Of a stretch of 64,000 nucleotides of DNA, positions 1 through 64,000 are shown piece after piece. A program made the translations under genes and the position numbers. Every line of letters starts with the position of its first letter. The first letter of the stretch is position 1. This DNA is from Streptomyces caniferus (GTDB taxonomy: Bacteria; Actinomycetota; Actinomycetes; Streptomycetales; Streptomycetaceae). The notes below the pieces were generated by a model. The model saw nothing but the letters and a program-made list of their open reading frames with translations. It ran no database searches and was not told the origin of the DNA. The DNA lies in NCBI RefSeq assembly GCF_009811555.1, contig NZ_BLIN01000002.1, positions 310,001-374,000 on the forward strand, written 5' to 3'.

Positions 1-452
1 AAGAAGTGGAAGTGCGAGGTGACGCTGACCGGCACCGTCGCGGTGTTGCGCACGGTCAGGCGGACCGCGGGCGCCGGCTCCGGACCGGCCGGCCCGGGGA
101 GCACCGCGCCGGGCGCGGGCGCCCGCTCGCTCCCGGCGGCCGCGGGTCCGGCGCCGATCGGGTCGGTGACCACCGCGAGCCGGGAGCCGTCGTCGAAGAC
201 GGCCTCCACATGCACCTCGGTGACGACATCGGCCACGCCCGGCAGCACATCGTCCGGGCCGAGCACGCCGCGTGCCGCCTCGATGGCCTGAGCGAGGCGG
301 CGCCCGTCCCGCGCCGCCTCGCAGACTGTGTCCGCGATCAACGCGGTCGCCTCGGGCACATTCAGCTTCAGTCCGCGGGCCCGGCGCGTCCGCGCCAGTT
401 CGGCCGCGCCGAACAGCAGCAGCCGGTCGCGTTCCGTCGGGGTCAACCGCAT
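1..452 (-). CDS. Urease gamma/beta fusion subunit, 5' part only
   Basis: Reading the minus strand from the ATG at 452 gives about 150 residues that run off the left edge. Residues 1-100 match urease gamma (starts MRLTPTERDRLLLF, then RGLKLNVPEA and a VVTDPIG end). A Pro/Ala-rich linker leads into the beta subunit (PGAVL, then VTSHFHFF, compare the usual SHYHFFE). Urease hydrolyses urea to ammonia and carbamate in the cytoplasm; the catalytic alpha subunit would lie outside the window. GGAGGAG stands just before the ATG and fixes the start. Fused gamma-beta chains are known in actinomycetes. The gamma part looks more diverged than a typical UreA, so this may be the second, atypical urease of these bacteria. 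It is transcribed away from a nucleobase-type permease and shares repeated palindromes with it. Confidence 0.85.
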   Translation of the reverse strand, partial: MRLTPTERDRLLLFGAAELARTRRARGLKLNVPEATALIADTVCEAARDGRRLAQAIEAARGVLGPDDVLPGVADVVTEVHVEAVFDDGSRLAVVTDPIGAGPAAAGSERAPAPGAVLPGPAGPEPAPAVRLTVRNTATVPVSVTSHFHF

Positions 453-473
453 CCCGCCACTCCTCCAGGTCGA

Positions 474-490
474 TTAGAGCGTCACTCTAA
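474..490. promoter_or_regulatory. Palindromic operator-like site 1 (TTAGAG-N5-CTCTAA)
   Basis: TTAGAGCGTCACTCTAA is an inverted repeat with 6-bp perfect arms. It lies 22 bp upstream of the urease start. It matches two other copies in the same intergenic region, so it is probably bound by a dimeric repressor; the protein is not identifiable here. Confidence 0.6.
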
Positions 491-543
491 CCATGAAAAT
501 GGTCGAGAGGGAAGCATTGACCAATGGCATAAGGATGAGCGAC

Positions 544-560
544 ATTGAGCGCTGCTCTAA
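544..560. promoter_or_regulatory. Palindromic operator-like site 2
   Basis: ATTGAGCGCTGCTCTAA matches sites 1 and 3 over most of its 17 bases, with one arm imperfect. It lies between the divergent urease and permease genes. Confidence 0.55.
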
Positions 561-571
561 ATACGCGGCGA

Positions 572-588
572 ATAGAGCGCCGCTCTAA
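572..588. promoter_or_regulatory. Palindromic operator-like site 3 (TAGAGCG-N-CGCTCTA)
   Basis: ATAGAGCGCCGCTCTAA has perfect 7-bp arms around a single base, the best of the three copies. It is about 108 bp upstream of the chosen permease start and 28 bp from site 2 start to start. Confidence 0.6.
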
Positions 589-696
589 ATGATCTCGACA
601 GTGCGAGCAGCGCGCGGCGCGCACCGCCCCCGGCACGGAACACGGCACCCGGGGCGCTGCTCACACACTGTTGTCCGGCCTCTCAGGGGAGCCCTC

Positions 697-2154
697 ATGC
701 CGATCGAACAACGCGGAGTCGACACCATCCCGGACGAGGAACGCACCAGCGGCCCTCGCGACCTGATCTCGATCCTGCTCGGGTCGAACCTCGCCCTCGG
801 CGTGGTGATCTTCGGCTGGCTCCCGGTCTCCTTCGGGCTCGGCTTCTGGCCCTCGGTGACCTCCCTGGTGGCGGGCACCGCCGTCGGCACCCTGCTGACC
901 GCCCCGCTCGCGCTCGTCTCGCTGCGCAGCGCCACCAACCTGTCCACCAGCAGCGGCGCCCACTTCGGCGTGCGCGGCCGGCTCATCGGCTCGGTCATCG
1001 GCCTGCTGCTGTCGCTGGGCTACACCGCGCTGACATTGTGGGTCGGCGGCGACGCGGTCGTCGGCTGCCTGCACCGCCTGACCGGACTGCCGTCGAACGG
1101 GATGACGTACGCGCTGGTCTACGCCCTGCTCGCGGGCGCCACCGCGGTCGGCGCGGTCTACGGCTACCGGGTGCTGCTGCGGCTGAGCAAGGTGCTCGCC
1201 ATCGGCCTGACCGTCCTGCTGGCCGTCGGCGTCGTCGCGTACGCGGGCACCTTCACCACCGCAGCGCCGCACGGCAGCAGCTACCTGCTCGGCGGCTTCT
1301 GGCAGACCTGGCTGCTGGCCGCCGTCTCCGCGGGCCTCAGCGGCCCCATCGCGTTCATCACCCTGCTCGGCGACTACAGCCGCTACATCTCCCCGCACCG
1401 GCACAGCGCCAGGAAGGTCTTCGGCGCCACCTGTCTGGGCCTGGTGGTCGGCCTCCTGGTGCCGCAGCTCTTCGGCACGTTCACCGCGCTCGCCGTCGGC
1501 GCGGGCGAGGACTACGCGGGCCCGCTGGTGGCCGGTGCCCCGTTCTGGTACCTGGCGCTGCTGCTGCTGAACGCCTCGGCCGGCTCGGTCGGCAACTCCG
1601 GTCTGATGCTCTACAGCATGGGCCTCGACCTGGACGCGATCCTGCCGCGCGCCACCCGCACCCAGGCCACCTACGTCGTCGCCGCGCTCTCGACCGCGCT
1701 GGTCTACGCCGGTCACTTCCTGTGGGCCGCGCAGGACGCGATGACCTCCTTCGTCCTGCTGATGACGGCCGTCGGCACGCCCTGGGCGGTGATCACCGTG
1801 ATCGGCTTCGTCCGCTGCCGCGGCGCATACGACCCGGAGTCCCTGCAGGTCTACAACCGCGGCACACGGGGCGGCGTGTACTGGTACCGGGCGGGCTGGA
1901 ACATCCGGGCGGCCGTCGCCTGGGCGCTGGGTTCGCTGGTCGGCCTGCTGGCCGTGGACACGCCCTTCTACCAGGGACCGCTGCTCCCCGTGACCGGCGG
2001 CATCGACATCAGCTTCCTGCTCGCGGCGGCGGTGGGCGGCCTCGCCTACCTGGCCCTCACCGCCCGGGACCCGCGCCCGGTCGCGGCACTGCGGGCCGTG
2101 CCGCCCGCTCCCCCGGCCACCGCCGCGGCACAGGCGCCCGCGGAGGCCGGCTGA
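697..2154 (+). CDS. NCS1-family nucleobase/cation symporter (cytosine-purine permease type)
   Basis: A 485-residue integral membrane protein with about twelve hydrophobic segments. It belongs to the nucleobase:cation symporter-1 group, with an N-terminal DLISILLGSNLALGVVIFGW-type first helix and a conserved GDYSRY motif. NCS1 proteins import purines, pyrimidines, hydantoins or allantoin. The ATG at 697 was chosen because AGGGGA lies just upstream and family similarity begins there; an in-frame ATG at 589 would add a non-membrane Arg-rich tail and overlap site 3. The divergent urease and shared palindromes suggest uptake of a purine-type nitrogen source whose breakdown yields urea. The exact substrate cannot be read from sequence. 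Confidence 0.8.
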   Translation: MPIEQRGVDTIPDEERTSGPRDLISILLGSNLALGVVIFGWLPVSFGLGFWPSVTSLVAGTAVGTLLTAPLALVSLRSATNLSTSSGAHFGVRGRLIGSVIGLLLSLGYTALTLWVGGDAVVGCLHRLTGLPSNGMTYALVYALLAGATAVGAVYGYRVLLRLSKVLAIGLTVLLAVGVVAYAGTFTTAAPHGSSYLLGGFWQTWLLAAVSAGLSGPIAFITLLGDYSRYISPHRHSARKVFGATCLGLVVGLLVPQLFGTFTALAVGAGEDYAGPLVAGAPFWYLALLLLNASAGSVGNSGLMLYSMGLDLDAILPRATRTQATYVVAALSTALVYAGHFLWAAQDAMTSFVLLMTAVGTPWAVITVIGFVRCRGAYDPESLQVYNRGTRGGVYWYRAGWNIRAAVAWALGSLVGLLAVDTPFYQGPLLPVTGGIDISFLLAAAVGGLAYLALTARDPRPVAALRAVPPAPPATAAAQAPAEAG

Positions 2155-2172
2155 GCCGGTCAGGAAACGGCC

Positions 2173-2208
2173 GAGGCCGCCCCCGACACGCGGTCGGCGG
2201 GCGGCCTC
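2173..2208. terminator. Bidirectional hairpin between permease and ilvE
   Basis: GAGGCCGCCC (2173-2182) pairs perfectly with GGGCGGCCTC (2199-2208), with a smaller CCGA/TCGG stem inside. It sits between the convergent ends of the permease and ilvE. There is no U tract, as is common in Streptomyces. Confidence 0.6.
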
Positions 2209-2296
2209 AGTCGTGTACGGGGGCGGCCTCGACGGTGTGCGGGGGGGCGGCCTCCATGGAGGGCGGCGGCCCCGGCCGGGCGCCACAGGGCCCGGA

Positions 2297-3385
2297 TCAG
2301 CCCAGCGGGTGCATCCAGCCGTGCTTGTCGTCGGCGATACCGCGCTGGATGTCGAGGAGCGCGTCGCGCAGCTTCAGCGTGACCTTGCCGGGCTCACCGC
2401 CGGACTGGGTCCACTCGCCGCCCGCGCTCTTGACCGTGCCGACCGGGGTGATCACGGCGGCCGTACCGCAGGCGAAGACCTCGGTGAGGGTGCCGTTCTC
2501 CGTGTCGGTCTTCCACTGGTCGATGGAGACCCGGGCCTCCTCCGACGCGTAGCCCAGGTCGCGGGCGACGGAGAGCAGGGAGTCACGGGTGACGCCGGCG
2601 AGCAGGGAGCCGGTCAGCGTGGGGGTGACGATCTTGTCGCCGTACACGAAGTACAGGTTCATGCCGCCGAGCTCCTCGACCCACTTGTGCTCCACGGCGT
2701 CGAGGTAGGCGACCTGGTCGCAGCCGTGCGCGGAGGCCTCGGCCTGCGCGAGCAGCGACGCGGCGTAGTTGCCGCCGGTCTTGGCGTCGCCCATACCGCC
2801 GGGGACGGCGCGCACCCGGTCCTCGGACAGCCAGATGGAGACGGGCTTGACGCCACCGGCGAAGTACGCGCCGGCGGGCGAGGCGATGACCACGAAGAGG
2901 TACTCGTTGGCGGGCTTCACGCCCAGGCCGACCTCGGTCGCGATCATGAAGGGGCGCAGGTAGAGCGACTCCTCGCCGCCGTGCGCCGGCACCCAGCCCT
3001 TGTCCTGCTGGACGAGCAGGTCGCAGGCCTCGATGAAGGTCTCGACGGGCAGCTCCGGCATGGCCAGCCGGCGTGCGGAGGCCTGGAAGCGCCGGGCGTT
3101 GGCGTCGGGACGGAACGTGGCGACGGTGCCGTCGGGCTGCCGGTAGGCCTTGAGGCCCTCGAAGATCTCCTGCGCGTAGTGCAGGACGTTGGTCGCCGGG
3201 TCCAGGGAGAGCGGCCCGTACGGCACCAGCTGCCCGTCGTGCCAGCCGCGGCCCTCGGTCCACTTGATCGTCACCATGTGGTCGGTGAAGTGGCGGCCGA
3301 AGCCGGGGGCGGCAAGGATCTGCTCCCGCTCCGCGTCGGAGAGCGGATGCGAGGAGGGCTTGAGCTCGATCGTGGGCGTCGTCAT
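2297..3385 (-). CDS. ilvE: Branched-chain amino acid aminotransferase
   Basis: A 362-residue class IV PLP aminotransferase. It moves the amino group between glutamate and the 2-oxo acids of Leu, Ile and Val, the last biosynthetic step and first catabolic step, in the cytoplasm. The PLP lysine is K202 in [18 protein letters not shown] at about 73-82 and [10 protein letters not shown] at 141-150 are also typical. Length is normal for the actinobacterial enzyme. The ATG at 3385 is preceded by AAGGACAG. It lies beside leuB on the same strand but across 370 bp that contain a strong terminator, so it is probably transcribed separately. ilvBNC and serA, with related roles, are 11-16 kb away on the same strand. 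Confidence 0.96.
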
Positions 3386-3693
3386 GAATGCCTGTCCTTC
3401 ACTGCGTGTTCCGATACCTGCAGGTACCTCCCAGCGTGAGCTGGAGGAGCGTCACCGGCCCAGCCCTCCGGCCGGGGGTCAGGGGGGCGGCCCCCACCAT
3501 GCGGCACCGGTGCGGTGTGCGGCGACCGCGCGCTGTTGAACGTACCGGTCGTTACTGGGACGTCCGAGTTTCCTCGCGGGCGGCGATGCCACGTCCGATT
3601 ATCGCCCGTGGGTCCGCGCCGCCGGAAACGAGGGCCCCGTCCGGGTCCGATGGTCGCACCCACCGGGCGGTCAAGCCCAGGAGCGGACCCACG
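3386..3693. other. ilvE upstream region, no gene
   Basis: About 300 bp upstream of ilvE without a credible reading frame. It contains a 12-bp perfect palindrome, TACCTGCAGGTA, at 3415-3426, about 30 bp before the ilvE start. I see no leader peptide rich in Leu, Ile or Val and no terminator-like hairpin with a U run near ilvE, in contrast to ilvB. Confidence 0.5.
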
Positions 3694-3731
3694 CGGACAG
3701 CGCCGGGCCTGGTGTGGCCCGGCGCTGTCCG
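3694..3731 (-). terminator. Rho-independent-like terminator after leuB
   Basis: Two 16-base arms (3694-3709 and 3716-3731) pair perfectly around the loop TGGTGT. It starts 25 bp past the leuB stop, in the direction of leuB transcription. Confidence 0.85.
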
Positions 3732-3755
3732 TGGTGCGTGTGTGCGCTGTGGGCC

Positions 3756-4796
3756 TCAGCCCGCTACGCGTGCGGCGAGCGCGTCGCCGATCTCGTCCGT
3801 GCTGCGCGGCGAGCCGTCCCGGGCCTCCAGGTCGGCCGCCACGGCCTCCTCGATACGGGTGGCCTGCGGCACGAAGCCGAGGTGGCGCAGGAGCAGGGAC
3901 ACGGAGAGGATCGTCGCCGTCGGGTCGGCCTTGCCGGTGCCCGCGATGTCCGGTGCGGAGCCGTGCACCGGCTCGAACATCGAGGGGAACTCGCCGGTCG
4001 GGTTGATGTTCCCGGAGGCGGCCAGGCCGATACCGCCGGTGACGGCCGCGGCGAGGTCGGTGAGGATGTCGCCGAAGAGGTTGTCGGTGACGATCACGTC
4101 GAACCGCTCGGGCTGGGTGACGAAGAAGATCGTCGCCGCGTCGACGTGCAGGTAGTCGGTGGTGACCTCGGGGTACTCCTTGCCGACCCTGTCGAAGATG
4201 TTCTTCCACATGTGGCCCGCGTACACCAGGACGTTGTTCTTGTGCACCAGCGTCAGCTTCTTGCGCGGGCGGGCGTTGGCCCGCTCGTACGCGTCCCGGA
4301 CCACGCGCTCGACCCCGTAGGCGGTGTTGAGGCTGACCTCGGTGGCGACCTCGGCGGGGGTGCCGGTGCGCAGGCTGCCGCCGTTGCCGGTGTACGGGCC
4401 CTCGGTGCCCTCGCGGACGACCACGAAGTCGATGTCGGGGCGGCCGGCGAGCGGCGTGGTGGTGTTCGGGAAGAGCTTCGACGGGCGCAGGTTCACGAAG
4501 TGGTCGAAGGCGAAGCGGAGCTTGAGCAGCAGACCGCGCTCCAGCACCCCGGAGGGCACGGACGGGTCGCCGATCGCGCCGAGCAGGATCGCGTCGTGCT
4601 GCTTGAGCGACTCCAGCTCCTCGTCGGGCAGGGTCTCACCGGTCGCATGCCATCGCCGGGCACCGAGGTCGTACTCCTTGGTTTCCAGCTTGACGTCCTG
4701 CGGGAGGACCGCGGTCAGGACCTTCAGGCCCTGGGCCACGACTTCCTGGCCGATACCGTCACCGGGGATCACTGCGAGGCGAATGCTGCGAGACAT
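3756..4796 (-). CDS. leuB: 3-isopropylmalate dehydrogenase
   Basis: A 346-residue NAD-dependent decarboxylating dehydrogenase of leucine synthesis that oxidises 3-isopropylmalate to 2-oxoisocaproate in the cytoplasm. The N-terminus [16 protein letters not shown] and the C-terminal [20 protein letters not shown] signature are diagnostic. The length is that of the short actinobacterial form. The ATG at 4796 has no usable Shine-Dalgarno sequence nearby (the nearest GGAG is 15 bp away). A -35/-10 pair places the transcription start at the first base of the start codon, so the mRNA is probably leaderless. The gene is followed by a perfect 16-bp stem terminator and is probably monocistronic. Confidence 0.96.
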
Positions 4797-4802
4797 GTCT
4801 GG

Positions 4803-4831
4803 ACCCTACGCTCCGTCCCATTGATTGACAC
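4803..4831 (-). promoter_or_regulatory. leuB promoter giving a leaderless mRNA
   Basis: On the minus strand GTGTCA (4826-4831, 4 of 6 to TTGACA) and TAGGGT (4803-4808, a good Streptomyces -10) are separated by exactly 17 bp. Six bases follow the -10 before the A of the leuB ATG at 4796, so the predicted +1 is the start codon itself. Confidence 0.6.
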
Positions 4832-4925
4832 GTAACGTCCGCCATACGGACACGTGGGGATCCGGTCAGCCGCCGTTCACCCGCCGTCCCCGCCGCGGTC
4901 GGGTCGCGCTGCGACATTCGGCGGC

Positions 4926-6527
4926 ATGACTGGAAACACCCGGGGGACCCACCCGCCCTCGCACACCCCGCGCGTCGGCATTCCGGAGCAGCTGGCGGCC
5001 CGGATGAGCATGCCCGAGCAGCACGACTACCTCCGTACCAAGCTGAGCCGCCGCGGTCTGCTGCGCAGCTCGGCCGCGACCGCGGGAGTGGTCGCGGGCT
5101 CCGGTCTGCTGGCCGGTTCGGCCCAGGCCTCCCCCACCCTGCTGGCCTCGCCCGCCGCCGTGGGCGTCGACGGCGGGCTGGTCGCCCCGTTCGGCCGCCA
5201 CCTGGCCTTCGGCGCGGACCCCAGGAGCCAGATGCGGGTGAGCTGGCAGGTGCCGTTCGCGGTCCGGCGGCCGTATCTGCGGGTGGGCCTCAAGCCCTGG
5301 GACCTGGGGCGCAAGATCGAGGCCGAGGTGCGCGATCTGCACACCCCGTCGCTGTCCGCCAAGCTGCCGGCCGTGCAGCAGTACTACCTGCACGCCGCGC
5401 TGGACGGGCTGCGCCCGGGGACGACGTACTACTACGGCGTCGGCCACGACGGCTTCGACCCCGCCGATCCGCGTCACTTCTCCACCCTCGGCACCTTCCG
5501 CACCGCCCCGGCCCGGCCCGAGACGTTCGTCTTCACGGCCTTCGGCGACCAGGGCGTGAGCTACCACGCGCTCGCCAACGACCAGCTGATCCTGGGTCAG
5601 AACCCGTCCTTCCACCTGCACGCGGGCGACATCTGCTACGCGGACACCGACGGCGACGGATCCGAGCACGACGCCTACGACGCCCGGGTGTGGGACCAGT
5701 TCCTCGCGCAGACCGAGTCGGTGGCCAAGTCCGTGCCGTGGATGGTGACCACCGGCAACCACGACATGGAGGCCTGGTACTCCCCGCACGGTTACGGCGG
5801 CCAGAACGCCCGCTGGACGCTGCCGGGGAACGGCCCGGACGCGAAGAACGCCCCCGGCGTCTACTCGTTCACCTACGGCAACACCGCGGTCGTCGCCCTG
5901 GACGCCAACGACGTCTCGTACGAGATCCCCGCCAACCAGGGCTACACCGACGGCAGGCAGACCCGCTGGCTGGACCGCAGGCTGGCCGAGCTGCGCGCCA
6001 CCGAGGGCATCGACTTCCTCGTGGTCTTCTTCCACCACTGCGCCTTCTCCACCACCAGCTCGCACGCCTCCGACGGCGGGGTGCGCGACGCGTGGCTGCC
6101 GCTGTTCGACAAGCACCAGGTGGACCTGGTCATCAACGGCCACAACCACGTCTACGAGCGGACCGACGCCCTCAAGGCCGGCCGGGTCGCCAAGAAGATG
6201 CCGATCGGCGAGAGCGTCGACACCACCCGCGAGGGCCTGGTGTACGTGACGGCCGGCGGCGCGGGCCGGGCCCTGTACGACTTCCCCGTGCCCGACAGCT
6301 ACGAGGGCCACGTCAAGGACGTCGACCACGTCGACAGCTACCACTGGGCCAAGGGCCAGGAGAAGAACAAGGACACCGTGGAGTGGTCCAGGGTCCGCTA
6401 CACCGGCTACTCCTTCATCGCCGTGGAGGTCTCCCCGGGCCACCGCCCGCGGATGAAGGTGACCGCCCTCGCCGAGTCCGGCGAGCGGATCGACCACTTC
6501 GAGGTGACCCGCTCGCCCGCGCGGTGA
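4926..6527 (+). CDS. Tat-exported purple acid phosphatase-type metallophosphoesterase
   Basis: A 533-residue protein with an unusually long n-region before the twin-arginine motif (SRRGLL at 41-46), a hydrophobic core and an AQA-type cleavage site near residue 68. A fibronectin-like purple-acid-phosphatase N domain follows (TYYYGVGHDG region). Then come the dinuclear-metal motifs in order: FGDQG, HAGDICYAD, TGNHD and NGHNHVYER. Such enzymes release phosphate from organic monoesters outside the cell. The ATG at 4926 is preferred over an in-frame GTG/ATG at 4854, although its ribosome site is weak. It diverges from leuB and ends in a strong hairpin. Pho regulation is plausible, but I did not identify a PHO box. 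Confidence 0.88.
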   Translation: MTGNTRGTHPPSHTPRVGIPEQLAARMSMPEQHDYLRTKLSRRGLLRSSAATAGVVAGSGLLAGSAQASPTLLASPAAVGVDGGLVAPFGRHLAFGADPRSQMRVSWQVPFAVRRPYLRVGLKPWDLGRKIEAEVRDLHTPSLSAKLPAVQQYYLHAALDGLRPGTTYYYGVGHDGFDPADPRHFSTLGTFRTAPARPETFVFTAFGDQGVSYHALANDQLILGQNPSFHLHAGDICYADTDGDGSEHDAYDARVWDQFLAQTESVAKSVPWMVTTGNHDMEAWYSPHGYGGQNARWTLPGNGPDAKNAPGVYSFTYGNTAVVALDANDVSYEIPANQGYTDGRQTRWLDRRLAELRATEGIDFLVVFFHHCAFSTTSSHASDGGVRDAWLPLFDKHQVDLVINGHNHVYERTDALKAGRVAKKMPIGESVDTTREGLVYVTAGGAGRALYDFPVPDSYEGHVKDVDHVDSYHWAKGQEKNKDTVEWSRVRYTGYSFIAVEVSPGHRPRMKVTALAESGERIDHFEVTRSPAR

Positions 6528-6544
6528 GCCGACGATCACCCGCA

Positions 6545-6569
6545 GGGGCGCCCGGGATCCGGGCGCCCC
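6545..6569 (+). terminator. Terminator after the phosphatase
   Basis: GGGGCGCCCGG (6545-6555) and CCGGGCGCCCC (6559-6569) form a perfect 11-bp stem 17 bp after the stop codon. Confidence 0.75.
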
Positions 6570-6696
6570 GCACGGTCAGGAGAGCACTCAGGAGAGATAC
6601 AGCCACCGGGCCACGGACAGCCGGATGCGCCAGCAGCACCGGCAGGACATCGACGCCGGCCTCGACAGCACCGACCCGGGTCGCGCGCGCATCGTC

Positions 6697-6828
6697 TCAG
6701 TGCCCGGTGGAGCCGCCGTTGTCACGGCGGTCGAGGGCGCGCTGAAGGGCGGCGGCGGCGTTCCTGCGGTCGGCGTCGCTGGTCGTACGGGCGGAGTGAC
6801 GGGTCCTGCGGACGGCAGTCTCAGCCAT
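6697..6828 (-). CDS. Small conserved-looking basic protein, 43 aa
   Basis: The minus-strand reading from the ATG at 6828 gives 43 residues beginning MAETAVRRTRHSARTTSDAD and ending RRDNGGSTGH. TAGGAGACGTGAATC just before the ATG is a good ribosome binding site. The composition is Arg/Ala-rich with one predicted amphipathic helix (DRRNAAAALQRALDRR) and no membrane segment. I recognise the pattern as a small protein found beside Streptomyces metabolic genes but know no function. Its size explains why automatic callers could miss it. No clear partner gene is visible. Confidence 0.6.
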   Translation of the reverse strand: MAETAVRRTRHSARTTSDADRRNAAAALQRALDRRDNGGSTGH

Positions 6829-7148
6829 GATTCACGTCTCCTATGCCAGAGCCCCGAGAAAATATGGGATGCGTCGATCCAGAAGCGGCCGGAAAACGCG
6901 GGGGCCTCGGCACGGCAGGGGTCACCTGCGCTCGCGCACCGGGCCACATCCGCAATCGCTCGATGGAGCGTTACGTTCGGCTCCTACAACGCTAGGACAG
7001 CTCGGCCGTGATGTCTGCACAATTACTTGGGCTTCCTACTATCTGAGACGGCGCGGGTGCGCTCGAACGAGCGATCCCCGGATATGCGCAGGTCGAAGAC
7101 GTGTCCGGCGCTCCGCACCGATCCGCCGCACAACGCCCGGGACAACGC
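6829..7148. other. Intergenic region, no gene recognised
   Basis: About 320 bp between the 43-aa gene and the P5C dehydrogenase terminator. It is less GC-rich than its surroundings (AATATGG, CACAATTACTT, CTACTATCT). It holds one inverted repeat, TCCTA-N6-TAGGA, at 6982-6997. Short frames here lack ribosome sites. It may contain promoters or a small RNA, but nothing decisive is visible. Confidence 0.4.
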
Positions 7149-7190
7149 CGACGGCCCGGCGCCCCTGGGGAGAGGGGAGCCGGGCCGTCG
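7149..7190 (-). terminator. Terminator after P5C dehydrogenase
   Basis: CGACGGCCCGGC (7149-7160) pairs perfectly with GCCGGGCCGTCG (7179-7190); CCCC/GGGG pairs inside the loop. It lies 16 bp past the dehydrogenase stop codon at 7206. Confidence 0.8.
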
Positions 7191-7205
7191 GTGTGCGCGT
7201 GGGCG

Positions 7206-8837
<1,632 letters not shown>

Positions 8838-8985
8838 AGCGGCCGTGTCTCCTTCGATTTCGCTCGTCGGTTTTCGTACGTCGGTGGTGCGGCCGCGGCC
8901 GCGTCGGGTGGGCGGCTGCGGGCGGCGCCGTCCGGGATGCACCCCGGGCTTCCAGCATCCACCCGCGCCCGCCTCCGCGGGGCGG
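8838..8985. other. Spacer between proline-catabolic genes
   Basis: This is the non-repeated part of the 324-bp gap between the two proline genes. It holds the ribosome site of P5C dehydrogenase and no reading frame I would call a gene. The rest of the gap is the 88-bp tandem repeat. Confidence 0.5.
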
Positions 8986-9188
8986 TCAGCCGCGGGTCGC
9001 CAGCGACCTCAGGCTGCAATCCCCGGGGGACGACCCCCGGCCCCCCAGCCGGAGAGCCGCGGACCCTCATGCGTCAGCCGCGGGTCGCCAGCGACCTCAG
9101 GCTGCAATCCCCGGGGGACGACCCCCGGCCCCCCAGCCGGAGAGCCGCGGACCCTCATGCGTCAGCCGCGGGTCGCCAGCGACCTCAG
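8986..9188. repeat. 88-bp perfect tandem duplication including the 3' end of proline dehydrogenase
   Basis: Units at 8986-9073 and 9074-9161 are identical. A third, partial copy starts at 9162 and matches for about 27 bp, which are the last codons and stop of proline dehydrogenase. Each unit therefore holds a copy of the gene's tail (LRSLATRG-stop on the minus strand) plus about 61 bp of GC-rich spacer with a CCGGGGG/CCCCCGG hairpin. Zero divergence between the full copies suggests a very recent event or an assembly artefact. Confidence 0.9.
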
Positions 9189-10088
9189 GAAGAAGGCGAG
9201 GTTCGCGGGGCGCTCGGCGAGCCGGCGCATGAAGTATCCGTACCAGTCGGTGCCGTAAGGGATGTACACCCGCATACGGTGCCCGTCGGCGACCAGCCGC
9301 TGCTGCTCCGCCTCGCGGATGCCGTACAGCATCTGGAATTCGTAGTCGGCCGGCTTGCGCCCGTTGCGGTGCGCCAGCTCCTGGCCGATGGCCACCATCC
9401 GCGGGTCGTGCGACCCGATCATGGGGTAGCCCTCCCCGGCCATCAGGATCTTCAGACAGCGCACATACGCCTTGTCGACCTCCCGCTTGTCCTGGAAGGC
9501 GACGGTGGCAGGCTCTTTGTACGCGCCCTTGACCAGCCGCACCCGGGAGCCTTCCCCGGCGAGGGCGTGGCAGTCGTCCTCGGTGCGGAAGAGGTAGGAC
9601 TGCACCACCGCACCCGTCTGAGGGAAGCGTTCCCGCAGGTCGGCGAGGATCGCGAGGGTGGAGTCGACCGTGGTGTGGTCCTCCATGTCGAGGGTCACGG
9701 TCGTCCCGGCCTCGGCGGCGGCCTCGACCACCGGAGTGATGTTCTTCAGCGCCAGCTCGTGGCCGCCGGCCAGTGCCTGCCCGAAAGCGGACAGCTTGAC
9801 CGACATCTCGGCCTTGACGCCGAGCCCTTGCTCCTTGAGGGCCGCGGCCAACTGCAGGTAGGCGTCGCGGTTGCGCAGCGCCTCGGCCGGGTCGGTGATG
9901 TCCTCGCCCAGGTGGTCGAGCGTGACCTCCAGGCCGCGGGCGGCCAGGGACCGCACGGCAGCCATGGACTCGTCCAGCCGCTCGCCGGCGACGAACCGGT
10001 CCACCACGGGGCGGGTGACCGGGGCGGCCGCGACGATGCGGCGGATGCTGTCGCTGCGCGCTGCGGCGAGGAGCACGGGACCCAGCAT
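9162..10088 (-). CDS. Proline dehydrogenase (monofunctional)
   Basis: A 308-residue FAD-dependent proline dehydrogenase that oxidises proline to 1-pyrroline-5-carboxylate, as in the PutA catalytic barrel. Typical stretches include VTLDHLGEDI, VSVKLSAFG-like KAEMSVKLSAFGQ, VRLVKGAYKEP and YEFQMLYGIR, followed by YIPYGTDWYGYFMRRLAERP. The ATG at 10088 follows GTGGAGGTGCCC with good spacing; a GTG at 10100 would overlap that ribosome site, so I rejected it. It lacks the DNA-binding and P5CDH domains of bifunctional PutA. It is upstream of P5C dehydrogenase and divergent from a PucR-family gene. Its last 27 bp are the template of the tandem repeat behind it. Confidence 0.95.
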   Translation of the reverse strand: MLGPVLLAAARSDSIRRIVAAAPVTRPVVDRFVAGERLDESMAAVRSLAARGLEVTLDHLGEDITDPAEALRNRDAYLQLAAALKEQGLGVKAEMSVKLSAFGQALAGGHELALKNITPVVEAAAEAGTTVTLDMEDHTTVDSTLAILADLRERFPQTGAVVQSYLFRTEDDCHALAGEGSRVRLVKGAYKEPATVAFQDKREVDKAYVRCLKILMAGEGYPMIGSHDPRMVAIGQELAHRNGRKPADYEFQMLYGIREAEQQRLVADGHRMRVYIPYGTDWYGYFMRRLAERPANLAFFLRSLATRG

Positions 10089-10371
10089 GGGCACCTCCAC
10101 GAATCAGGGTGACAAGTACCGGCGGACGCCGGACGGACGAACGCGTCGGCAAGATTGAGCCACCTGAAATTTAAGGATCGCGCCACTTCCCGGCCATCGA
10201 CAGCTGTCACGCCTTCGTGGTCGGGATCTCAGACAGATGTATGAGAATGAAGGAGGGGCGACCGGGTCAGCGGTGACAGCGGTGCGAGAGGTGCCCGAGG
10301 GGCCGAAGAGACCGGCTCCACGGTGCCGGCGATGCCGGTGGTGTGACGACAGGAGAGGAGCCGGACGGCCG

Positions 10372-11739
10372 ATGCGGGGCGATTACCAGCAGCTCGTGGA
10401 CGAGATCTCGGCGGCGCTCGGCGCCCCGGCAACGCTGGAGGACCGCGATTTCGGACTGATTGCCTTCGGCGCGCACGAGGGCGACGACGACGAGGTCATG
10501 GACCCCGTACGGACCCGCTCGATCCTGCAGCGCCGCTCGACGGCGGCGGTACGGGCCTGGTTCGAGGCGTTCGGGATCGCGCGCGCCACCACGGCGCTGC
10601 GCATTCCGCCGGACCCGGCGGCCGGGGTCTTCAAGGGGCGGATCTGCCTGCCCGTACGCCATCGGGGCATCGTGCACGGCTACGTCTGGCTGCTGGACGA
10701 CGGGCATCTGACCGATCTCGAACTGGGCAGCCGGGGCGCGCCGCCCGACCCGCGGATCGCGCAGGCGATGGAGACCGCCGCCCGGATCGGCGCGCTGCTC
10801 GCCGACGAGGCCCGTGCCGGGTCCGAACTCGGCGATCTGCTGCGGGAGTTGCTGGCCTCGCAGCCCGCCGGACGGCAGGCCGCGGCGGCCGCCCTGCGCG
10901 ATGCGCTGCGCGACAGCCTGCGCTTCACCCCGGGCATTCCGCTCGCCCTGGTCGCGGTGCTGCCCTGGGACACCTCGGACACCGATGTGGCGCCGCTGCC
11001 CAGCCTGCCGGGCCTGCTGGCGGCGTGCGCACTGCCGGCGGGCGGCCCCGTCGCCGCGGCCGAAGGGGCGGACGAGACGGACACCGCCACGCCGCACGGC
11101 AAGGGACCCGCCGGGCGCGCCGGGGAGGGCGCCCGGCCGCGGTCCGCGGCCGCCGCGCCCGCCCTGGCCGCGCTGGTACGGCTGCGCTCGGCGGGCGCGC
11201 TCGCCCCGGCCCATACGGTGGCCGAGCATCTGCTGCGCTCCCCGCGCGCGGGCGGCGTACCGGCCGAGGGTCGGGCGGGGCGCGGCGGGACGCGCAACGG
11301 CGGCGGCGCCGGGCACCCTCCGCCGCCCCGGCCCGGCGCCGCCGGAATCGGCCCCTCCACCAGCGAGCTGGCCGACCTCCCGGCAACCTGGCGAGAGGCC
11401 CTGGACGCGGCCCGCGCGGCCCGCGCCGAACCCCGGCTGGGCCCGATCACCCAGTGGGACTCCCTCGGCCCGTACCGCATGCTGACCGCGCTGCCGGACA
11501 CCTCGCCCGACCCGGCCATCGGCCCGCTGCTGGCTCCCGCGCACGCCGAACTCGCGCGTACCGCAGAGGTGTTCCTCGACTGCGCGGGCCAGGCGAGCCG
11601 CACCGCACAGGCCCTGGGCATCCACCGCCAGACGCTCTACTACCGCCTGGGCCGGGTGGAGAAGCTGACCGGCCTCGACCTGGACGACGGCGAGCACCGG
11701 CTGCTGCTGCACATGGCGCTCAAGGCGGCCCGGCTGTGA
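10372..11739 (+). CDS. PucR/CdaR-type transcriptional regulator, probable proline-catabolism regulator
   Basis: A 455-residue protein with a C-terminal PucR-type helix-turn-helix ([43 protein letters not shown]). Before it is a GGDEF-like/CdaR central region with a Pro/Gly/Ala-rich insert around residues 210-340. The N-terminal part resembles the sensory domains of this family. The start at 10372 follows AGGAGAGGAG; the open frame reaches back to 10237, so the start is not certain. Divergence from proline dehydrogenase and the family's habit of sensing metabolites argue that it controls proline oxidation in response to proline or P5C. That role is inferred from position. Confidence 0.8.
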
Positions 11740-11823
11740 GCCGTACCGGGCCCGGCGAGGCGCCCGGCGCCGCGGCACCGCCCGGCAGGCCGCGCCCGGC
11801 GGCCTCCCCCGGGCGACGGCCCG

Positions 11824-12672
11824 TCACCCGCACTGCCAGGTGAACATCGCGCGGTCGAAGCGGCGTTCGGCCAGGTCCTGGGGGCGTATGAGCCAGTAGA
11901 GGACACCGCAGTCGCCCCACATCATGTCGGCGTCGTCGTCACTGTCGAACTGAGCGAGCAGCACCCAGCCGAGCGCCTCTTCCTCGATACGGGGGTCGTC
12001 CCACGACGGGGAGCCCAGGGCGCCACGGGCGACCTCGGTCTCCACCTCGCCCTGCACGGGGTGCGCATGACCGCCGATGCGGTGCTCGGTGCCCTCGGAG
12101 TGGTCCCACAGGGCGTCCTCGAAGCCGTCGCCTCCCACCGGGTGGTCAGCGGACATCGGCGCGAACTCCCGCTGGACCACCGGATGCCGGGGGTGCGGCG
12201 CCGTCGTCTCCACGCGCGAGGTCAGCGACACCTCGGGGTACGGCCGGATCCCCTCCGGAGCCGCCCGCCGGGCGACGGGGACGCCCGCGGGGACGTAGCT
12301 CACGCGCGCCCCCGCCCAGCTGTCGGGTTCATCGGGCGCGACCACCGCACAGCCGTCGTCCAACTGCCCGTCGAAGTAGAAGAAGTTCAGCGTGCCCTCC
12401 GTCGGCAGGGCGATGTCGAGGGCGTCGGAGGGGAGCGCGGCGCAGTCGACCGACGCGACGAAGGAGAGCGGGCCCCGGCCCTCCCATACGGGCCACTCCT
12501 CGGGCTCCGGCAGCTCCGGCAGGCCGCCGAGCCGTCCGGCGACCAGGTCGGCGTCCGTGGCCTTCGCCAGGCGCAGCCCCGGCCGCAGCAGGCCGGTCCA
12601 GCGCTCGGCGATCTCGTGGGGAAGGTGCTCGCGGGCGAGCGTGTGCAGGACGTCGGCGGTGCTTCGGCTCAT
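11824..12672 (-). CDS. DUF1963 (YwqG-like) family protein
   Basis: A 282-residue cytoplasmic protein. Residues around 40-270 carry the DUF1963 pattern: a Leu/Pro-rich PELPEPEEWPVWEG entry, a beta strand PLSFVASVDCAAL, then GTLNFFYFDGQ, a central HPRHPVV segment, and the end GGHAHPVQGEVE with ALGWVLLAQFDSDDDADMMWGDCGVLYWLI. Members are widespread but their biochemical role is unknown. Neither the ATG at 12672 nor a GTG at 12687 has a clear ribosome site, so the exact start is uncertain. It follows a TetR gene on the same strand with an 85-bp gap, so the two may be co-transcribed. Confidence 0.8.
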   Translation of the reverse strand: MSRSTADVLHTLAREHLPHEIAERWTGLLRPGLRLAKATDADLVAGRLGGLPELPEPEEWPVWEGRGPLSFVASVDCAALPSDALDIALPTEGTLNFFYFDGQLDDGCAVVAPDEPDSWAGARVSYVPAGVPVARRAAPEGIRPYPEVSLTSRVETTAPHPRHPVVQREFAPMSADHPVGGDGFEDALWDHSEGTEHRIGGHAHPVQGEVETEVARGALGSPSWDDPRIEEEALGWVLLAQFDSDDDADMMWGDCGVLYWLIRPQDLAERRFDRAMFTWQCG

Positions 12673-12757
12673 GGAAGGATGATGCACCCGGCCACTGACA
12701 ACGGGCCGTTCGCCAGGGCGTTCCCGGGGGCCGGGCGGGCCGCGGACCGTACGCGCG

Positions 12758-13357
12758 TCACTTCTTCTCCAGCACCTCGCCCGCGGTGACCCGCCGCAGT
12801 GCGGTCGCCAGGTCCCGGCCGGAGGGCATGGCGTCCGGCGTCAGCAGCGACTGGACCATCAGGCCGGTCAGCAGGGCCTGGTAGAAGGAGCCGACGATGC
12901 GCGCCGACTCCGGGTCGACCTCGGTGTCCGGCACCCCTTCGAAGACCGCGACGAGCCCCTCGCCGCCCTCCGGGAGCACCTCACCGATCGCCTCGCGCAG
13001 CGCCGCGTCGCGCGGCAGCAGCCCCAGCACCTCGACCTGCGCGGCGATGAACTCCCGCTCCGTGGAGATCCGTTGCAGCACCGCGTCCCAGACCGCGGCG
13101 AACCGTTCCAGCGGGTCCGCGCCCCCCGCCTCCGCCCCGCCGCCGCCGGCCGGTACCTGGGCCACGCTCGCGCCCCACTCCTCACTGGACGCGATGATCG
13201 CCTGGCGCATCAGCGCGTCCTTGGAGCCGTAGTGGTATCCGATGGAGGCGAGGTTGGCGCCGGATGCGGCCACGATGTCGCGGGCGGTGGTGCGCGCATA
13301 CCCCTTCTCCAGGAGGCAGCGCTTGGCGCCCTCCAGAAGGTCTTCACGGTGTCCCAT
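12758..13357 (-). CDS. TetR-family transcriptional regulator
   Basis: A 199-residue regulator with an N-terminal TetR DNA-binding domain (residues about 5-50: LLEGAKRCLLEKGYARTTARDI, then ASGANLASIGYHYGSKDAL) and an all-helical ligand domain. The ligand is unknown. The start ATG at 13357 gives the family's normal N-terminus. A palindrome (CCGT-N5-ACGG) 41 bp upstream of the start is a likely autoregulatory operator. The downstream DUF1963 gene is the nearest possible target; the PRC-barrel gene upstream is on the same strand. Confidence 0.9.
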   Translation of the reverse strand: MGHREDLLEGAKRCLLEKGYARTTARDIVAASGANLASIGYHYGSKDALMRQAIIASSEEWGASVAQVPAGGGGAEAGGADPLERFAAVWDAVLQRISTEREFIAAQVEVLGLLPRDAALREAIGEVLPEGGEGLVAVFEGVPDTEVDPESARIVGSFYQALLTGLMVQSLLTPDAMPSGRDLATALRRVTAGEVLEKK

Positions 13358-13397
13358 AGGGGCAGCCTATCTCCGCACATACGCTCGTACCAGACGT

Positions 13398-13410
13398 CCG
13401 TATTAAACGG
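13398..13410. promoter_or_regulatory. Likely TetR autoregulatory operator
   Basis: CCGTATTAAACGG is an inverted repeat with 4-bp perfect arms and AT-rich spacer; it extends with one mismatch to GTCCGT/ACGGTC. Its position just upstream of the TetR gene and its rare AT-rich core fit a TetR operator. Confidence 0.5.
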
Positions 13411-13497
13411 TCGTACATCTTCCGATTGATCGGGCGCCCCTCCGCTCGCGCAGCCCCACCCGGGCGACATCCCGTCGGTCCCGGACGTGCCGCCGGG

Positions 13498-13908
13498 TCA
13501 GGAGGTCCCGCCGGAGCCCGGGTCCGGCCTGCCGCCGGCGCCGGGCTCCCCGCCGGGGCCCGGCGCACCCCCGGGGCCGGACGCACCCGGCCGGGCCATC
13601 CCGTAGTGGCGGTACAGCTCGGCCTCCTCGGAAGGATCGAGATGGCCGTCGGCATCGATCCGCGGCGCCGCCTTGATGGTCTCCTTGGCATGCGGAACAT
13701 GCAGCTCGTCGCCGGCCCGACGGGCCCCGGCGAGCGGGATGAACGTCTCCCTCATCCCGAACAGCCCGGTGCGCACCGTGATCCACTCGGGGTCGTTGGT
13801 GGCATCGTCCCGGTAGACCTGCTGGACCGTGCCCACCTTCGCACCGTCCGCATCGACCACATGCAGACCGGTCAGGCTCCGGGGGGCGTCACCCAGAGGT
13901 GCATTCAT
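13498..13908 (-). CDS. PRC-barrel domain protein
   Basis: A 136-residue cytoplasmic protein. Residues about 10-90 form a PRC-barrel (LTGLHVVDADGAKVGTVQQVY, then DPEWITVRTGLFGMRETFIPL, ARRAGDELHVPHAKETIKAAP). A short DPSEEAELYRHYG helix and a Pro/Gly-rich low-complexity tail follow. PRC barrels occur in RNA processing, photosynthesis and stress proteins; short Streptomyces members with this tail are usually linked to stress, but no role can be assigned here. The ATG at 13908 follows AAGGAGAGCGCC. The gene stands alone, upstream of a TetR gene. Confidence 0.85.
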   Translation of the reverse strand: MNAPLGDAPRSLTGLHVVDADGAKVGTVQQVYRDDATNDPEWITVRTGLFGMRETFIPLAGARRAGDELHVPHAKETIKAAPRIDADGHLDPSEEAELYRHYGMARPGASGPGGAPGPGGEPGAGGRPDPGSGGTS

Positions 13909-14160
13909 GGCGCTCTCCTTCCGCACACGCCGAGCGGGCACGCACAGTTCCCATTGCGCGACGCCGCCCTCTCCCCAGCGACTCGGGAGGACCGGCGACC
14001 GGCGGCCCCGACTGCCGCACGACGGCGCCGACGGGCCCCGCGACCCCACCCCCGCCACGCCATCATTACGCCATTCGAGTGAATGGGTAACGCCGACCAC
14101 CGGCCCGCACCGGAGCCGCGGTCGCGGAACGCGGCGGCATCCGTACGATGCGGGCACGCA
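13909..14160. other. Intergenic region, no gene
   Basis: About 250 bp between the PRC-barrel gene and the serA terminator. Proline/Arg-rich frames are shadows without ribosome sites. A relatively AT-rich patch near 14062-14090 (CATCATTACGCCATTC) may hold the PRC-barrel promoter, but no convincing -35/-10 pair was found. Confidence 0.4.
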
Positions 14161-14202
14161 AACGGGCCCGGACACTCCGCCGAAGCGGGGGCCGGGCCCG
14201 TT
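14161..14202 (-). terminator. Terminator after serA
   Basis: AACGGGCCCGG (14161-14171) and CCGGGCCCGTT (14192-14202) form a perfect 11-bp stem just past the serA stop codon. Confidence 0.85.
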
Positions 14203-14222
14203 GACCTGCGAATATCAACGCA

Positions 14223-15815
14223 TCAGTCGCCGAGGTTCACCGCACGCACGGAGGTCGCGCCGATCTCCTCGGCGATCTCGGTGAGCACGTTCGGGGGAAT
14301 CGTGTCGTCGACGGTCAGCGCGACCAGCGCCTCGCCGCCGACATCGGCGCGGGAGACCTGCATCCCGCCGATGTTGATGCCCGCCTCGCCCAGGATCCGG
14401 CCGACGGTGCCGACGACACCGGGGCGGTCGCTGTAGCGCATGAAGGCCATGTGGTTCGCGAGCGACAGGTCGATGGAGTGCTCGCCGACCGCGACGATCT
14501 TCTGGGTGTTCTTGTGGCCCGACAGCGTGCCGGAGATCGACACCTCGTCGCCGCCCGCGAGGGTGCCGCGCACGGTCACCACATTGCGGTGCTCGGGCGA
14601 CTCGCTGCTGGTCGTCAGCCGCACCTCCACGCCGCGCTCCTGCGCGAACAGCGGAGCGTTGACGTAGGACACCGTCTCGTCCACGACGTCCTCGAACACG
14701 CCCTTGAGCGCGGAGAGTTCGAGCACCTTGACGTCGTGCTGGGTGATCTCGCCGTACACCTCGACGTCGAGGCGCATGGCGACCTCGCCCGCCAACGCGG
14801 TGAAGATCCGGCCCAGGCGCTCGGCCAGCGGCAGCCCCGGCTTGACGTCCTCGGCGATCACGCCGCCCTGGACGTTGACCGCGTCCGGCACCAGCTCGCC
14901 GGCCAGCGCGAGGCGCACCGACTTGGCGACCGAGATACCGGCCTTCTCCTGCGCCTCACCCGTCGAGGCACCGAGGTGCGGGGTGGCGACGACCTGGTCG
15001 AACTCGAAGAGCGGCGAGTCGGTGCAGGGCTCGGTCGCGTAGACGTCGAGGCCCGCGCCGGCCACCCGGCCCTCCTTGAGCGCGGTGGCCAGCGCCGCCT
15101 CGTCGACGATCCCGCCGCGCGCGGCGTTGACGATCCGGACCGACGGCTTGACCTTGTGCAGCGCCTCGTCGCCGATGAGACCGACGGTCTCGGGCGTCTT
15201 GGGGAGGTGCACGGTGATGAAGTCCGACACCTCCAGCAGCTCGTCGAGGGTCAGCAGCTTGACGCCCATCTGCGCGGCACGGGCCGGCTGGACGTAGGGG
15301 TCGTAGGCGACGACCTTCATGCCGAAGGCCGACATCCGCTGCGCGACCAGGACGCCGATCCGGCCGAGGCCGACCACGCCGAGGGTCTTCTCGCTGAGTT
15401 CGACGCCGGTGTACTTGCTGCGCTTCCACTCGCCGTTCTTCAGGGCGGTGTTGGCCTGCGGGATGTTGCGGGCCGTGGCGACCAGCAGACCGCAGGCCAG
15501 CTCGGCGGCGGTGACGATGTTGGAGGTCGGGGCGTTGACGACCATCACGCCGGCCTTGGTGGCGGCGGAGACGTCGACGTTGTCCAGGCCCACGCCCGCA
15601 CGGGCGACGACCCTCAGCTTCTTGGCGGCGGCGATGGCCTCGGCGTCGATCTTCGTCGCGCTGCGCACGAGGACGGCGTCGACATCGGCGATCGCGGGGA
15701 GCAGCTCGGCGCGGTCCGCGCCGTTGCAGTGCCGGATCTCGAAATCCGGCCCGAGGGCGTCGACGGTGGCGGGCGACAGCTCTTCGGCGATGAGTACGAC
15801 AGGTTTCGAGCTCAC
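14223..15815 (-). CDS. serA: D-3-phosphoglycerate dehydrogenase
   Basis: A 530-residue enzyme of the first committed step of serine synthesis, which oxidises 3-phosphoglycerate to phosphohydroxypyruvate with NAD. Domain order is the substrate-binding part, the Rossmann NAD domain (LGVVGLGRIGVLVAQRM), the intervening domain of long SerA proteins, and a C-terminal ACT domain (RPGVVGTVGRILGEAGINIGGMQVSR) that senses serine. The catalytic Arg and His lie in NAARGGIVDE and TPHLGAST. The start is a GTG at 15815, with GAGGA upstream at rather long spacing. It is downstream of ilvC but separated by 270 bp and a terminator, so it is a separate unit. Confidence 0.96.
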   Translation of the reverse strand: MSSKPVVLIAEELSPATVDALGPDFEIRHCNGADRAELLPAIADVDAVLVRSATKIDAEAIAAAKKLRVVARAGVGLDNVDVSAATKAGVMVVNAPTSNIVTAAELACGLLVATARNIPQANTALKNGEWKRSKYTGVELSEKTLGVVGLGRIGVLVAQRMSAFGMKVVAYDPYVQPARAAQMGVKLLTLDELLEVSDFITVHLPKTPETVGLIGDEALHKVKPSVRIVNAARGGIVDEAALATALKEGRVAGAGLDVYATEPCTDSPLFEFDQVVATPHLGASTGEAQEKAGISVAKSVRLALAGELVPDAVNVQGGVIAEDVKPGLPLAERLGRIFTALAGEVAMRLDVEVYGEITQHDVKVLELSALKGVFEDVVDETVSYVNAPLFAQERGVEVRLTTSSESPEHRNVVTVRGTLAGGDEVSISGTLSGHKNTQKIVAVGEHSIDLSLANHMAFMRYSDRPGVVGTVGRILGEAGINIGGMQVSRADVGGEALVALTVDDTIPPNVLTEIAEEIGATSVRAVNLGD

Positions 15816-16045
15816 GTGGTCTTCAGTCCTCACTAGTCCTTCGCGGACGGCCGTCCCGACGGCCGAAGGCGGTGAAGGGGGAAAGCCGCGTGGAAGACGC
15901 ACGACGCTGTGAGCCTGACGCGCTTGTGCTTGGCAGTGTAGTGGCGGTGGGGGGCGCGTCCTGTGCCGATGCGGAAGGATCACCCGTGCGTGGTTCTACG
16001 CGGTGGACAAGGCGCCGCGGCGGCCGTGGCCGGGCGCATGGACGA

Positions 16046-16073
16046 GGGGGCCGCGAGCGGTTCCGCGGCCCCC
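16046..16073 (-). terminator. Terminator after ilvC
   Basis: GGGGGCCGCG (16046-16055) pairs perfectly with CGCGGCCCCC (16064-16073), 13 bp past the ilvC stop. It probably ends the ilvBNC transcript. Confidence 0.8.
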
Positions 16074-16085
16074 TGTCCGTTCGGC

Positions 16086-17186
<1,101 letters not shown>

Positions 17187-17711
17187 TCAGGCCGAACGGT
17201 CCAGGGCACGCAGCGAGCGGTCCGTGATGGACCGGGCACCACGGCCTATGGCGATGGTGCCGGACTGCACCAGCTCCTTGATCCCGAACGGCTCCAGCAT
17301 CTTGAGCATCGCCTCCAGCTTTTCACTGGATCCGGTGGCCTCGATCGTGACGGCCTCGGGGGAGACGTCCACGGTCTTGGCGCGGAAGAGCTGGACGATC
17401 TCGACGATCTGCGAGCGGGTCTCGTTGTCGGCGCGGACCTTGACCAGGACCAGTTCGCGCTGGATCGCGGCACCGGGCTCCAGCTCGACGATCTTCAGGA
17501 CGTTGACGAGCTTGTTGAGCTGCTTGGTGACCTGCTCCAGCGGCAGCGACTCGACGCTGACCACGATGGTGATGCGGGAGATGTCGGGGTGCTCGGTGAC
17601 CCCGACCGCGAGCGAGTCGATGTTGAAGCCGCGGCGGGAGAACAGCGCGGCGATCCGGGCGAGGATGCCGGGGGTGTTCTCCACCAGGACGGAGAGCGTG
17701 TGCTTGGACAT
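17187..17711 (-). CDS. ilvN: Acetolactate synthase small (regulatory) subunit
   Basis: A 174-residue protein with an N-terminal ACT domain (HTLSVLVENTPGILARIAALFSRRGFNIDSLAVG) and the small-subunit C-terminal domain (GSSEKLEAMLKMLEPFGIKELVQSGTIAIGRG). It binds valine and activates and feedback-inhibits the IlvB catalytic subunit. The length is standard for the family. It starts 40 bp after the ilvB stop and precedes ilvC by 102 bp, in the normal ilvBNC order. Confidence 0.97.
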   Translation of the reverse strand: MSKHTLSVLVENTPGILARIAALFSRRGFNIDSLAVGVTEHPDISRITIVVSVESLPLEQVTKQLNKLVNVLKIVELEPGAAIQRELVLVKVRADNETRSQIVEIVQLFRAKTVDVSPEAVTIEATGSSEKLEAMLKMLEPFGIKELVQSGTIAIGRGARSITDRSLRALDRSA

Positions 17712-17751
17712 GGTCTTCTCTCTTCTTCCGTGCGTCCGTGTCGTCCTGGAC

Positions 17752-19620
17752 TCAGTCGTCTTCGTTGTCGCCGAAGTCGGGACGCACGCCCCGGGCGGCC
17801 ATGACCTCGTCGTTGGAGGTGCCGGCGGCGACCATCGGCCACACCTGGGCGTCCTCGTGGACGATGAAGTCGATCACGACCGGGCGGTCGTTGATGGCAT
17901 TGGCCTTGGCGATGACCGCGTCGAGCTCGGCCGGGTCCTCGCAGCGCATCGCGACACAGCCCATGGCCTCGGACAGCTTCACGAAGTCCGGGACGCGGGT
18001 GCCGCCGCTGGCCTTGCCCGCGGTCACGAGCCCGTCGGACTCGGGGCCGGAGTGCAGCACGGTGTTGGAGTAGCGCTGGTTGTAGAAGAGGGTCTGCCAC
18101 TGGCGGACCATGCCCAGCGCGCCGTTGTTGATGATCGCGACCTTGATCGGGATGTTGTTCAGCGCGCAGGTGACCAGTTCCTGGTTGGTCATCTGGAAGC
18201 AGCCGTCGCCGTCGATCGCCCAGACCATACGGTCCGGCTGACCGGCCTTGGCGCCCATCGCGGCGGGGACCGCGTAGCCCATCGTTCCGGCGCCACCGGA
18301 GTTCAGCCAGGTCGAGGGCTGTTCGTAGCCGATGAAGTGGGCGGCCCACATCTGGTGCTGGCCGACGCCCGCGGCGTAGATGGTGTCGGCGGGGGCGAGC
18401 TTGCCGATCCGCTCGATGACCTGCTGCGGGGAGAGGGTGCCGTCCTCCGGCAGGTCGTAGCCGAGGGGGTAGGTGTCGCGCCAGCGGTTGAGGTCCTTCC
18501 ACCAGGCGGTGTAGTCGCCCCGGTGGCCGGCGTCGTACTCGGCCTGGACGGCGACGATCAGGTCGGCGATGACCTCGCGGGCGTCACCGACGATCGGGAC
18601 GTCCGCGGCGCGGTTCTTGCCGATCTCCGCCGGGTCGATGTCCGCGTGGACGACCTTGGCGTACGGCGCGAAGGAGTCCAGCTTGCCGGTGACCCGGTCG
18701 TCGAAGCGGGCGCCGAGGGTGATCAGCAGGTCCGACTTCTGCAGCGCGGTGACGGCGGTGACCGCACCGTGCATCCCCGGCATGCCGACGTGCTGCGGGT
18801 GGCTGTCGGGGAAGGAGCCCAGGGCCATCAGGGTGGTGGTGACGGGGGCGCCGGTCAGCTCGGCGAGCACCTTCAGCTCGGCGGTGGCGCCGGCCTTCAT
18901 CACGCCGCCGCCGACGTAGAGCACCGGGCGCTTGGACTCGACGATCAGCCGCGCGGCCTCACGGATCTGCTTGGCGTGCGGCTTGGTCACCGGGCGGTAG
19001 CCGGGCAGCTCGGTGTGCGGCGGCCAGGTGAAGGTGGTCTGCGCCTGGAGGGCGTCCTTGGCGATGTCGACCAGGACCGGTCCGGGACGGCCGGTGGCCG
19101 CGATGTGGAACGCCTCGGCGATCGTCCGCGGGATCTCGGCGGGGTCGGTGACCAGGAAGTTGTGCTTGGTGATCGGCATCGTGATGCCGCAGATGTCCGC
19201 CTCCTGGAAGGCGTCCGTGCCGATCGCCTTGGACGCGACCTGGCCGGTGATCGCCACCAGCGGGACGGAGTCCATATGGGCGTCGGCGATCGGGGTGACG
19301 AGGTTGGTGGCACCCGGGCCCGAGGTCGCCATGCACACCCCGACCCTGCCGGTGGCCTGGGCGTAGCCCGTGGCCGCGTGGCCGGCGCCCTGCTCGTGAC
19401 GCACCAGGACGTGCCGGACCTTCGAGGAGTCCATCATCGGGTCGTACGCAGGCAGGATCGCACCGCCGGGAATGCCGAACACCGTGTCGGCCCCGACCTC
19501 CTCGAGCGAACGGATCAGGGACTGCGCTCCCGTGACGTGCTCGACGGCGACGGACTGCGGTCCGCCGGAGTGACGGGCCCGCGGCTGAGGATGGTGGGCC
19601 CCGGAGGCCTGCTCGGTCAT
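17752..19620 (-). CDS. ilvB: Acetolactate synthase large (catalytic) subunit
   Basis: A 622-residue thiamine-diphosphate enzyme that joins two pyruvates, or pyruvate and 2-oxobutyrate, to form acetohydroxy acids. After an unconserved 30-residue N-terminus the three TPP-enzyme domains follow: the catalytic Glu region [22 protein letters not shown], the central FAD domain, and the TPP/Mg motif [12 protein letters not shown] ending in NN. It is first in ilvBNC. Its 5' leader carries a 13-residue peptide and a U-tailed terminator, so its expression is probably attenuated by branched-chain aminoacyl-tRNA supply. Confidence 0.97.
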
Positions 19621-19676
19621 CTGCGTCTCTTCTCGAAGCTGAGGGATTTGACGGATTTGTGAGGTTGCTGTGCAAC

Positions 19677-19710
19677 AAAAAACCCCCCGTGCCAGGTGGC
19701 AAGCGAGGGG
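19677..19710 (-). terminator. Attenuator terminator of the ilvB leader
   Basis: On the minus strand CCCCTCGCTTGCC pairs with GGCACGGGG around the ACCT loop, followed at once by six T residues (19677-19682). It is a classic intrinsic terminator, rare in Streptomyces because of its U run, and lies 57 bp before the ilvB start. Confidence 0.85.
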
Positions 19711-19766
19711 AGCGCGTCGGTGTGTGAGCCGGGTTTCGTCCGGGGCCCAGCTTCAGCCGACGCGCT
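19711..19766 (-). promoter_or_regulatory. ilvB leader pause/anti-terminator hairpin
   Basis: AGCGCGTCGG (19757-19766 on the minus strand) is perfectly complementary to CCGACGCGCT (19711-19720). The first arm lies in the last codons of the leader peptide and the second abuts the terminator stem. Ribosome position on the Ile-Leu-Val-Leu codons could therefore choose between alternative structures. Confidence 0.75.
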
Positions 19767-19794
19767 TTCCAAGTACGAGAATTCGGGTGCGCAT
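19753..19794 (-). CDS. ilvB leader peptide, 13 aa
   Basis: The minus-strand frame from ATG at 19794 encodes MRTRILVLGKRVG and stops at 19753. Four consecutive regulatory codons (Ile-Leu-Val-Leu) are followed by a terminator with a U tract. GGGAGGGT lies 8 bases upstream as a ribosome site. This is the organisation of branched-chain attenuators in actinobacteria: starvation for any of the three amino acids stalls the ribosome and lets transcription reach ilvBNC. Confidence 0.85.
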   Translation of the reverse strand: MRTRILVLGKRVG

Positions 19795-19827
19795 GTCACA
19801 GACCCTCCCCCCGCCGTGCACCGAGTG

Positions 19828-22800
19828 TCAAGTGGGTGGGACGGAGGTCTCACTATTTGAGCGCAATGGCGGATGCATGAGCGAATCCGGAGCCGTCAAT
19901 CCGCCGTGACGGACGGGCAGTCCGCTGCCGGTGAGCACCACCGCCCGGCTCTGTCCCGGCAGGTCCGGAACCGGGTAGTGGGCGTGCGTCAGGGACCGCC
20001 GCAGCCGGTGTTCGTCGAGCGGCCCGGAGAAGGCCGTCCCCATGCCGTGCGTGCAGCCCATGGAGCGCAGTGCGAGGACCTGCTCGGGCAGGTCGACACC
20101 GTCCGCGACGGACTGCATGCCCAGGTCTCCGGCGATCCGCAGCAGCCCTGCGGTGATCTTGTGCAGCCGTGCGGACTCCACCACTCCGTCGACCAGCCCG
20201 CGGTCCAGCCGCAGGATGTCGACCGGCAGCCGGCGCAGTGCGCTGATGGCGGCATAGCCGCTGCCGAAACCGTCGAGGGCGATCCGTACGCCCAGGCGGC
20301 GCAACCCGACCAGCCGGCGCTCCAGGTCGTCGAGCGGGATGCGGGAGTCGCTCTCGGACAGCTCCAGGACGAGCGCGCGCGAGGGCAGGCCGTGCCGGGT
20401 GAGCAGCGACTCGACGCCCTTGGGGGACAGTGCGTGGTCCAGCAGCCGCCGGGCGGAGAGCCGGACCGCCACCGGGACCGGATAGCCGGCGAGGTGGCGC
20501 GCGGCGGCCTGCTCGACGGCCTCCTCCAGCTGCCATCGGTCCAGCTCCGCGGCGCGGTCGCCGTCGTCGGTGAACCGGCCGCGGTCGCCGACCCGCAGGA
20601 ATTCGGCGGGGGTGAAGAGGATGCCCTGGGCGGAGCGCCAGCGGGCGTGCGCCGCGACCGCGGTGACCCGGCCGCCGGCCAGCTCGACCACCGGCTGGTG
20701 CAGCAGCGCGAACTCGCCGTCGTGCAGGGCCGTACGGAGCTTGGTGGCGAGCTCGGCACGGTGTGCCACCTCGCTCTGCATCTGGGGTGCGTAGAGCTCC
20801 ACCCGGCCCTTGCCGGCCTGCTTGGCGCGGTACATCGCGAGGTCGGCATTGCGCAGCAGGCCCGCGGGGCTCACACCGGGGTCGGCGAAGGCGACGCCGA
20901 TGCTGGCCGCCACCCGGACGTCCCGGCCGTCGATGCGGTACGGCTCGGAGAGCTTGATGCGCAGCCGGTCGGCGATCTCGTGGATGCGGAACTCGCGGGC
21001 GGCGGGGTCGCGGGTGCCGTCGCCGGTGATCAGCGCGGCGAACTCGTCGCCGCCCAGCCGGGCTGCTATGTCCCCGGAGCGCACCGAGTCACCGAGCCGG
21101 CGGGCGGCCTGGATCAGCAGTTCGTCGCCCGCCTGATGGCCGATGGTGTCATTGACCTGCTTGAAGCCGTCGAGGTCGATGTAGAGCACGGCGGTGTCGT
21201 GGTCGCTCGCCCTGCGGCCGGTGACGGCCTGGGTGACGCGCTCGGTGAACAGCGCACGGTTGGGCAGGTCGGTGAGTGCGTCGTGCGAGGCGTTGTGCTG
21301 GAGCTGGGCCTGCAGCCGGACGCGCTCGGTGACATCGCGGGAGTTGAAGATCAGGCCGCCGTGGTGGCGGTTGACCGTGGATTCGACGTTCAGCCAGCCG
21401 TCGCCGCCGGAGCGCTGCTCACCGGCGCGGAAGCGGCATTCGATCCGGGTGGTCGGTTCGTCCTCGGGGGCGGCGGCGAGGAATCTGCGGACCTCGTGCA
21501 CCACCCGTCCCAGGTCTTCGGGGTGGATCAGCGAGGCCAGCTCGGAGCCGACCAGCTCCTCGGCGTCGCGGCCGTAGACACCGGAGGCCGCCGGGCTCAC
21601 ATAGCGGAGCACGCCGGTCGGGGCGGCGATCATGATGACGTCGCTGGAGCCCTGCACCAGGGAGCGGAAGTGGTTCTCCTTCTGCGCCAGTTCCTGGGTG
21701 AGGGTGATGTTGTCGAGCAGCATGATGCCCTGGCGGACCACCAGCGCCAGGACGACCGTGCAACCGGTGAAGAGCACCACGCGGTCGATGCGGCGCCCGT
21801 CGAGGACGTTGGTGAGGATGCCCAGCGTGCAGACGGCGGCGGCGAGATACGGGGTGAGCGCGGCGAGCGAGCCGGCGATGGGGCGGCTGCCGTGCGGCGG
21901 GACCCGGCGGGCGGCGGGCTTGACGTCCTCCTCGACGCACTCCTCGCCGCTGCGGCGGGCGACCCAGGGTGCGTACGCGAGCAGCATCGAGCCGGCGAAC
22001 CAGCCGGCGTCCAGGATCTGGCCGGAGCGGTAGTGCTCGCGCAGCAGCGGCGAGCTGAACAGGGCGTCGCACAGCACCGTCAGCGCCAGCGCCGCGACGG
22101 CCGTGTTGATGGCCGAGCGGTGCACCGAGGAGCGCCGGAAGTGCAGTGCGAGCACCATGCTCACCAGCACGATGTCCAGCAGCGGATAGGCCAGCGACAG
22201 TGCGCTCTGCGCCACGCTGCGGCCCTGGAAATGGGCGGTGTGCGCGAGCGCGAGGCTCCATGAGAGAGTGACCAGCGATCCTGCGATCAGCCAGGAGTCG
22301 AGGCCCAGGCAGACCCACCCGGCCCTGGTCACGGGCCTCTTGGCGAGTACCAGCAGGCCGACGATGGCCGGTGGCGCGAACAGCAGGAAGCAGAAGTCGG
22401 CCAGGCAGGGACTCGGCACCTCGGTGCGCAGGACGACCTCGTACCAGCCCCATACGCCGTTGCCGAGGCCGGCCATCCCGGACGACGCGGCGAACAGCAT
22501 CCATGCCGGACGGAACCGGCTGCGGCGCTTGCGGGCGTACAGACCGCAGGAGACGGCCGCCAGGAACGCCGCGAAGCTGAGCCCGAAGTCCCCCATGAAC
22601 GCGGCGACTTCGGCCGATCCCCAGCCGAAGGCGGCTCCGACGGCGTAGCCGCCGCAGACCACGGCGAGGACGATCTGTGGGACCGTGCTCGGCGGGTTTC
22701 CGGCCGATGCCGGGGGCCGGGAGAGCATCGCCCCGGGGGCGCTCACCGGACTCTCCCCCTCAGCCGTGCCGGACGTCGTGGCGAGCGGTGCGCCCGGGAG

Positions 22801-22902
22801 CCTCGCAGTATTCCCGTGGGCGCTCGTGGATCGCGCTTCTCGCGAATCATCCATCGGCTGTACATCGCCCGTCGCCCCCCTCGAGTTCCGGATCTTTCGC
22901 AT
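19828..22902 (-). CDS. Membrane PAS-GGDEF-EAL protein; likely diguanylate cyclase with inactive EAL domain
   Basis: A protein of about 1024 residues. Residues 75-400 hold about ten hydrophobic segments, then a PAS domain (about 409-525), GGDEF (about 540-700) and EAL (about 720-990). The GGDEF active site is intact (RLGGDEF) and has the RxxD inhibitory site five residues upstream (RSGD). The EAL domain lacks its key residues: EAL is AAH, the DDFG motif is LDGFG, the catalytic Lys is Arg (ILRLD), and the late Glu is Asp (ADGVD). It should therefore make c-di-GMP and perhaps only bind it at the EAL. Streptomyces use c-di-GMP through BldD to hold back development. The start at 22902 follows GGGAAGGACA; a GTG at 22959 is an alternative. 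Confidence 0.85.
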   Translation of the reverse strand: MRKIRNSRGATGDVQPMDDSREARSTSAHGNTARLPGAPLATTSGTAEGESPVSAPGAMLSRPPASAGNPPSTVPQIVLAVVCGGYAVGAAFGWGSAEVAAFMGDFGLSFAAFLAAVSCGLYARKRRSRFRPAWMLFAASSGMAGLGNGVWGWYEVVLRTEVPSPCLADFCFLLFAPPAIVGLLVLAKRPVTRAGWVCLGLDSWLIAGSLVTLSWSLALAHTAHFQGRSVAQSALSLAYPLLDIVLVSMVLALHFRRSSVHRSAINTAVAALALTVLCDALFSSPLLREHYRSGQILDAGWFAGSMLLAYAPWVARRSGEECVEEDVKPAARRVPPHGSRPIAGSLAALTPYLAAAVCTLGILTNVLDGRRIDRVVLFTGCTVVLALVVRQGIMLLDNITLTQELAQKENHFRSLVQGSSDVIMIAAPTGVLRYVSPAASGVYGRDAEELVGSELASLIHPEDLGRVVHEVRRFLAAAPEDEPTTRIECRFRAGEQRSGGDGWLNVESTVNRHHGGLIFNSRDVTERVRLQAQLQHNASHDALTDLPNRALFTERVTQAVTGRRASDHDTAVLYIDLDGFKQVNDTIGHQAGDELLIQAARRLGDSVRSGDIAARLGGDEFAALITGDGTRDPAAREFRIHEIADRLRIKLSEPYRIDGRDVRVAASIGVAFADPGVSPAGLLRNADLAMYRAKQAGKGRVELYAPQMQSEVAHRAELATKLRTALHDGEFALLHQPVVELAGGRVTAVAAHARWRSAQGILFTPAEFLRVGDRGRFTDDGDRAAELDRWQLEEAVEQAAARHLAGYPVPVAVRLSARRLLDHALSPKGVESLLTRHGLPSRALVLELSESDSRIPLDDLERRLVGLRRLGVRIALDGFGSGYAAISALRRLPVDILRLDRGLVDGVVESARLHKITAGLLRIAGDLGMQSVADGVDLPEQVLALRSMGCTHGMGTAFSGPLDEHRLRRSLTHAHYPVPDLPGQSRAVVLTGSGLPVRHGGLTAPDSLMHPPLRSNSETSVPPT

Positions 22903-23051
22903 CGCGCCGTGTCCTTCCCGGCGTCGTCCCCGCTCGGGACGATACACCAGTTCCGTCACTCAGGGACATAGCGTCTCTACGGAGCGTGACTGGCGGCGCA
23001 CGATGGACACTCTGTGCAGTCGTACGGCCTCGTAGTGCTACGCGCAAGCGC

Positions 23052-24014
23052 TCAGTCGGCGGTGGTGACCACGTTCCGCAGAGGCTCGCCGGCCGCGAAA
23101 AGCGTCAACTGGTCGCGCAGCAGCCGCTTCGCGCGGGGCAGGAAGGCAGAGCTGGGGCCACCGACGTGTGGAGTGATGAGTACGCCCGGAGCGTGCCACA
23201 GCGGATGCTCAGGGGGCAGGGGTTCCGGATCGGTGACATCGAGTGCGGCGCGCAGCCGTCCCGAATCCAGTTCGGCGAGCAGCGCCTTGGTGTCGACGAT
23301 CTGGCCGCGCGCGATGTTCACGAGCAGTGCGCCGTCCTTCATCCGCGCCAGGAAATCGGTTCCGACCAGGCCACGGGTGGTCTCGGTGAGCGGAGTCGCC
23401 AGCACGACCACGTCCGCGTCGGGCAGGAGGGCGGACAAGTCGGAGAGTGGATGCACAGGACCGCGCACAGTGTCACGCGCGGTGCGTGCGACGCGCGCCA
23501 CCCGCGCACATGCAAAAGGTGTGAGCCGGTCTTCGATGGCACTGCCGATCGAACCGTAGCCCACAATGAGGACCGACTTGTCGGCGAGCGCCGGCTGGAA
23601 GCCCTCCCGCCACTCCCCCGCGTCCTGGCCCCGTACGAAGCCCGGGATATCGCGCAGCGCGGCCAGGATCAGGGTGAGCGCCAGCTCGGCGGTGCTGGCG
23701 TCGTGCAGCCCCCGGGCGTTGCACAGTTGGGCACCGGACGGCATCCGTTCCAGCCCCGGGAGCATGTTGTCGACGCCGGCGGTGAGGGTCTGCACCACCC
23801 GTACACGGCTCATCCGGGACAGCGGGCGCAGGCTGACCGCGGTGTCCTTCATGTAGGGGACGGTGTAGAAGACGCAGCGTTCGGGGTCGGCCGGGTAGTC
23901 GGGGCCGGCGTCCCAGTGGACGTAGTGGAGACCGCCGGGGAGTCCCTCGATCTCGTCGGGCGGGATCGGGAGCCATACGTCGTTCGCTGCGCTGCGCTGG
24001 TCTGCGGTTGCCAT
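23052..24014 (-). CDS. D-2-hydroxyacid dehydrogenase family protein
   Basis: A 320-residue NAD(P)-dependent dehydrogenase of the D-isomer 2-hydroxyacid family. The Rossmann motif is SVLIVGYGSIGSAIEDRL, and the catalytic Arg, Glu and His lie in VNIARGQIVD, DVTDPEPLP and ITPHVGG. It reduces a 2-oxo acid or the reverse; the substrate is not predictable. It lacks the extra domains of SerA. It stands alone, divergent from an aldo/keto reductase with 88 bp between them, and the two may share a promoter region. Confidence 0.9.
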   Translation of the reverse strand: MATADQRSAANDVWLPIPPDEIEGLPGGLHYVHWDAGPDYPADPERCVFYTVPYMKDTAVSLRPLSRMSRVRVVQTLTAGVDNMLPGLERMPSGAQLCNARGLHDASTAELALTLILAALRDIPGFVRGQDAGEWREGFQPALADKSVLIVGYGSIGSAIEDRLTPFACARVARVARTARDTVRGPVHPLSDLSALLPDADVVVLATPLTETTRGLVGTDFLARMKDGALLVNIARGQIVDTKALLAELDSGRLRAALDVTDPEPLPPEHPLWHAPGVLITPHVGGPSSAFLPRAKRLLRDQLTLFAAGEPLRNVVTTAD

Positions 24015-24102
24015 GGCCGCAGGCTATGCGAAGAGACGTTCTCCTCAGACGTTAGTTTGGTCAGGCCCTTGACCGGGGGCGAGGGGACGGAGGCACAACC
24101 AG

Positions 24103-25131
24103 GTGGAGCGCAGGACAATCGGTGCGGCGGCTCTCGAAGTGGGCGCCATCGGGCTCGGCTGTATGCCGATGAGCTGGGGGTACACCGAGTCGCAGCGCAG
24201 CTTGGACAGCTCGCTGCGGGCCGTGCACACCGCGCTGGACCGGGGGTGCAGCCTGCTGGACACCGCCGATATGTACGGCCCGTTCACCAACGAGTTGCTG
24301 GTGGGGCGGGTGCTCAAGGAGCGGCGGGCGGACGCGTTCGTCTCGACCAAGTGCGGGCTGCTGGTGGGCGAGCAGCACATCGTCGCCAATGGGCGGCCCG
24401 GTTACGTCAAGCGCGCCTGCGACGCCTCGCTGCGCCGGCTGCAGACCGACCGTATCGATCTCTATCAGTTGCACCGGGCCGATCCCGAGGTGCCCGTCGA
24501 GGAGACCTGGGGGGCGATGGCGGAGCTGGTGAAGGCGGGGAAGGTGCGGTCGCTGGGGCTGTGCGCGGTGGGGGCGCGGGCGGTGCGGCCGGCCCGTGCG
24601 GGGCGGCGGTCGGCGGGCGGGGCGCGGCCCCGTTCCCGGATGCACGACGGCACGCTGGCCCAACTGGAACGCATTCAGCAGGTGTTCCCGGTCAGCAGCG
24701 TGCAGGCGGAGCTGTCGGTGTGGTCGCCGGAGGCGCGGGAGGCGCTGCTGCCGTGGTGTGAGTCGCGGGGTGTCGGTTTCCTCGCGGCGATGCCGCTGGG
24801 CAACGGCTATCTGACCGGCACCCTCACCCCGGGGCAGGGCTTCGAACCGGAGGACATACGGGCCCGCCACCCCCGCTTCACCGCCGAGATGATGGCCGCG
24901 AACCAGCCGGTGGTGGCGGGGCTGCGGCGGGTCGGTGCCCGGTACGGCGCCACACCGGGGCAGGTGGCGCTGGCATGGGTGCTGGCCCAGGGCCGGCACG
25001 TCGTCCCGGTACCGGGCACGAAGAAGGAGCGCTGGGCCGCGCAGAACGCCAAGGCCGCGCAGCTGATACTCACCCGCGAGGACCTGACGGAGATCGCCGC
25101 GCTGCCGCCGGCGCGCGGGTCCTGGTACTGA
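24103..25131 (+). CDS. Aldo/keto reductase
   Basis: A 342-residue NADPH-dependent oxidoreductase with a TIM barrel. Catalytic Asp53, Tyr58 and Lys83 are in LLDTADMYGP and VSTKCG, and the NADPH-binding VPVPGTKK motif is near the C-terminus. It starts at a GTG after GGAGG. Residues about 155-180 are an Arg/Gly/Ala-rich stretch (RAVRPARAGRRSAGGARPRS) with an extended loop compared with the usual family pattern. The substrate is unknown. It is divergent from the 2-hydroxyacid dehydrogenase and followed after 181 bp by a lipoprotein sugar dehydrogenase. Confidence 0.88.
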   Translation: MERRTIGAAALEVGAIGLGCMPMSWGYTESQRSLDSSLRAVHTALDRGCSLLDTADMYGPFTNELLVGRVLKERRADAFVSTKCGLLVGEQHIVANGRPGYVKRACDASLRRLQTDRIDLYQLHRADPEVPVEETWGAMAELVKAGKVRSLGLCAVGARAVRPARAGRRSAGGARPRSRMHDGTLAQLERIQQVFPVSSVQAELSVWSPEAREALLPWCESRGVGFLAAMPLGNGYLTGTLTPGQGFEPEDIRARHPRFTAEMMAANQPVVAGLRRVGARYGATPGQVALAWVLAQGRHVVPVPGTKKERWAAQNAKAAQLILTREDLTEIAALPPARGSWY

Positions 25132-25312
25132 GCGGGGCCGGTGGAGCAGCGGGGCGCGAGCCGGCGGGCCGGCCGTGCGTGTCGCGCTCGCGGCGGGGCC
25201 GCAGCGGCCGGATCATGGCAGGTGGGAGTGGTTCCGGAACGGCTGACGTGCCTCGCGCCGGGGCCGCGATGTGGTGTTCTTGTCCACGCCCCGCCGACGA
25301 GAGGACCCTGCC

Positions 25313-26488
25313 GTGCAACGCCGTTCCCAGACCGCCGTGTTGGCCGCCGCTTCGCTGCTCCTGGCGGCGGGCTGCTCGTCCGGCGTCGCGCAGCCCCAGG
25401 GCGGGGTGAGCTCCGCGCCGGCGAAGAACCGCGGTGCCGCCGCCTCGCCGGGCGCCACACCGTCGTCGACCGCACCGCCCGCCAAGGGGTCGGTGAAGGT
25501 GACCGGCACCCTGGCCACCGGACTGAAGTCGCCGTGGGGCGTGGCGGTGCTGCCGGGCGGGGATCTGCTGGTCGCCTCCCGGGACACCGGGAAGATCGTG
25601 CGGGTCGCGGCGCACGGCGGGAAGATCACCGAGCTCGGCTCGGTGCCGGGGGTGGAACCGGGGGGCGAGGGCGGGCTGCTGGGCATCGCGGTGTCCTCGA
25701 CGTTCGGTGCGGACCACCAGGTCTACGCGTACTTCACCACCGCGTCCGACAACCGCATCGCCCGCATGATCTACGACGAGAAACGCCCGCAGGGAAATCA
25801 GCTGGGCGCGCCCGACACGATCTTCAAGGGCATCCCCAAGGGCCAGATCCACAACGGCGGCCGGATCGCCTTCGGCCCGGACAAGATGCTCTACGCGGGC
25901 ACCGGCGAGACCGGCGACACCGGGCTGGCGCAGGACAAGCGGTCGCTGGGCGGCAAGATCCTCCGGATGACGCCGGACGGCGAACCGGCGCACGGCAACC
26001 CCGAGGCGGATTCGGTGGTGTACGACTACGGCCACCGCAATGTGCAGGGCCTGGCCTGGGACGCCGACAAGCGGCTGTGGGCCTCGGAGTTCGGGCAGAA
26101 CACCTGGGACGAGCTCAATGTCATCGAACCGGGGAAGAACTACGGCTGGCCGAAGGTCGAGGGCAAAGCGAAGAGCAGGGCGGCGGGTGCCGGGTTCATG
26201 GACCCCGTCGAGGTGTGGAGGACCGCGGACGCCTCGCCCAGCGGTATCGCCTACGCCAAGGGCTCGATCTGGATGGCCTCGTTGCGCGGCGAACGGCTGT
26301 GGCGGATCGCGCTGAACGGGACGAAGCCGGTGGCGGCACCGCAGGCCTTTCTGAAGGGCACCTACGGGCGCCTGCGGACCGTCGTGGCGGCCGACGACGG
26401 TGCGTTGTGGCTGGTCACCAGCAACACCGACGGACGGGGCACCCCGCACAAGGGCGACGACCGGATTCTCCGCCTCCAGGTGAGCTGA
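25313..26488 (+). CDS. Lipoprotein, PQQ-dependent glucose/sorbosone dehydrogenase family
   Basis: A 391-residue protein with a lipoprotein signal: basic start, hydrophobic core, lipobox LAAGC at about residue 20. A Pro/Ala/Ser-rich linker follows, then the six-bladed GSDH propeller. Family motifs are present: SPWGVAVLPGGDLLVASRDTG, EGGLLGIAVS, IHNGGRIAFGPDKMLYAGTGE, GHRNVQGLAWD and NYGWP. Such enzymes oxidise aldose sugars at the outer membrane face with PQQ, but many actinobacterial members are uncharacterised and may not use PQQ. The start is a GTG with GAGAGGA upstream. The next gene follows after 86 bp. Confidence 0.88.
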   Translation: MQRRSQTAVLAAASLLLAAGCSSGVAQPQGGVSSAPAKNRGAAASPGATPSSTAPPAKGSVKVTGTLATGLKSPWGVAVLPGGDLLVASRDTGKIVRVAAHGGKITELGSVPGVEPGGEGGLLGIAVSSTFGADHQVYAYFTTASDNRIARMIYDEKRPQGNQLGAPDTIFKGIPKGQIHNGGRIAFGPDKMLYAGTGETGDTGLAQDKRSLGGKILRMTPDGEPAHGNPEADSVVYDYGHRNVQGLAWDADKRLWASEFGQNTWDELNVIEPGKNYGWPKVEGKAKSRAAGAGFMDPVEVWRTADASPSGIAYAKGSIWMASLRGERLWRIALNGTKPVAAPQAFLKGTYGRLRTVVAADDGALWLVTSNTDGRGTPHKGDDRILRLQVS

Positions 26489-26574
26489 TCCGGCTGATCC
26501 CTTTTTCGGATGTCCTGCCTACACTCAAAGGCAGGGGGACGGGTGCGCGTCAGCCGATGAGGGGGCAGGGCACC

Positions 26575-26784
26575 ATGTTCAACATCGCGGAAGAACTGTT
26601 CGCGCCGGGCCGCAAGCACACCGACGAGGAGCGGCAGAAGATGTCGCTCGTCGTCGATGACGTGGGGGACGGCGACCCGGGGAAGGGCCCGATCGATCTC
26701 TCCTCGGGGACGGTCGTCGTCAGGGCGCCGCGGCAGCAGCAGGGCGGGGACCGCGGCCAGGAGCAGGACCGGGAACGGCCCTGA
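26575..26784 (+). CDS. Small DUF6191-type protein, 69 aa
   Basis: The frame from ATG at 26575 gives 69 residues. The start MFNIAEELFAPGRKHTDEER and the core DVGDGDPGKGPIDLSSGTVVVR match a small protein family conserved in Streptomyces (DUF6191). It has no signal or membrane segment and no known function. The ribosome site is only GGGGCAGGG. It lies between a sugar dehydrogenase and the convergent DUF4157 gene. Confidence 0.75.
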   Translation: MFNIAEELFAPGRKHTDEERQKMSLVVDDVGDGDPGKGPIDLSSGTVVVRAPRQQQGGDRGQEQDRERP

Positions 26785-26831
26785 GCGTGGCCGGCCCGGT
26801 CGCACCGCTCGACGCCCCAGGGGGGCGCTGC

Positions 26832-28298
26832 TCAGGAGACTCGCTCGATGCGCTCGACGAACATCTGGAACAGCAGCCGCGACCACTTGGTGCCCAGCGC
26901 CAGGCTGAAATCTCCCCGCCCGTTCACCAGGGCGCGGTTCCCCTGCTCGTCCTGGGCGTACTCCCGCGGAGTCTCCTGCTTGATCCCGACGTACCCCTCG
27001 AGCTTCCCCTCGCCCTTCTTGGCCTGCGGCATGCCGCCGTGAAGGTTCCTGAGGGACTGCGGGGTGCGGCCCTTGCTCTCCCCGGCGACGGCCATGTGGT
27101 CCGGATGGAACAGCAGCTCGTGCGCGCCGGGCTTCAGGGTGAACTTCATCAGCGCCTGCGTGGCGGGCTTCTTGTAGTAGCTGCGGGCCTGTTCCTCGTC
27201 GCCGAGGTGCGGGCCGATCGGCAGGACGCCGTCCTTCGGGTTGCCGGGGTCGCGCGCGGTCTTCTTCGTCTCGCCGTATGTCTTGTTGAACGCGCCCCCG
27301 ACGGACTTCTCACCCTGATGCGCCATGACCCAGTCGTTCATGGCGGTGATCTTCTCGTCCGGCGTATGGCCCTCCCCGCCCCACCACTCCTCGATGTCCG
27401 CGGCCTCCGTCGCCTCCATCGCCCGGAACAGTTCGAGCCGTCCCATCGCGTCCAGCTCGGCCTCGGACTTCCCGGCGCACAGATTGGCCAGCTCCTTGAT
27501 GAGCTTGGGCCCGATGTCGAGGAGGATGTCGTCTCCGACACGGCCCTTCGACGTCTTGGCCGGCGCCTTCACCGGCTTCTCGTTCGCCGCCCGGTCCTGC
27601 CAGTACTGGTCGGTGAGGCGGTCCTGGACATTCCGCTGCACGGTCGGCGCGATCGCCGGCCGCCCGCTCGCCGCCGCGCGCTGCACCTCCGGCCCGGCCG
27701 GGACCGGTCCCGACATCACCCGGCGCGCGGTGGCCTCGGCTTCGCGCTCGAACCGGTCCGAGGGGTCCGAGACACGCATCCCCGCCCCGTTGTCGGTTCC
27801 GGCGACGGGCCCCTGACGCTGCTGGACCACGTGGGTGAGCTCATGGGCCAGGGTGTGCTTGTCGTCACCGCCCGCGCCGATCACCACATGGCTGCCGGAG
27901 GTGTAGGCGCGGGCGCCGACCTCGGCGGCGGAGGCCTTGGCCGCGCTGTCGTCATGGATACGCACGTCGGAGAAGTCCGCGCCGAGCCGGGCCTCCATAT
28001 CGCCGCGGGTCGCCTCGTCCAAGGGCCGGCCGCCGGTGCGCAGGACGTCGTGGACGGCGGACCGCTGCACGGCAGGCTGCTCGGTGGGGTGTCCGCAACC
28101 GGCGCCGTGCCGGTGCTGTTCGGGCTCGGCCCAGGAGTGTCCGGCCTGGCGGAGCATCTGCACGACGGCAGCGTTTCCGGCGCCGGCCTGCCGAGCGAGG
28201 GGGCCGCCCAGCGGTGCGGAGGGGGCGACTGCGGACTTGTGGGCGGGAGTACGGGCGGTGGCAGGCCCGGTCGTTCCGGCCTTTTCGTGATCCTGCAT
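26832..28298 (-). CDS. DUF4157 (eCIS core domain) protein with uncharacterised C-terminal domain
   Basis: A 488-residue protein. Residues about 88-165 are a DUF4157 domain (GRPLDEATRGDMEARLGADFSDVRIH ... LAHELTHVVQQRQG) including the HELTH zinc-protease-like motif at 152-156. A linker rich in RFEREAEATARRVM follows. The C-terminal 280 residues are of no family I know, with LKPGAHELLFHPDHMAV and EGYVGIKQE segments. DUF4157 occurs mostly on cargo or toxins of extracellular contractile injection systems, where it marks proteins for loading. No contractile-system gene is in the window, so the cluster would be elsewhere. The ATG at 28298 has GAAGG well spaced upstream. It follows the LAL regulator by 198 bp on the same strand. 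Confidence 0.8.
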   Translation of the reverse strand: MQDHEKAGTTGPATARTPAHKSAVAPSAPLGGPLARQAGAGNAAVVQMLRQAGHSWAEPEQHRHGAGCGHPTEQPAVQRSAVHDVLRTGGRPLDEATRGDMEARLGADFSDVRIHDDSAAKASAAEVGARAYTSGSHVVIGAGGDDKHTLAHELTHVVQQRQGPVAGTDNGAGMRVSDPSDRFEREAEATARRVMSGPVPAGPEVQRAAASGRPAIAPTVQRNVQDRLTDQYWQDRAANEKPVKAPAKTSKGRVGDDILLDIGPKLIKELANLCAGKSEAELDAMGRLELFRAMEATEAADIEEWWGGEGHTPDEKITAMNDWVMAHQGEKSVGGAFNKTYGETKKTARDPGNPKDGVLPIGPHLGDEEQARSYYKKPATQALMKFTLKPGAHELLFHPDHMAVAGESKGRTPQSLRNLHGGMPQAKKGEGKLEGYVGIKQETPREYAQDEQGNRALVNGRGDFSLALGTKWSRLLFQMFVERIERVS

Positions 28299-28496
28299 GG
28301 GCATCCTTCGTCTGGCGCGCGACGTGTCGACTTTCCTGGATACACGGCGGATGACGGCGGGTACCAGGTACGCGCGGGCAGAGTGAACGGGCCGCAAGGG
28401 CATCTCGAAGCCGCCGAGGGGCTGCCCGTGCGGGCGGGGCCGCCCGCGGCGGGTCCCGGCCGCCGGCCGACGCCGGCGTGGCCCGGACCCGTCCGG

Positions 28497-31400
28497 TCAG
28501 GACGACACGACGGATCCCTGGCCGGGTGCCGGCTCCCCGAACAGCCGCAGGCGGTGCGCCACCGCGCCCGCCTCGCCGCGGCCGGAGACACCCAGCTTGG
28601 CGAGGATGTTGGAGACATGGACGCTGGCGGTCTTCGGGGAGATGAACAGGGCGTCGGCTATCTGGCGGTTGCTGCGCCCGTCGGCGACCAGGCGCAGTAC
28701 GTCGCGCTCGCGGGGGGTCAGGCCGAGGGATTCGGCGGGTACGGCGGCGGGTGAGGGCTCGGCGGCCGTGCCGCGCCCGGCGGCGGCCGTCGGCTGCGTC
28801 GCGGGCTCCGGCTTCGGGCCGGACAGGGGGATGCGGGCCCGCTGGGCGAGGAGTTCGAGTTCGTCGGCGAGCGGGCGGGCGCCCATCTCGACGGCCGCGG
28901 TGTGTGCCTGGGTGAGCAGGAGTACGGCGGCCTCGCGCGGCGTGCGGCCGTGGAGTCCGAGGGTGGCGCGCTCGCTGCCGTGGAGGAGGGACTCCGCCCA
29001 GCGGTAGCAGGACCGGGCGAGCTCGTGCGGGCGGTCCAGGGGCTCGAAGGCGGCGACCGTCCCGGCCCAGGCGTCGGGGGTCTCGCGGCCTTCGGCGCGG
29101 CGGAGTTCGGCGTCGAGCGCGAGGCCGTGGGCCGCCCAGACCGCGCAGATCCGGGGCAGCTTCTTGGCGGCCTCCCGGATGCGGGCGAGGACCGCGGCCC
29201 GGCCCGGTGCGGCGGCGGGCAGCCCGCGGGCGTCCGCTTCGGCGGTGGCGGCCGACCAGAGCAACGGCCAGGCGTAGCGCTGGGTGCCGGGCGGGAAGCC
29301 GGCGTCCAGGACCTGCTGGAGGATGCTGCGGGCATCGAGGATGCGGCCCTGGTGGACGGCGATCCGCAGGGCGTGCCGTGCCATGACGATGGCGTGCTGC
29401 GGCTGCGGGTCGTGGGTGCCGTAGTGCTCCTGGGCGACGGCGAGTTCGCGTTCGGCGCCGGCGAAGTCCCCCTGGCTGAGCGCGAGGTCGGTGCGGCGGC
29501 TGGCGGCGAGTGCGGTGGCCCGGGGGGTCTGGGCGAGGCGTGCCGCGTCGTCGGCGGCCCGGCCCGCCTCCTCCCACCGGCCCAGCGCCTGCAGGGATTC
29601 GGCGCGGTTGCCCAGCACCCAGCTGGTGCTGTCCTTGAGGCCGTAGCGGGTGGTGAGTTCCACGCCCCGCTCGGTGACCTCGACGGCCTCGCGGGAGCGG
29701 CCGACGCCTTCGAGGGCCGACGGGAAATTGACGTGGCCGCGGGCGATGACCGCGAAGTAGCCGCGGTCGACGGCGAGGCCGAGGCTGGTACGGAAGTCGG
29801 CGAGGCCCGCGTCGACCTCCCCGGCGTCCACCCGCAGCCCCGCCAGGGTCAGCCGGGAATTGAGTTCGGCCTCTTCATCGCCCACCAACTGGGCTAGTTC
29901 CACGGCGCGTTCGGCCGTCGCGAAGGTACCCGGGCCCGGGTCGTGGAGTATCGCCCAGCCGGCGACGGCGGCGAGCACCTCGGCGTGCACGGAGGACGGC
30001 GGCAGGCCGCGCATCAGCTCCTGTGCGGCGCCGAGGTCCTCCCAGCCGTTGCCGCGGCCGGTGCCCTGGCAGAGCCGGGAGCGCTGCACCAGGAACCACG
30101 CCGTACGGAGGGGGTCACTCTCGCCGCGCAGCGACCGCAGGGCGCGCTTGGTGATCGTGAAGGCGCGTTCGTTGTCGCCGGAGAGCCGGGCGGCCACCGC
30201 GATCTCGGCGAGCAGGTCGAGGAAGCCCAGGGCGTCGCCGTCATGGCAGCCGCAGGCCGGATACGCCTCGGCGTAGTCGACCGGGCGCACCCGCTGGCGG
30301 ACCTCGGTCGGCGCGTCGTCCCACAGCTCCAGGGCGCGGTCCAGCAGCCGCAGTTGTTCGGCGTAGGCGTGGCGGCGGCGGGCCTGGACGGAGGCGGCGA
30401 GGACGGCGGGCAGCGCCTTGGCCGCGTCATGGGACTTGTACCAGTAGCTGGCCAGCCGGGCGGCGCAGACATCGGCGCGGACCAGTGCGGGGTTGGCCTC
30501 CAGGGCCTCGGCGTAGCGACGGTTGAGGCGGGTGCGCTCGCCGGGCAGCAGGTCGTCGACGACGGCCTCACGGACGAGGGCGTGCCGGAAGCGGTAGCCC
30601 GTGCCGTCCTGGGTGGGCACGAGGGTGTTGGTGCCGACGGCGGAGCGCAGGGCCTCGATGAGGTCGTCCTCGGGCATCTGGCAGACGGCGGAGAGGAGTT
30701 CGTGCTCGACCGTGGAGCCGCCCTCGGCGGCCGTGCGCACCACCCGCTGGGCGTCCTCGGGGAGCGCCTCGACGCGCACCAGCAGCAGATCGCGCAGCGG
30801 GTCGCTGAGGCCGTGCAGAGCGCCGTCGGCGAGGCCGCGGGCCAGCTCCTCGACGAAGAAGGCGTTGCCCTCGGAGCGCTTGAAGACCCGGTCGACGGTG
30901 TCCTCTTCGGGATCGCTGCCGTTGATCCCGGCGATCTGGGAGCGGACCTCCTCGCGGTTGAAGCGGGCGAGTTCGACGCGGCGGACCGTGCGCATCCGGT
31001 CGATCTCGGCGAGGAAGGGGCGCAGGGGGTGGCGGCGGTGGATGTCGTCCGAGCGGTACGTCGCCACCAGGAGGACATTGGCGTCGTGCAGGGAGCGCAG
31101 GAGGTAGGCGAGCAGCTCGCGGGTGGAGCGGTCGGCCCAGTGGAGGTCCTCGACGACGATGACGAGGGTGCGGTGGGCGGCGAGCCGCTCCAGGAGGCGG
31201 GCGGTCAGCTCGAAGAGGCGGGCGCGGCCGATCTCCTCGTCGTGGGCCTCGCCGGGGGTCTCCCCCAATTCGGGCAGGATGCGGGCGAGTTCGCCCTCCT
31301 GACCGGCGACGGCGGCGGCCAGCTCGTCGCGCAGATGCCAGTTGAGGGTGTGCAGGATCGAGGAGAACGGGGCGAAGGGCAGGCCTTCGGAGCCGATCTC

Positions 31401-31748
31401 GATGCAGCCGCCGAGCGCGACGAGCGCACCGCGGGCGCGGGCGGACTCGCTGAACTCCTCGATGAGACGGGTCTTGCCGACCCCGGCCTCACCGCCGATC
31501 AGCAGGGCCTGGGGCTCGCCGGACGCCGCGATGCGGGCGAGCGCGTCCCCCAGCACGGCGAGTTCGGCCGCGCGGCCGACGAACACGGGACTGACGGACC
31601 TGGTCTCCACGCTGGTGAGCATCGCACAGGGGTCCGACAATCCGGCAGTGGGTTTCGCTATACGAAGCGCCCGGCCCGGTGCGGAGGGCACCTGGGGCCG
31701 GGCGGACGGCAGTGGGGCGGACGGCGGGGCCGGCACCTGGGGCGCCAT
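28497..31748 (-). CDS. LAL-type LuxR-family ATP-binding transcriptional regulator
   Basis: A 1083-residue large ATP-binding LuxR regulator. Walker A is GGEAGVGKT (85-93), Walker B is LVIVVEDLHWAD, a TPR-like helical middle spans about 470-970, and a C-terminal LuxR helix-turn-helix ends it (LTPRERDVLRLVADGRSNRQIADALFISPKTASVHVSNILAKLGVS). These proteins activate gene sets in response to an unknown ligand. The ATG at 31748 has GCGAGG upstream and begins 14 bp after the stop of the 65-aa gene; Met43 (31622) is a later alternative because family similarity begins near there. The two genes are probably translated from one message. Confidence 0.9.
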   Translation of the reverse strand: MAPQVPAPPSAPLPSARPQVPSAPGRALRIAKPTAGLSDPCAMLTSVETRSVSPVFVGRAAELAVLGDALARIAASGEPQALLIGGEAGVGKTRLIEEFSESARARGALVALGGCIEIGSEGLPFAPFSSILHTLNWHLRDELAAAVAGQEGELARILPELGETPGEAHDEEIGRARLFELTARLLERLAAHRTLVIVVEDLHWADRSTRELLAYLLRSLHDANVLLVATYRSDDIHRRHPLRPFLAEIDRMRTVRRVELARFNREEVRSQIAGINGSDPEEDTVDRVFKRSEGNAFFVEELARGLADGALHGLSDPLRDLLLVRVEALPEDAQRVVRTAAEGGSTVEHELLSAVCQMPEDDLIEALRSAVGTNTLVPTQDGTGYRFRHALVREAVVDDLLPGERTRLNRRYAEALEANPALVRADVCAARLASYWYKSHDAAKALPAVLAASVQARRRHAYAEQLRLLDRALELWDDAPTEVRQRVRPVDYAEAYPACGCHDGDALGFLDLLAEIAVAARLSGDNERAFTITKRALRSLRGESDPLRTAWFLVQRSRLCQGTGRGNGWEDLGAAQELMRGLPPSSVHAEVLAAVAGWAILHDPGPGTFATAERAVELAQLVGDEEAELNSRLTLAGLRVDAGEVDAGLADFRTSLGLAVDRGYFAVIARGHVNFPSALEGVGRSREAVEVTERGVELTTRYGLKDSTSWVLGNRAESLQALGRWEEAGRAADDAARLAQTPRATALAASRRTDLALSQGDFAGAERELAVAQEHYGTHDPQPQHAIVMARHALRIAVHQGRILDARSILQQVLDAGFPPGTQRYAWPLLWSAATAEADARGLPAAAPGRAAVLARIREAAKKLPRICAVWAAHGLALDAELRRAEGRETPDAWAGTVAAFEPLDRPHELARSCYRWAESLLHGSERATLGLHGRTPREAAVLLLTQAHTAAVEMGARPLADELELLAQRARIPLSGPKPEPATQPTAAAGRGTAAEPSPAAVPAESLGLTPRERDVLRLVADGRSNRQIADALFISPKTASVHVSNILAKLGVSGRGEAGAVAHRLRLFGEPAPGQGSVVSS

Positions 31749-31761
31749 GGGAGCCTCGCGG

Positions 31762-31959
31762 TCAGGCGGCGGCGCGGCGGATCCGCAGCCACCGGCCCCG
31801 GGTACTCACCCGCCCTTCGGGTTCGTTCGCCCCGGAGCGGGCGGCGCCGCGGCGGCCGGCCTGTGCGGCCCCGGTGGCCTCGCGCACCAGGCGCTGACGG
31901 TCGGCCTCGCGGCGCAGCTCTTCGTGACGGACCCGGATCTCCAGCTCGGAGCGGTACAT
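31762..31959 (-). CDS. Small conserved basic protein, 65 aa
   Basis: A 65-residue protein starting MYRSELEIRVRHEELRREAD. It is very rich in Arg and Glu, and the first half should be one long helix. GGGGAGA lies 6 bp before the ATG. It precedes the LAL regulator by 13 bp, so the two look co-transcribed. I recognise similar small proteins beside this type of regulator in Streptomyces but know no function. Confidence 0.75.
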   Translation of the reverse strand: MYRSELEIRVRHEELRREADRQRLVREATGAAQAGRRGAARSGANEPEGRVSTRGRWLRIRRAAA

Positions 31960-32162
31960 GGTGTCTCCCCTGACGACGGTGAGGTGGTGCTCGACGGCTT
32001 GTCGATGTGCTCAAGCCTCGTCGCCAAGGGGGGTCCGCCACATCGGGAGGGTTCCCGATCTTCGGACCCGGGCGGTGCCCGGAAACCCGCGATGTCGCCC
32101 CGGGGTTCCTTAGGCACCGCCCGTGGCACCCGTACGGTGCTTAGGAAGCGGCCCGGACGGCC

Positions 32163-32816
32163 TTACGGAGCCGCGGGGCCGCCGCCCGTGGGGGCCTTAG
32201 GAACGGTGGGCATGTTCCCGAACAGGTCGAGGTACATGCCCGCGGAGATCAGGATCCCCAGCACGCCGAGGGCCAGCCCGCCCCAGGCGACGGCCCGCAC
32301 CCAGGTGGCGCGCGGGCGGGTCAGCACCACCGCGGCGACGGCCACGGCGAGCACCGCGAAGAAGCCGTTGACCAGGGCGTTGGTGTGCCAGGAGGCGCCG
32401 TAGACGGCAGAGATCTGGTCGGCGGCCTGGGCCTTGCCCGACTGGACCTTGATCTGGCCCATCAGGTTCGCCCGCTCGGCCAGGGTCGTGCCGAGCCAGG
32501 TGCCGGTGACGGACGCGAGGCCGACGCCCGCGGCGACGACGGCGCCGGCGCCGGCGGCGATCCCGGCGGTGGCACGGGTGGTGGCGTGGGTGTCGCGGTC
32601 GAGGTCGTCGGCGCCGTCGCCCGCTTCGAGGTCACTGGCCTCGTCCTGCGCGGCGAGGGCGGCGTTGTCGTCGGCGTGCTCGTCGACCTTGGCGCCGGCC
32701 TTGCCGGCCGCTTCCGCCTCGGTGGTCTCCGGGATCGCAGCAGTCTCCTTGGCCCCCTGCGCCGGCACGGTCGTCTCGTCGTCGGTTCGCTTCTCGGTCG
32801 TCCTGGTCGTTCCCAT
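32163..32816 (-). CDS. Membrane protein with acidic N-terminal region, 217 aa
   Basis: The first 85 residues are hydrophilic, rich in Glu, Asp, Thr and Ala. They are followed by four likely membrane helices (about 88-112, 140-165, 168-185 and 188-208). There is no recognised domain and no signal peptide; the N-terminus should face the cytoplasm. ATG at 32816 starts MGTTRTTEKRTDDE. Upstream and downstream genes on the same strand are the MMPL exporter and the 65-aa protein, at 117 and 203 bp. Confidence 0.75.
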   Translation of the reverse strand: MGTTRTTEKRTDDETTVPAQGAKETAAIPETTEAEAAGKAGAKVDEHADDNAALAAQDEASDLEAGDGADDLDRDTHATTRATAGIAAGAGAVVAAGVGLASVTGTWLGTTLAERANLMGQIKVQSGKAQAADQISAVYGASWHTNALVNGFFAVLAVAVAAVVLTRPRATWVRAVAWGGLALGVLGILISAGMYLDLFGNMPTVPKAPTGGGPAAP

Positions 32817-32933
32817 GGGCGCGACCGTAGGTGCCGTGTCTGAGAGTGAGATGAGAACGGCGCCGGCGGGCGGGCGGCGGACGGCGACACGCCGACCGCG
32901 GACCCCGCGCGCGGGCCGGGCCGACGCCGGTTC

Positions 32934-35192
32934 CTATACCCCCACCAGCGGTTTCTCCCCGCCCTGCGGTCCGGGCAGGGTCGCCGCCGCGCCCGGTTCC
33001 GGCGGCGGCTCGATGCTGATCCGGGGCAGCCACCGGTCGAGCCAGGACGGCAGCCACCAGTTGGCGCCGCCCAGCAGGTGCATCAGGGCGGGCACCAGGA
33101 GCGTGCGGAGCACGAAGGCGTCCAGGGCGACGGCACAGGCCAGCCCGATGCCGAACATCGCGATGGTCCGGTCCCCGCTGAGGATGAAGGCCGCGAACAC
33201 CGCGATCATGATGACCGCCGCCGAGTTGATCACCCGGCTGGTCTCGGCCAGGCCGACGCGTACCGCCCGGCAGTTGTTCCCGGTCAGCTGCCACTCCTCG
33301 TACATCCGGGAGACCAGGAACACCTGGTAGTCCATGGACAGGCCGAAGAGCACCGACACCATGATGACCGGCAGGAACGGTTCGACCGGGCCGGCGCTGC
33401 CCAGTCCCAGCAGTTCGCTGCCCCAGCCCCACTGGAAGACCGCGACGACGATCCCGAAGGACGAGGCGACGGCCGCGACATTCATCAGGGCGGCCTTGAG
33501 CGGGATGCCGATGCTGCGGAAGGCGAGCAGCAGCAGCACCGAGCCGAGCGCGATGACGACGCCGATGAAGAGCGGCAGTTTGCCGACGATGACGGACGCG
33601 AAGTCGTCGTAGCTCGCGGTGATGCCGCCGACCCGCACCCGCAGCGTGCTGTCGCCCCCAGCCGCGGGCAGCACGTCGGTGCGCAGGTGTGCCACCAGGT
33701 CGGAGGTCTGCCGGGACTGCGGGGAGGTGGTCGGTACGACGGTGATCACGCCGGTGCTGTGGCTGCCGTCGAACTCGGGGGCGCCGACCTGGGCGATGCC
33801 GGGCACCTCCCGCAGCCGCTGCGGCAGCCGGTCGAAGGCGATCCGGTCCTTGGCGCCGTCCAGGGTGCCGACGAGCGTCAGCGGCCCGTTGAACCCGGGG
33901 CCGAATCCGCCGCCGCGGCCGTCGCCGGGCCCGCCGCCGGCCAGCAGGTCGTAGGCCTTGCGGGTGGTCGAGGCGGCGGGGTTGTTGCCCTGGTCGGAGG
34001 TGCCCAGATGCAGCCCGAGGGTCGGCAGGGCGAGGACGATCATGACGGCCGCCGCGGTCGTCCCCAGCAGCTTGGGATGCCGCTCGACGAACCCGGACCA
34101 GCGGGCGGCGATGCCGGTGGGCCGCTCGGGCCGCGGTCCCCGCTCGGCCAGTCGTCGGCGCTCGCGGCGGCTGAGCGCGCGCATCCCGATCAGCCCGAGC
34201 AGCGCCGGCAGCAGGGTGACGGCGGCGGCCACCGTCAGGACCACGGTGAGCGAGGCGGCGAGCGCGACACCGTTGAGGAAGCTCAGCCGCAGGATCAGCA
34301 TGCCCAGCAGCGCGATGCACACGGTGGCCCCGGCGAAGACCACCGCGCGTCCGGACACCGAGACGGCGCGGACGGCGGCCTCGTGGACCGGCAGTCCGGC
34401 GCGCAGCCCCTTGCCGTGCCGGGTGACGATGAACAGCGCGTAGTCGATCCCGACGCCGAGACCGATCAGCATGCCGAGCATCGGGGCGAAGTCGGCGACG
34501 GTCATGGCGTGGCCGAGCAGGGTGATGCCGGCCGAGGCGGTGCCGACGGCGGCCAGCGCGGTGATGATCGGCAGGACGGTCGCGGCGAGCGACCCGAAGG
34601 CGAGGAAGAGCACCACGGCCGCGGCGCCGAGCCCGATGATCTCCGGGAGCTGGGCGCGCGGCGCCTCGGTCAGCGCGATCCCCGCGCCGCCGAGTTCGAC
34701 CTGGAGGCCGCCGCCGGTCGCGGTCCGCGCGGTGTCGACGACCCGGCGGACCTGGGCGGGGTCCAGCTCGTCGGTGGCACGGTCGAAGACCACCGAGGCG
34801 TAGGCGGTGTGCCCGTCCCTGCTGATCTGCTGTGCGCCCTGGCCGCCGGACGGGCGCGCGCCGGGCCCGCCGTAGGGGCTGTGCACCTCGGCGACGCCGG
34901 GCAGCGCGGCGACCTTCTCCAGGGTGCGCGTCATCGTCTTGCGGACCGCGGCGGAGCGCACCGTTCCGGAGTCCGTGTGCCATACGAGGGTGTCGCTGTC
35001 CCCGGACTGTCCGGGAAAGGCCCGGTCCAGCAGGGCCGAGGCCCGCCCGGATTCGGTCCCGGGCACCTCGTAGTTGTTGGAGTACGCGGAGCCCGCCACC
35101 CCCGCGGCGGCGGCGGCCCCCGCGAGGACGGCGAGCCAGAGCACGATCACCACGATGCGGCGCCTGAGACACCACCGAGCCAGAGCGGTCAC
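32934..35192 (-). CDS. MMPL-family RND exporter
   Basis: A 752-residue membrane transporter with the RND repeat: helix 1 near residue 12-32, a periplasm-side loop, five more helices, then the second half with the same pattern. MMPL signatures include IDYALFIVTRHGKGLRAG and MDYQVFLVSRMYEEW with a conserved Asp-Tyr pair in each half. Such proteins use proton flux to export lipids, siderophores or antibiotics (ActII-3 type). The GTG at 35192 follows GACGAGG. The substrate is unknown; no biosynthetic gene adjoins it, apart from the phospholipase gene upstream. Confidence 0.9.
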   Translation of the reverse strand: MTALARWCLRRRIVVIVLWLAVLAGAAAAAGVAGSAYSNNYEVPGTESGRASALLDRAFPGQSGDSDTLVWHTDSGTVRSAAVRKTMTRTLEKVAALPGVAEVHSPYGGPGARPSGGQGAQQISRDGHTAYASVVFDRATDELDPAQVRRVVDTARTATGGGLQVELGGAGIALTEAPRAQLPEIIGLGAAAVVLFLAFGSLAATVLPIITALAAVGTASAGITLLGHAMTVADFAPMLGMLIGLGVGIDYALFIVTRHGKGLRAGLPVHEAAVRAVSVSGRAVVFAGATVCIALLGMLILRLSFLNGVALAASLTVVLTVAAAVTLLPALLGLIGMRALSRRERRRLAERGPRPERPTGIAARWSGFVERHPKLLGTTAAAVMIVLALPTLGLHLGTSDQGNNPAASTTRKAYDLLAGGGPGDGRGGGFGPGFNGPLTLVGTLDGAKDRIAFDRLPQRLREVPGIAQVGAPEFDGSHSTGVITVVPTTSPQSRQTSDLVAHLRTDVLPAAGGDSTLRVRVGGITASYDDFASVIVGKLPLFIGVVIALGSVLLLLAFRSIGIPLKAALMNVAAVASSFGIVVAVFQWGWGSELLGLGSAGPVEPFLPVIMVSVLFGLSMDYQVFLVSRMYEEWQLTGNNCRAVRVGLAETSRVINSAAVIMIAVFAAFILSGDRTIAMFGIGLACAVALDAFVLRTLLVPALMHLLGGANWWLPSWLDRWLPRISIEPPPEPGAAATLPGPQGGEKPLVGV

Positions 35193-35355
35193 GGACCTCG
35201 TCTGCTTCCCGGGGTTGTGCGTCGATATCTCCCGGGAGCGGGTGGTGCCGAGCGCGGATGTACGGGGGACGGGCGGGCCCGCCGCATGCCCGTGAGGGAG
35301 CGGCGGCCCCCCTCTTCCGTGCAGAGTGTCAGCCCGGGGAGATCCTTTGCGGTGT

Positions 35356-35373
35356 TTGTGGACTTCCCCACAA
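35356..35373. promoter_or_regulatory. Inverted repeat upstream of the MMPL exporter
   Basis: TTGTGG (35356-35361) and CCACAA (35368-35373) flank ACTTCC; the symmetry continues outward as GTG/CAC with one extra base. It is 164 bp before the exporter start and may be a regulator site. No known motif name fits. Confidence 0.3.
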
Positions 35374-35458
35374 CACGTCGGGAATAGGGAACTCGTCCCG
35401 GACCCGGCCGCGCCGCGTGCACCCCGTACGGGCCGCCTCGGCCCCCGCGCGGACCGCC

Positions 35459-37570
35459 TCAGCCGGTGACCGACTCCCTGCCGTTCTCCACGTGGCCCAT
35501 CAGCCGGCGGTGGAAGGACGGGTCCTCGGCGGCCGAGAGGGCGAGGTCGTACCAGCCGTGCGCGTCCCCGGCCCGATGGGCGACCGTGCGGACGGCGCCG
35601 GCCCTCACTTTCAGGGTGCGCGGCGCGGTGTCCGCGTACGCCAGCGGCTCCAGGGTGAAGGTCAGGTCGGTGCGGCCGGGGTTGGTGAGGGTCAGGTGGA
35701 GCTCCCGGCGCCGGGCGTCGATCCGGGTGCCGACCGCGACGGCCGCGGCGGCGCCCCGCCCCGTCCCGGCGAACTCCCGCCGGAAGCCGTTCGGCCCGGT
35801 CACCGTGAAGCGGTACGCCCCGTCCTTGACCGGTACCGCCCACTCGCCCTTCCCCTGCACGTCCCGGTGCTGCGGGGCGGCGAACTCCTTCGCGTACGGG
35901 TGGAGCGCGAGGTGCGCGGAGGCCTCGCCGTCGTTGCGCACGGCCAGCCGGAAGACGGCGGCGGCCGGGTCGAAGCCGCCGTCGGCGTCCGGCTGGTACG
36001 GCAGTGCCCTGGCCGGACGGCTGCCGTGTTCCTGCCGCGGCTGGGCCTGTTCGAACGGCGGCCACGGCAGCCAGCGCCCGCTGAACGGCGGGACCTCGCC
36101 GGGCGGCCGCACCGACGGCTTCCCGCGCCCGCGGGAGAAGTCGAAGGCGGCGGTCAGATCGCCGCAGACGGTGCGCCGCCAGGGGCTGATGTTGGGCTCC
36201 TCGACGCCCGTCCAGCGCTCCAGGAACCGGGTGATCGAGGTGTGGTCGAAGACCTGCGAGCAGGCGTAGCCGCCGACCGTCCACGGCGAGATGACCAGCA
36301 TCGGCACCCGCATGCCCAGACCGGTCGGCCGGCCGTCCCAGAATTCGCCGGCCGTCCCCGCCGGCGGGACCGGCGGCGGCACGTGGTCGAAGAACCCGTC
36401 GTTCTCGTCGTAGGTCAGGAAGAGCGCGGTGTGCCGCCAGACGTCCGGGTGACTGCCGAGCGCGTCCAGCACCCGGTGGACGAGGGTGGCGCTCTGGGCC
36501 GGCGAGGACGAACCGGGGTGCTCGGAGTCCGCGGCGGACGGCACGAGGTAGGACACCTCGGGCAGCCTGTCGTGCGCGACGTCCGCGACGAAGGCGGCCG
36601 CCGTGTTGCCCGGCTCACCGCGGCGCAGCGCCCGCTCGAACAGGCTGCGCTCGGCGCTGCCCAGCCCGTTCACGCCCTCCTCCAGCAGCGCCCGCAGCCG
36701 CGGCCGCCCGGCCTCGTCGGCGGCCGCCAGCTTCCCGTAGTAGCCGGTCATGTTCTGCACCCCGGACACCTTGGCCAGGGCCTTCCTCGCGATCGCCTTG
36801 AAGTGCGCGTAGAACTCCAGGTTGTTGTCGGTGAAGTTGTCCCACTCCTGGTAGACCCGCCAGCTGCGGCCGGCCTTCTCCAGCCGCTCGGGGTAGGTGG
36901 TCCAGGTGTAGCCGGGGTGGAGGTCCTCCGCGTACGCGTCGTTGCCCACGGCGCGCTTGCCGTCCGGCTCATAGCCCGTCCAGCCGCTCACCAGGTGGTT
37001 GCGGTTGGGGCTGGTGGAGGAGTGGATCGAGGAGTGGTAGGCGTCGCAGACGGTGAAGGTGTCCGCGAGCTCGTAGTGCAGCGGGACGTCCTGCCGGGTG
37101 TAGTACGCCATCGTGGCGGGGGACTTGGCGTTGACCCAGTTGTTCATCCAGCCGCCGTTCCACGCCCGGGACCCGCCGTCCCAGCCGTGGTCGAGCGCGC
37201 CGATGTACTGCAGGTCCTTGTGCTGCGCCGCGGCCGCTCCGCGCACCGGGAACGGCAGCACGGTCCCGAGGCCCAGGAGTCCGGGCTGCTCGAACACGCT
37301 CCGGCCGCCGGGCAGGTGGACGGCATTGCGGTCGGCGTAGCCGCGTACGCCGCGCAGCGTGCCGAAATAGTGGTCGAAGGAGCGGTTCTCCTGCATCAGC
37401 ACGACCACATGCCGGAGGTCCGCGAGCCCGTTGCCGCCGCGCGCCGGCCGTGCCGCGTCGGCCGCCAGCGCCTGCCGCAACGACGGCGGCAGCAGCGATC
37501 CGGCCGCCGCCGCGCCCGCCGTCGCCGCCCCGACTCCCAGTAAGCGTCTGCGAGATATCCCAGGTGCCAT
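35459..37570 (-). CDS. Tat-exported phosphocholine-specific phospholipase C
   Basis: A 703-residue secreted phospholipase C. The twin-arginine signal (SRRRLLGVGAATAG at residues 6-19) ends near AAGSLLPPS. The phosphoesterase domain begins with the hallmark HVVVLMQENRSFDHYFGTL (E61, N62 are metal/catalytic). Two C-terminal DUF756 beta domains follow (about 500-590 and 600-690). It cleaves phosphatidylcholine or similar phospholipids outside the cell and can supply phosphate. The ATG at 37570 follows GGGAGG. It is divergent from the argininosuccinate-synthase-like gene and followed by the MMPL exporter at 266 bp. Confidence 0.93.
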   Translation of the reverse strand: MAPGISRRRLLGVGAATAGAAAAGSLLPPSLRQALAADAARPARGGNGLADLRHVVVLMQENRSFDHYFGTLRGVRGYADRNAVHLPGGRSVFEQPGLLGLGTVLPFPVRGAAAAQHKDLQYIGALDHGWDGGSRAWNGGWMNNWVNAKSPATMAYYTRQDVPLHYELADTFTVCDAYHSSIHSSTSPNRNHLVSGWTGYEPDGKRAVGNDAYAEDLHPGYTWTTYPERLEKAGRSWRVYQEWDNFTDNNLEFYAHFKAIARKALAKVSGVQNMTGYYGKLAAADEAGRPRLRALLEEGVNGLGSAERSLFERALRRGEPGNTAAAFVADVAHDRLPEVSYLVPSAADSEHPGSSSPAQSATLVHRVLDALGSHPDVWRHTALFLTYDENDGFFDHVPPPVPPAGTAGEFWDGRPTGLGMRVPMLVISPWTVGGYACSQVFDHTSITRFLERWTGVEEPNISPWRRTVCGDLTAAFDFSRGRGKPSVRPPGEVPPFSGRWLPWPPFEQAQPRQEHGSRPARALPYQPDADGGFDPAAAVFRLAVRNDGEASAHLALHPYAKEFAAPQHRDVQGKGEWAVPVKDGAYRFTVTGPNGFRREFAGTGRGAAAAVAVGTRIDARRRELHLTLTNPGRTDLTFTLEPLAYADTAPRTLKVRAGAVRTVAHRAGDAHGWYDLALSAAEDPSFHRRLMGHVENGRESVTG

Positions 37571-37863
37571 GTCCGACCTCCCAGTCGACGGTCCATCAGC
37601 CAGTCACGGGACTCCCCTCAGGGGCGAGGGTCGCCCGGGACGCTAGCGGAGGGGCGTGCAGGGCGGTAGACAGCGGAGTGACAACGCGGGAAACGGCGAA
37701 GAGGCCGGAATGCGTACGCCGTTGAGCCCCGCTCCCCCGCGGTGCGGGCGCCGCGCGCCGGGGGTGCACCCACGGTCCCCGGGGTGGCGCCGCCCCGCTG
37801 ACCGGGAGCGGACGTGTCCGGTTCCGGCGCGCGACGGCTGTTCCCCGCGGGCGCACCGCCCCG
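37571..37863. other. Divergent promoter region, no gene
   Basis: About 290 bp between the phospholipase start and the inverted repeat of the next operon. It is very GC-rich with many weak self-complementary patches and no reading frame with a ribosome site. Promoters of both operons should lie here; no clear -35/-10 pair could be picked out. Confidence 0.4.
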
Positions 37864-37933
37864 GAAAGATCATGTTCAGGGGGGCCGGGGAGACGCCTGA
37901 CGCGTCGCCCCCGGGCTCCGAAGATGATCTTTC
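37864..37933 (+). promoter_or_regulatory. Long inverted-repeat leader structure abutting the ribosome site
   Basis: GAAAGATCAT (37864-37873) and ATGATCTTTC (37924-37933) are perfect 10-bp reverse complements. Between them CCGGGG pairs with CCCCGG, with neighbouring G-C pairs, and GACGC pairs with GCGTC around CTGAC. The whole 70 nt can therefore fold as one nested hairpin. Its right arm ends immediately before GGAGGA (37934-37939), the ribosome site of the next gene. It could be an RNA switch, a translation-blocking hairpin or a DNA operator. Three AT-rich bases per arm in this GC-rich context argue against chance. Confidence 0.6.
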
Positions 37934-37949
37934 GGAGGAAGCACACGTC

Positions 37950-39170
37950 ATGGCACCACCGCCCATTCGCTCGTTCGCGCAGCTCGACGCCCTCGATCCC
38001 GCACGCCCCGTGGTGACGCTCTTCAGCGGCGGCCTCGACAGCTCGTACCTGCTGCTGAAGCTCCGGGAGCGGGGCATCCGCGAGGTGCACGCCGTCAGCG
38101 TCGACATCGGCGAGGACGAATCCACCGGGTACAAACGCCAGGTGGCGCAGGCGCTCGGCGCCGAGCTGCATGTGCTCGACAAGCGCGAGGAGTTCGCCGA
38201 CCGGTACGTGGCCAAAGCCATCGCCGCGCAGGCCGTCTATCTCGGCATCCACCCGGTGAGCTCCACCCTCAGCCGCCCGCTGATCGCCCAGGCGGCCGTG
38301 GAGCTGGCCGGCCGGCTCGGCGCCCAGGCCGTCCTCCACACGGCGAACCGCTCGCAGAACACCCTGCGGCGGCTCAACGGCGCGCTGGACCTGCTCGGTT
38401 ACGACGGTCCCTACGGCAGTCCGTACGACCTCACCCCCGTCGACCGCGACCGCAAGCACGAGGAGCTGCGGGAGGCGGGCGTCGATCTGCTCGTCGGCCG
38501 GATGGTCAGCGGCGACTCCAACCTGTGGTGCCGGGAGTTCGAGTCCGGCATCCTCGACGACCCCGAGGACCACGCGGTCCCCGAGGACATGTACCGGTGG
38601 AGCACGGTCCGTGCGGACGTCGCGCCGAGCAGGCTCACCGTCACGTTCGAGGCGGGCCTGCCGGTCGCCGTGGACGGCCGGCCCCTGCCGCTGACCGGGC
38701 TGATCGGTGAGCTCAACCAGCGGGCCGGTGCGTACGGCCTGGGCCGGTACTCCGGCCTGGAACACCTGGACCACGGGGAGAAGGTGCTCGAAATCCGGGA
38801 GATGCCCGCCGCGTCGCTGCTCCTGCGCTCCTACCGCCACGTCGAGAGCGCCTGCCTCGGCGCCGAGCTGATCCGTGAGAAGCAGCAGCTGGAGCAGGTC
38901 TGGGTCCGCGAGGCCCTGGAAGGGCGCTGGTTCGGCGAACTGCGCCTCGCCGCGCAGCACTTCATCGACGCCTGCGCGGCCCGCACGAGCGGATCGGTGG
39001 CCTGGGAGCTGCGGCTGGGCGGCGCGGAGACCCGCGCCATCACCGCACCGCGCCCCCGCTACCTGCGGGACCGCGAGGGCTGGGAGGCGCGCGCCATCGC
39101 CCTGGAGGCCGCCGCGCACACGCCGACCCCGTCGGCCCCCTCCCCCGCCGCCGCGCCCGTCCTCGTCTGA
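37950..39170 (+). CDS. Argininosuccinate synthase-like PP-loop ATP pyrophosphatase
   Basis: A 406-residue enzyme of the N-type ATP pyrophosphatase fold. The PP-loop is SGGLDSS at 26-32. IAAQAVYLGIHPVSSTLSRPLIAQ (91-114) matches the corresponding AxYLLxTxxARPLIAK block of argininosuccinate synthase. The next block, where ArgG has HGxTGKGNDQxRFE, reads LHTANRSQNTLRRLNGAL here, so the citrulline/aspartate site is altered. It probably adenylates a different ureido, amide or carboxyl group and attaches an amine. The start at 37950 follows GGAGGA. It leads a three-gene run with a dioxygenase and an exporter, behind a structured leader. It is not the housekeeping ArgG. Confidence 0.75.
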   Translation: MAPPPIRSFAQLDALDPARPVVTLFSGGLDSSYLLLKLRERGIREVHAVSVDIGEDESTGYKRQVAQALGAELHVLDKREEFADRYVAKAIAAQAVYLGIHPVSSTLSRPLIAQAAVELAGRLGAQAVLHTANRSQNTLRRLNGALDLLGYDGPYGSPYDLTPVDRDRKHEELREAGVDLLVGRMVSGDSNLWCREFESGILDDPEDHAVPEDMYRWSTVRADVAPSRLTVTFEAGLPVAVDGRPLPLTGLIGELNQRAGAYGLGRYSGLEHLDHGEKVLEIREMPAASLLLRSYRHVESACLGAELIREKQQLEQVWVREALEGRWFGELRLAAQHFIDACAARTSGSVAWELRLGGAETRAITAPRPRYLRDREGWEARAIALEAAAHTPTPSAPSPAAAPVLV

Positions 39171-39217
39171 GTCCCCGCCCGAGCACGCCCGAGCACGCCC
39201 ACAGGAGCATCCGCACG

Positions 39218-39976
39218 GTGAACACGATCACTTCTGCCTCTTCCCTCACCTCCACCTCTCCCGCCCCCGCCGCCCCCGCCCCCGCCGTCCACGCGCTGAC
39301 CGAACCCGGCGGCTACCTCATGCCGGCGCCGGAACTGTCCGCGCTGCTGGGCGTCGGCCCCGCCGACTGGGCCCGCTTCGGCGCCCATTGGGACGCACTG
39401 ACGCTGGACACGCACATGGCCGACGGCGGCACCTACCGCTTCCGCCGCTACGGCCAGTTCGAGGTGGACGCCTCGACGGACGCGCTCACGCGGCTGCCGC
39501 ACGCGCCGTACCTCCAGGAGAGCACCATCAATCCGCTCAACGGCGGGGTCGAGCGGCACTTCGACCCGCTGACGGACGAGTTCGCGGCCGACCCCCTGCT
39601 GCGTTCGCTGCTGCTCGCCATGGCCGCGCTGTTCACCGCCGTCGACGGCACCGCCGCCTGGAACATCAAGCTGCACCCGTACCGGATCACGGCGGGCGAC
39701 GACCAGACCGGGCAGCCCGCCCCCGAGGGGCGGCACCGCGACGGGGTCACGTTCATCACCTCGCTCATGATCAACAGGGTCAATGTCGAGGGCGGCGAGA
39801 GCGCCGTCTTCACCGACTCCGGCGAGGAGTTGCTCACCACCACCCTCACCAGCCCCGGCGACCTGCTGCTCGGCGACGACCGCCGTACCCTGCACTCCGT
39901 CACCCCGCTGCACCCGGTGGACACGACGGCTCCGGCACACCGGGACGTCCTCGTGGTCGCCTTCACCGCCCGCTGA
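39218..39976 (+). CDS. PF10014-type Fe(II)/2-oxoglutarate amino-acid dioxygenase
   Basis: A 252-residue enzyme of the 2OG-Fe dioxygenase group that includes L-isoleucine 4-hydroxylase. After an Ala/Pro-rich N-terminus the ELSALLGVGPADWARFGAHWDAL, YRFRRYGQFEV and QESTINPLNGGVERHFDPL segments are typical. The iron site is H173-x-D175 in GRHRDGVTF with H226 in TLHSV, and R242 near the end should bind 2-oxoglutarate. Relatives hydroxylate free amino acids. The GTG at 39218 follows AGGAG, 47 bp after the synthase-like gene, so both belong to one operon. Substrate is unknown. Confidence 0.8.
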   Translation: MNTITSASSLTSTSPAPAAPAPAVHALTEPGGYLMPAPELSALLGVGPADWARFGAHWDALTLDTHMADGGTYRFRRYGQFEVDASTDALTRLPHAPYLQESTINPLNGGVERHFDPLTDEFAADPLLRSLLLAMAALFTAVDGTAAWNIKLHPYRITAGDDQTGQPAPEGRHRDGVTFITSLMINRVNVEGGESAVFTDSGEELLTTTLTSPGDLLLGDDRRTLHSVTPLHPVDTTAPAHRDVLVVAFTAR

Positions 39977-40088
39977 CCGGCCGGCCCCGCCGGGCCCCGG
40001 CGCACCGTCACCACGGCGCGCCGGGGCCCGGCGGCTCCCCCGTCGAACGGCCGCACCCACCGCACACCGGACAAGGACCCCCACCACC

Positions 40089-41114
40089 ATGACCACCGCG
40101 ACCTCCCGCACCACACGTCCCGGCAACCGGCCCCTCTGGCTCATCGATGTGCCGGTCGTCCTGGTGGCCGTCGTCTGGGGCTCCAGCTACCTGGCCGCCA
40201 AGGAACTGGCCACCACGAGCACCGTCATCGCCCTGCTCCTGCTGCGGTTCCTGGTGGCCACGCCGGTGATGGCGGTGGTCGCGGGCCGCGGGATCACCCG
40301 GCTGAGCGCCCGGGAGATCGGCGCGGGCGCGGTCCTGGGCATGCTGTTGTCGGGGGTCCTGGTGCTGGAGACCTTCGGGGTGGTGCACACCTCGGCGACC
40401 AACGCGGGCCTCATCATCAGCCTGACCATGATCTTCACTCCGCTCGCGGAGTCCGTGGCGACCCGCACCCGCCCCACCGGGGCGTTCCTGGGCGCGGCGG
40501 CGCTGTCCGTGACCGGTGTGGCCCTGCTGACCCAGGGATCGGGGTTCACCACCCCGTCGGCCGGCGATCTCCTGATGCTGCTCGCGGCCGTCGCCCGCAC
40601 CGTGCACGTGATGGCCATGAGCCGTATGAAGTCGCTGCGTTCGACCGACTCCGGCGCGCTGACCGTCGTCCAGTTCCTCGGCGCCATCGCGGTCTTCGCG
40701 CTCGCTTCGCCCTTCGCCGCCGTCTCCCCGGTGGACGTCGCGGCCGCCTACTCCCCCCAGCAGTGGACCGCACTCCTCTACCTGGCCCTGATGTGCACGC
40801 TCTTCGCCTTCTTCGTCCAGATGTGGGCGGTGCGCCGCACCTCCCCGTCCCGGGTGAGCCTGCTGCTGGGCACCGAGCCGCTCTGGGCCGCCGTGATCGG
40901 CGTCGCCGCCGGCGGGGACCGGCCCGGCCTGCTCGGCGCGGCCGGAGCCGTCCTGGTCCTCATCGGTACGACCTGGGGCCGACAGGCCGCGGCACCGCCG
41001 GCCGCCGCGGAGGGCGAGCCCACGGCGGAGAACGGACCCACGGAGGGCGAGCCCGCGGCGGACGGCACGGCACCGCAACCGGCGGGCGCGGCCCAGGGCG
41101 CACCTTCGGCGTGA
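40089..41114 (+). CDS. EamA/DMT-family exporter
   Basis: A 341-residue permease with ten membrane helices in two EamA repeats. The first is VVAVVWGSSYLAAKELATTSTVIALLLLRFL and the second begins GDLLMLLAAVARTVHVMAMSRM. A hydrophilic Glu/Pro/Ala tail of about 40 residues follows the last helix. DMT proteins of this type export amino acids and their derivatives (RhtA, YdcZ groups). It is third in the run with the dioxygenase, 112 bp behind it, and AAGGA lies upstream. Its likely job is to release the operon's product or protect the cell from it. Confidence 0.85.
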   Translation: MTTATSRTTRPGNRPLWLIDVPVVLVAVVWGSSYLAAKELATTSTVIALLLLRFLVATPVMAVVAGRGITRLSAREIGAGAVLGMLLSGVLVLETFGVVHTSATNAGLIISLTMIFTPLAESVATRTRPTGAFLGAAALSVTGVALLTQGSGFTTPSAGDLLMLLAAVARTVHVMAMSRMKSLRSTDSGALTVVQFLGAIAVFALASPFAAVSPVDVAAAYSPQQWTALLYLALMCTLFAFFVQMWAVRRTSPSRVSLLLGTEPLWAAVIGVAAGGDRPGLLGAAGAVLVLIGTTWGRQAAAPPAAAEGEPTAENGPTEGEPAADGTAPQPAGAAQGAPSA

Positions 41115-41122
41115 TCGGCAGG

Positions 41123-41152
41123 AGGCCCGCCGGGAAACCTCCGGCCGGGCCT
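41123..41152. terminator. Terminator between exporter and regulator
   Basis: AGGCCCGCCGG pairs with CCGGCCGGGCCT (one bulge) around GAAACCT. It lies 9 bp past the exporter stop and between convergent genes, so it can serve both. Confidence 0.6.
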
Positions 41153-41205
41153 TCGAGCGCCAGGCCTTCGGGCGTCACGCCCCCGACACGACTGCCCGGA
41201 CATCC

Positions 41206-42279
41206 CTAGGCCACCGCGGCTCCCAGCTCGACCCGGGAGAGCAGCCCCCGTTCGACGGCCTTCATGCCCGCCTGGAACCTGCTGTCCGCCCCCAGCTTGG
41301 CCAGCAGCGGGGCGATGGTCCGGCGCAGCGTACGGTCGGACACCCCGAGGTTGCGGGCGATGGCCCCGTCCTTCAGCCCGGCGGCGAACATCCGCAGGAC
41401 CATCCGCTCCCGCTCGGTCAACTCCACCTCGTGGACGCGCCGTTCGGGAAACCCGGAACCAAGTCCCGGACCGCGGCCGGGCCCGGGACCAGGACCGGGC
41501 TCGGGCCCCGCCAGCCGCTCCCCATACACCCAGCAATGGTCGAAGACCTGCCGGAGCAGTCCGCACATCGCCGCCCCGTGAATCTCCAGCGCCGTCACCT
41601 CGTCGCTGTCCGAGCTCAGGGTGACGAGCGCCTGCACGTCGTCGACCAGGGTCAGCCGGAACGGCAGCGTCATCGCGAGCCGCACCCGGGCCCCCGCGCG
41701 CCGCAGCCCGCACAGATGCGCATGGCCGGACGGGTTCTCGGGCGTCGAGTGCAGATGGATGGCGCGCAGCGACACCCCCCGGGCGAGAACCTGGCCGCTG
41801 CGCCGCGCGGCCTCGCCCCAGCGTTCCGGCGCGGCCAGGTCGTTCGGGCGCAGCGCGAGGATCTCGCGGCGCGCCGTGGCCGCCATCGCGTCCAGGCTCT
41901 CCGCGATCCGCCGCTGCCCCACCAGCACCTCCACCCGGGCGTGCTGCGGGGCTCCCGAGGACTGGAAGGCAGGCAGACTGTCGGCCAGTGCGCCGAACGC
42001 GGCGCGCAGTGAGCGCAGTCCGACGAGCCGGTCCGCCGTCGTCTGCTCCGCGGTGTCCAGCAGCAGCGCGAAGGCGGTCTCCGGGGACACCGGGGCGGGC
42101 AACGCCCCGTCGCCGGCCGGCCGCACCAGCCCCATGGTCGCCAGATACCGCAGGGTCTCCTGGAACTGCCGGCTCGTCATACCGAGCTTCTCGGCAGCCT
42201 GCGGGGGCGGGCAATCGCCTTCCTGGAGAAGCAAGTTGAAGACCTCGTCGGCCCGGTCGGGGCCGGAACGCAAACGCAT
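41206..42279 (-). CDS. TrmB-N/LuxR-C type transcriptional regulator
   Basis: A 357-residue regulator. Residues about 8-60 form a TrmB-like winged helix (VFNLLLQEGDCPPPQAAEKLGMTSRQFQETLRYLATMGLVRP). A phospholipase-D-like sensory middle follows (MAATARREILAL, then LRAIHLHSTPENPSGHAHLCGLRRAGARVRL). A Gly-Pro repeat linker leads to a C-terminal LuxR helix-turn-helix (LTERERMVLRMFAAGLKDGAIARNLGVSDRTLRRTIAPLLAKLG). The ATG at 42279 has GGAGGTGTC upstream; a GTG at 42306 is weaker. It faces the synthase-dioxygenase-exporter run and is the obvious candidate to control it, though chitinase is the divergent neighbour. Confidence 0.85.
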   Translation of the reverse strand: MRLRSGPDRADEVFNLLLQEGDCPPPQAAEKLGMTSRQFQETLRYLATMGLVRPAGDGALPAPVSPETAFALLLDTAEQTTADRLVGLRSLRAAFGALADSLPAFQSSGAPQHARVEVLVGQRRIAESLDAMAATARREILALRPNDLAAPERWGEAARRSGQVLARGVSLRAIHLHSTPENPSGHAHLCGLRRAGARVRLAMTLPFRLTLVDDVQALVTLSSDSDEVTALEIHGAAMCGLLRQVFDHCWVYGERLAGPEPGPGPGPGRGPGLGSGFPERRVHEVELTERERMVLRMFAAGLKDGAIARNLGVSDRTLRRTIAPLLAKLGADSRFQAGMKAVERGLLSRVELGAAVA

Positions 42280-42512
42280 GACACCTCCACGAAGAGTGTG
42301 TGTCACGGCGTCATTGGCGTGGGTGACGGTGGTCCGGCCTACCCCTCGGGAGAGCCGGAACCGAGTTGCAGGGATGTTAGGTGGCCGTCACATCCACTGT
42401 CCACGCCCGGTCTCTCATCGTGGACCGCGGCCGGACCTCACCGGCGGGGCGACCTCCCTGAGAGCACTCGGTACGCACAACTCCCCCTTGCGTCGGACCT
42501 CTTGACCACCCC
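42280..42512. other. Region between regulator and chitinase, no gene
   Basis: About 230 bp of divergent promoter region. It has a lower GC content toward the chitinase side (CCATTGGTCTGAACCATT). Open frames here lack ribosome sites. Confidence 0.4.
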
Positions 42513-42530
42513 ATTGGTCTGAACCATTCT
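42502..42530 (+). promoter_or_regulatory. Candidate chitinase promoter overlapping the DasR-like site
   Basis: TTGACC (42502-42507) is a good -35. The -10 placed 17 bp on, CATTCT (42525-42530), is weak. The DasR-like repeat occupies the spacer, as in characterised chitinase promoters. Confidence 0.4.
42513..42528. promoter_or_regulatory. DasR-responsive element (dre)-like site
   Basis: ATTGGTCTGAACCATT matches the known dre consensus (ACTGGTCTAGACCACT type) at 12 of 16 positions, including both GGTCT and ACCA halves. DasR represses chitin and N-acetylglucosamine genes until GlcNAc-6-phosphate or related signals accumulate. It lies 75-90 bp before the chitinase start. Confidence 0.65.
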
Positions 42531-42602
42531 GTGCCCAGGAGCGGTGGCCACCGTCTTGCTGCAGTTCTCCCCGTGTTTCCCCCTTCGGCACTGGAGACAG
42601 CC

Positions 42603-44315
42603 ATGCCTCGCACCCCACACACCCGGCCACCCCGCCGCAGACGCCTGCTCGCGGCCGCACTGACGGCCCTCGCCGCCGCGGCGGCCACCCTCTCCGGCTC
42701 CACCCCGGCCGCCGCGGCCGATGTCAACGCCGCCCGGAACGCCGGCTACGAATCCGGTCTGAGCAACTGGACCTGTTCGGCGGGCAGCGGCAGCACCGTC
42801 GGCTCCCCCGTCCACAGCGGCACCGGCGCCCTCAAGGCCACCCCCACCGCCTCCGACAACGCCGCCTGCTCCCAGACCGTCGCCGTCAAGCCCGGCTCGA
42901 CCTACCGGCTCAGCGCGTACGTCCAGGGTTCCTACGTCTACCTGGGCGCCTCCGGCACCGGCACCACGGACGCCACCACCTGGACCCCGTTCGCCACCGG
43001 CTGGCAGCAGCTCAGCACCACCTTCACCACAGGCCCCACGACGACCTCCGTCACGGTCTACACCCACGGCTGGTACGGACAGCCCGCCTACTACGCCGAC
43101 GACTTCAGCGTCCTCGGCCCCGACGGCGGGGGCGGCACCGACCCCGGCCCCGAGACCCCGGCCACACCCGCCGGCCTCACCGCCGGCACGGTGACCTCGT
43201 CCTCCGTGGCCCTGTCCTGGAACGCGGTCCCCGGCGCCACCGGCTACACCGTCTATCGCGACGGCACCAAGAACCAGGCGGTGAACGGCACGTCGGCAAC
43301 GGTCTCGGGCCTCTCCCCCGCCACCGCCTACCGCTTCCAGGTCACGGCCACCAACGCGGCCGGCGAATCGGCCCGCTCGGCGGAGATCACGGCCACCACC
43401 GCACCCTCAGGAGGGGGCGGCAACCCCACCGTCCCCCGGCACGCGGTCACCGGCTACTGGCAGAACTTCAACAACGGCGCGACGGTCCAGAAGCTCAGCG
43501 ACGTGCCCGGCCAGTACGACATCATCGCGGTCGCCTTCGCCGATGCCACCACCACGCCCGGCGCCGTCACCTTCAGCCTCGACTCGGCCGGCCTGGGCGG
43601 CTACACCGTCGACCAGTTCGAGGCCGACATCAAGGCCAAGCAGGCGGCCGGCAAGTCGGTGGTCCTCTCCGTGGGCGGCGAACGGGGCACGGTCTCCGTC
43701 AACGACGCCGCCTCGGCCGCGAACTTCGCCGGCAGCCTCTACTCCCTCATGCAGCAGTACGGCTTCGACGGCGTCGACATCGACCTCGAAAACGGCCTCA
43801 ACCCGACGTATATGAGCCAGGCACTCCGCTCGCTCTCCCAGAAGGCGGGCGGCAAGTTCGTCCTCACCATGGCGCCGCAGACCCTCGACATGCAGTCCAC
43901 GTCGGGCGGCTACTTCCAGACCGCGCTGAACGTGAAGGACATCCTCACCGTCGTCAACATGCAGTACTACAACAGCGGTTCGATGCTCGGCTGCGACGGC
44001 AAGGTCTACTCCCAGGGCACCGTCGACTTCCTCACCGCACTGGCCTGCATCCAGCTCGAAGGCGGCCTCGCCCCCTCCCAGGTGGGCCTGGGCCTGCCCG
44101 CCTCCACCCGGGGCGCGGGCAGCGGCTATGTCGCCCCGAGCGTCGTCAACGCCGCCCTGGACTGCCTCACCAAGGGCACCGGCTGCGGCTCCTTCAAGCC
44201 CGCCCGGACCTACCCCGGCCTCCGGGGCGCGATGACCTGGTCGACGAACTGGGACGCGGCGAGCGGCAACGCCTGGTCCAACGCGGTCGGCCCGCACGTT
44301 CACGGCCTGCCGTGA
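42603..44315 (+). CDS. Secreted GH18 chitinase with carbohydrate-binding and FnIII domains
   Basis: A 570-residue exported enzyme. A Sec signal with an Arg-rich n-region (RRRRLLAAALTALAAAAATL) is cut near AAAAD. Residues 40-170 form a CBM-like jelly roll, about 195-275 an FnIII domain (PATPAGLTAGTVTSSSVALSWNAVPGATGYTVYRDG), and 290-565 the GH18 catalytic domain. The active motif is DGVDIDLE (389-396) with E396 the acid. It hydrolyses chitin outside the cell. The ATG at 42603 follows GGAGA. The upstream dre-like site fits DasR control. Its 3' end overlaps the convergent ATPase gene by 16 bp. Confidence 0.93.
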   Translation: MPRTPHTRPPRRRRLLAAALTALAAAAATLSGSTPAAAADVNAARNAGYESGLSNWTCSAGSGSTVGSPVHSGTGALKATPTASDNAACSQTVAVKPGSTYRLSAYVQGSYVYLGASGTGTTDATTWTPFATGWQQLSTTFTTGPTTTSVTVYTHGWYGQPAYYADDFSVLGPDGGGGTDPGPETPATPAGLTAGTVTSSSVALSWNAVPGATGYTVYRDGTKNQAVNGTSATVSGLSPATAYRFQVTATNAAGESARSAEITATTAPSGGGGNPTVPRHAVTGYWQNFNNGATVQKLSDVPGQYDIIAVAFADATTTPGAVTFSLDSAGLGGYTVDQFEADIKAKQAAGKSVVLSVGGERGTVSVNDAASAANFAGSLYSLMQQYGFDGVDIDLENGLNPTYMSQALRSLSQKAGGKFVLTMAPQTLDMQSTSGGYFQTALNVKDILTVVNMQYYNSGSMLGCDGKVYSQGTVDFLTALACIQLEGGLAPSQVGLGLPASTRGAGSGYVAPSVVNAALDCLTKGTGCGSFKPARTYPGLRGAMTWSTNWDAASGNAWSNAVGPHVHGLP

Positions 44316-44737
44316 CCCGTGCCACAGCCGTGGAACTCGCACCACACGACCTTCCCCGGCACGCGCTCGCCGACGCCCCACGCGTCGGCGAGCGCGGACA
44401 CCAGCAGCAGCCCCCGCCCCGACTCGCCCTCTCCCCCGTCGCACGGCACCGACAGCGGCACCCGCGGTTCCCCGTCACCGCTGTCGTGCACCTCGACGCG
44501 CAGCAGCCCGTCCTCGCCCAGCGACAGCCGCAGCCGGTAGCGGCGACCGGGCGGGACGCCGTGCAGCAGGGCGTTGGTGGCCAGTTCGCTGACACACAGC
44601 AAAACGTCGTCCGCGCGCCGCTCCAGGCCCCAGTCGGCGAGCGCGGTACGGGCGAACGCCCTGGCCAGCCGCACGGATCGGCGCTCCCGCCGATAGCAGA
44701 CCGTACGGGCGCAGAGTGTCTGGATCTCCTTGTGCAT
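44300..44737 (-). CDS. RsbW/SpoIIAB-type ATP-binding protein (WhiJ-locus ATPase)
   Basis: A 145-residue HATPase_c protein like the anti-sigma kinases, with the N box DDVLLCVSELATNALLHGV and the G boxes VEVHDSGDGEP and GESGRGLLLVSALADAWGV. It may bind or phosphorylate a partner protein. It is divergent from an XRE/DUF5753 gene and a DUF397 gene; this arrangement recurs in streptomycetes as the WhiJ/AbaA-like clusters. Its end overlaps the chitinase end by 16 bp, so neither gene can be extended. Confidence 0.85.
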   Translation of the reverse strand: MHKEIQTLCARTVCYRRERRSVRLARAFARTALADWGLERRADDVLLCVSELATNALLHGVPPGRRYRLRLSLGEDGLLRVEVHDSGDGEPRVPLSVPCDGGEGESGRGLLLVSALADAWGVGERVPGKVVWCEFHGCGTGHGRP

Positions 44738-44849
44738 GGCGCCACTGTCACAGTGCGTAACTATGCTGGGCCACAGTGTCAGGTCGTACAGATCCGCTGT
44801 ACGACTTCTGGCTGTGTCATGCCGTCAGGGGGAGGGGAAGGCAGAGCGC

Positions 44850-45674
44850 ATGCACCCGGCGAACAAACCGAAGAGGATCACTTCCTGGCATGTGATCGGC
44901 GCCCAGCTGAGCCACTTCCGGAAGGCCGCCCGCATCACCCAGCCCGGCCTGGCCGAGCGGGTCGGACTCCACGAGGACACGATCGGCTCCATCGAGCAGG
45001 GCCGACGACCGCTGAAAATCGACCTTGCCGAGACGTTCGATGAACTCCTGGATACGAAGGGGGCGTTGGCGGTTGCGGTGGCCAAGGTTCCGGAGCGGGA
45101 GAAGCTCCCCGCGTTCGTACAGGACCTGGTGGAGCACGAGGAGGAGGCCCTGACGCTGCTGTCGTACCAGAACCAGGTGGTGCCTGGGCTGTTACAGACG
45201 GGAGCTTATGCGCGGGCGGTATTCGACTGCCTCTATCCACCCCTCGATGAGGATCAAGCGGACGAGTGGGTCTCCGCTCGCCTCGACCGTCAGAAGCTGC
45301 TGGAACGGAAGAAGCCGCGGCCGATGCTCAACTTCATCCTGGAGGAGGCAGTACTCCACCGGCCGACAGGAGGCCCCGAGACTCTACGCGAGCAGATCCG
45401 CCATCTGCGGCGATGCGCCCAACTTCCCTTTCTGGGACTTCAGATCATGCCGACCTCCCGCGCCTCTCACGCTTCACTGGATGGTCCGCTCGTTCTACTG
45501 GAGACACCCGAACACGAGCACTTCGTCTACATCGAAGCGCAACGGATCAGTTTCCTGGTCGACGACCCGGATGAAGTCAGCGTGTATCAACAGGTGTATG
45601 GGATGCTGCGGTCGCAGGCCCTCACCCCTGAGGAGACCTGGGGCCTGCTGGACGACTTGCTAGGAGAGTCATGA
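44850..45674 (+). CDS. XRE-family regulator with DUF5753 (WhiJ-like)
   Basis: A 274-residue protein with an N-terminal helix-turn-helix (VIGAQLSHFRKAARITQPGLAERVGLHEDTIGSIEQGRRP, about 12-50). The DUF5753 domain follows (residues 90-265), with YQNQVVPGLLQTGAYARAV, RQKLLERKKPRPMLNFILEEAVLHRP and FVYIEAQRISFLVDDPDEV. WhiJ-like proteins regulate development and antibiotic synthesis together with their DUF397 partner. The ATG at 44850 follows GGGGGAGGGGAAGG. The next gene starts inside its stop codon (4-bp overlap), so they are translationally coupled. Base composition is less GC-rich than that of its neighbours. Confidence 0.93.
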   Translation: MHPANKPKRITSWHVIGAQLSHFRKAARITQPGLAERVGLHEDTIGSIEQGRRPLKIDLAETFDELLDTKGALAVAVAKVPEREKLPAFVQDLVEHEEEALTLLSYQNQVVPGLLQTGAYARAVFDCLYPPLDEDQADEWVSARLDRQKLLERKKPRPMLNFILEEAVLHRPTGGPETLREQIRHLRRCAQLPFLGLQIMPTSRASHASLDGPLVLLETPEHEHFVYIEAQRISFLVDDPDEVSVYQQVYGMLRSQALTPEETWGLLDDLLGES

Positions 45675-45934
45675 CCAGCGCAGCAGCCCAGTCCTTCTCC
45701 AACGGCTTCAACTGGTTCAAGTCGAGTTACAGCGGCAGTGCGGGCGGCGACTGCGTCGAAGTCGCCTACGACTGGCGCAAGTCCACCTACAGCGGCAGCG
45801 AGGGCGGCGACTGCCTCGAAGTCGCCACCTGCCCCCACGCCATCCACGTCCGCGACTCCAAGAACCCGGGCGGTCCGATACTCACCCTGAGCGCCACCGC
45901 CTGGGCCGCCTTCCTCGCCGACGTCGCGCACTGA
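45671..45934 (+). CDS. DUF397 protein with an internally duplicated N-terminal motif
   Basis: An 87-residue acidic protein of the DUF397 family, the usual small partner of WhiJ-type regulators. The conserved motif occurs twice: WFKSSYSGSAGGDCVEVA and WRKSTYSGSEGGDCLEVA, 20 residues apart, followed by a single copy of the tail HVRDSKNPGGPILTLSATAWAAFLADV. Ordinary members carry the motif once and are about 65 residues. The ATG at 45671 overlaps the stop codon of the upstream gene by 4 bp. The duplication is in DNA as a 60-bp repeat. Confidence 0.9.
   Translation: MTSAAAQSFSNGFNWFKSSYSGSAGGDCVEVAYDWRKSTYSGSEGGDCLEVATCPHAIHVRDSKNPGGPILTLSATAWAAFLADVAH
45719..45838 (+). repeat. 60-bp direct repeat inside the DUF397 gene
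   Basis: The segments beginning AAGTCGAGTTACAGC (45719) and AAGTCCACCTACAGC (45779) repeat with a period of exactly 60 bp, keeping the reading frame. Several silent and conservative differences show the duplication is not brand new. Confidence 0.8.
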
Positions 45935-45942
45935 ACCGGGAC

Positions 45943-45963
45943 GCGGCCGGGCGACCCGGCCGC
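45943..45963. terminator. Terminator between DUF397 and peptidase genes
   Basis: GCGGCCGGG (45943-45951) and CCCGGCCGC (45955-45963) pair perfectly around CGA, between the convergent genes. Confidence 0.8.
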
Positions 45964-45980
45964 ACCCGTCGGCCGCTACG

Positions 45981-47591
45981 CTAGTCGGTCGGCTTGACGC
46001 AGGACTCGTCGTTCTTCGGCAGCTTGCCGGTGGCCAGATAGCGGTTGACCTTCGCGTCCACGCAGGCGTTGTGGTACTCGCCGTAGAGCGCATGGCGGTT
46101 GGCACCCTTGAGGGTGAGCAGCCGGGAGCTCGGCAGCAGGCGGTGCAGGGCGAGACTGCTCTTGTACGTGGTGCGCGGGTCGCCGGTGGCGGCCACGAGC
46201 AGCGCCGGGGCGTCGTGACGCACCTGAGTGGGCTCCTCGCGCGGCCGGTCCCAGAAGGCGCACGGTCCGATGTTGTTGGTCAGCGGGCCGAACAGCGGAT
46301 GCTCGGCGCGGCTGCGCTCGATGTCCCGCCAATAGCGCTCGGGGTCGCGCGGGGCCGGCTTGTCCCCGCAGATGATCGCGGACTGCGCCATGGCGGACTT
46401 CATGTCCTCGCCGGTCAGCATGCCCCGCAGCGCTGTGGCGAACTGCGGGGACGGCCGGGTCGACTTCCCGTCCGCGGCCTTGGCCAATACAGACACTTGC
46501 TCGCTGAGGGCGGCCCGCCGCGGGTCGGTGTCGTCCGCGTTCCCGGCCGTGAGCAGGGACGGCACGTGGGTGTCGTCGAGGTGGAAGACCTCGGGGGCGG
46601 TGCCGACCGTCAGCGGGCGGCGCGCGGACGCCGCCAGGACACGGCGGACCGTGGCGAGGACCTCGGCGCGGGTGCGGCCGAGACCGTAGGTGCCGTCGCG
46701 GCGCGCCGCCCAGGCGGCCCAGTCGGAGAACGCCCGCTCGTTCTCGGGTTCGGCGCCCTGCAGCAGCCGGGGGCCGTAGTCGTCCGGGGCGATCGCCCCG
46801 TCGAGCACCGTCCGGTCGAAGCGGCCGGGGAACATCTGGGTGTACACCGTGCCCAGGTAGGTGCCGTACGAGTAGCCCAGGTAGGAGATCTTCCGCTCGC
46901 CGAGCGCGCCGCGGATGACGTCCATGTCGCGGGCCGTGTTGCGGGTGCTGATGTGCGGCAGCACCGACGCGTTGGTTGACCGGCACTTGTCGGCCAGGCC
47001 CTTCTGGAACGTCACCTGCCGCTCGAAGCTCGCGCGGCCGAGACCGGCCGAGAGGATGCTGGTGCCGACGGACCAGCCACAGTCGAGCGGGGTGCTGCGG
47101 CCGACGAAGCGCGGGTCGAAGCCGATGACGTCGTAGCGCGGGCCGACCGCTTTCATCTTCCTGCGGACGTCCGGCGGGGATTCGAGGGCGGGGCCGCCGG
47201 GGCCGCCGTTGTTGAGGAGCATCGAGCCGATGCGGTGGCGGGTGTCGGTGGCCTTGAGCCGGGATATCGCGACGGTGATCGTCCGCCCCCGGGGAGCGGC
47301 GTAGTCCAGCGGTACGGTCACGTCCGCGCACTGCACGCCGGCCTTCTCCAGGTCGTGGCCCATCGCGTCGTCGGGGCCCTGGACGCAGGTGCCCCAGGCA
47401 AGGCGCTGCCGGTAGTAGCGGTCGAGTCCTGCCCCGGCCCCCGTGCGGTCTCCGGCGGTCGTCGCGGCCCGGTCGCGGTCCGCGGCGGGGCGCGCGGTGG
47501 CGATGGCCACGGCGGGGGAAGCGGTGAGGCAGGCGACGAGGGCGAGGCCCGCGGCCGAGGCGCGGCGCAGGGACGGGCTGAGGGTGATCAC
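45981..47591 (-). CDS. Secreted alpha/beta hydrolase of the tripeptidyl-aminopeptidase (S33) family
   Basis: A 536-residue exported serine hydrolase. A Sec signal (about residues 1-30, ending ASPAVAIATA) leads into the alpha/beta fold with GSMLLNNGGPGGPAL (oxyanion region), nucleophile elbow GYSYGTYLG and the C-terminal TAP domain with the Asp/His ends (ALLVAATGDPRTTY, ANRHALYG). Streptomyces relatives remove tripeptides from secreted proteins or act as mycelium-bound peptidases. The GTG at 47591 has AAGGAGA upstream and overlaps the stop of the previous gene by 4 bp, so the two are coupled. Confidence 0.88.
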   Translation of the reverse strand: MITLSPSLRRASAAGLALVACLTASPAVAIATARPAADRDRAATTAGDRTGAGAGLDRYYRQRLAWGTCVQGPDDAMGHDLEKAGVQCADVTVPLDYAAPRGRTITVAISRLKATDTRHRIGSMLLNNGGPGGPALESPPDVRRKMKAVGPRYDVIGFDPRFVGRSTPLDCGWSVGTSILSAGLGRASFERQVTFQKGLADKCRSTNASVLPHISTRNTARDMDVIRGALGERKISYLGYSYGTYLGTVYTQMFPGRFDRTVLDGAIAPDDYGPRLLQGAEPENERAFSDWAAWAARRDGTYGLGRTRAEVLATVRRVLAASARRPLTVGTAPEVFHLDDTHVPSLLTAGNADDTDPRRAALSEQVSVLAKAADGKSTRPSPQFATALRGMLTGEDMKSAMAQSAIICGDKPAPRDPERYWRDIERSRAEHPLFGPLTNNIGPCAFWDRPREEPTQVRHDAPALLVAATGDPRTTYKSSLALHRLLPSSRLLTLKGANRHALYGEYHNACVDAKVNRYLATGKLPKNDESCVKPTD

Positions 47592-48850
47592 GCGGTCTCC
47601 TTGGGCTGGTGGGTGCGGTCGCCGGCGCAGAAGGCGCTGTCGACGACGGCGCGGAAGTCGGCTTCGGCCCGGTCGGTGTCGGGCACCTTGGTGAGGGCGA
47701 GGGAGATGCTGCGGCCGTCGGGAGTGACCGCGCCCAGCGCGCGGTGGCCGCCGGGCACCGTCCCGCCGTGCCCCCACCACATGCCGCCGCACGTCAGCGG
47801 GGAGGCGATCAGCCCGAGTCCGTACCGGGCGCCGGGCCACAGGCGCCGCGGGTCGGCGGGGACGGTGCGCTGCATCTCGGCGAGCCAGCGCGCGGGCACC
47901 AACTCGCCGCCGAACAGCCCGCGGTAGAACCGGTTCACGTCGGCGGGCGTGGAGATCAGCGCGCCGCCCGCGCCACCGAAGGTCACGTTCCACGCGGTCC
48001 CGTCGGCCAACGGCGCGCCGTCCGGCCGCTCCCGGCCCGGCTGCCCGGAACCCTGCCGCCGCTCGGGGGCGGGGAAGTAGCTGTGCGAGTGCGGGCCCCG
48101 GATGCGGGTGCCGTCGCCGGGCCAGTAGGTGTCGCGCAGGCCGAGGGGTTCGAGGATCCGGCGGGTCACCTCCGCCTCGACGCCGTGCCCGGTGACCTTC
48201 TCGACCACGAGTCCGGCGAGGAGGGCATTGGTCGTGGCGTAGTGCCACTTCTTGCCCGGATGCGGCATCTTCAGCGCGGCCGCGATCAGTTCACGGGGCT
48301 CGAAGTGGCGGAACCGCCACTCGTGCACGGGCCTCCGGCCGAGGGAATCGACGTAGTCGGGAAGGCCGCTGGTGTGCTGGAGGAGCTGCCGTACGGTGAT
48401 CGTGCGGCCGTCGTAGCCGTTGCCCCGGATGAGGCCGGGCAGATACCGCTCCACCGGGGCGTCCAGTCCGACCCGGCCCTCCGCGGCGAGCTGCACGACG
48501 ACCGTGGCGGTGAAGGTCTTGGTGATGCTGCCGATCCGCAGCCGGTCCCCGGCGTTCATCGGGCGGCCGGTCGCCAGGTCCGCGACGCCGCGGGCCGCCG
48601 TCCACCGGCCGCAGCCCGGCCCGGCCACTTCGGCGGCCGCGCCCGGAATGCCGTGCCGGGTGACCAGGGTGCCCAGGGAGCGGGCGACCGCACCGCGCGC
48701 CGCGCCACAGTCGACCGCCGGGGCCGCCGCGTTCGCCGCGGGCGCGGCGAGCACCAGCACGGCCGAGGCGGCGGCCAACGCCGCCACGCAGCGCTCCGGG
48801 CGACGCCTGCCTAAGGGGGCTTTCTTCGCTTTCGTCAGTACATCTCTCAC
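47588..48850 (-). CDS. Exported serine hydrolase, class C beta-lactamase / DD-carboxypeptidase type
   Basis: A 420-residue protein with a hydrophobic signal (about 22-44) and a beta-lactamase fold. The nucleophile motif is SITK in RIGSITKTFTATVV, and the third motif HGG is in WWGHGGTVPGG. The second motif, normally YSN or YAN, is YAT here (HYATTNALLAGLVVE); the Asn is replaced by Thr, with another Asn two residues on. It may be a peptidase or esterase rather than a beta-lactamase. The GTG start at 48850 lacks a clear ribosome site, so the start is uncertain. It is coupled to the downstream peptidase gene. Confidence 0.83.
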   Translation of the reverse strand: MRDVLTKAKKAPLGRRRPERCVAALAAASAVLVLAAPAANAAAPAVDCGAARGAVARSLGTLVTRHGIPGAAAEVAGPGCGRWTAARGVADLATGRPMNAGDRLRIGSITKTFTATVVVQLAAEGRVGLDAPVERYLPGLIRGNGYDGRTITVRQLLQHTSGLPDYVDSLGRRPVHEWRFRHFEPRELIAAALKMPHPGKKWHYATTNALLAGLVVEKVTGHGVEAEVTRRILEPLGLRDTYWPGDGTRIRGPHSHSYFPAPERRQGSGQPGRERPDGAPLADGTAWNVTFGGAGGALISTPADVNRFYRGLFGGELVPARWLAEMQRTVPADPRRLWPGARYGLGLIASPLTCGGMWWGHGGTVPGGHRALGAVTPDGRSISLALTKVPDTDRAEADFRAVVDSAFCAGDRTHQPKETA

Positions 48851-48986
48851 ACCGTCAGACGCTAGAAGCGCGCCCGCCGGTACTCACTCCGGCTGTCCCC
48901 CCAATCTCAGGGGTGCCAACTCCAACACCGCCTCATCCGGGGCGGAGGGCGGAGGGCTCATCCCCCATCCCCCATCCCCCGAATTC

Positions 48987-50678
48987 TCAAGTCCCGTACA
49001 CACCACCGACGTTGTTGCGCGGCGCCGGACGTGTCCTCGCGGCAGGGCCCACGGCGAAGGCGCGGAGCAGGTTCTCGGTGGTGCGGGTGACGAAAGCACC
49101 CGTCCGCCCGTCCATCCCGTGGTTGCGTCCGTTGTCGCGCGTGCCCGCCATGAGGGCCTCGACCCACCGCATCGTTCCGGAGGAGAAGACGCCGGCGCCG
49201 CTCGGCACGGTGTAGTAGGCGGAGTCCGCGTGGCTGCTCCGGCCGTTGCAGACCAGCGGGGAGTGGGCGAGGATCTCCAGCCGCTCCGGCGTGGGCGCCT
49301 CCGGGGTGACCCGGTCGTACTCCACCCCGACGAGGTGGCCGAAGGCATCGCCCCGCTTCGCTCCCGTCCCCGCGAAGAGCCAGTGGTCCGCGCTGTGGAC
49401 GACATACGGCGCGTCCGTGGGGTAGCCCTCGTAGAGGACGCCGGTCAGGGCGGACTCCGGGTCGGCGGCGGGCGGTTGACGGAAGTCGTGGGTGGGCAGG
49501 GCCCGGTGCGGACCGGCGAAGCGCGGGTCGTCCCGGTAGGCGGTCTTGTAACAGACCACGGTACGAAGAGCACCGGACGGCCCCGGCTCCAGCCTGACCC
49601 GTCGGAAGCAGGCGTTGGCCCCGAGGAAGGCCAGATTGGTGCCGGCATCGCGGGCCCCGGTGACGTGCTGCCGCTGCTGCGGGGTCCAGTACTCGTCGTG
49701 GCCGAGCGAGAGCGCCGCCGTGGCGCCCTGCAGTGCCGACGGGGTGCGGTGGACGTCCACCCCCGTGGTGTAGGCGAGCGGAATGCCGAGCCGTTCCGCG
49801 AGGACCACCAGCGCACGTTCGTGGACGAGGAACTTCCCCGCGCCGTTGGTGTCGTAGGGCCGGTCGAAGCTGACGGCCAGCGACCGCGTCCCGTACGCGC
49901 CGTCCGCGCCCCGGTAGAGGCTGTAGCCGCCCCATGCGTTGTACGCCTGCCAGGTCGTCACCGCGTGCATCAGCACCGTCCGGCCCGCGGTGTGTGCCGA
50001 GCGGACGATCAACGGGACGTACCGCTGGTGCCCGTGCTCCGCGTCCAGCCGGAGCAGATAGGCGCCCGGCGGCCAGCCGTCGGCACGCACCGCGAGGGTG
50101 CGCTGCCAGTCGGCCCGTACGCTGCGGGTCCCGGGCAGAAGCCGCGGACGGCGCTGGCGCTGCCCGGCCACCCGGTCCGAGTGCCAGACCAACCGGGCCT
50201 GGGCGCCGCGGTACCAGCCCACCCGGTAGGCCGCCACCCGGAAGCCGGGTGCGGTGGTCGAGACATACAGCCCGAACTCCTCACCCGGCAGGACGCTCAC
50301 CTTGTCGCTGTAACCCTGCACCGCATCGGGCGGACCCGCCGAGCGGATCCGCCAGTCGGGGCTTCCCGGCCGGTCCCGCTCCACGGCGAGGTCCGGCTGG
50401 TCGCCACCGGTGGAGCCGGCACCCGATGTGGCGTCACAGCCGGCGGTCACCCCCACGGCGATACCGGCGGCGCTCGCGGCGGCGGCTCCGAGGAACCGCC
50501 TGCGCCCCAGGCCGCCCGGGACACCGGGGTTGTTCGGGCCGCCTGGACTGCCTGCGGTGCCTGGACTGCCCGAATGGCCCTCGTCGTCACGGTTCTCGCC
50601 GTGTCTGTCGCCGCGTCGCCCGGCCCCGCCATGCGGCCGGCCGCCGTGCCGATCGCCGTGCAGTGGGTCGTCGCCCAT
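48987..50678 (-). CDS. Tat lipoprotein related to N,N-dimethylformamidase large subunit C-terminal region
   Basis: A 563-residue exported protein. The first 58 residues before the twin-arginine motif are rich in Gly, His and Asp and contain collagen-like GxP repeats, an unusually long n-region. RRRFLGAAAASAAGIAVGV is followed by a lipobox (TAGC). The remaining 480 residues match the family named after the DMFase large subunit C-terminal domain (AYRVGWYRGAQARLVW, YNAWGGYSLYRG, LGHDEYWTPQQRQHV, LAFLGANACFRR). DMFase cleaves formamides, but most relatives are uncharacterised. The ATG at 50678 follows GGGAG. It stands alone, 276 bp from the divergent membrane protein. Confidence 0.82.
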   Translation of the reverse strand: MGDDPLHGDRHGGRPHGGAGRRGDRHGENRDDEGHSGSPGTAGSPGGPNNPGVPGGLGRRRFLGAAAASAAGIAVGVTAGCDATSGAGSTGGDQPDLAVERDRPGSPDWRIRSAGPPDAVQGYSDKVSVLPGEEFGLYVSTTAPGFRVAAYRVGWYRGAQARLVWHSDRVAGQRQRRPRLLPGTRSVRADWQRTLAVRADGWPPGAYLLRLDAEHGHQRYVPLIVRSAHTAGRTVLMHAVTTWQAYNAWGGYSLYRGADGAYGTRSLAVSFDRPYDTNGAGKFLVHERALVVLAERLGIPLAYTTGVDVHRTPSALQGATAALSLGHDEYWTPQQRQHVTGARDAGTNLAFLGANACFRRVRLEPGPSGALRTVVCYKTAYRDDPRFAGPHRALPTHDFRQPPAADPESALTGVLYEGYPTDAPYVVHSADHWLFAGTGAKRGDAFGHLVGVEYDRVTPEAPTPERLEILAHSPLVCNGRSSHADSAYYTVPSGAGVFSSGTMRWVEALMAGTRDNGRNHGMDGRTGAFVTRTTENLLRAFAVGPAARTRPAPRNNVGGVYGT

Positions 50679-50828
50679 CGCGCTGCTCCCGTGCGCACCC
50701 GTCCCGCCGAGCTGTCAGGACGATCATCCGCCGCCCCGCGTCGCCCGACGACTTCAGGAAGCCCGAATGCGGGTACGGCGGCCGCCCCTGAACCGCAGAC
50801 GGGAGGCGGCCACGGCGCGCCCCACTCG

Positions 50829-50852
50829 TTCGTCTACAGTCATGTAGACGAA
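50829..50852. promoter_or_regulatory. BlaI/MecI-like palindrome (TTCGTCTACA-N4-TGTAGACGAA)
   Basis: Two perfect 10-base arms (50829-50838 and 50843-50852) flank GTCA. TACA/TGTA spacing is that used by BlaI/CopY-type repressors. It lies between a divergent lipoprotein gene and a membrane protein gene, 103 bp before the latter. No BlaI gene is in the window. Confidence 0.55.
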
Positions 50853-50954
50853 AGCTGGGCAGTGCTCACCGGCCACGCGTGGCCGTGCTGAAGCGCGCCC
50901 ACACGTCAGAAGGTCGCGGACACGGCGCACCGCGCCGGAAGGGCGGACAGGACG

Positions 50955-51800
50955 ATGACGCAGTCGAGCAGCGAGGCGCTGGCACGGCCCGTGGACGGGG
51001 AATGGTCCCGCACGCCCGCACCCAAGGGCGGCCACGGGCCGGGCTGGAGCAAGGTACCGCAGGTCACAGCCCTGTTCTGGGGAGTGAAGGTACTCACCAC
51101 CGGCATGGGCGAGACGGCCTCGGACTACCTCGGCCGGACGCTCGGCCCGATACCGGCCGGCGCCCTGGGACTGGCCGGGCTGGTGGCCCTGCTGGTCCTC
51201 CAGTTCCGGACCACCCGCTACCGGCCCTGGGTCTACTGGTCCGCCATCGTCATGGTCAGCGTCTTCGGCACGATGGCCGCCGACGTCGTGCACGTCATGG
51301 CCGGCATCCCCTACACGGTCTCGGTCATCGCCTTCTCCCTCGGCCTGGCCGCGCTCCTGACCGCTTGGTACGTCTCCGAGGGAACGCTCTCCATCCACAG
51401 CGTCCGCACCCGCCGCCGCGAGACGTTCTACTGGGCGACCGTGCTCACCACCTTCGCCCTCGGCACCGCGGTCGGCGACCTCACCGCGGGCACCCTGGGC
51501 TGGGGGTACCTCCCCTCCGGCGTCCTGTTCACCGCCCTCATCGCGGTGCCCGCACTGTCCGGGCGCTTCCTCGGACTGAACGCCGTCGCCGCCTTCTGGT
51601 GGGCCTACGTGCTGACCCGCCCGCTCGGAGCCTCCTTCGCCGACTGGATGGGCGTCTCCACCCCCCGCGGCGGCCTCGGCTGGGGAACGGGGCCGGTCAC
51701 CCTGACCCTCATCGTCCCGATCGTGCTGCTCGTGGGCTACCTGGCGATCAGCCACCAGGACACCCCGCCCGAGCCGGCGGACACGGGCACCGCCGGCTGA
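50955..51800 (+). CDS. COG4705-type membrane protein
   Basis: A 281-residue membrane protein with about eight helices arranged as an internal repeat. KVPQVTALFWGVKVLTTGMGETASDYLG and TFYWATVLTTFALGTAVGDLTAGTLGWGY are the two related halves typical of COG4705/DUF347. The function is unknown; in some bacteria these proteins relate to metal stress. ATG at 50955 with GGACAGGACG upstream. The palindrome 103 bp upstream is its likely regulatory site. It is followed by a 24-bp repeat tract and the convergent LLM gene. Confidence 0.8.
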   Translation: MTQSSSEALARPVDGEWSRTPAPKGGHGPGWSKVPQVTALFWGVKVLTTGMGETASDYLGRTLGPIPAGALGLAGLVALLVLQFRTTRYRPWVYWSAIVMVSVFGTMAADVVHVMAGIPYTVSVIAFSLGLAALLTAWYVSEGTLSIHSVRTRRRETFYWATVLTTFALGTAVGDLTAGTLGWGYLPSGVLFTALIAVPALSGRFLGLNAVAAFWWAYVLTRPLGASFADWMGVSTPRGGLGWGTGPVTLTLIVPIVLLVGYLAISHQDTPPEPADTGTAG

Positions 51801-51828
51801 GGGCGACGAAGCCGCGCCCGTCCTCGCT

Positions 51829-51920
51829 CGGCTGCCGCGCCCGCCGTGACTCGGCGTGCCCCGTCCGCCCTCGCTCGACGTGCCGCGTCCGCCATCACTC
51901 GGCGTACCGCGTCCGTCCGG
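51829..51920. repeat. 24-bp imperfect tandem repeat
   Basis: TCGGCGTG/TCGACGTG/TCGGCGTA elements start at 51851, 51875 and 51899, exactly 24 bp apart, each followed by a CCGCGTCCGYC-type end. A more diverged copy starts at 51829. The tract fills the gap between convergent genes. Confidence 0.7.
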
Positions 51921-51922
51921 CC

Positions 51923-52825
51923 TCAGGAACCAGCCAACGCCGGTGCCAGCTCCCGCAGTTGTTCCAGTCCCAGACCGCGCTGCGGGGCGAGGGGCTGGAG
52001 GGCAACGTGGTCCGCTCCCGCGTCGTGGTGTTCCTGTACGCGCCGCCGGATGGCATCCACGTCACCCCAGGCCACGATCGCGTCCACCAGCCGGTCGCTG
52101 CCGCCGTCGGCGAAGTCCTCGTCGCCGAAGCCGAGCCGGCGCAGATTGCCGGTGTAGTTGGGCAGTTGCAGATACAGGTGCGTGTGGTGTTCGCGGGCCA
52201 GCGAGCGGGCCGTCGCGGGGTCGGACTCCAGGAGTACGGCCTGTTCGGGGGCGAGCAGCGGGCCGGTGCCGAGGATCTCGCGGGCGCGGGCGGTGTGTTC
52301 GGGGGTGACGAAGTACGGGTGGGCGCCGGCCGCGTGGTCCCGCGCCAGTTCCAGCATCTTCGGACCGAGCGCCGCCAGCACGCGGCCCGGCGGCGGGTCG
52401 GCGACCGGGCCGTCGTACGGGGCCTCGTCCATCGCGTCGAGATACGCCCGCACCGCCGCGAGCGGCTTGGCGTAGCGGTGACCGCGCGCGTCCACCAGCG
52501 GGGCGTGGCTCGCCCCCAGGCCCAGCAGGAAGCGTCCGTCGTAGGCCTCGGCCAGGCTCTGCGCGGCGGCGTGCGCGGCGGACGCGTCCCTGACCCAGAT
52601 GTTGGCGATGCCGGTGGCGACCGTGATCCGTTCCGTGGCGGCCAGCAGCAGACCGGCCAGGCTCATCGACTCGGTGCCCGGCGACTCGCCGAACCACAGT
52701 GCGCCGTAGCCCAGTTGCTCGATCTCGGCCGCGGCCTCACGCGCGACGGCGCCCGGCACCCGGCCGAGCCCGCCGTGCCAGACCCCGACCCGGCCGATCC
52801 GGGAAGCGAGAGCGTGCTGCGGCAT
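51923..52825 (-). CDS. LLM-class (F420-dependent type) oxidoreductase
   Basis: A 300-residue enzyme with the luciferase-like barrel of the F420 group. Motifs include GRVGVWHGGLG at the start, EQLGYGALWFGES, ATGIANIWVRDASAAHAAAQSLAEAYDGRFLLGLGASHAPLVDA and VLAALGPKMLELARD. Streptomyces make F420 and have many such enzymes, with varied substrates. The ATG at 52825 gives MPQHALASRIGRVGVW. A broken methyltransferase precedes it. Substrate cannot be predicted. Confidence 0.88.
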   Translation of the reverse strand: MPQHALASRIGRVGVWHGGLGRVPGAVAREAAAEIEQLGYGALWFGESPGTESMSLAGLLLAATERITVATGIANIWVRDASAAHAAAQSLAEAYDGRFLLGLGASHAPLVDARGHRYAKPLAAVRAYLDAMDEAPYDGPVADPPPGRVLAALGPKMLELARDHAAGAHPYFVTPEHTARAREILGTGPLLAPEQAVLLESDPATARSLAREHHTHLYLQLPNYTGNLRRLGFGDEDFADGGSDRLVDAIVAWGDVDAIRRRVQEHHDAGADHVALQPLAPQRGLGLEQLRELAPALAGS

Positions 52826-52963
52826 CGTTCCTCCATTGACTGGGCGCTGCGAGCCCGTGCGCCTCCGGGCACATCCGTGACGCCGGAAGGGGCTCCTCCT
52901 CGATCACAGCACGACGGCGGGGCGGACCATTCCCGACGCACCGAGGAAGCGCACGGGAGGCGG

Positions 52964-53270
52964 TCAGCGGCCTTCGCCGAAGGGCCGGAGGCCCCAGGCC
53001 GAGATCATCGGTGCGGTGGCGAGATCGAGGCGCCCCGACGCGACGGCGGCGAGGTGCCGCTCGATCTCCAAGCTCCTGTCCGGGTCCGTACTCGTCGGGG
53101 CAGATCAGCGGCTGCAGGGCGGGATCGGCGTCCTCGATCAGCAGCCACCCGCCGGGGCGCAGCGCCTGGACCATGGAGCGCAGCGCGGCGGCGCGGTCGG
53201 CGACATGGACACCCGCCGGAGCGCGGCCACCGCGCTCCCCCGGCCAACAGATCACCGCACGCCACAGCAC
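52964..53270 (-). pseudogene. Remnant of a SAM-dependent methyltransferase
   Basis: One frame keeps VADRAAALRSMVQALRPGGWLLIEDADPALQPL, the late motif region of a class I methyltransferase. After PGQEL it goes out of frame, and a second frame gives the family's C-terminus EIERHLAAVASGRLDLATAPM and SAWG, ending at 52964. The SAM-binding front part and about 100 residues of the middle are missing. No ribosome site was seen. It looks like decay after a deletion plus frameshift. Confidence 0.6.
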
Positions 53271-53375
53271 GTGGCCGGCCCGTACGGCGCCAGCATCGCG
53301 TGGCCGCCCCGTACGCCGAAGCGACCGCCCCTCCGGAGAGGGACGGCCGCTCGGTACTGCCGGATCAGGGGAGCG

Positions 53376-54884
53376 TCAGCCCTCGACGCCCAGCTTCTCC
53401 AGGATCAGTTCGCGCACCCGGGCCGCGTCGGCCTGGCCCCGCGTGGCCTTCATGACCGCGCCGACCAGGGCACCGGCCGCGGCCACCTTGCCACCGCGGA
53501 TCTTGTCGGCGATGGCTGCGTTGGCGGCGATCGCCTCGTCGACGGCGGTGCCCAGGGCGCCCTCGTCGGAGACGACCTTCAGGCCGCGCTTCTCGACGAC
53601 GGTGTCCGGGTCGCCCTCGCCGGCCAGCACACCCTCGATGGTCTGACGGGCCAGCTTGTCGTTGAGGGAGCCGTCCGCGACCAGCGCGGTGACCCGGGCG
53701 ACCTGCTCGGGGGTGATCGGCAGGGCGTCCAGGTCCACGCCGTCCTCGTTGGCACGGCGGGCCAGTTCGCCCATCCACCACTTACGGGCCGAGGCGGAGT
53801 CCGCACCGGCGTCGACGGTGGCGGTGATCAGGTCGACCGCACCCGCGTTGAGGATCGACTGCATGTCGTGCTCGGAGATGCCCCACTCCTCGCGCAGCCG
53901 GTTGCGGCGGACCCGCGGCAGCTCGGGGAGCGCGGCGCGCAGTTCCTCGACCCACTCGCGCGAGGGGGCCACCGGCACCAGGTCCGGCTCGGGGAAGTAG
54001 CGGTAGTCCTCGGCGTTGTCCTTGATGCGGCCGGCCGTGGTGGAGCCGTCCTCCTCGTGGAAGTGCCGGGTCTCCTGGATGATCGTGCCGCCGGACGAGA
54101 GCACCGCGGCGTGCCGCTGGATCTCGAAGCGGGCCGCACGCTCCACGGAGCGCAGGGAGTTGACGTTCTTGGTCTCCGAACGCGTACCGAACTTCTCGGT
54201 GCCGTTGGGGCGCAGCGACAGGTTCACGTCGCAGCGCATCTGGCCCTGTTCCATCCGGGCCTCGGAGACGCCGAGCGCCTTGATGAGCTCGCGCAGCTCG
54301 GCGACGTACGCCTTGGCGACCTCGGGGGCCCGCTCGCCCGCGCCCTCGATCGGCTTGGTGACGATCTCGATGAGCGGGATGCCGGCGCGGTTGTAGTCCA
54401 GGAGCGAGTGCCGGGCACCCTGGATACGGCCGGTAGCACCACCGATGTGGGTGGACTTGCCGGTGTCCTCCTCCATGTGGGCGCGCTCGATGTGCACCCG
54501 GAAGACCTCCCCGTCCTCCAGCTGTACGTCGAGGTAGCCGTCGAAGGCGATCGGCTCGTCGTACTGGGAGGTCTGGAAGTTCTTCGGCATGTCCGGATAG
54601 AAGTAGTTCTTCCGGGCGAAGCGGCACCATTCGGCGATGGAGCAGTTCAGCGCCAGGCCGATCTTGATCGCGGACTCGACGCCGATCGCGTTGACGACGG
54701 GCAGCGAGCCGGGCATGCCCAGGCAGGTGGGGCAGGTCTGCGAGTTGGCGTCCGCGCCGAGAGTCGTGGAACACCCGCAGAACATCTTGGTCTTGGTGCC
54801 GAGCTCGACATGGACCTCCAGGCCCATGACGGGGTCGTACGTCGCGAGGGCGTCCTCGTACGACACCAGGTCAGTGACAGTCAC
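53376..54884 (-). CDS. gatB: Aspartyl/glutamyl-tRNA amidotransferase subunit B
   Basis: A 502-residue subunit of GatCAB, which converts Glu-tRNA(Gln) or Asp-tRNA(Asn) to the amide form. The start [28 protein letters not shown] is typical. The zinc cysteines lie in CGC and CPTCLGMPG, the kinase core is [11 protein letters not shown], and the GatB/YqeY tail domain fills residues 350-500 ([31 protein letters not shown]). The 80-aa membrane protein gene lies just upstream, 17 bp away. Together with gatC and gatA it forms one operon. Confidence 0.97.
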
Positions 54885-54900
54885 GGTGAAACTTTCCCTC

Positions 54901-55143
54901 TCAGCCCAGCAGGACGTCGTCGTCGCCCAGGCGCTTCAGTTCGCGGTAGAGGATCGCCAGGCCGGTGACGATCGCCGCGGCCGAAACGGCGGCGTCGACC
55001 AGCCGGAGCGTGTCGCTCTCCTGACGGGCCAGCTTCGCCTGCTTCGCGACGCTGATGGCGCCGAACGCGGTGCTGCCGATCGACAGGTACAGACCGGACT
55101 TCGACTTCTTGAAGTTCTTGGCCTTCTTGGTCATGGCGCTCAC
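54901..55143 (-). CDS. Small membrane protein inserted in the gat operon, 80 aa
   Basis: An 80-residue protein starting [20 protein letters not shown], then one hydrophobic helix (about 19-36), a charged KQAKLARQE stretch and a second (about 49-65), ending [13 protein letters not shown] at 55143 overlaps the gatA stop (GTGA), so it is translationally coupled to gatA. An ATG at 55134 is an alternative start. Streptomyces carry this gene between gatA and gatB; its role is unknown. Confidence 0.8.
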
Positions 55144-56633
55144 AGGGAAGGTGCCTCCTCAAGCAGCGGGTGACCCCACTTGTCGGTGTACGCGGCCTCG
55201 ACCGCGGCACCGACCTTGTAGAGCCGGTCGTCGGCCATGGCAGGAGCGATGATCTGCAGGCCCACCGGCATCCCGTCCTCGGGCGCCAGGCCGCAGGGCA
55301 GCGACATCGCCGCGTTGCCTGCCAGGTTGGTGGGGATCGTGCACAGGTCGGCGAGGTACATCGCCATCGGATCGTCGGCGCGCTCGCCGATCGGGAAGGC
55401 GGTGGTCGGCGTGGTCGGCGAAACGATCACGTCGACCTGCTCGAAGGCCTTCTCGAAATCGCGGGTGATCAGCGTCCGCACCTTCTGGGCGGAGCCGTAG
55501 TACGCGTCGTAGTAGCCGGAGCTCAGCGCGTAGGTGCCGAGCATGATCCGGCGCTTGACCTCGGGGCCGAAGCCGGCCTCACGGGTGAGGGCCGTGACGT
55601 CCTCGGCGGACTTCGTGCCGTCGTCGCCGACCCGCAGGCCGTAGCGCATGGCGTCGAAGCGGGCCAGGTTGGAGGAGCACTCGGACGGCGCGATCAGGTA
55701 GTACGCCGACAGGGCCAGGTCGAAGGACGGGCAGTCCAGCTCGACGATCTCCGCGCCCAGCTCCTTCAGCAGCTCGACGGACTCGTCGAAGCGCTGGATG
55801 ACGCCGGCCTGGTAGCCCTCACCGCGGAACTGCTTGACGACGCCGACGCGCATGCCCTCGACGCTGCCGTTGCGGGCGGCCTCGACGACCGGCGGGACCG
55901 GCGCGTCGATGGAGGTGGAGTCCAGCGGGTCGTGGCCGGCGATGACCTCGTGGAGCAGCGCCGCGTCCAGGACCGTACGGGCGCAGGGGCCACCCTGGTC
56001 CAGGGAGCTGGAGAACGCCACCATGCCGTAGCGGGAGACGCCGCCGTAGGTGGGCTTGACGCCGACCGTGCCGGTGACGGACGCGGGCTGGCGGATGGAA
56101 CCGCCGGTGTCCGTGCCGATGGCGAGCGGGGCCTCGTAGGAGGCGAGGGCGGCGCTGGAGCCGCCGCCGGAGCCGCCGGGGATCTTGGTGAGGTCCCAGG
56201 GGTTGCCGGTCGGGCCGTAGGCGCTGTTCTCGGTGGAGGACCCCATGGCGAACTCGTCCATGTTGGTCTTGCCGAGGATGACGACGTCGGCGGCCTTGAG
56301 CTTCTTGGTCAGCGTCGCGTCGTACGGCGGGAGCCAGCCTTCGAGGATCTTCGAGCCGACGGTGGTGGGAATGCCCTCCGTCGTGAAGATGTCCTTGAGC
56401 GCGAGCGGGACGCCGGCCAGCGGGCCGAGCTTCTCGCCGCGGGCACGCTTCTCGTCCACGGCACGGGCCTGGGCGAGCGCGCCCTCGCGGTCGACGTGCA
56501 GGAAGGCGTGCACCTTCTCGTCGACGGCGTCGATGCGCGCCAGGTGGGCCTCGGTCACCTCGACGGCGGTGACCTCGCCGGAGGCGATCTTCGCCGCGAT
56601 CTCGGCGGCGGTGAGCTTGATCAGGTCTGCCAT
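55140..56633 (-). CDS. gatA: Aspartyl/glutamyl-tRNA amidotransferase subunit A
   Basis: A 497-residue amidase-signature enzyme that supplies ammonia from glutamine for GatCAB. The catalytic Lys is in [11 protein letters not shown], and the Ser-cisSer pair lies in [30 protein letters not shown]. The length and order gatC-gatA are normal. The ATG at 56633 begins 5 bp after gatC. Its stop overlaps the next gene. Confidence 0.97.
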
Positions 56634-56638
56634 GTCGG

Positions 56639-56935
56639 TCACTCCTCCCCCAGGATCTGCGGCACCTTGAAACGCTGCTGCTCCTGGGCCGGGGCGCCGG
56701 ACAGCGCCTGCTCGGGGGTCAGCGACGGACGGACCTCGTCCGGCCGCATCACGTTGGTCAGGGGCAGCGGGTGGGAGGTCGGCGGTACGTCTTGGTCGGC
56801 GACCTCGGAGACGCGGGCGACCGCGCCGATGATGTCGTCGAGCTGTCCGGCGAAGTGGTCGAGCTCTTCGGCCTTCAGCTCCAGACGTGCCAGCCGGGCG
56901 AGGTGGGCGACCTCCTCGCGCGTGATGCCAGGCAT
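56639..56935 (-). CDS. gatC: Aspartyl/glutamyl-tRNA amidotransferase subunit C
   Basis: A 98-residue GatC that stabilises GatA and links it to GatB. The N-terminal helix [17 protein letters not shown] and the end [18 protein letters not shown] match the family. It is first in the gat operon. A good -10 (TAGGAT, minus strand 56996-57001) lies about 61 bp upstream of the start. Confidence 0.95.
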
Positions 56936-57535
56936 GCAGCGATCCTCTGCTGGGTTCTCGGAGTGTTCTTGGCTGTAGCGGTATATGCGGACCCAATCCT
57001 ATGGCGTCCCGCAGAGGAATCGCGCAGGGCTTTCCCGCGGGGGCACGCACCGGGTCCCCCCGCCGCCCGTCGGCGTCCGCCGTCCGCCCCGGCGCCCCCG
57101 TCCGCCCCGGCGCCTGCCGTCCGTGGCCGGGGCGGCGGGTGACGGGTGACGGGCGGGGCTCCCCGGTGGCGGGGGTCCGGTTGCTAGGTGCCGGGTTCCG
57201 GGGCGCCGGCTTCCGGGGCGTCGGGCCCGTCGTGAACCGGCGGCCCGGATGAGCTGTCCGCTGCCGGGTCCGGACGGTCCCGGACAGGGACGGAGCGCTC
57301 GGCGGGGTCGGTGGACTCTGTGGTGGGGACGGCAGGATCGCCGGACACAGCCGTGGCACCGGACTCACCGGTCGTGCCGGACGCCCCGGGCGCTCCCTCA
57401 GGGACGAACTCCGCGGGCCGGTCCCGCGCTGTCTCTGCCCTCTCCGTGGCCTCTGCTCTCGCCGTTGCCTCTGCCGGCTCTGCTGGCACCGCCGGCTCTG
57501 TTGGCACTGCCGGTACTGCCGACTGCGCGGTCGAC
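56936..57535. other. gatC upstream region; low-complexity, no confident gene
   Basis: About 600 bp. The first 70 bp before gatC hold a likely promoter (TAGGAT at 56996-57001 on the minus strand; -35 unclear). The rest is low-complexity. The minus strand has an open frame ending at 57184 that codes Pro/Ala/Glu/Thr-rich protein, and other frames are equally open. Codon use there is unlike neighbouring genes (many GCA, ACA, AGA), so I do not call it. Confidence 0.4.
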
Positions 57536-57640
57536 GACTGCCCAGCCGGTGGCTGTCCGACCGGTGACTGCCCAGCCGGTGACTGCCCGGCCGGCACCTG
57601 TCCGGTCGGTGACTCTCCGGCCGGTAACTGGCCGGCCGGT
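57536..57640. repeat. 15-bp tandem repeat, seven units
   Basis: Units such as GACTGCCCAGCCGGT follow one another at 15-bp spacing from 57536, with a partial eighth copy. Because 15 is divisible by three, several frames give pentapeptide repeats (PAGQS on the minus strand, DCPAG on the plus strand), so coding cannot be judged from them. Confidence 0.85.
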
Positions 57641-57689
57641 GACTGTGCAGGTTCTTCGGAGCGGGGACACGGGACGGCCGGTGGCCGGG

Positions 57690-59798
57690 TCAGTTCAAGA
57701 CCTGTCCCGAAGGGCGCTCGGCGGCCTTCTCCGCCGCCAGGGCGGCCGTCTCCGATTCACGCTGCCAGCCGCGCTCGCCGCGGGCTCTCAGCCATGCCGT
57801 GGTCTCGTCGGGTGGCATCGCGGCGGCCACCAGCCAGCCCTGCACGGCGTCGCAGCCGAGGTCGCGCAGTCGCTCCCAGGTCTCGTCGTCCTCGACGCCC
57901 TCCGCGACGACCAGGAGGCCGAGGGAGTGGGCGAGGTCGAGGGTGCAGCGGACGATCTCGGCATCCTCGTTGTCGACGGCCAGCCGGGCGACGAACGAGC
58001 GGTCGATCTTCAGCTCGCTCACCGGGAGCCGCCGCAGATGGACGAGGGAGGAGTAGCCGGTGCCGAAGTCGTCGAGCGACATCTTCACGCCGTGCGCGGT
58101 GAGCCCGGCGAGGGTGTCGGCGGCCCGCTGCGGGTCCTCCAGGAGCACGTGCTCGGTTATCTCCAGCTGGAGGGCGCCCGGTGGGACGCGATGCCGGGCG
58201 AGCCGCGCGGCGACCGCTCCGGCGAAGCCCGGGGAGTGCACATCGCGTGGGGAGACATTGACGGCGACCGGTACCTCCAGGCCCATCGCACGCCAGCGCG
58301 CCACCTGGGCGAGCGCCGTCTCCAGGACGTACTCCGTCAGCCGCGGCATCAGCCCGGAGGACTCGGCGATGGCGATGAATTCGTCCGGTGGCACCCGGCC
58401 GCGGTCCGGATGCACCCAGCGGACCAGCGCCTCCAGACCGGCGACATGTCCGTCGAAGCCGACCTTGGGCTGGTAGTGCAGCTCGACGTCGCCCGCGTCC
58501 AGCGCGCGGCGCAGATCGCCCAACAGGCCGAGGCGGTCGGGGGTGTTGCCATCCCGCTTGGCCTCGTAGAGCTCGACGCCGCTGCGGTCCCGCTTGGCCT
58601 GGTACATGGCCACGTCGGCGCGGCGCAGCAGCCCTTCGGCATCGAGGGCGTGGTCGGGGAAGACGGCGACCCCCGCGCTGGCTTCGAGCACGAGGGTCAG
58701 TCCGTCGAGGTCCAGCGGGGAGCCGAGGGCGGCGACGAGGTTGCGGGCCACCCGCTGGGAGCTGGTGAGGGAGTCGGTGGTGGGCAGCAGGACGGCGAAC
58801 TCGTCGCCGCCGAGCCGGGCCGCCTCGGCGCCGCGCGGGAGGGCGTGCCGCAGGCGGTCGGCGATCTGCAGCAGCAGACGGTCGCCGGCGAGGTGGCCGA
58901 GGGTGTCGTTGACGGAGCGGAAGCGGTCCAGGTCGATGAGGACCAGCGCCGAGCGGGAGCCCACCCGCTCGGCGTCGTCCAGCGCGGTCCAGGTGCGCTC
59001 CAGCAGCCATTGGCGGTTGGGCAGGCCGGTGAGCGGGTCGCGCAGCTGCTCCTCGGCGCGGGCGCGGGCTATCCAGAGGGTGGAGTCCAGCGCGATGAGC
59101 GGGACCGCGAACAGCGGCAGCAGCAGCGGGGCGTGGAGGGCGCAGACGGCGATCAGCGGGGAGATGCCGAGGAGGGCGATGCCGACGAGCGCCTGGCGCA
59201 GTACGGCCGTTCGGGGGATGGCGGGCAGCTGGCCGGTGCGCGGGGCGAGGCTGACCCACAACAGGCCGCGGCTGACGAACAGGTAGCCGGCGGCGGTGAC
59301 GACGACTTCGGGGAGGACCGCGAGGTTCCAGGCCGGCGGGCTCCATGGGTGGCGGACGCTGGAGGCCACGCCGAACGCGGCGAGGCCGAGCGCCGCGGCG
59401 CCGATGCCGAGGATGTCCACGGCACCGTGCACCACGGCCTGTCGCCAGCGGTGGCGCCGGGCGGCGCCGACGAGGACGACGACGGAGAGGCTGACGAGGG
59501 TGGCGGGCACCCAGCCGTACAGCAGCAGGACGGCCAGGGCCAGGGCGGCGCCGGAGCCCGTGCCGCCCCACCAGCGGTCCCGGCCGAGGGCGACCAGATG
59601 GCCGACGATGACGCCGGTGAGGACCGCCAGCGACCAGCCTATGGAGCCGCTGGGGAACAGCGCGTCACCTTTGCCGAGGGTCACGATGACGCCCGTGGCG
59701 AGCGCGAGGCCCGCCACGAGGACGATGGTTCCGGGCAGCGCGGGCACGACGAGCCGCCGGAGCCGCGACGCCGGAGCGGCGCTGTCGGTCGGTTTCAT
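57690..59798 (-). CDS. Membrane GGDEF-EAL protein, likely c-di-GMP phosphodiesterase
   Basis: A 702-residue protein with about ten N-terminal membrane helices (residues 15-250), GGDEF (about 265-430) and EAL (about 445-690). It has no PAS domain. GGDEF is present (RLGGDEF) but the RxxD inhibitory site is RGAE. The EAL domain has all key residues: EAL in GLEALVRW, NVS, EITEH, DDFGTGYSS, LKID, AEGVE and QG. It should degrade c-di-GMP, with the GGDEF domain active or regulatory. Its position between the gat operon and ligA recalls the Streptomyces RmdB phosphodiesterase that acts in sporulation, but I cannot confirm orthology. ATG at 59798 chosen over an open extension to 59927. Confidence 0.9.
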   Translation of the reverse strand: MKPTDSAAPASRLRRLVVPALPGTIVLVAGLALATGVIVTLGKGDALFPSGSIGWSLAVLTGVIVGHLVALGRDRWWGGTGSGAALALAVLLLYGWVPATLVSLSVVVLVGAARRHRWRQAVVHGAVDILGIGAAALGLAAFGVASSVRHPWSPPAWNLAVLPEVVVTAAGYLFVSRGLLWVSLAPRTGQLPAIPRTAVLRQALVGIALLGISPLIAVCALHAPLLLPLFAVPLIALDSTLWIARARAEEQLRDPLTGLPNRQWLLERTWTALDDAERVGSRSALVLIDLDRFRSVNDTLGHLAGDRLLLQIADRLRHALPRGAEAARLGGDEFAVLLPTTDSLTSSQRVARNLVAALGSPLDLDGLTLVLEASAGVAVFPDHALDAEGLLRRADVAMYQAKRDRSGVELYEAKRDGNTPDRLGLLGDLRRALDAGDVELHYQPKVGFDGHVAGLEALVRWVHPDRGRVPPDEFIAIAESSGLMPRLTEYVLETALAQVARWRAMGLEVPVAVNVSPRDVHSPGFAGAVAARLARHRVPPGALQLEITEHVLLEDPQRAADTLAGLTAHGVKMSLDDFGTGYSSLVHLRRLPVSELKIDRSFVARLAVDNEDAEIVRCTLDLAHSLGLLVVAEGVEDDETWERLRDLGCDAVQGWLVAAAMPPDETTAWLRARGERGWQRESETAALAAEKAAERPSGQVLN

Positions 59799-59954
59799 TC
59801 CGATCCCTCTCACAGCCGGCTGTGCCCGCGCCACGGCAGGCGCACTCCTCAACAGTAGGCCGCGGAAGGCCGCCACGGGCAGCGATCGGCGACGGTTGCC
59901 CGAATGCGACCCGACGTCGCGGATCAATCTGGTATGCGCCGATGAGGTGACACC

Positions 59955-63216
<3,262 letters not shown>

Positions 63217-63455
63217 CCAGGAAGGGTATGCGGCGGTGCGGCAGGCGGGGTGCGGTGGGCCGCCCGTCCGTGGCGCGGTGGGCCGCTCACCTCGCCCGTC
63301 CCGCCGCGGCTCGCCCGCCGCCACCTGGTGGAGCGCCCGGTTCGTCACGCTGCACCCCGTCCCACCCCGCCCGGATGCGTACGCCGGTCACGCTCCGGTG
63401 CGTACCTCCGGCACACCGGGCGGGGCAGGTCCGTCACGTCGGACCGCGTACCCCC

Positions 63456-64000
63456 TCACGCCCGGGTGCGTATGCCCAGTCGGCCGACCACCGCCGCGAG
63501 GGCCAGCGCGGCCGCGGTCAGCGCGAAGGCGCAGGCGGCGCCCCGGTAGCCGCCGCCCGCGCCCGCCAGCACCGCGCCCATGCCCGCGATGCCGACCAGG
63601 GAGCCGATCTGGCGGTTGGCGTTGAGGGTCGCGCTGCCGATGTCGGCGTGCTCGCGGCCCGCGGCCGCCATCAGCACACCCGTCATGGCCGGGGAGCCGA
63701 CCCCGCTGCCGATATGGCTGACGGCGAGCACCACCGCGAGCACCCAGTACGGCAGGCCGGGCGAGAGGATCAGGAACAACAGGACATAGCCCGCGGCGGA
63801 GAGCGCCAGAGAGGCGGTGAGCGCGGCCCGGTCGCCGACCCGCGGCCCGAACCGGGCATAGAGGATGTTGCCGAACGGGAGGACCAGTACGGCCGGCAGC
63901 ATCTGCAGCCCCGCCGTCACCGGGCTCGCGCCGCGCGCGGCCTGCAGGAAGAGCCCGAGGACGAACAGCATCCCGTAGAAGGCGAAGTTGAAGAGGAAGC
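63456..64000 (-). CDS. MFS transporter, C-terminal part
   Basis: The frame runs off the right edge. The visible residues form the last five or so helices of a DHA2-type drug/proton antiporter (FLFNFAFYGMLFVLGLFLQ, then GASPVTAGLQMLPAVLVLPFGNILYARFGPRVGDR, and HIGSGVGSPAMTGVLMAA). Such proteins export drugs or metabolites. The substrate is unknown. Confidence 0.85.
   Translation of the reverse strand, partial: FLFNFAFYGMLFVLGLFLQAARGASPVTAGLQMLPAVLVLPFGNILYARFGPRVGDRAALTASLALSAAGYVLLFLILSPGLPYWVLAVVLAVSHIGSGVGSPAMTGVLMAAAGREHADIGSATLNANRQIGSLVGIAGMGAVLAGAGGGYRGAACAFALTAAALALAAVVGRLGIRTRA

Follow-up and report, generated by a model that had tools for sequence, protein, structure and literature searches.

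A recurrent gene trio in Streptomyces caniferus as a candidate operon for a small, exported nitrile amino acid

In a 64,000-nucleotide stretch of the Streptomyces caniferus genome (contig NZ_BLIN01000002.1, positions 310,001 to 374,000; hereafter the window), a gene for a relative of argininosuccinate synthase (ArgG), a gene for a PF10014-type dioxygenase and a gene for an EamA exporter form an operon that, judged from the encoded proteins, probably makes and exports a small oxidised amino acid carrying a nitrile. The trio is a real unit, with a co-occurrence far above chance, and comparison of the ArgG-like homologue with its relatives supports the conclusion that it is no longer an ArgG. No description of the operon was found in the open PMC literature, in line with the preliminary description of this DNA, which knew of no pathway with exactly such a gene set; nor, as far as searched, did the locus prove to be part of a known cluster.

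Table 1. Features of the candidate operon and its neighbouring regulator, in window positions.
Feature	Positions	Strand	Remarks
Leader hairpin	37864..37935	+	10-bp perfect inverted repeat, right arm against the ribosome-binding site
ArgG-like PP-loop enzyme (argG_rel, NF038212)	37950..39170	+	ATG start at 37950; probable ArtA-type ATP-dependent amide-to-nitrile synthetase
PF10014 (BsmA/IDO-type) Fe(II)/2-oxoglutarate dioxygenase	39218..39976	+	GTG start
EamA/DMT-family exporter	40089..41114	+	PF00892, two repeats
LuxR-type (GerE) regulator	41206..42279	-	Convergent, tail-to-tail with the operon

All four genes lie where the preliminary description had placed them (Table 1), and, again as claimed there, a domain search found no argininosuccinate lyase, carrier protein or NRPS among the four encoded proteins. 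The flanking genes, phospholipase-C-like and GH18, are matched in none of 80 relative loci (some of which are short), and this sets the borders of the unit. Upstream of the ArgG-like gene a GGAGGA is recognisable by eye. When positions 37860-37960 were folded, the leader gave a z-score of -4.48, and none of 200 shuffles was equally stable. A riboswitch upstream of the operon was considered and rejected, the leader having no Rfam match. The repeat of the window is absent from the 12 other Streptomyces leaders examined (five of them with starts set by a rough scan); the leader of locus L001 holds an 11-bp repeat of a sequence unlike that of the window.

The 80 relative loci were fetched with the ArgG-like gene as the query. 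In 39 of them a PF10014 gene is found no more than 3 kb from the ArgG-like gene, and in 37 an EamA gene stands beside the pair; in the 996,503 bases that these loci contain beyond that distance, tblastn (E <= 1e-5) returned no PF10014 match, and EamA matches there were likewise zero. Recurrence outside the strain, on which the preliminary description had staked its proposal, is therefore observed. Cassettes are present in Actinomycetota, Pseudomonadota, Myxococcota and Cyanobacteriota, and a second gene order occurs on rhizobial plasmids (conjugative plasmids of root-nodule bacteria). The cassette is rare and patchily spread, with the trio in 4 of 150 genomes of the same genus; it is complete in G002, which is the genome of locus L005 (identical over 6000 bases). 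The genes of locus L077 gave no DNA match in E. coli genomes. Of the 41 relatives that have no dioxygenase, 30 include an NRPS-type adenylation gene within the sequence fetched, so the ArgG-like family is active in more than one setting.

The ArgG-like protein scores 552.8 bits against NF038212, 'argininosuccinate synthase-related protein' (cut-off 425), and matches the Pfam argininosuccinate synthase domains with 99.4 and 82.5 bits, well over the cut-off of 27. It falls below all five argG equivalog cut-offs listed, e.g., 183.7 against 268.2 for TIGR00032 and 194.7 against 334 for NF001770. The fold is of the ASS type, with an intact PP-loop, SGG(L)D. The closest solved relative is ArtA (PDB 9leh and 9lei; identity about 42-43%), an ATP-dependent amide-to-nitrile synthetase according to the PDB titles and the available part of PMC13060819. 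ArtA is nested inside the family tree, being 65-66% identical to rhizobial cassette proteins, and the family together with ArtA separates from four true ArgG rows in a 100/100 split.

The residues that contact the amide in ArtA, Q146, S197 and D199 (Q136, S187 and D189 in the window protein), are kept in every one of the 94 family rows; the four true ArgG rows have S197 and D199 as well, and of the three only Q146 is diagnostic. At Thr119 and Asp124, the aspartate-binding positions of argininosuccinate synthase in human numbering, the window protein has N and T, and across the family D124 is kept in 0 of 94 rows and T119 in one. On the citrulline side, N123, R127 and S180 are conserved in 94/94 rows and E270 in 90/94. 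The window protein thus shares with ArgG and ASS1 the fold, the Pfam domains, the PP-loop and most citrulline-side residues, whereas it differs from them in its equivalog scores, at the aspartate site and at two positions, Y282 and S189 (human numbering), whose equivalents are R and E. The changed substrate-binding block remarked on in the preliminary description is therefore genuine and family-wide.

Two readings would keep the enzyme closer to arginine metabolism. Wherever a name is given among the 120 matches listed, it is 'argininosuccinate synthase' or '-related protein', as would suit a surplus gene of the arginine pathway whose neighbours stand there by chance; the failure at every listed argG equivalog cut-off, a separate ArgG copy (L083) in the same genome and the conservation of the neighbours make this extremely improbable. 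Should the nitrile pathway hold, the label on those named proteins would need correcting. The other reading follows the preliminary description, in which the enzyme attaches an amine or ureido group to the amino acid: it would activate an amide or ureido group and join an amine to it, giving an amidine, guanidine or amide, with hydroxylation by the dioxygenase and export by EamA. The retained synthase fold, PP-loop chemistry and citrulline-side residues are consistent with such a coupling, but the aspartate side is changed throughout the family, no amine-supplying or lyase gene is present among the four, and ArtA, the characterised member within the tree, catalyses amide dehydration only, as far as the available text describes it. 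With ArtA inside the family, the aspartate motif changed and the amide residues kept, loss of water to a nitrile is likelier, and no second substrate would be joined; we regard the coupling as quite improbable.

The second enzyme of the trio matches PF10014 with 228.1 bits (cut-off 23.1). The HxD motif (H173, D175), H226 and R242 are intact, as first described, and are conserved in 49 of 49 aligned cassette dioxygenases, that of the window included. Loss of key residues among homologues, named beforehand as evidence against the pathway, was accordingly found neither here nor at the amide contacts of the ArgG-like family. The HilB equivalog NF042428 gives 23.4 bits against a cut-off of 350, and the nearest structure by fold is 3pl0. 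The same genus also holds close relatives of the dioxygenase (60, 58, 52 and 51% identical) that have no ArgG-like gene nearby, and for this reason the dioxygenase may take an ordinary amino acid; likeness to IDO, HilB, HrmJ and BelL suggests that this would be a free L-amino acid. In the IDO operon of Bacillus and the Hil operon of Pantoea and Pseudomonas, the substrate of the PF10014 dioxygenase is a free amino acid, and some of these operons include an RhtA-family exporter (PMC3684760, in the available portion). These systems have an SDR-type reductase, unlike the four genes of the window, which encode no such domain; the Hil core contains a second dioxygenase, and an ArgG-like enzyme is not named in the available portion of that account.

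The cyclopropanases HrmJ (hormaomycin) and BelL (belactosin) share the PF10014 fold and catalytic residues, and their substrate is a free amino acid bearing an electron-withdrawing group, according to the accessible part of PMC10764440; that group is a nitro group and not a nitrile. By analogy, the dioxygenase could, instead of hydroxylating, close a ring, or desaturate, beside an electron-withdrawing nitrile. HrmJ (about 29-34%) and BelL (29%) are distant from the window enzyme in identity and lie on very long branches, so that we consider such a reaction very unlikely.

The third protein is an EamA exporter, as had been proposed (99.8 bits against PF00892; cut-off 28.2); in one cassette, L044, a LysE translocator takes its place. 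Of the TrmB/LuxR-type regulator described earlier, the LuxR half stands, with a C-terminal LuxR/GerE domain (PF00196) at 41 bits (cut-off 23.5), whereas the TrmB half was not confirmed: for the N-terminus no TrmB match is listed at E <= 1, and the matches are weak ones to other HTH domains. By ORF clustering, 8 of 39 cassette loci have a relative of the regulator at the corresponding position and in matching orientation; by tblastn, 9 of 80 loci have one within 3 kb.

The operon might instead supply a precursor that is built into a larger peptide elsewhere, EamA being an unrelated or self-protection pump. In L077 and L097, related ArgG-like/PF10014 pairs have NRPS genes close by (recognised by adenylation-domain matches and by eye), that of L100 has an annotated one nearby, and ArtA and NitB are themselves tied to the NRPS product auranthine in the available part of PMC13060819. 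The window enzyme has the fold, PP-loop and amide-contact residues of these two synthetases in common, but its partners are a dioxygenase and an exporter, and no NRPS belongs to the unit. Among the 39 cassette loci, an adenylation-cluster ORF was found only in L044 (the clustering missed the NRPS of L077), and variation in the exporter tracks that in the ArgG-like protein (r=0.934), an argument that both serve one small product. The supply of a building block therefore seems rather improbable, and the proposal first made, of a self-contained small-molecule operon that would end in a modified free amino acid and an exporter, is supported. Adenylation-domain codes near NRPS-type family members were also tried as a guide to the amide substrate and abandoned: the first pattern was too narrow, and the second gave the repeated DMxYLGL(I/V)Y and one code, in L043, that is Gln-like under the code positions and assignments we assumed.

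In the nitrile pathway that we prefer, the ArgG-like enzyme would bind ATP in its intact PP-loop and, with a free amide amino acid as substrate, adenylate the oxygen of the side-chain amide; argininosuccinate synthase adenylates the ureido oxygen in citrulline in much the same way. With the aspartate site lost, there would be no attack by a nucleophile, and elimination of AMP would leave a nitrile. The dioxygenase would oxidise a side-chain carbon before or after this step, hydroxylation being the simplest outcome, and the product would presumably leave through EamA, with expression controlled by the LuxR-type protein, or by a LysR-type protein in many proteobacteria. The gene set, its conservation, the intact catalytic residues and the nesting of ArtA are observed; the nitrile activity, though well supported, is inferred, as are export, regulation, the order of steps and the product. 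The nitrile of auranthine derives from glutamine. Our guess is that L-glutamine, the likeliest amide amino acid, is the substrate and is oxidised at C4, because amino-acid side chains are targets of nitrile enzymes and several characterised PF10014 enzymes attack C4. Such side chains are among the targets of ATP-dependent nitrile enzymes given in the available part of PMC13060819 and, by elimination there, are probably those of ArtA and NitB; the other ATP-dependent nitrile makers it names, QueC/ToyM, PesC and CalN, differ from the window enzyme in family and substrate. If the nitrile came from glutamine with C4 oxidation, the product would be 2-amino-4-cyano-4-hydroxybutanoic acid, the cyanohydrin of aspartate semialdehyde. 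Once exported by EamA, this latent cyanide donor could give off hydrogen cyanide extracellularly and would be a bacterial cyanogenic amino acid, an outcome that we consider unlikely.

In the portions of the sources available, the NRPS product auranthine is the only compound to which ArgG-like nitrile synthetases are linked. Should the nitrile pathway hold, a compact trio spread over four phyla, in two gene arrangements, would raise free nitrile amino acids to a general class of bacterial product, and would provide a candidate amide-to-nitrile biocatalyst for free amino acids. It would also suggest a bacterial origin of ArtA, which the auranthine producer may have acquired from the trio found in these bacteria. 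Seryl-tRNA synthetase was considered as a cassette-wide means of self-resistance and rejected, since among 38 genomes in which copies scoring above the family cut-off were counted, at least two were present in 6 of the 27 that have the ArgG-like/PF10014 pair and in 4 of the 11 that do not. The genome of the window has one copy; a seryl-tRNA synthetase gene lies directly downstream in L077 and about 7 kb away in L006.

The four open reading frames lie where the preliminary description had placed three plus-strand genes and a facing regulator, in a genome of 9.1 Mb and 10 contigs, and the gaps within the trio are 47 bases (ArgG-like to PF10014) and 112 bases (PF10014 to EamA). The nearest named relatives of the ArgG-like gene are from Streptomyces. 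As the flanking phospholipase-C-like and GH18 genes have no match in any of 80 related loci, we delimit the unit to the trio and its regulator. The leader at 37864-37935 folds into a strong hairpin (z -4.48) whose 10-bp inverted repeat lies against the ribosome-binding site. Among 12 other Streptomyces cassette leaders compared visually, 10 have in common a GC-rich stretch around CCGGGTCCGGTCATGGCCGGGC instead.

Genes of the cassette and its regulator, in window coordinates
Gene	Position	Strand	Remark
ArgG-like (argG_rel)	37950-39170	+	
PF10014 Fe/2OG dioxygenase	39218-39976	+	GTG start
EamA exporter	40089-41114	+	
LuxR-type regulator	41206-42279	-	tail-to-tail with the trio

The ArgG-like protein keeps the residues by which ArtA, an ATP-dependent amide-to-nitrile synthetase and its nearest solved relative, handles the amide. 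Q146, S197 and D199 of ArtA correspond to Q136, S187 and D189 of the window protein (an offset of 10, consistent with the structure-entry numbering), and their equivalents are kept in 49/49 cassette rows and 45/45 other family rows, a set that includes two duplicate rows and some near-copies. The Ser and Asp, without the Gln, are also found in four true ArgG rows. The changed substrate-binding block noticed earlier proves to be family-wide. In the numbering and residue roles of human ASS1, the equivalent of D124, at the aspartate site, is Ser or Thr in 94/94 family rows, T119 is Asn in 91/94, and G122, Y282 and S189 are Gln, Arg and Glu in 94/94; N123, R127 and S180 are retained in all 94 rows and E270 in 90. 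An amide-activating enzyme that would eliminate AMP should display this pattern, in which the citrulline-like side is retained and the aspartate side rebuilt. The structural comparison of the protein was ligand-free.

In a maximum-likelihood tree of 45 rows, rooted on the four true ArgG sequences, ArtA forms one group (100/100 support) with the cassette proteins of Rhizobium, Mesorhizobium and Agrobacterium, and this group joins the Vibrio-type cassettes (95/93 support); a first, larger tree gives the same placement of ArtA, with a warning of long branches meeting. ArtA is 65-66% identical to three rhizobial proteins, all on conjugative plasmids of plant-associated Alphaproteobacteria (L099, L100 and L101); with the 22 other listed rows its identity is at most about 51%. 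The sole characterised activity thus lies within the cassette family, close to cassettes with a second gene order; the window branch is more distant, so that its predicted activity is bracketed by the tree rather than transferred from a close orthologue. Auranthine, the product to which ArtA is tied, is fungal (Penicillium), and if ArtA is itself fungal, its position suggests transfer from bacteria. Among plasmids, 8 records matched, of which six were examined. The second order, EamA-ArgG-like-PF10014, occurs on Rhizobium, Mesorhizobium and Agrobacterium plasmids, and an ArgG-like/PF10014 pair with no exporter annotated alongside on a Bradyrhizobium plasmid. As read by eye, a Vibrio plasmid carries the genes in the usual order together with a LysR-like gene, and a Burkholderia cenocepacia replicon carries a variant linked to NRPS genes. 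On the Mesorhizobium huakuii plasmid (L100, 9020-13140), an annotated NRPS gene lies downstream of the trio.

The trio recurs well beyond this strain. Searching species-representative genomes with the window ArgG-like protein gave 147 confirmed relatives, and in the best 80 of these, a set enriched for near kin of the query, a PF10014 gene is adjacent on the same strand in 39 and both partners are present in 37. Beyond 3 kb from the ArgG-like gene, these loci together span 996,503 bases, in which neither the PF10014 nor the EamA protein of the window finds a match (E<=1e-5). The two cassettes without EamA carry in its place a LysE-type translocator (L044) or a seryl-tRNA synthetase gene (L077). 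A divergent LysR-type regulator stands upstream in 16 of the 39 cassettes and a convergent LuxR-type regulator downstream in 8. Among the hosts of these cassettes are Actinomycetota, Pseudomonadota, Sorangium (Myxococcota) and a Gloeocapsa MAG (Cyanobacteriota). Pairwise distances between the ArgG-like proteins, compared as matrices, correlate with those of PF10014 (r=0.815, 49 sets) and EamA (r=0.934, 46 sets), with 0/999 permutations as high in either case, partly owing to whole-genome shared ancestry.

The dioxygenase is also well preserved: the HxD motif (173, 175), H226 and R242 are intact in 49/49 cassette sequences, which fall into an HPYRI-type (45) and an FQNRI-type (4). Its fold neighbours are 3pl0, 8w8h, IDO, HrmJ, TqaL and BelL. 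The ArgG-like enzyme probably makes a nitrile, by ATP-dependent dehydration of an amide amino acid; the complete scheme, in which the PF10014 enzyme would also oxidise a side-chain carbon and EamA would export the product, we regard as reasonably likely. Our best guess for the substrate, of fairly low probability, is glutamine oxidised at C4, because that carbon adjoins the amide carbon and asparagine has no C4 hydrogen. The dioxygenase may act first, on an ordinary amino acid, since close PF10014 relatives of the same genus without a nearby ArgG-like gene (L087-L090) intermix with cassette rows in the PF10014 tree. The enzyme type is already known from ArtA, and the operon logic from the IDO operon, which likewise joins a PF10014 enzyme to an amino-acid exporter; we found no description in open PMC papers of a stand-alone nitrile-amino-acid operon uniting the two. 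Where the best 120 of 685 database relatives are named, the name is 'argininosuccinate synthase' or '-related protein'.

The ArgG-like family operates in at least two settings, because the fetched stretch holds an ORF of the NRPS-adenylation cluster for 30 of the 41 dioxygenase-less relatives (best 80 of 147) and for L085, a second family member in the window's genome. At L085 (9098-12952; G000:C5, the same genome, about 1090100-1094000), argG_rel adjoins an NRPS adenylation-carrier gene and a thioesterase, making this locus a candidate second, NRPS-linked nitrile pathway. In a Salmonella enterica subsp. diarizonae genome (L077, 995-14244; also L123), argG_rel and PF10014 stand after an NRPS-like gene coding for 2990 aa; next come a second seryl-tRNA synthetase, which could serve self-resistance, and a phosphopantetheinyl transferase.

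Horizontal spread would fit the rarity and patchy distribution of the cassette. In samples drawn from larger groups, the ArgG-like gene is above the family cut-off in 9 of 150 genomes of the window's genus, and occurs in 4/295 and 2/300 genomes around two proteobacterial members, seed genomes counted; the four non-seed proteobacterial genomes have the usual trio and a LysR-like gene (by eye). PF10014 matches of at least 69% identity number four in the 150 same-genus genomes, window included, all just downstream of an ArgG-like gene and all within a whole trio. A fifth genome of the genus (G101; L091, 7503-9556) holds a broken cassette remnant, in which matches to the ArgG-like and PF10014 genes are fragmentary and the match to EamA covers most of its length.
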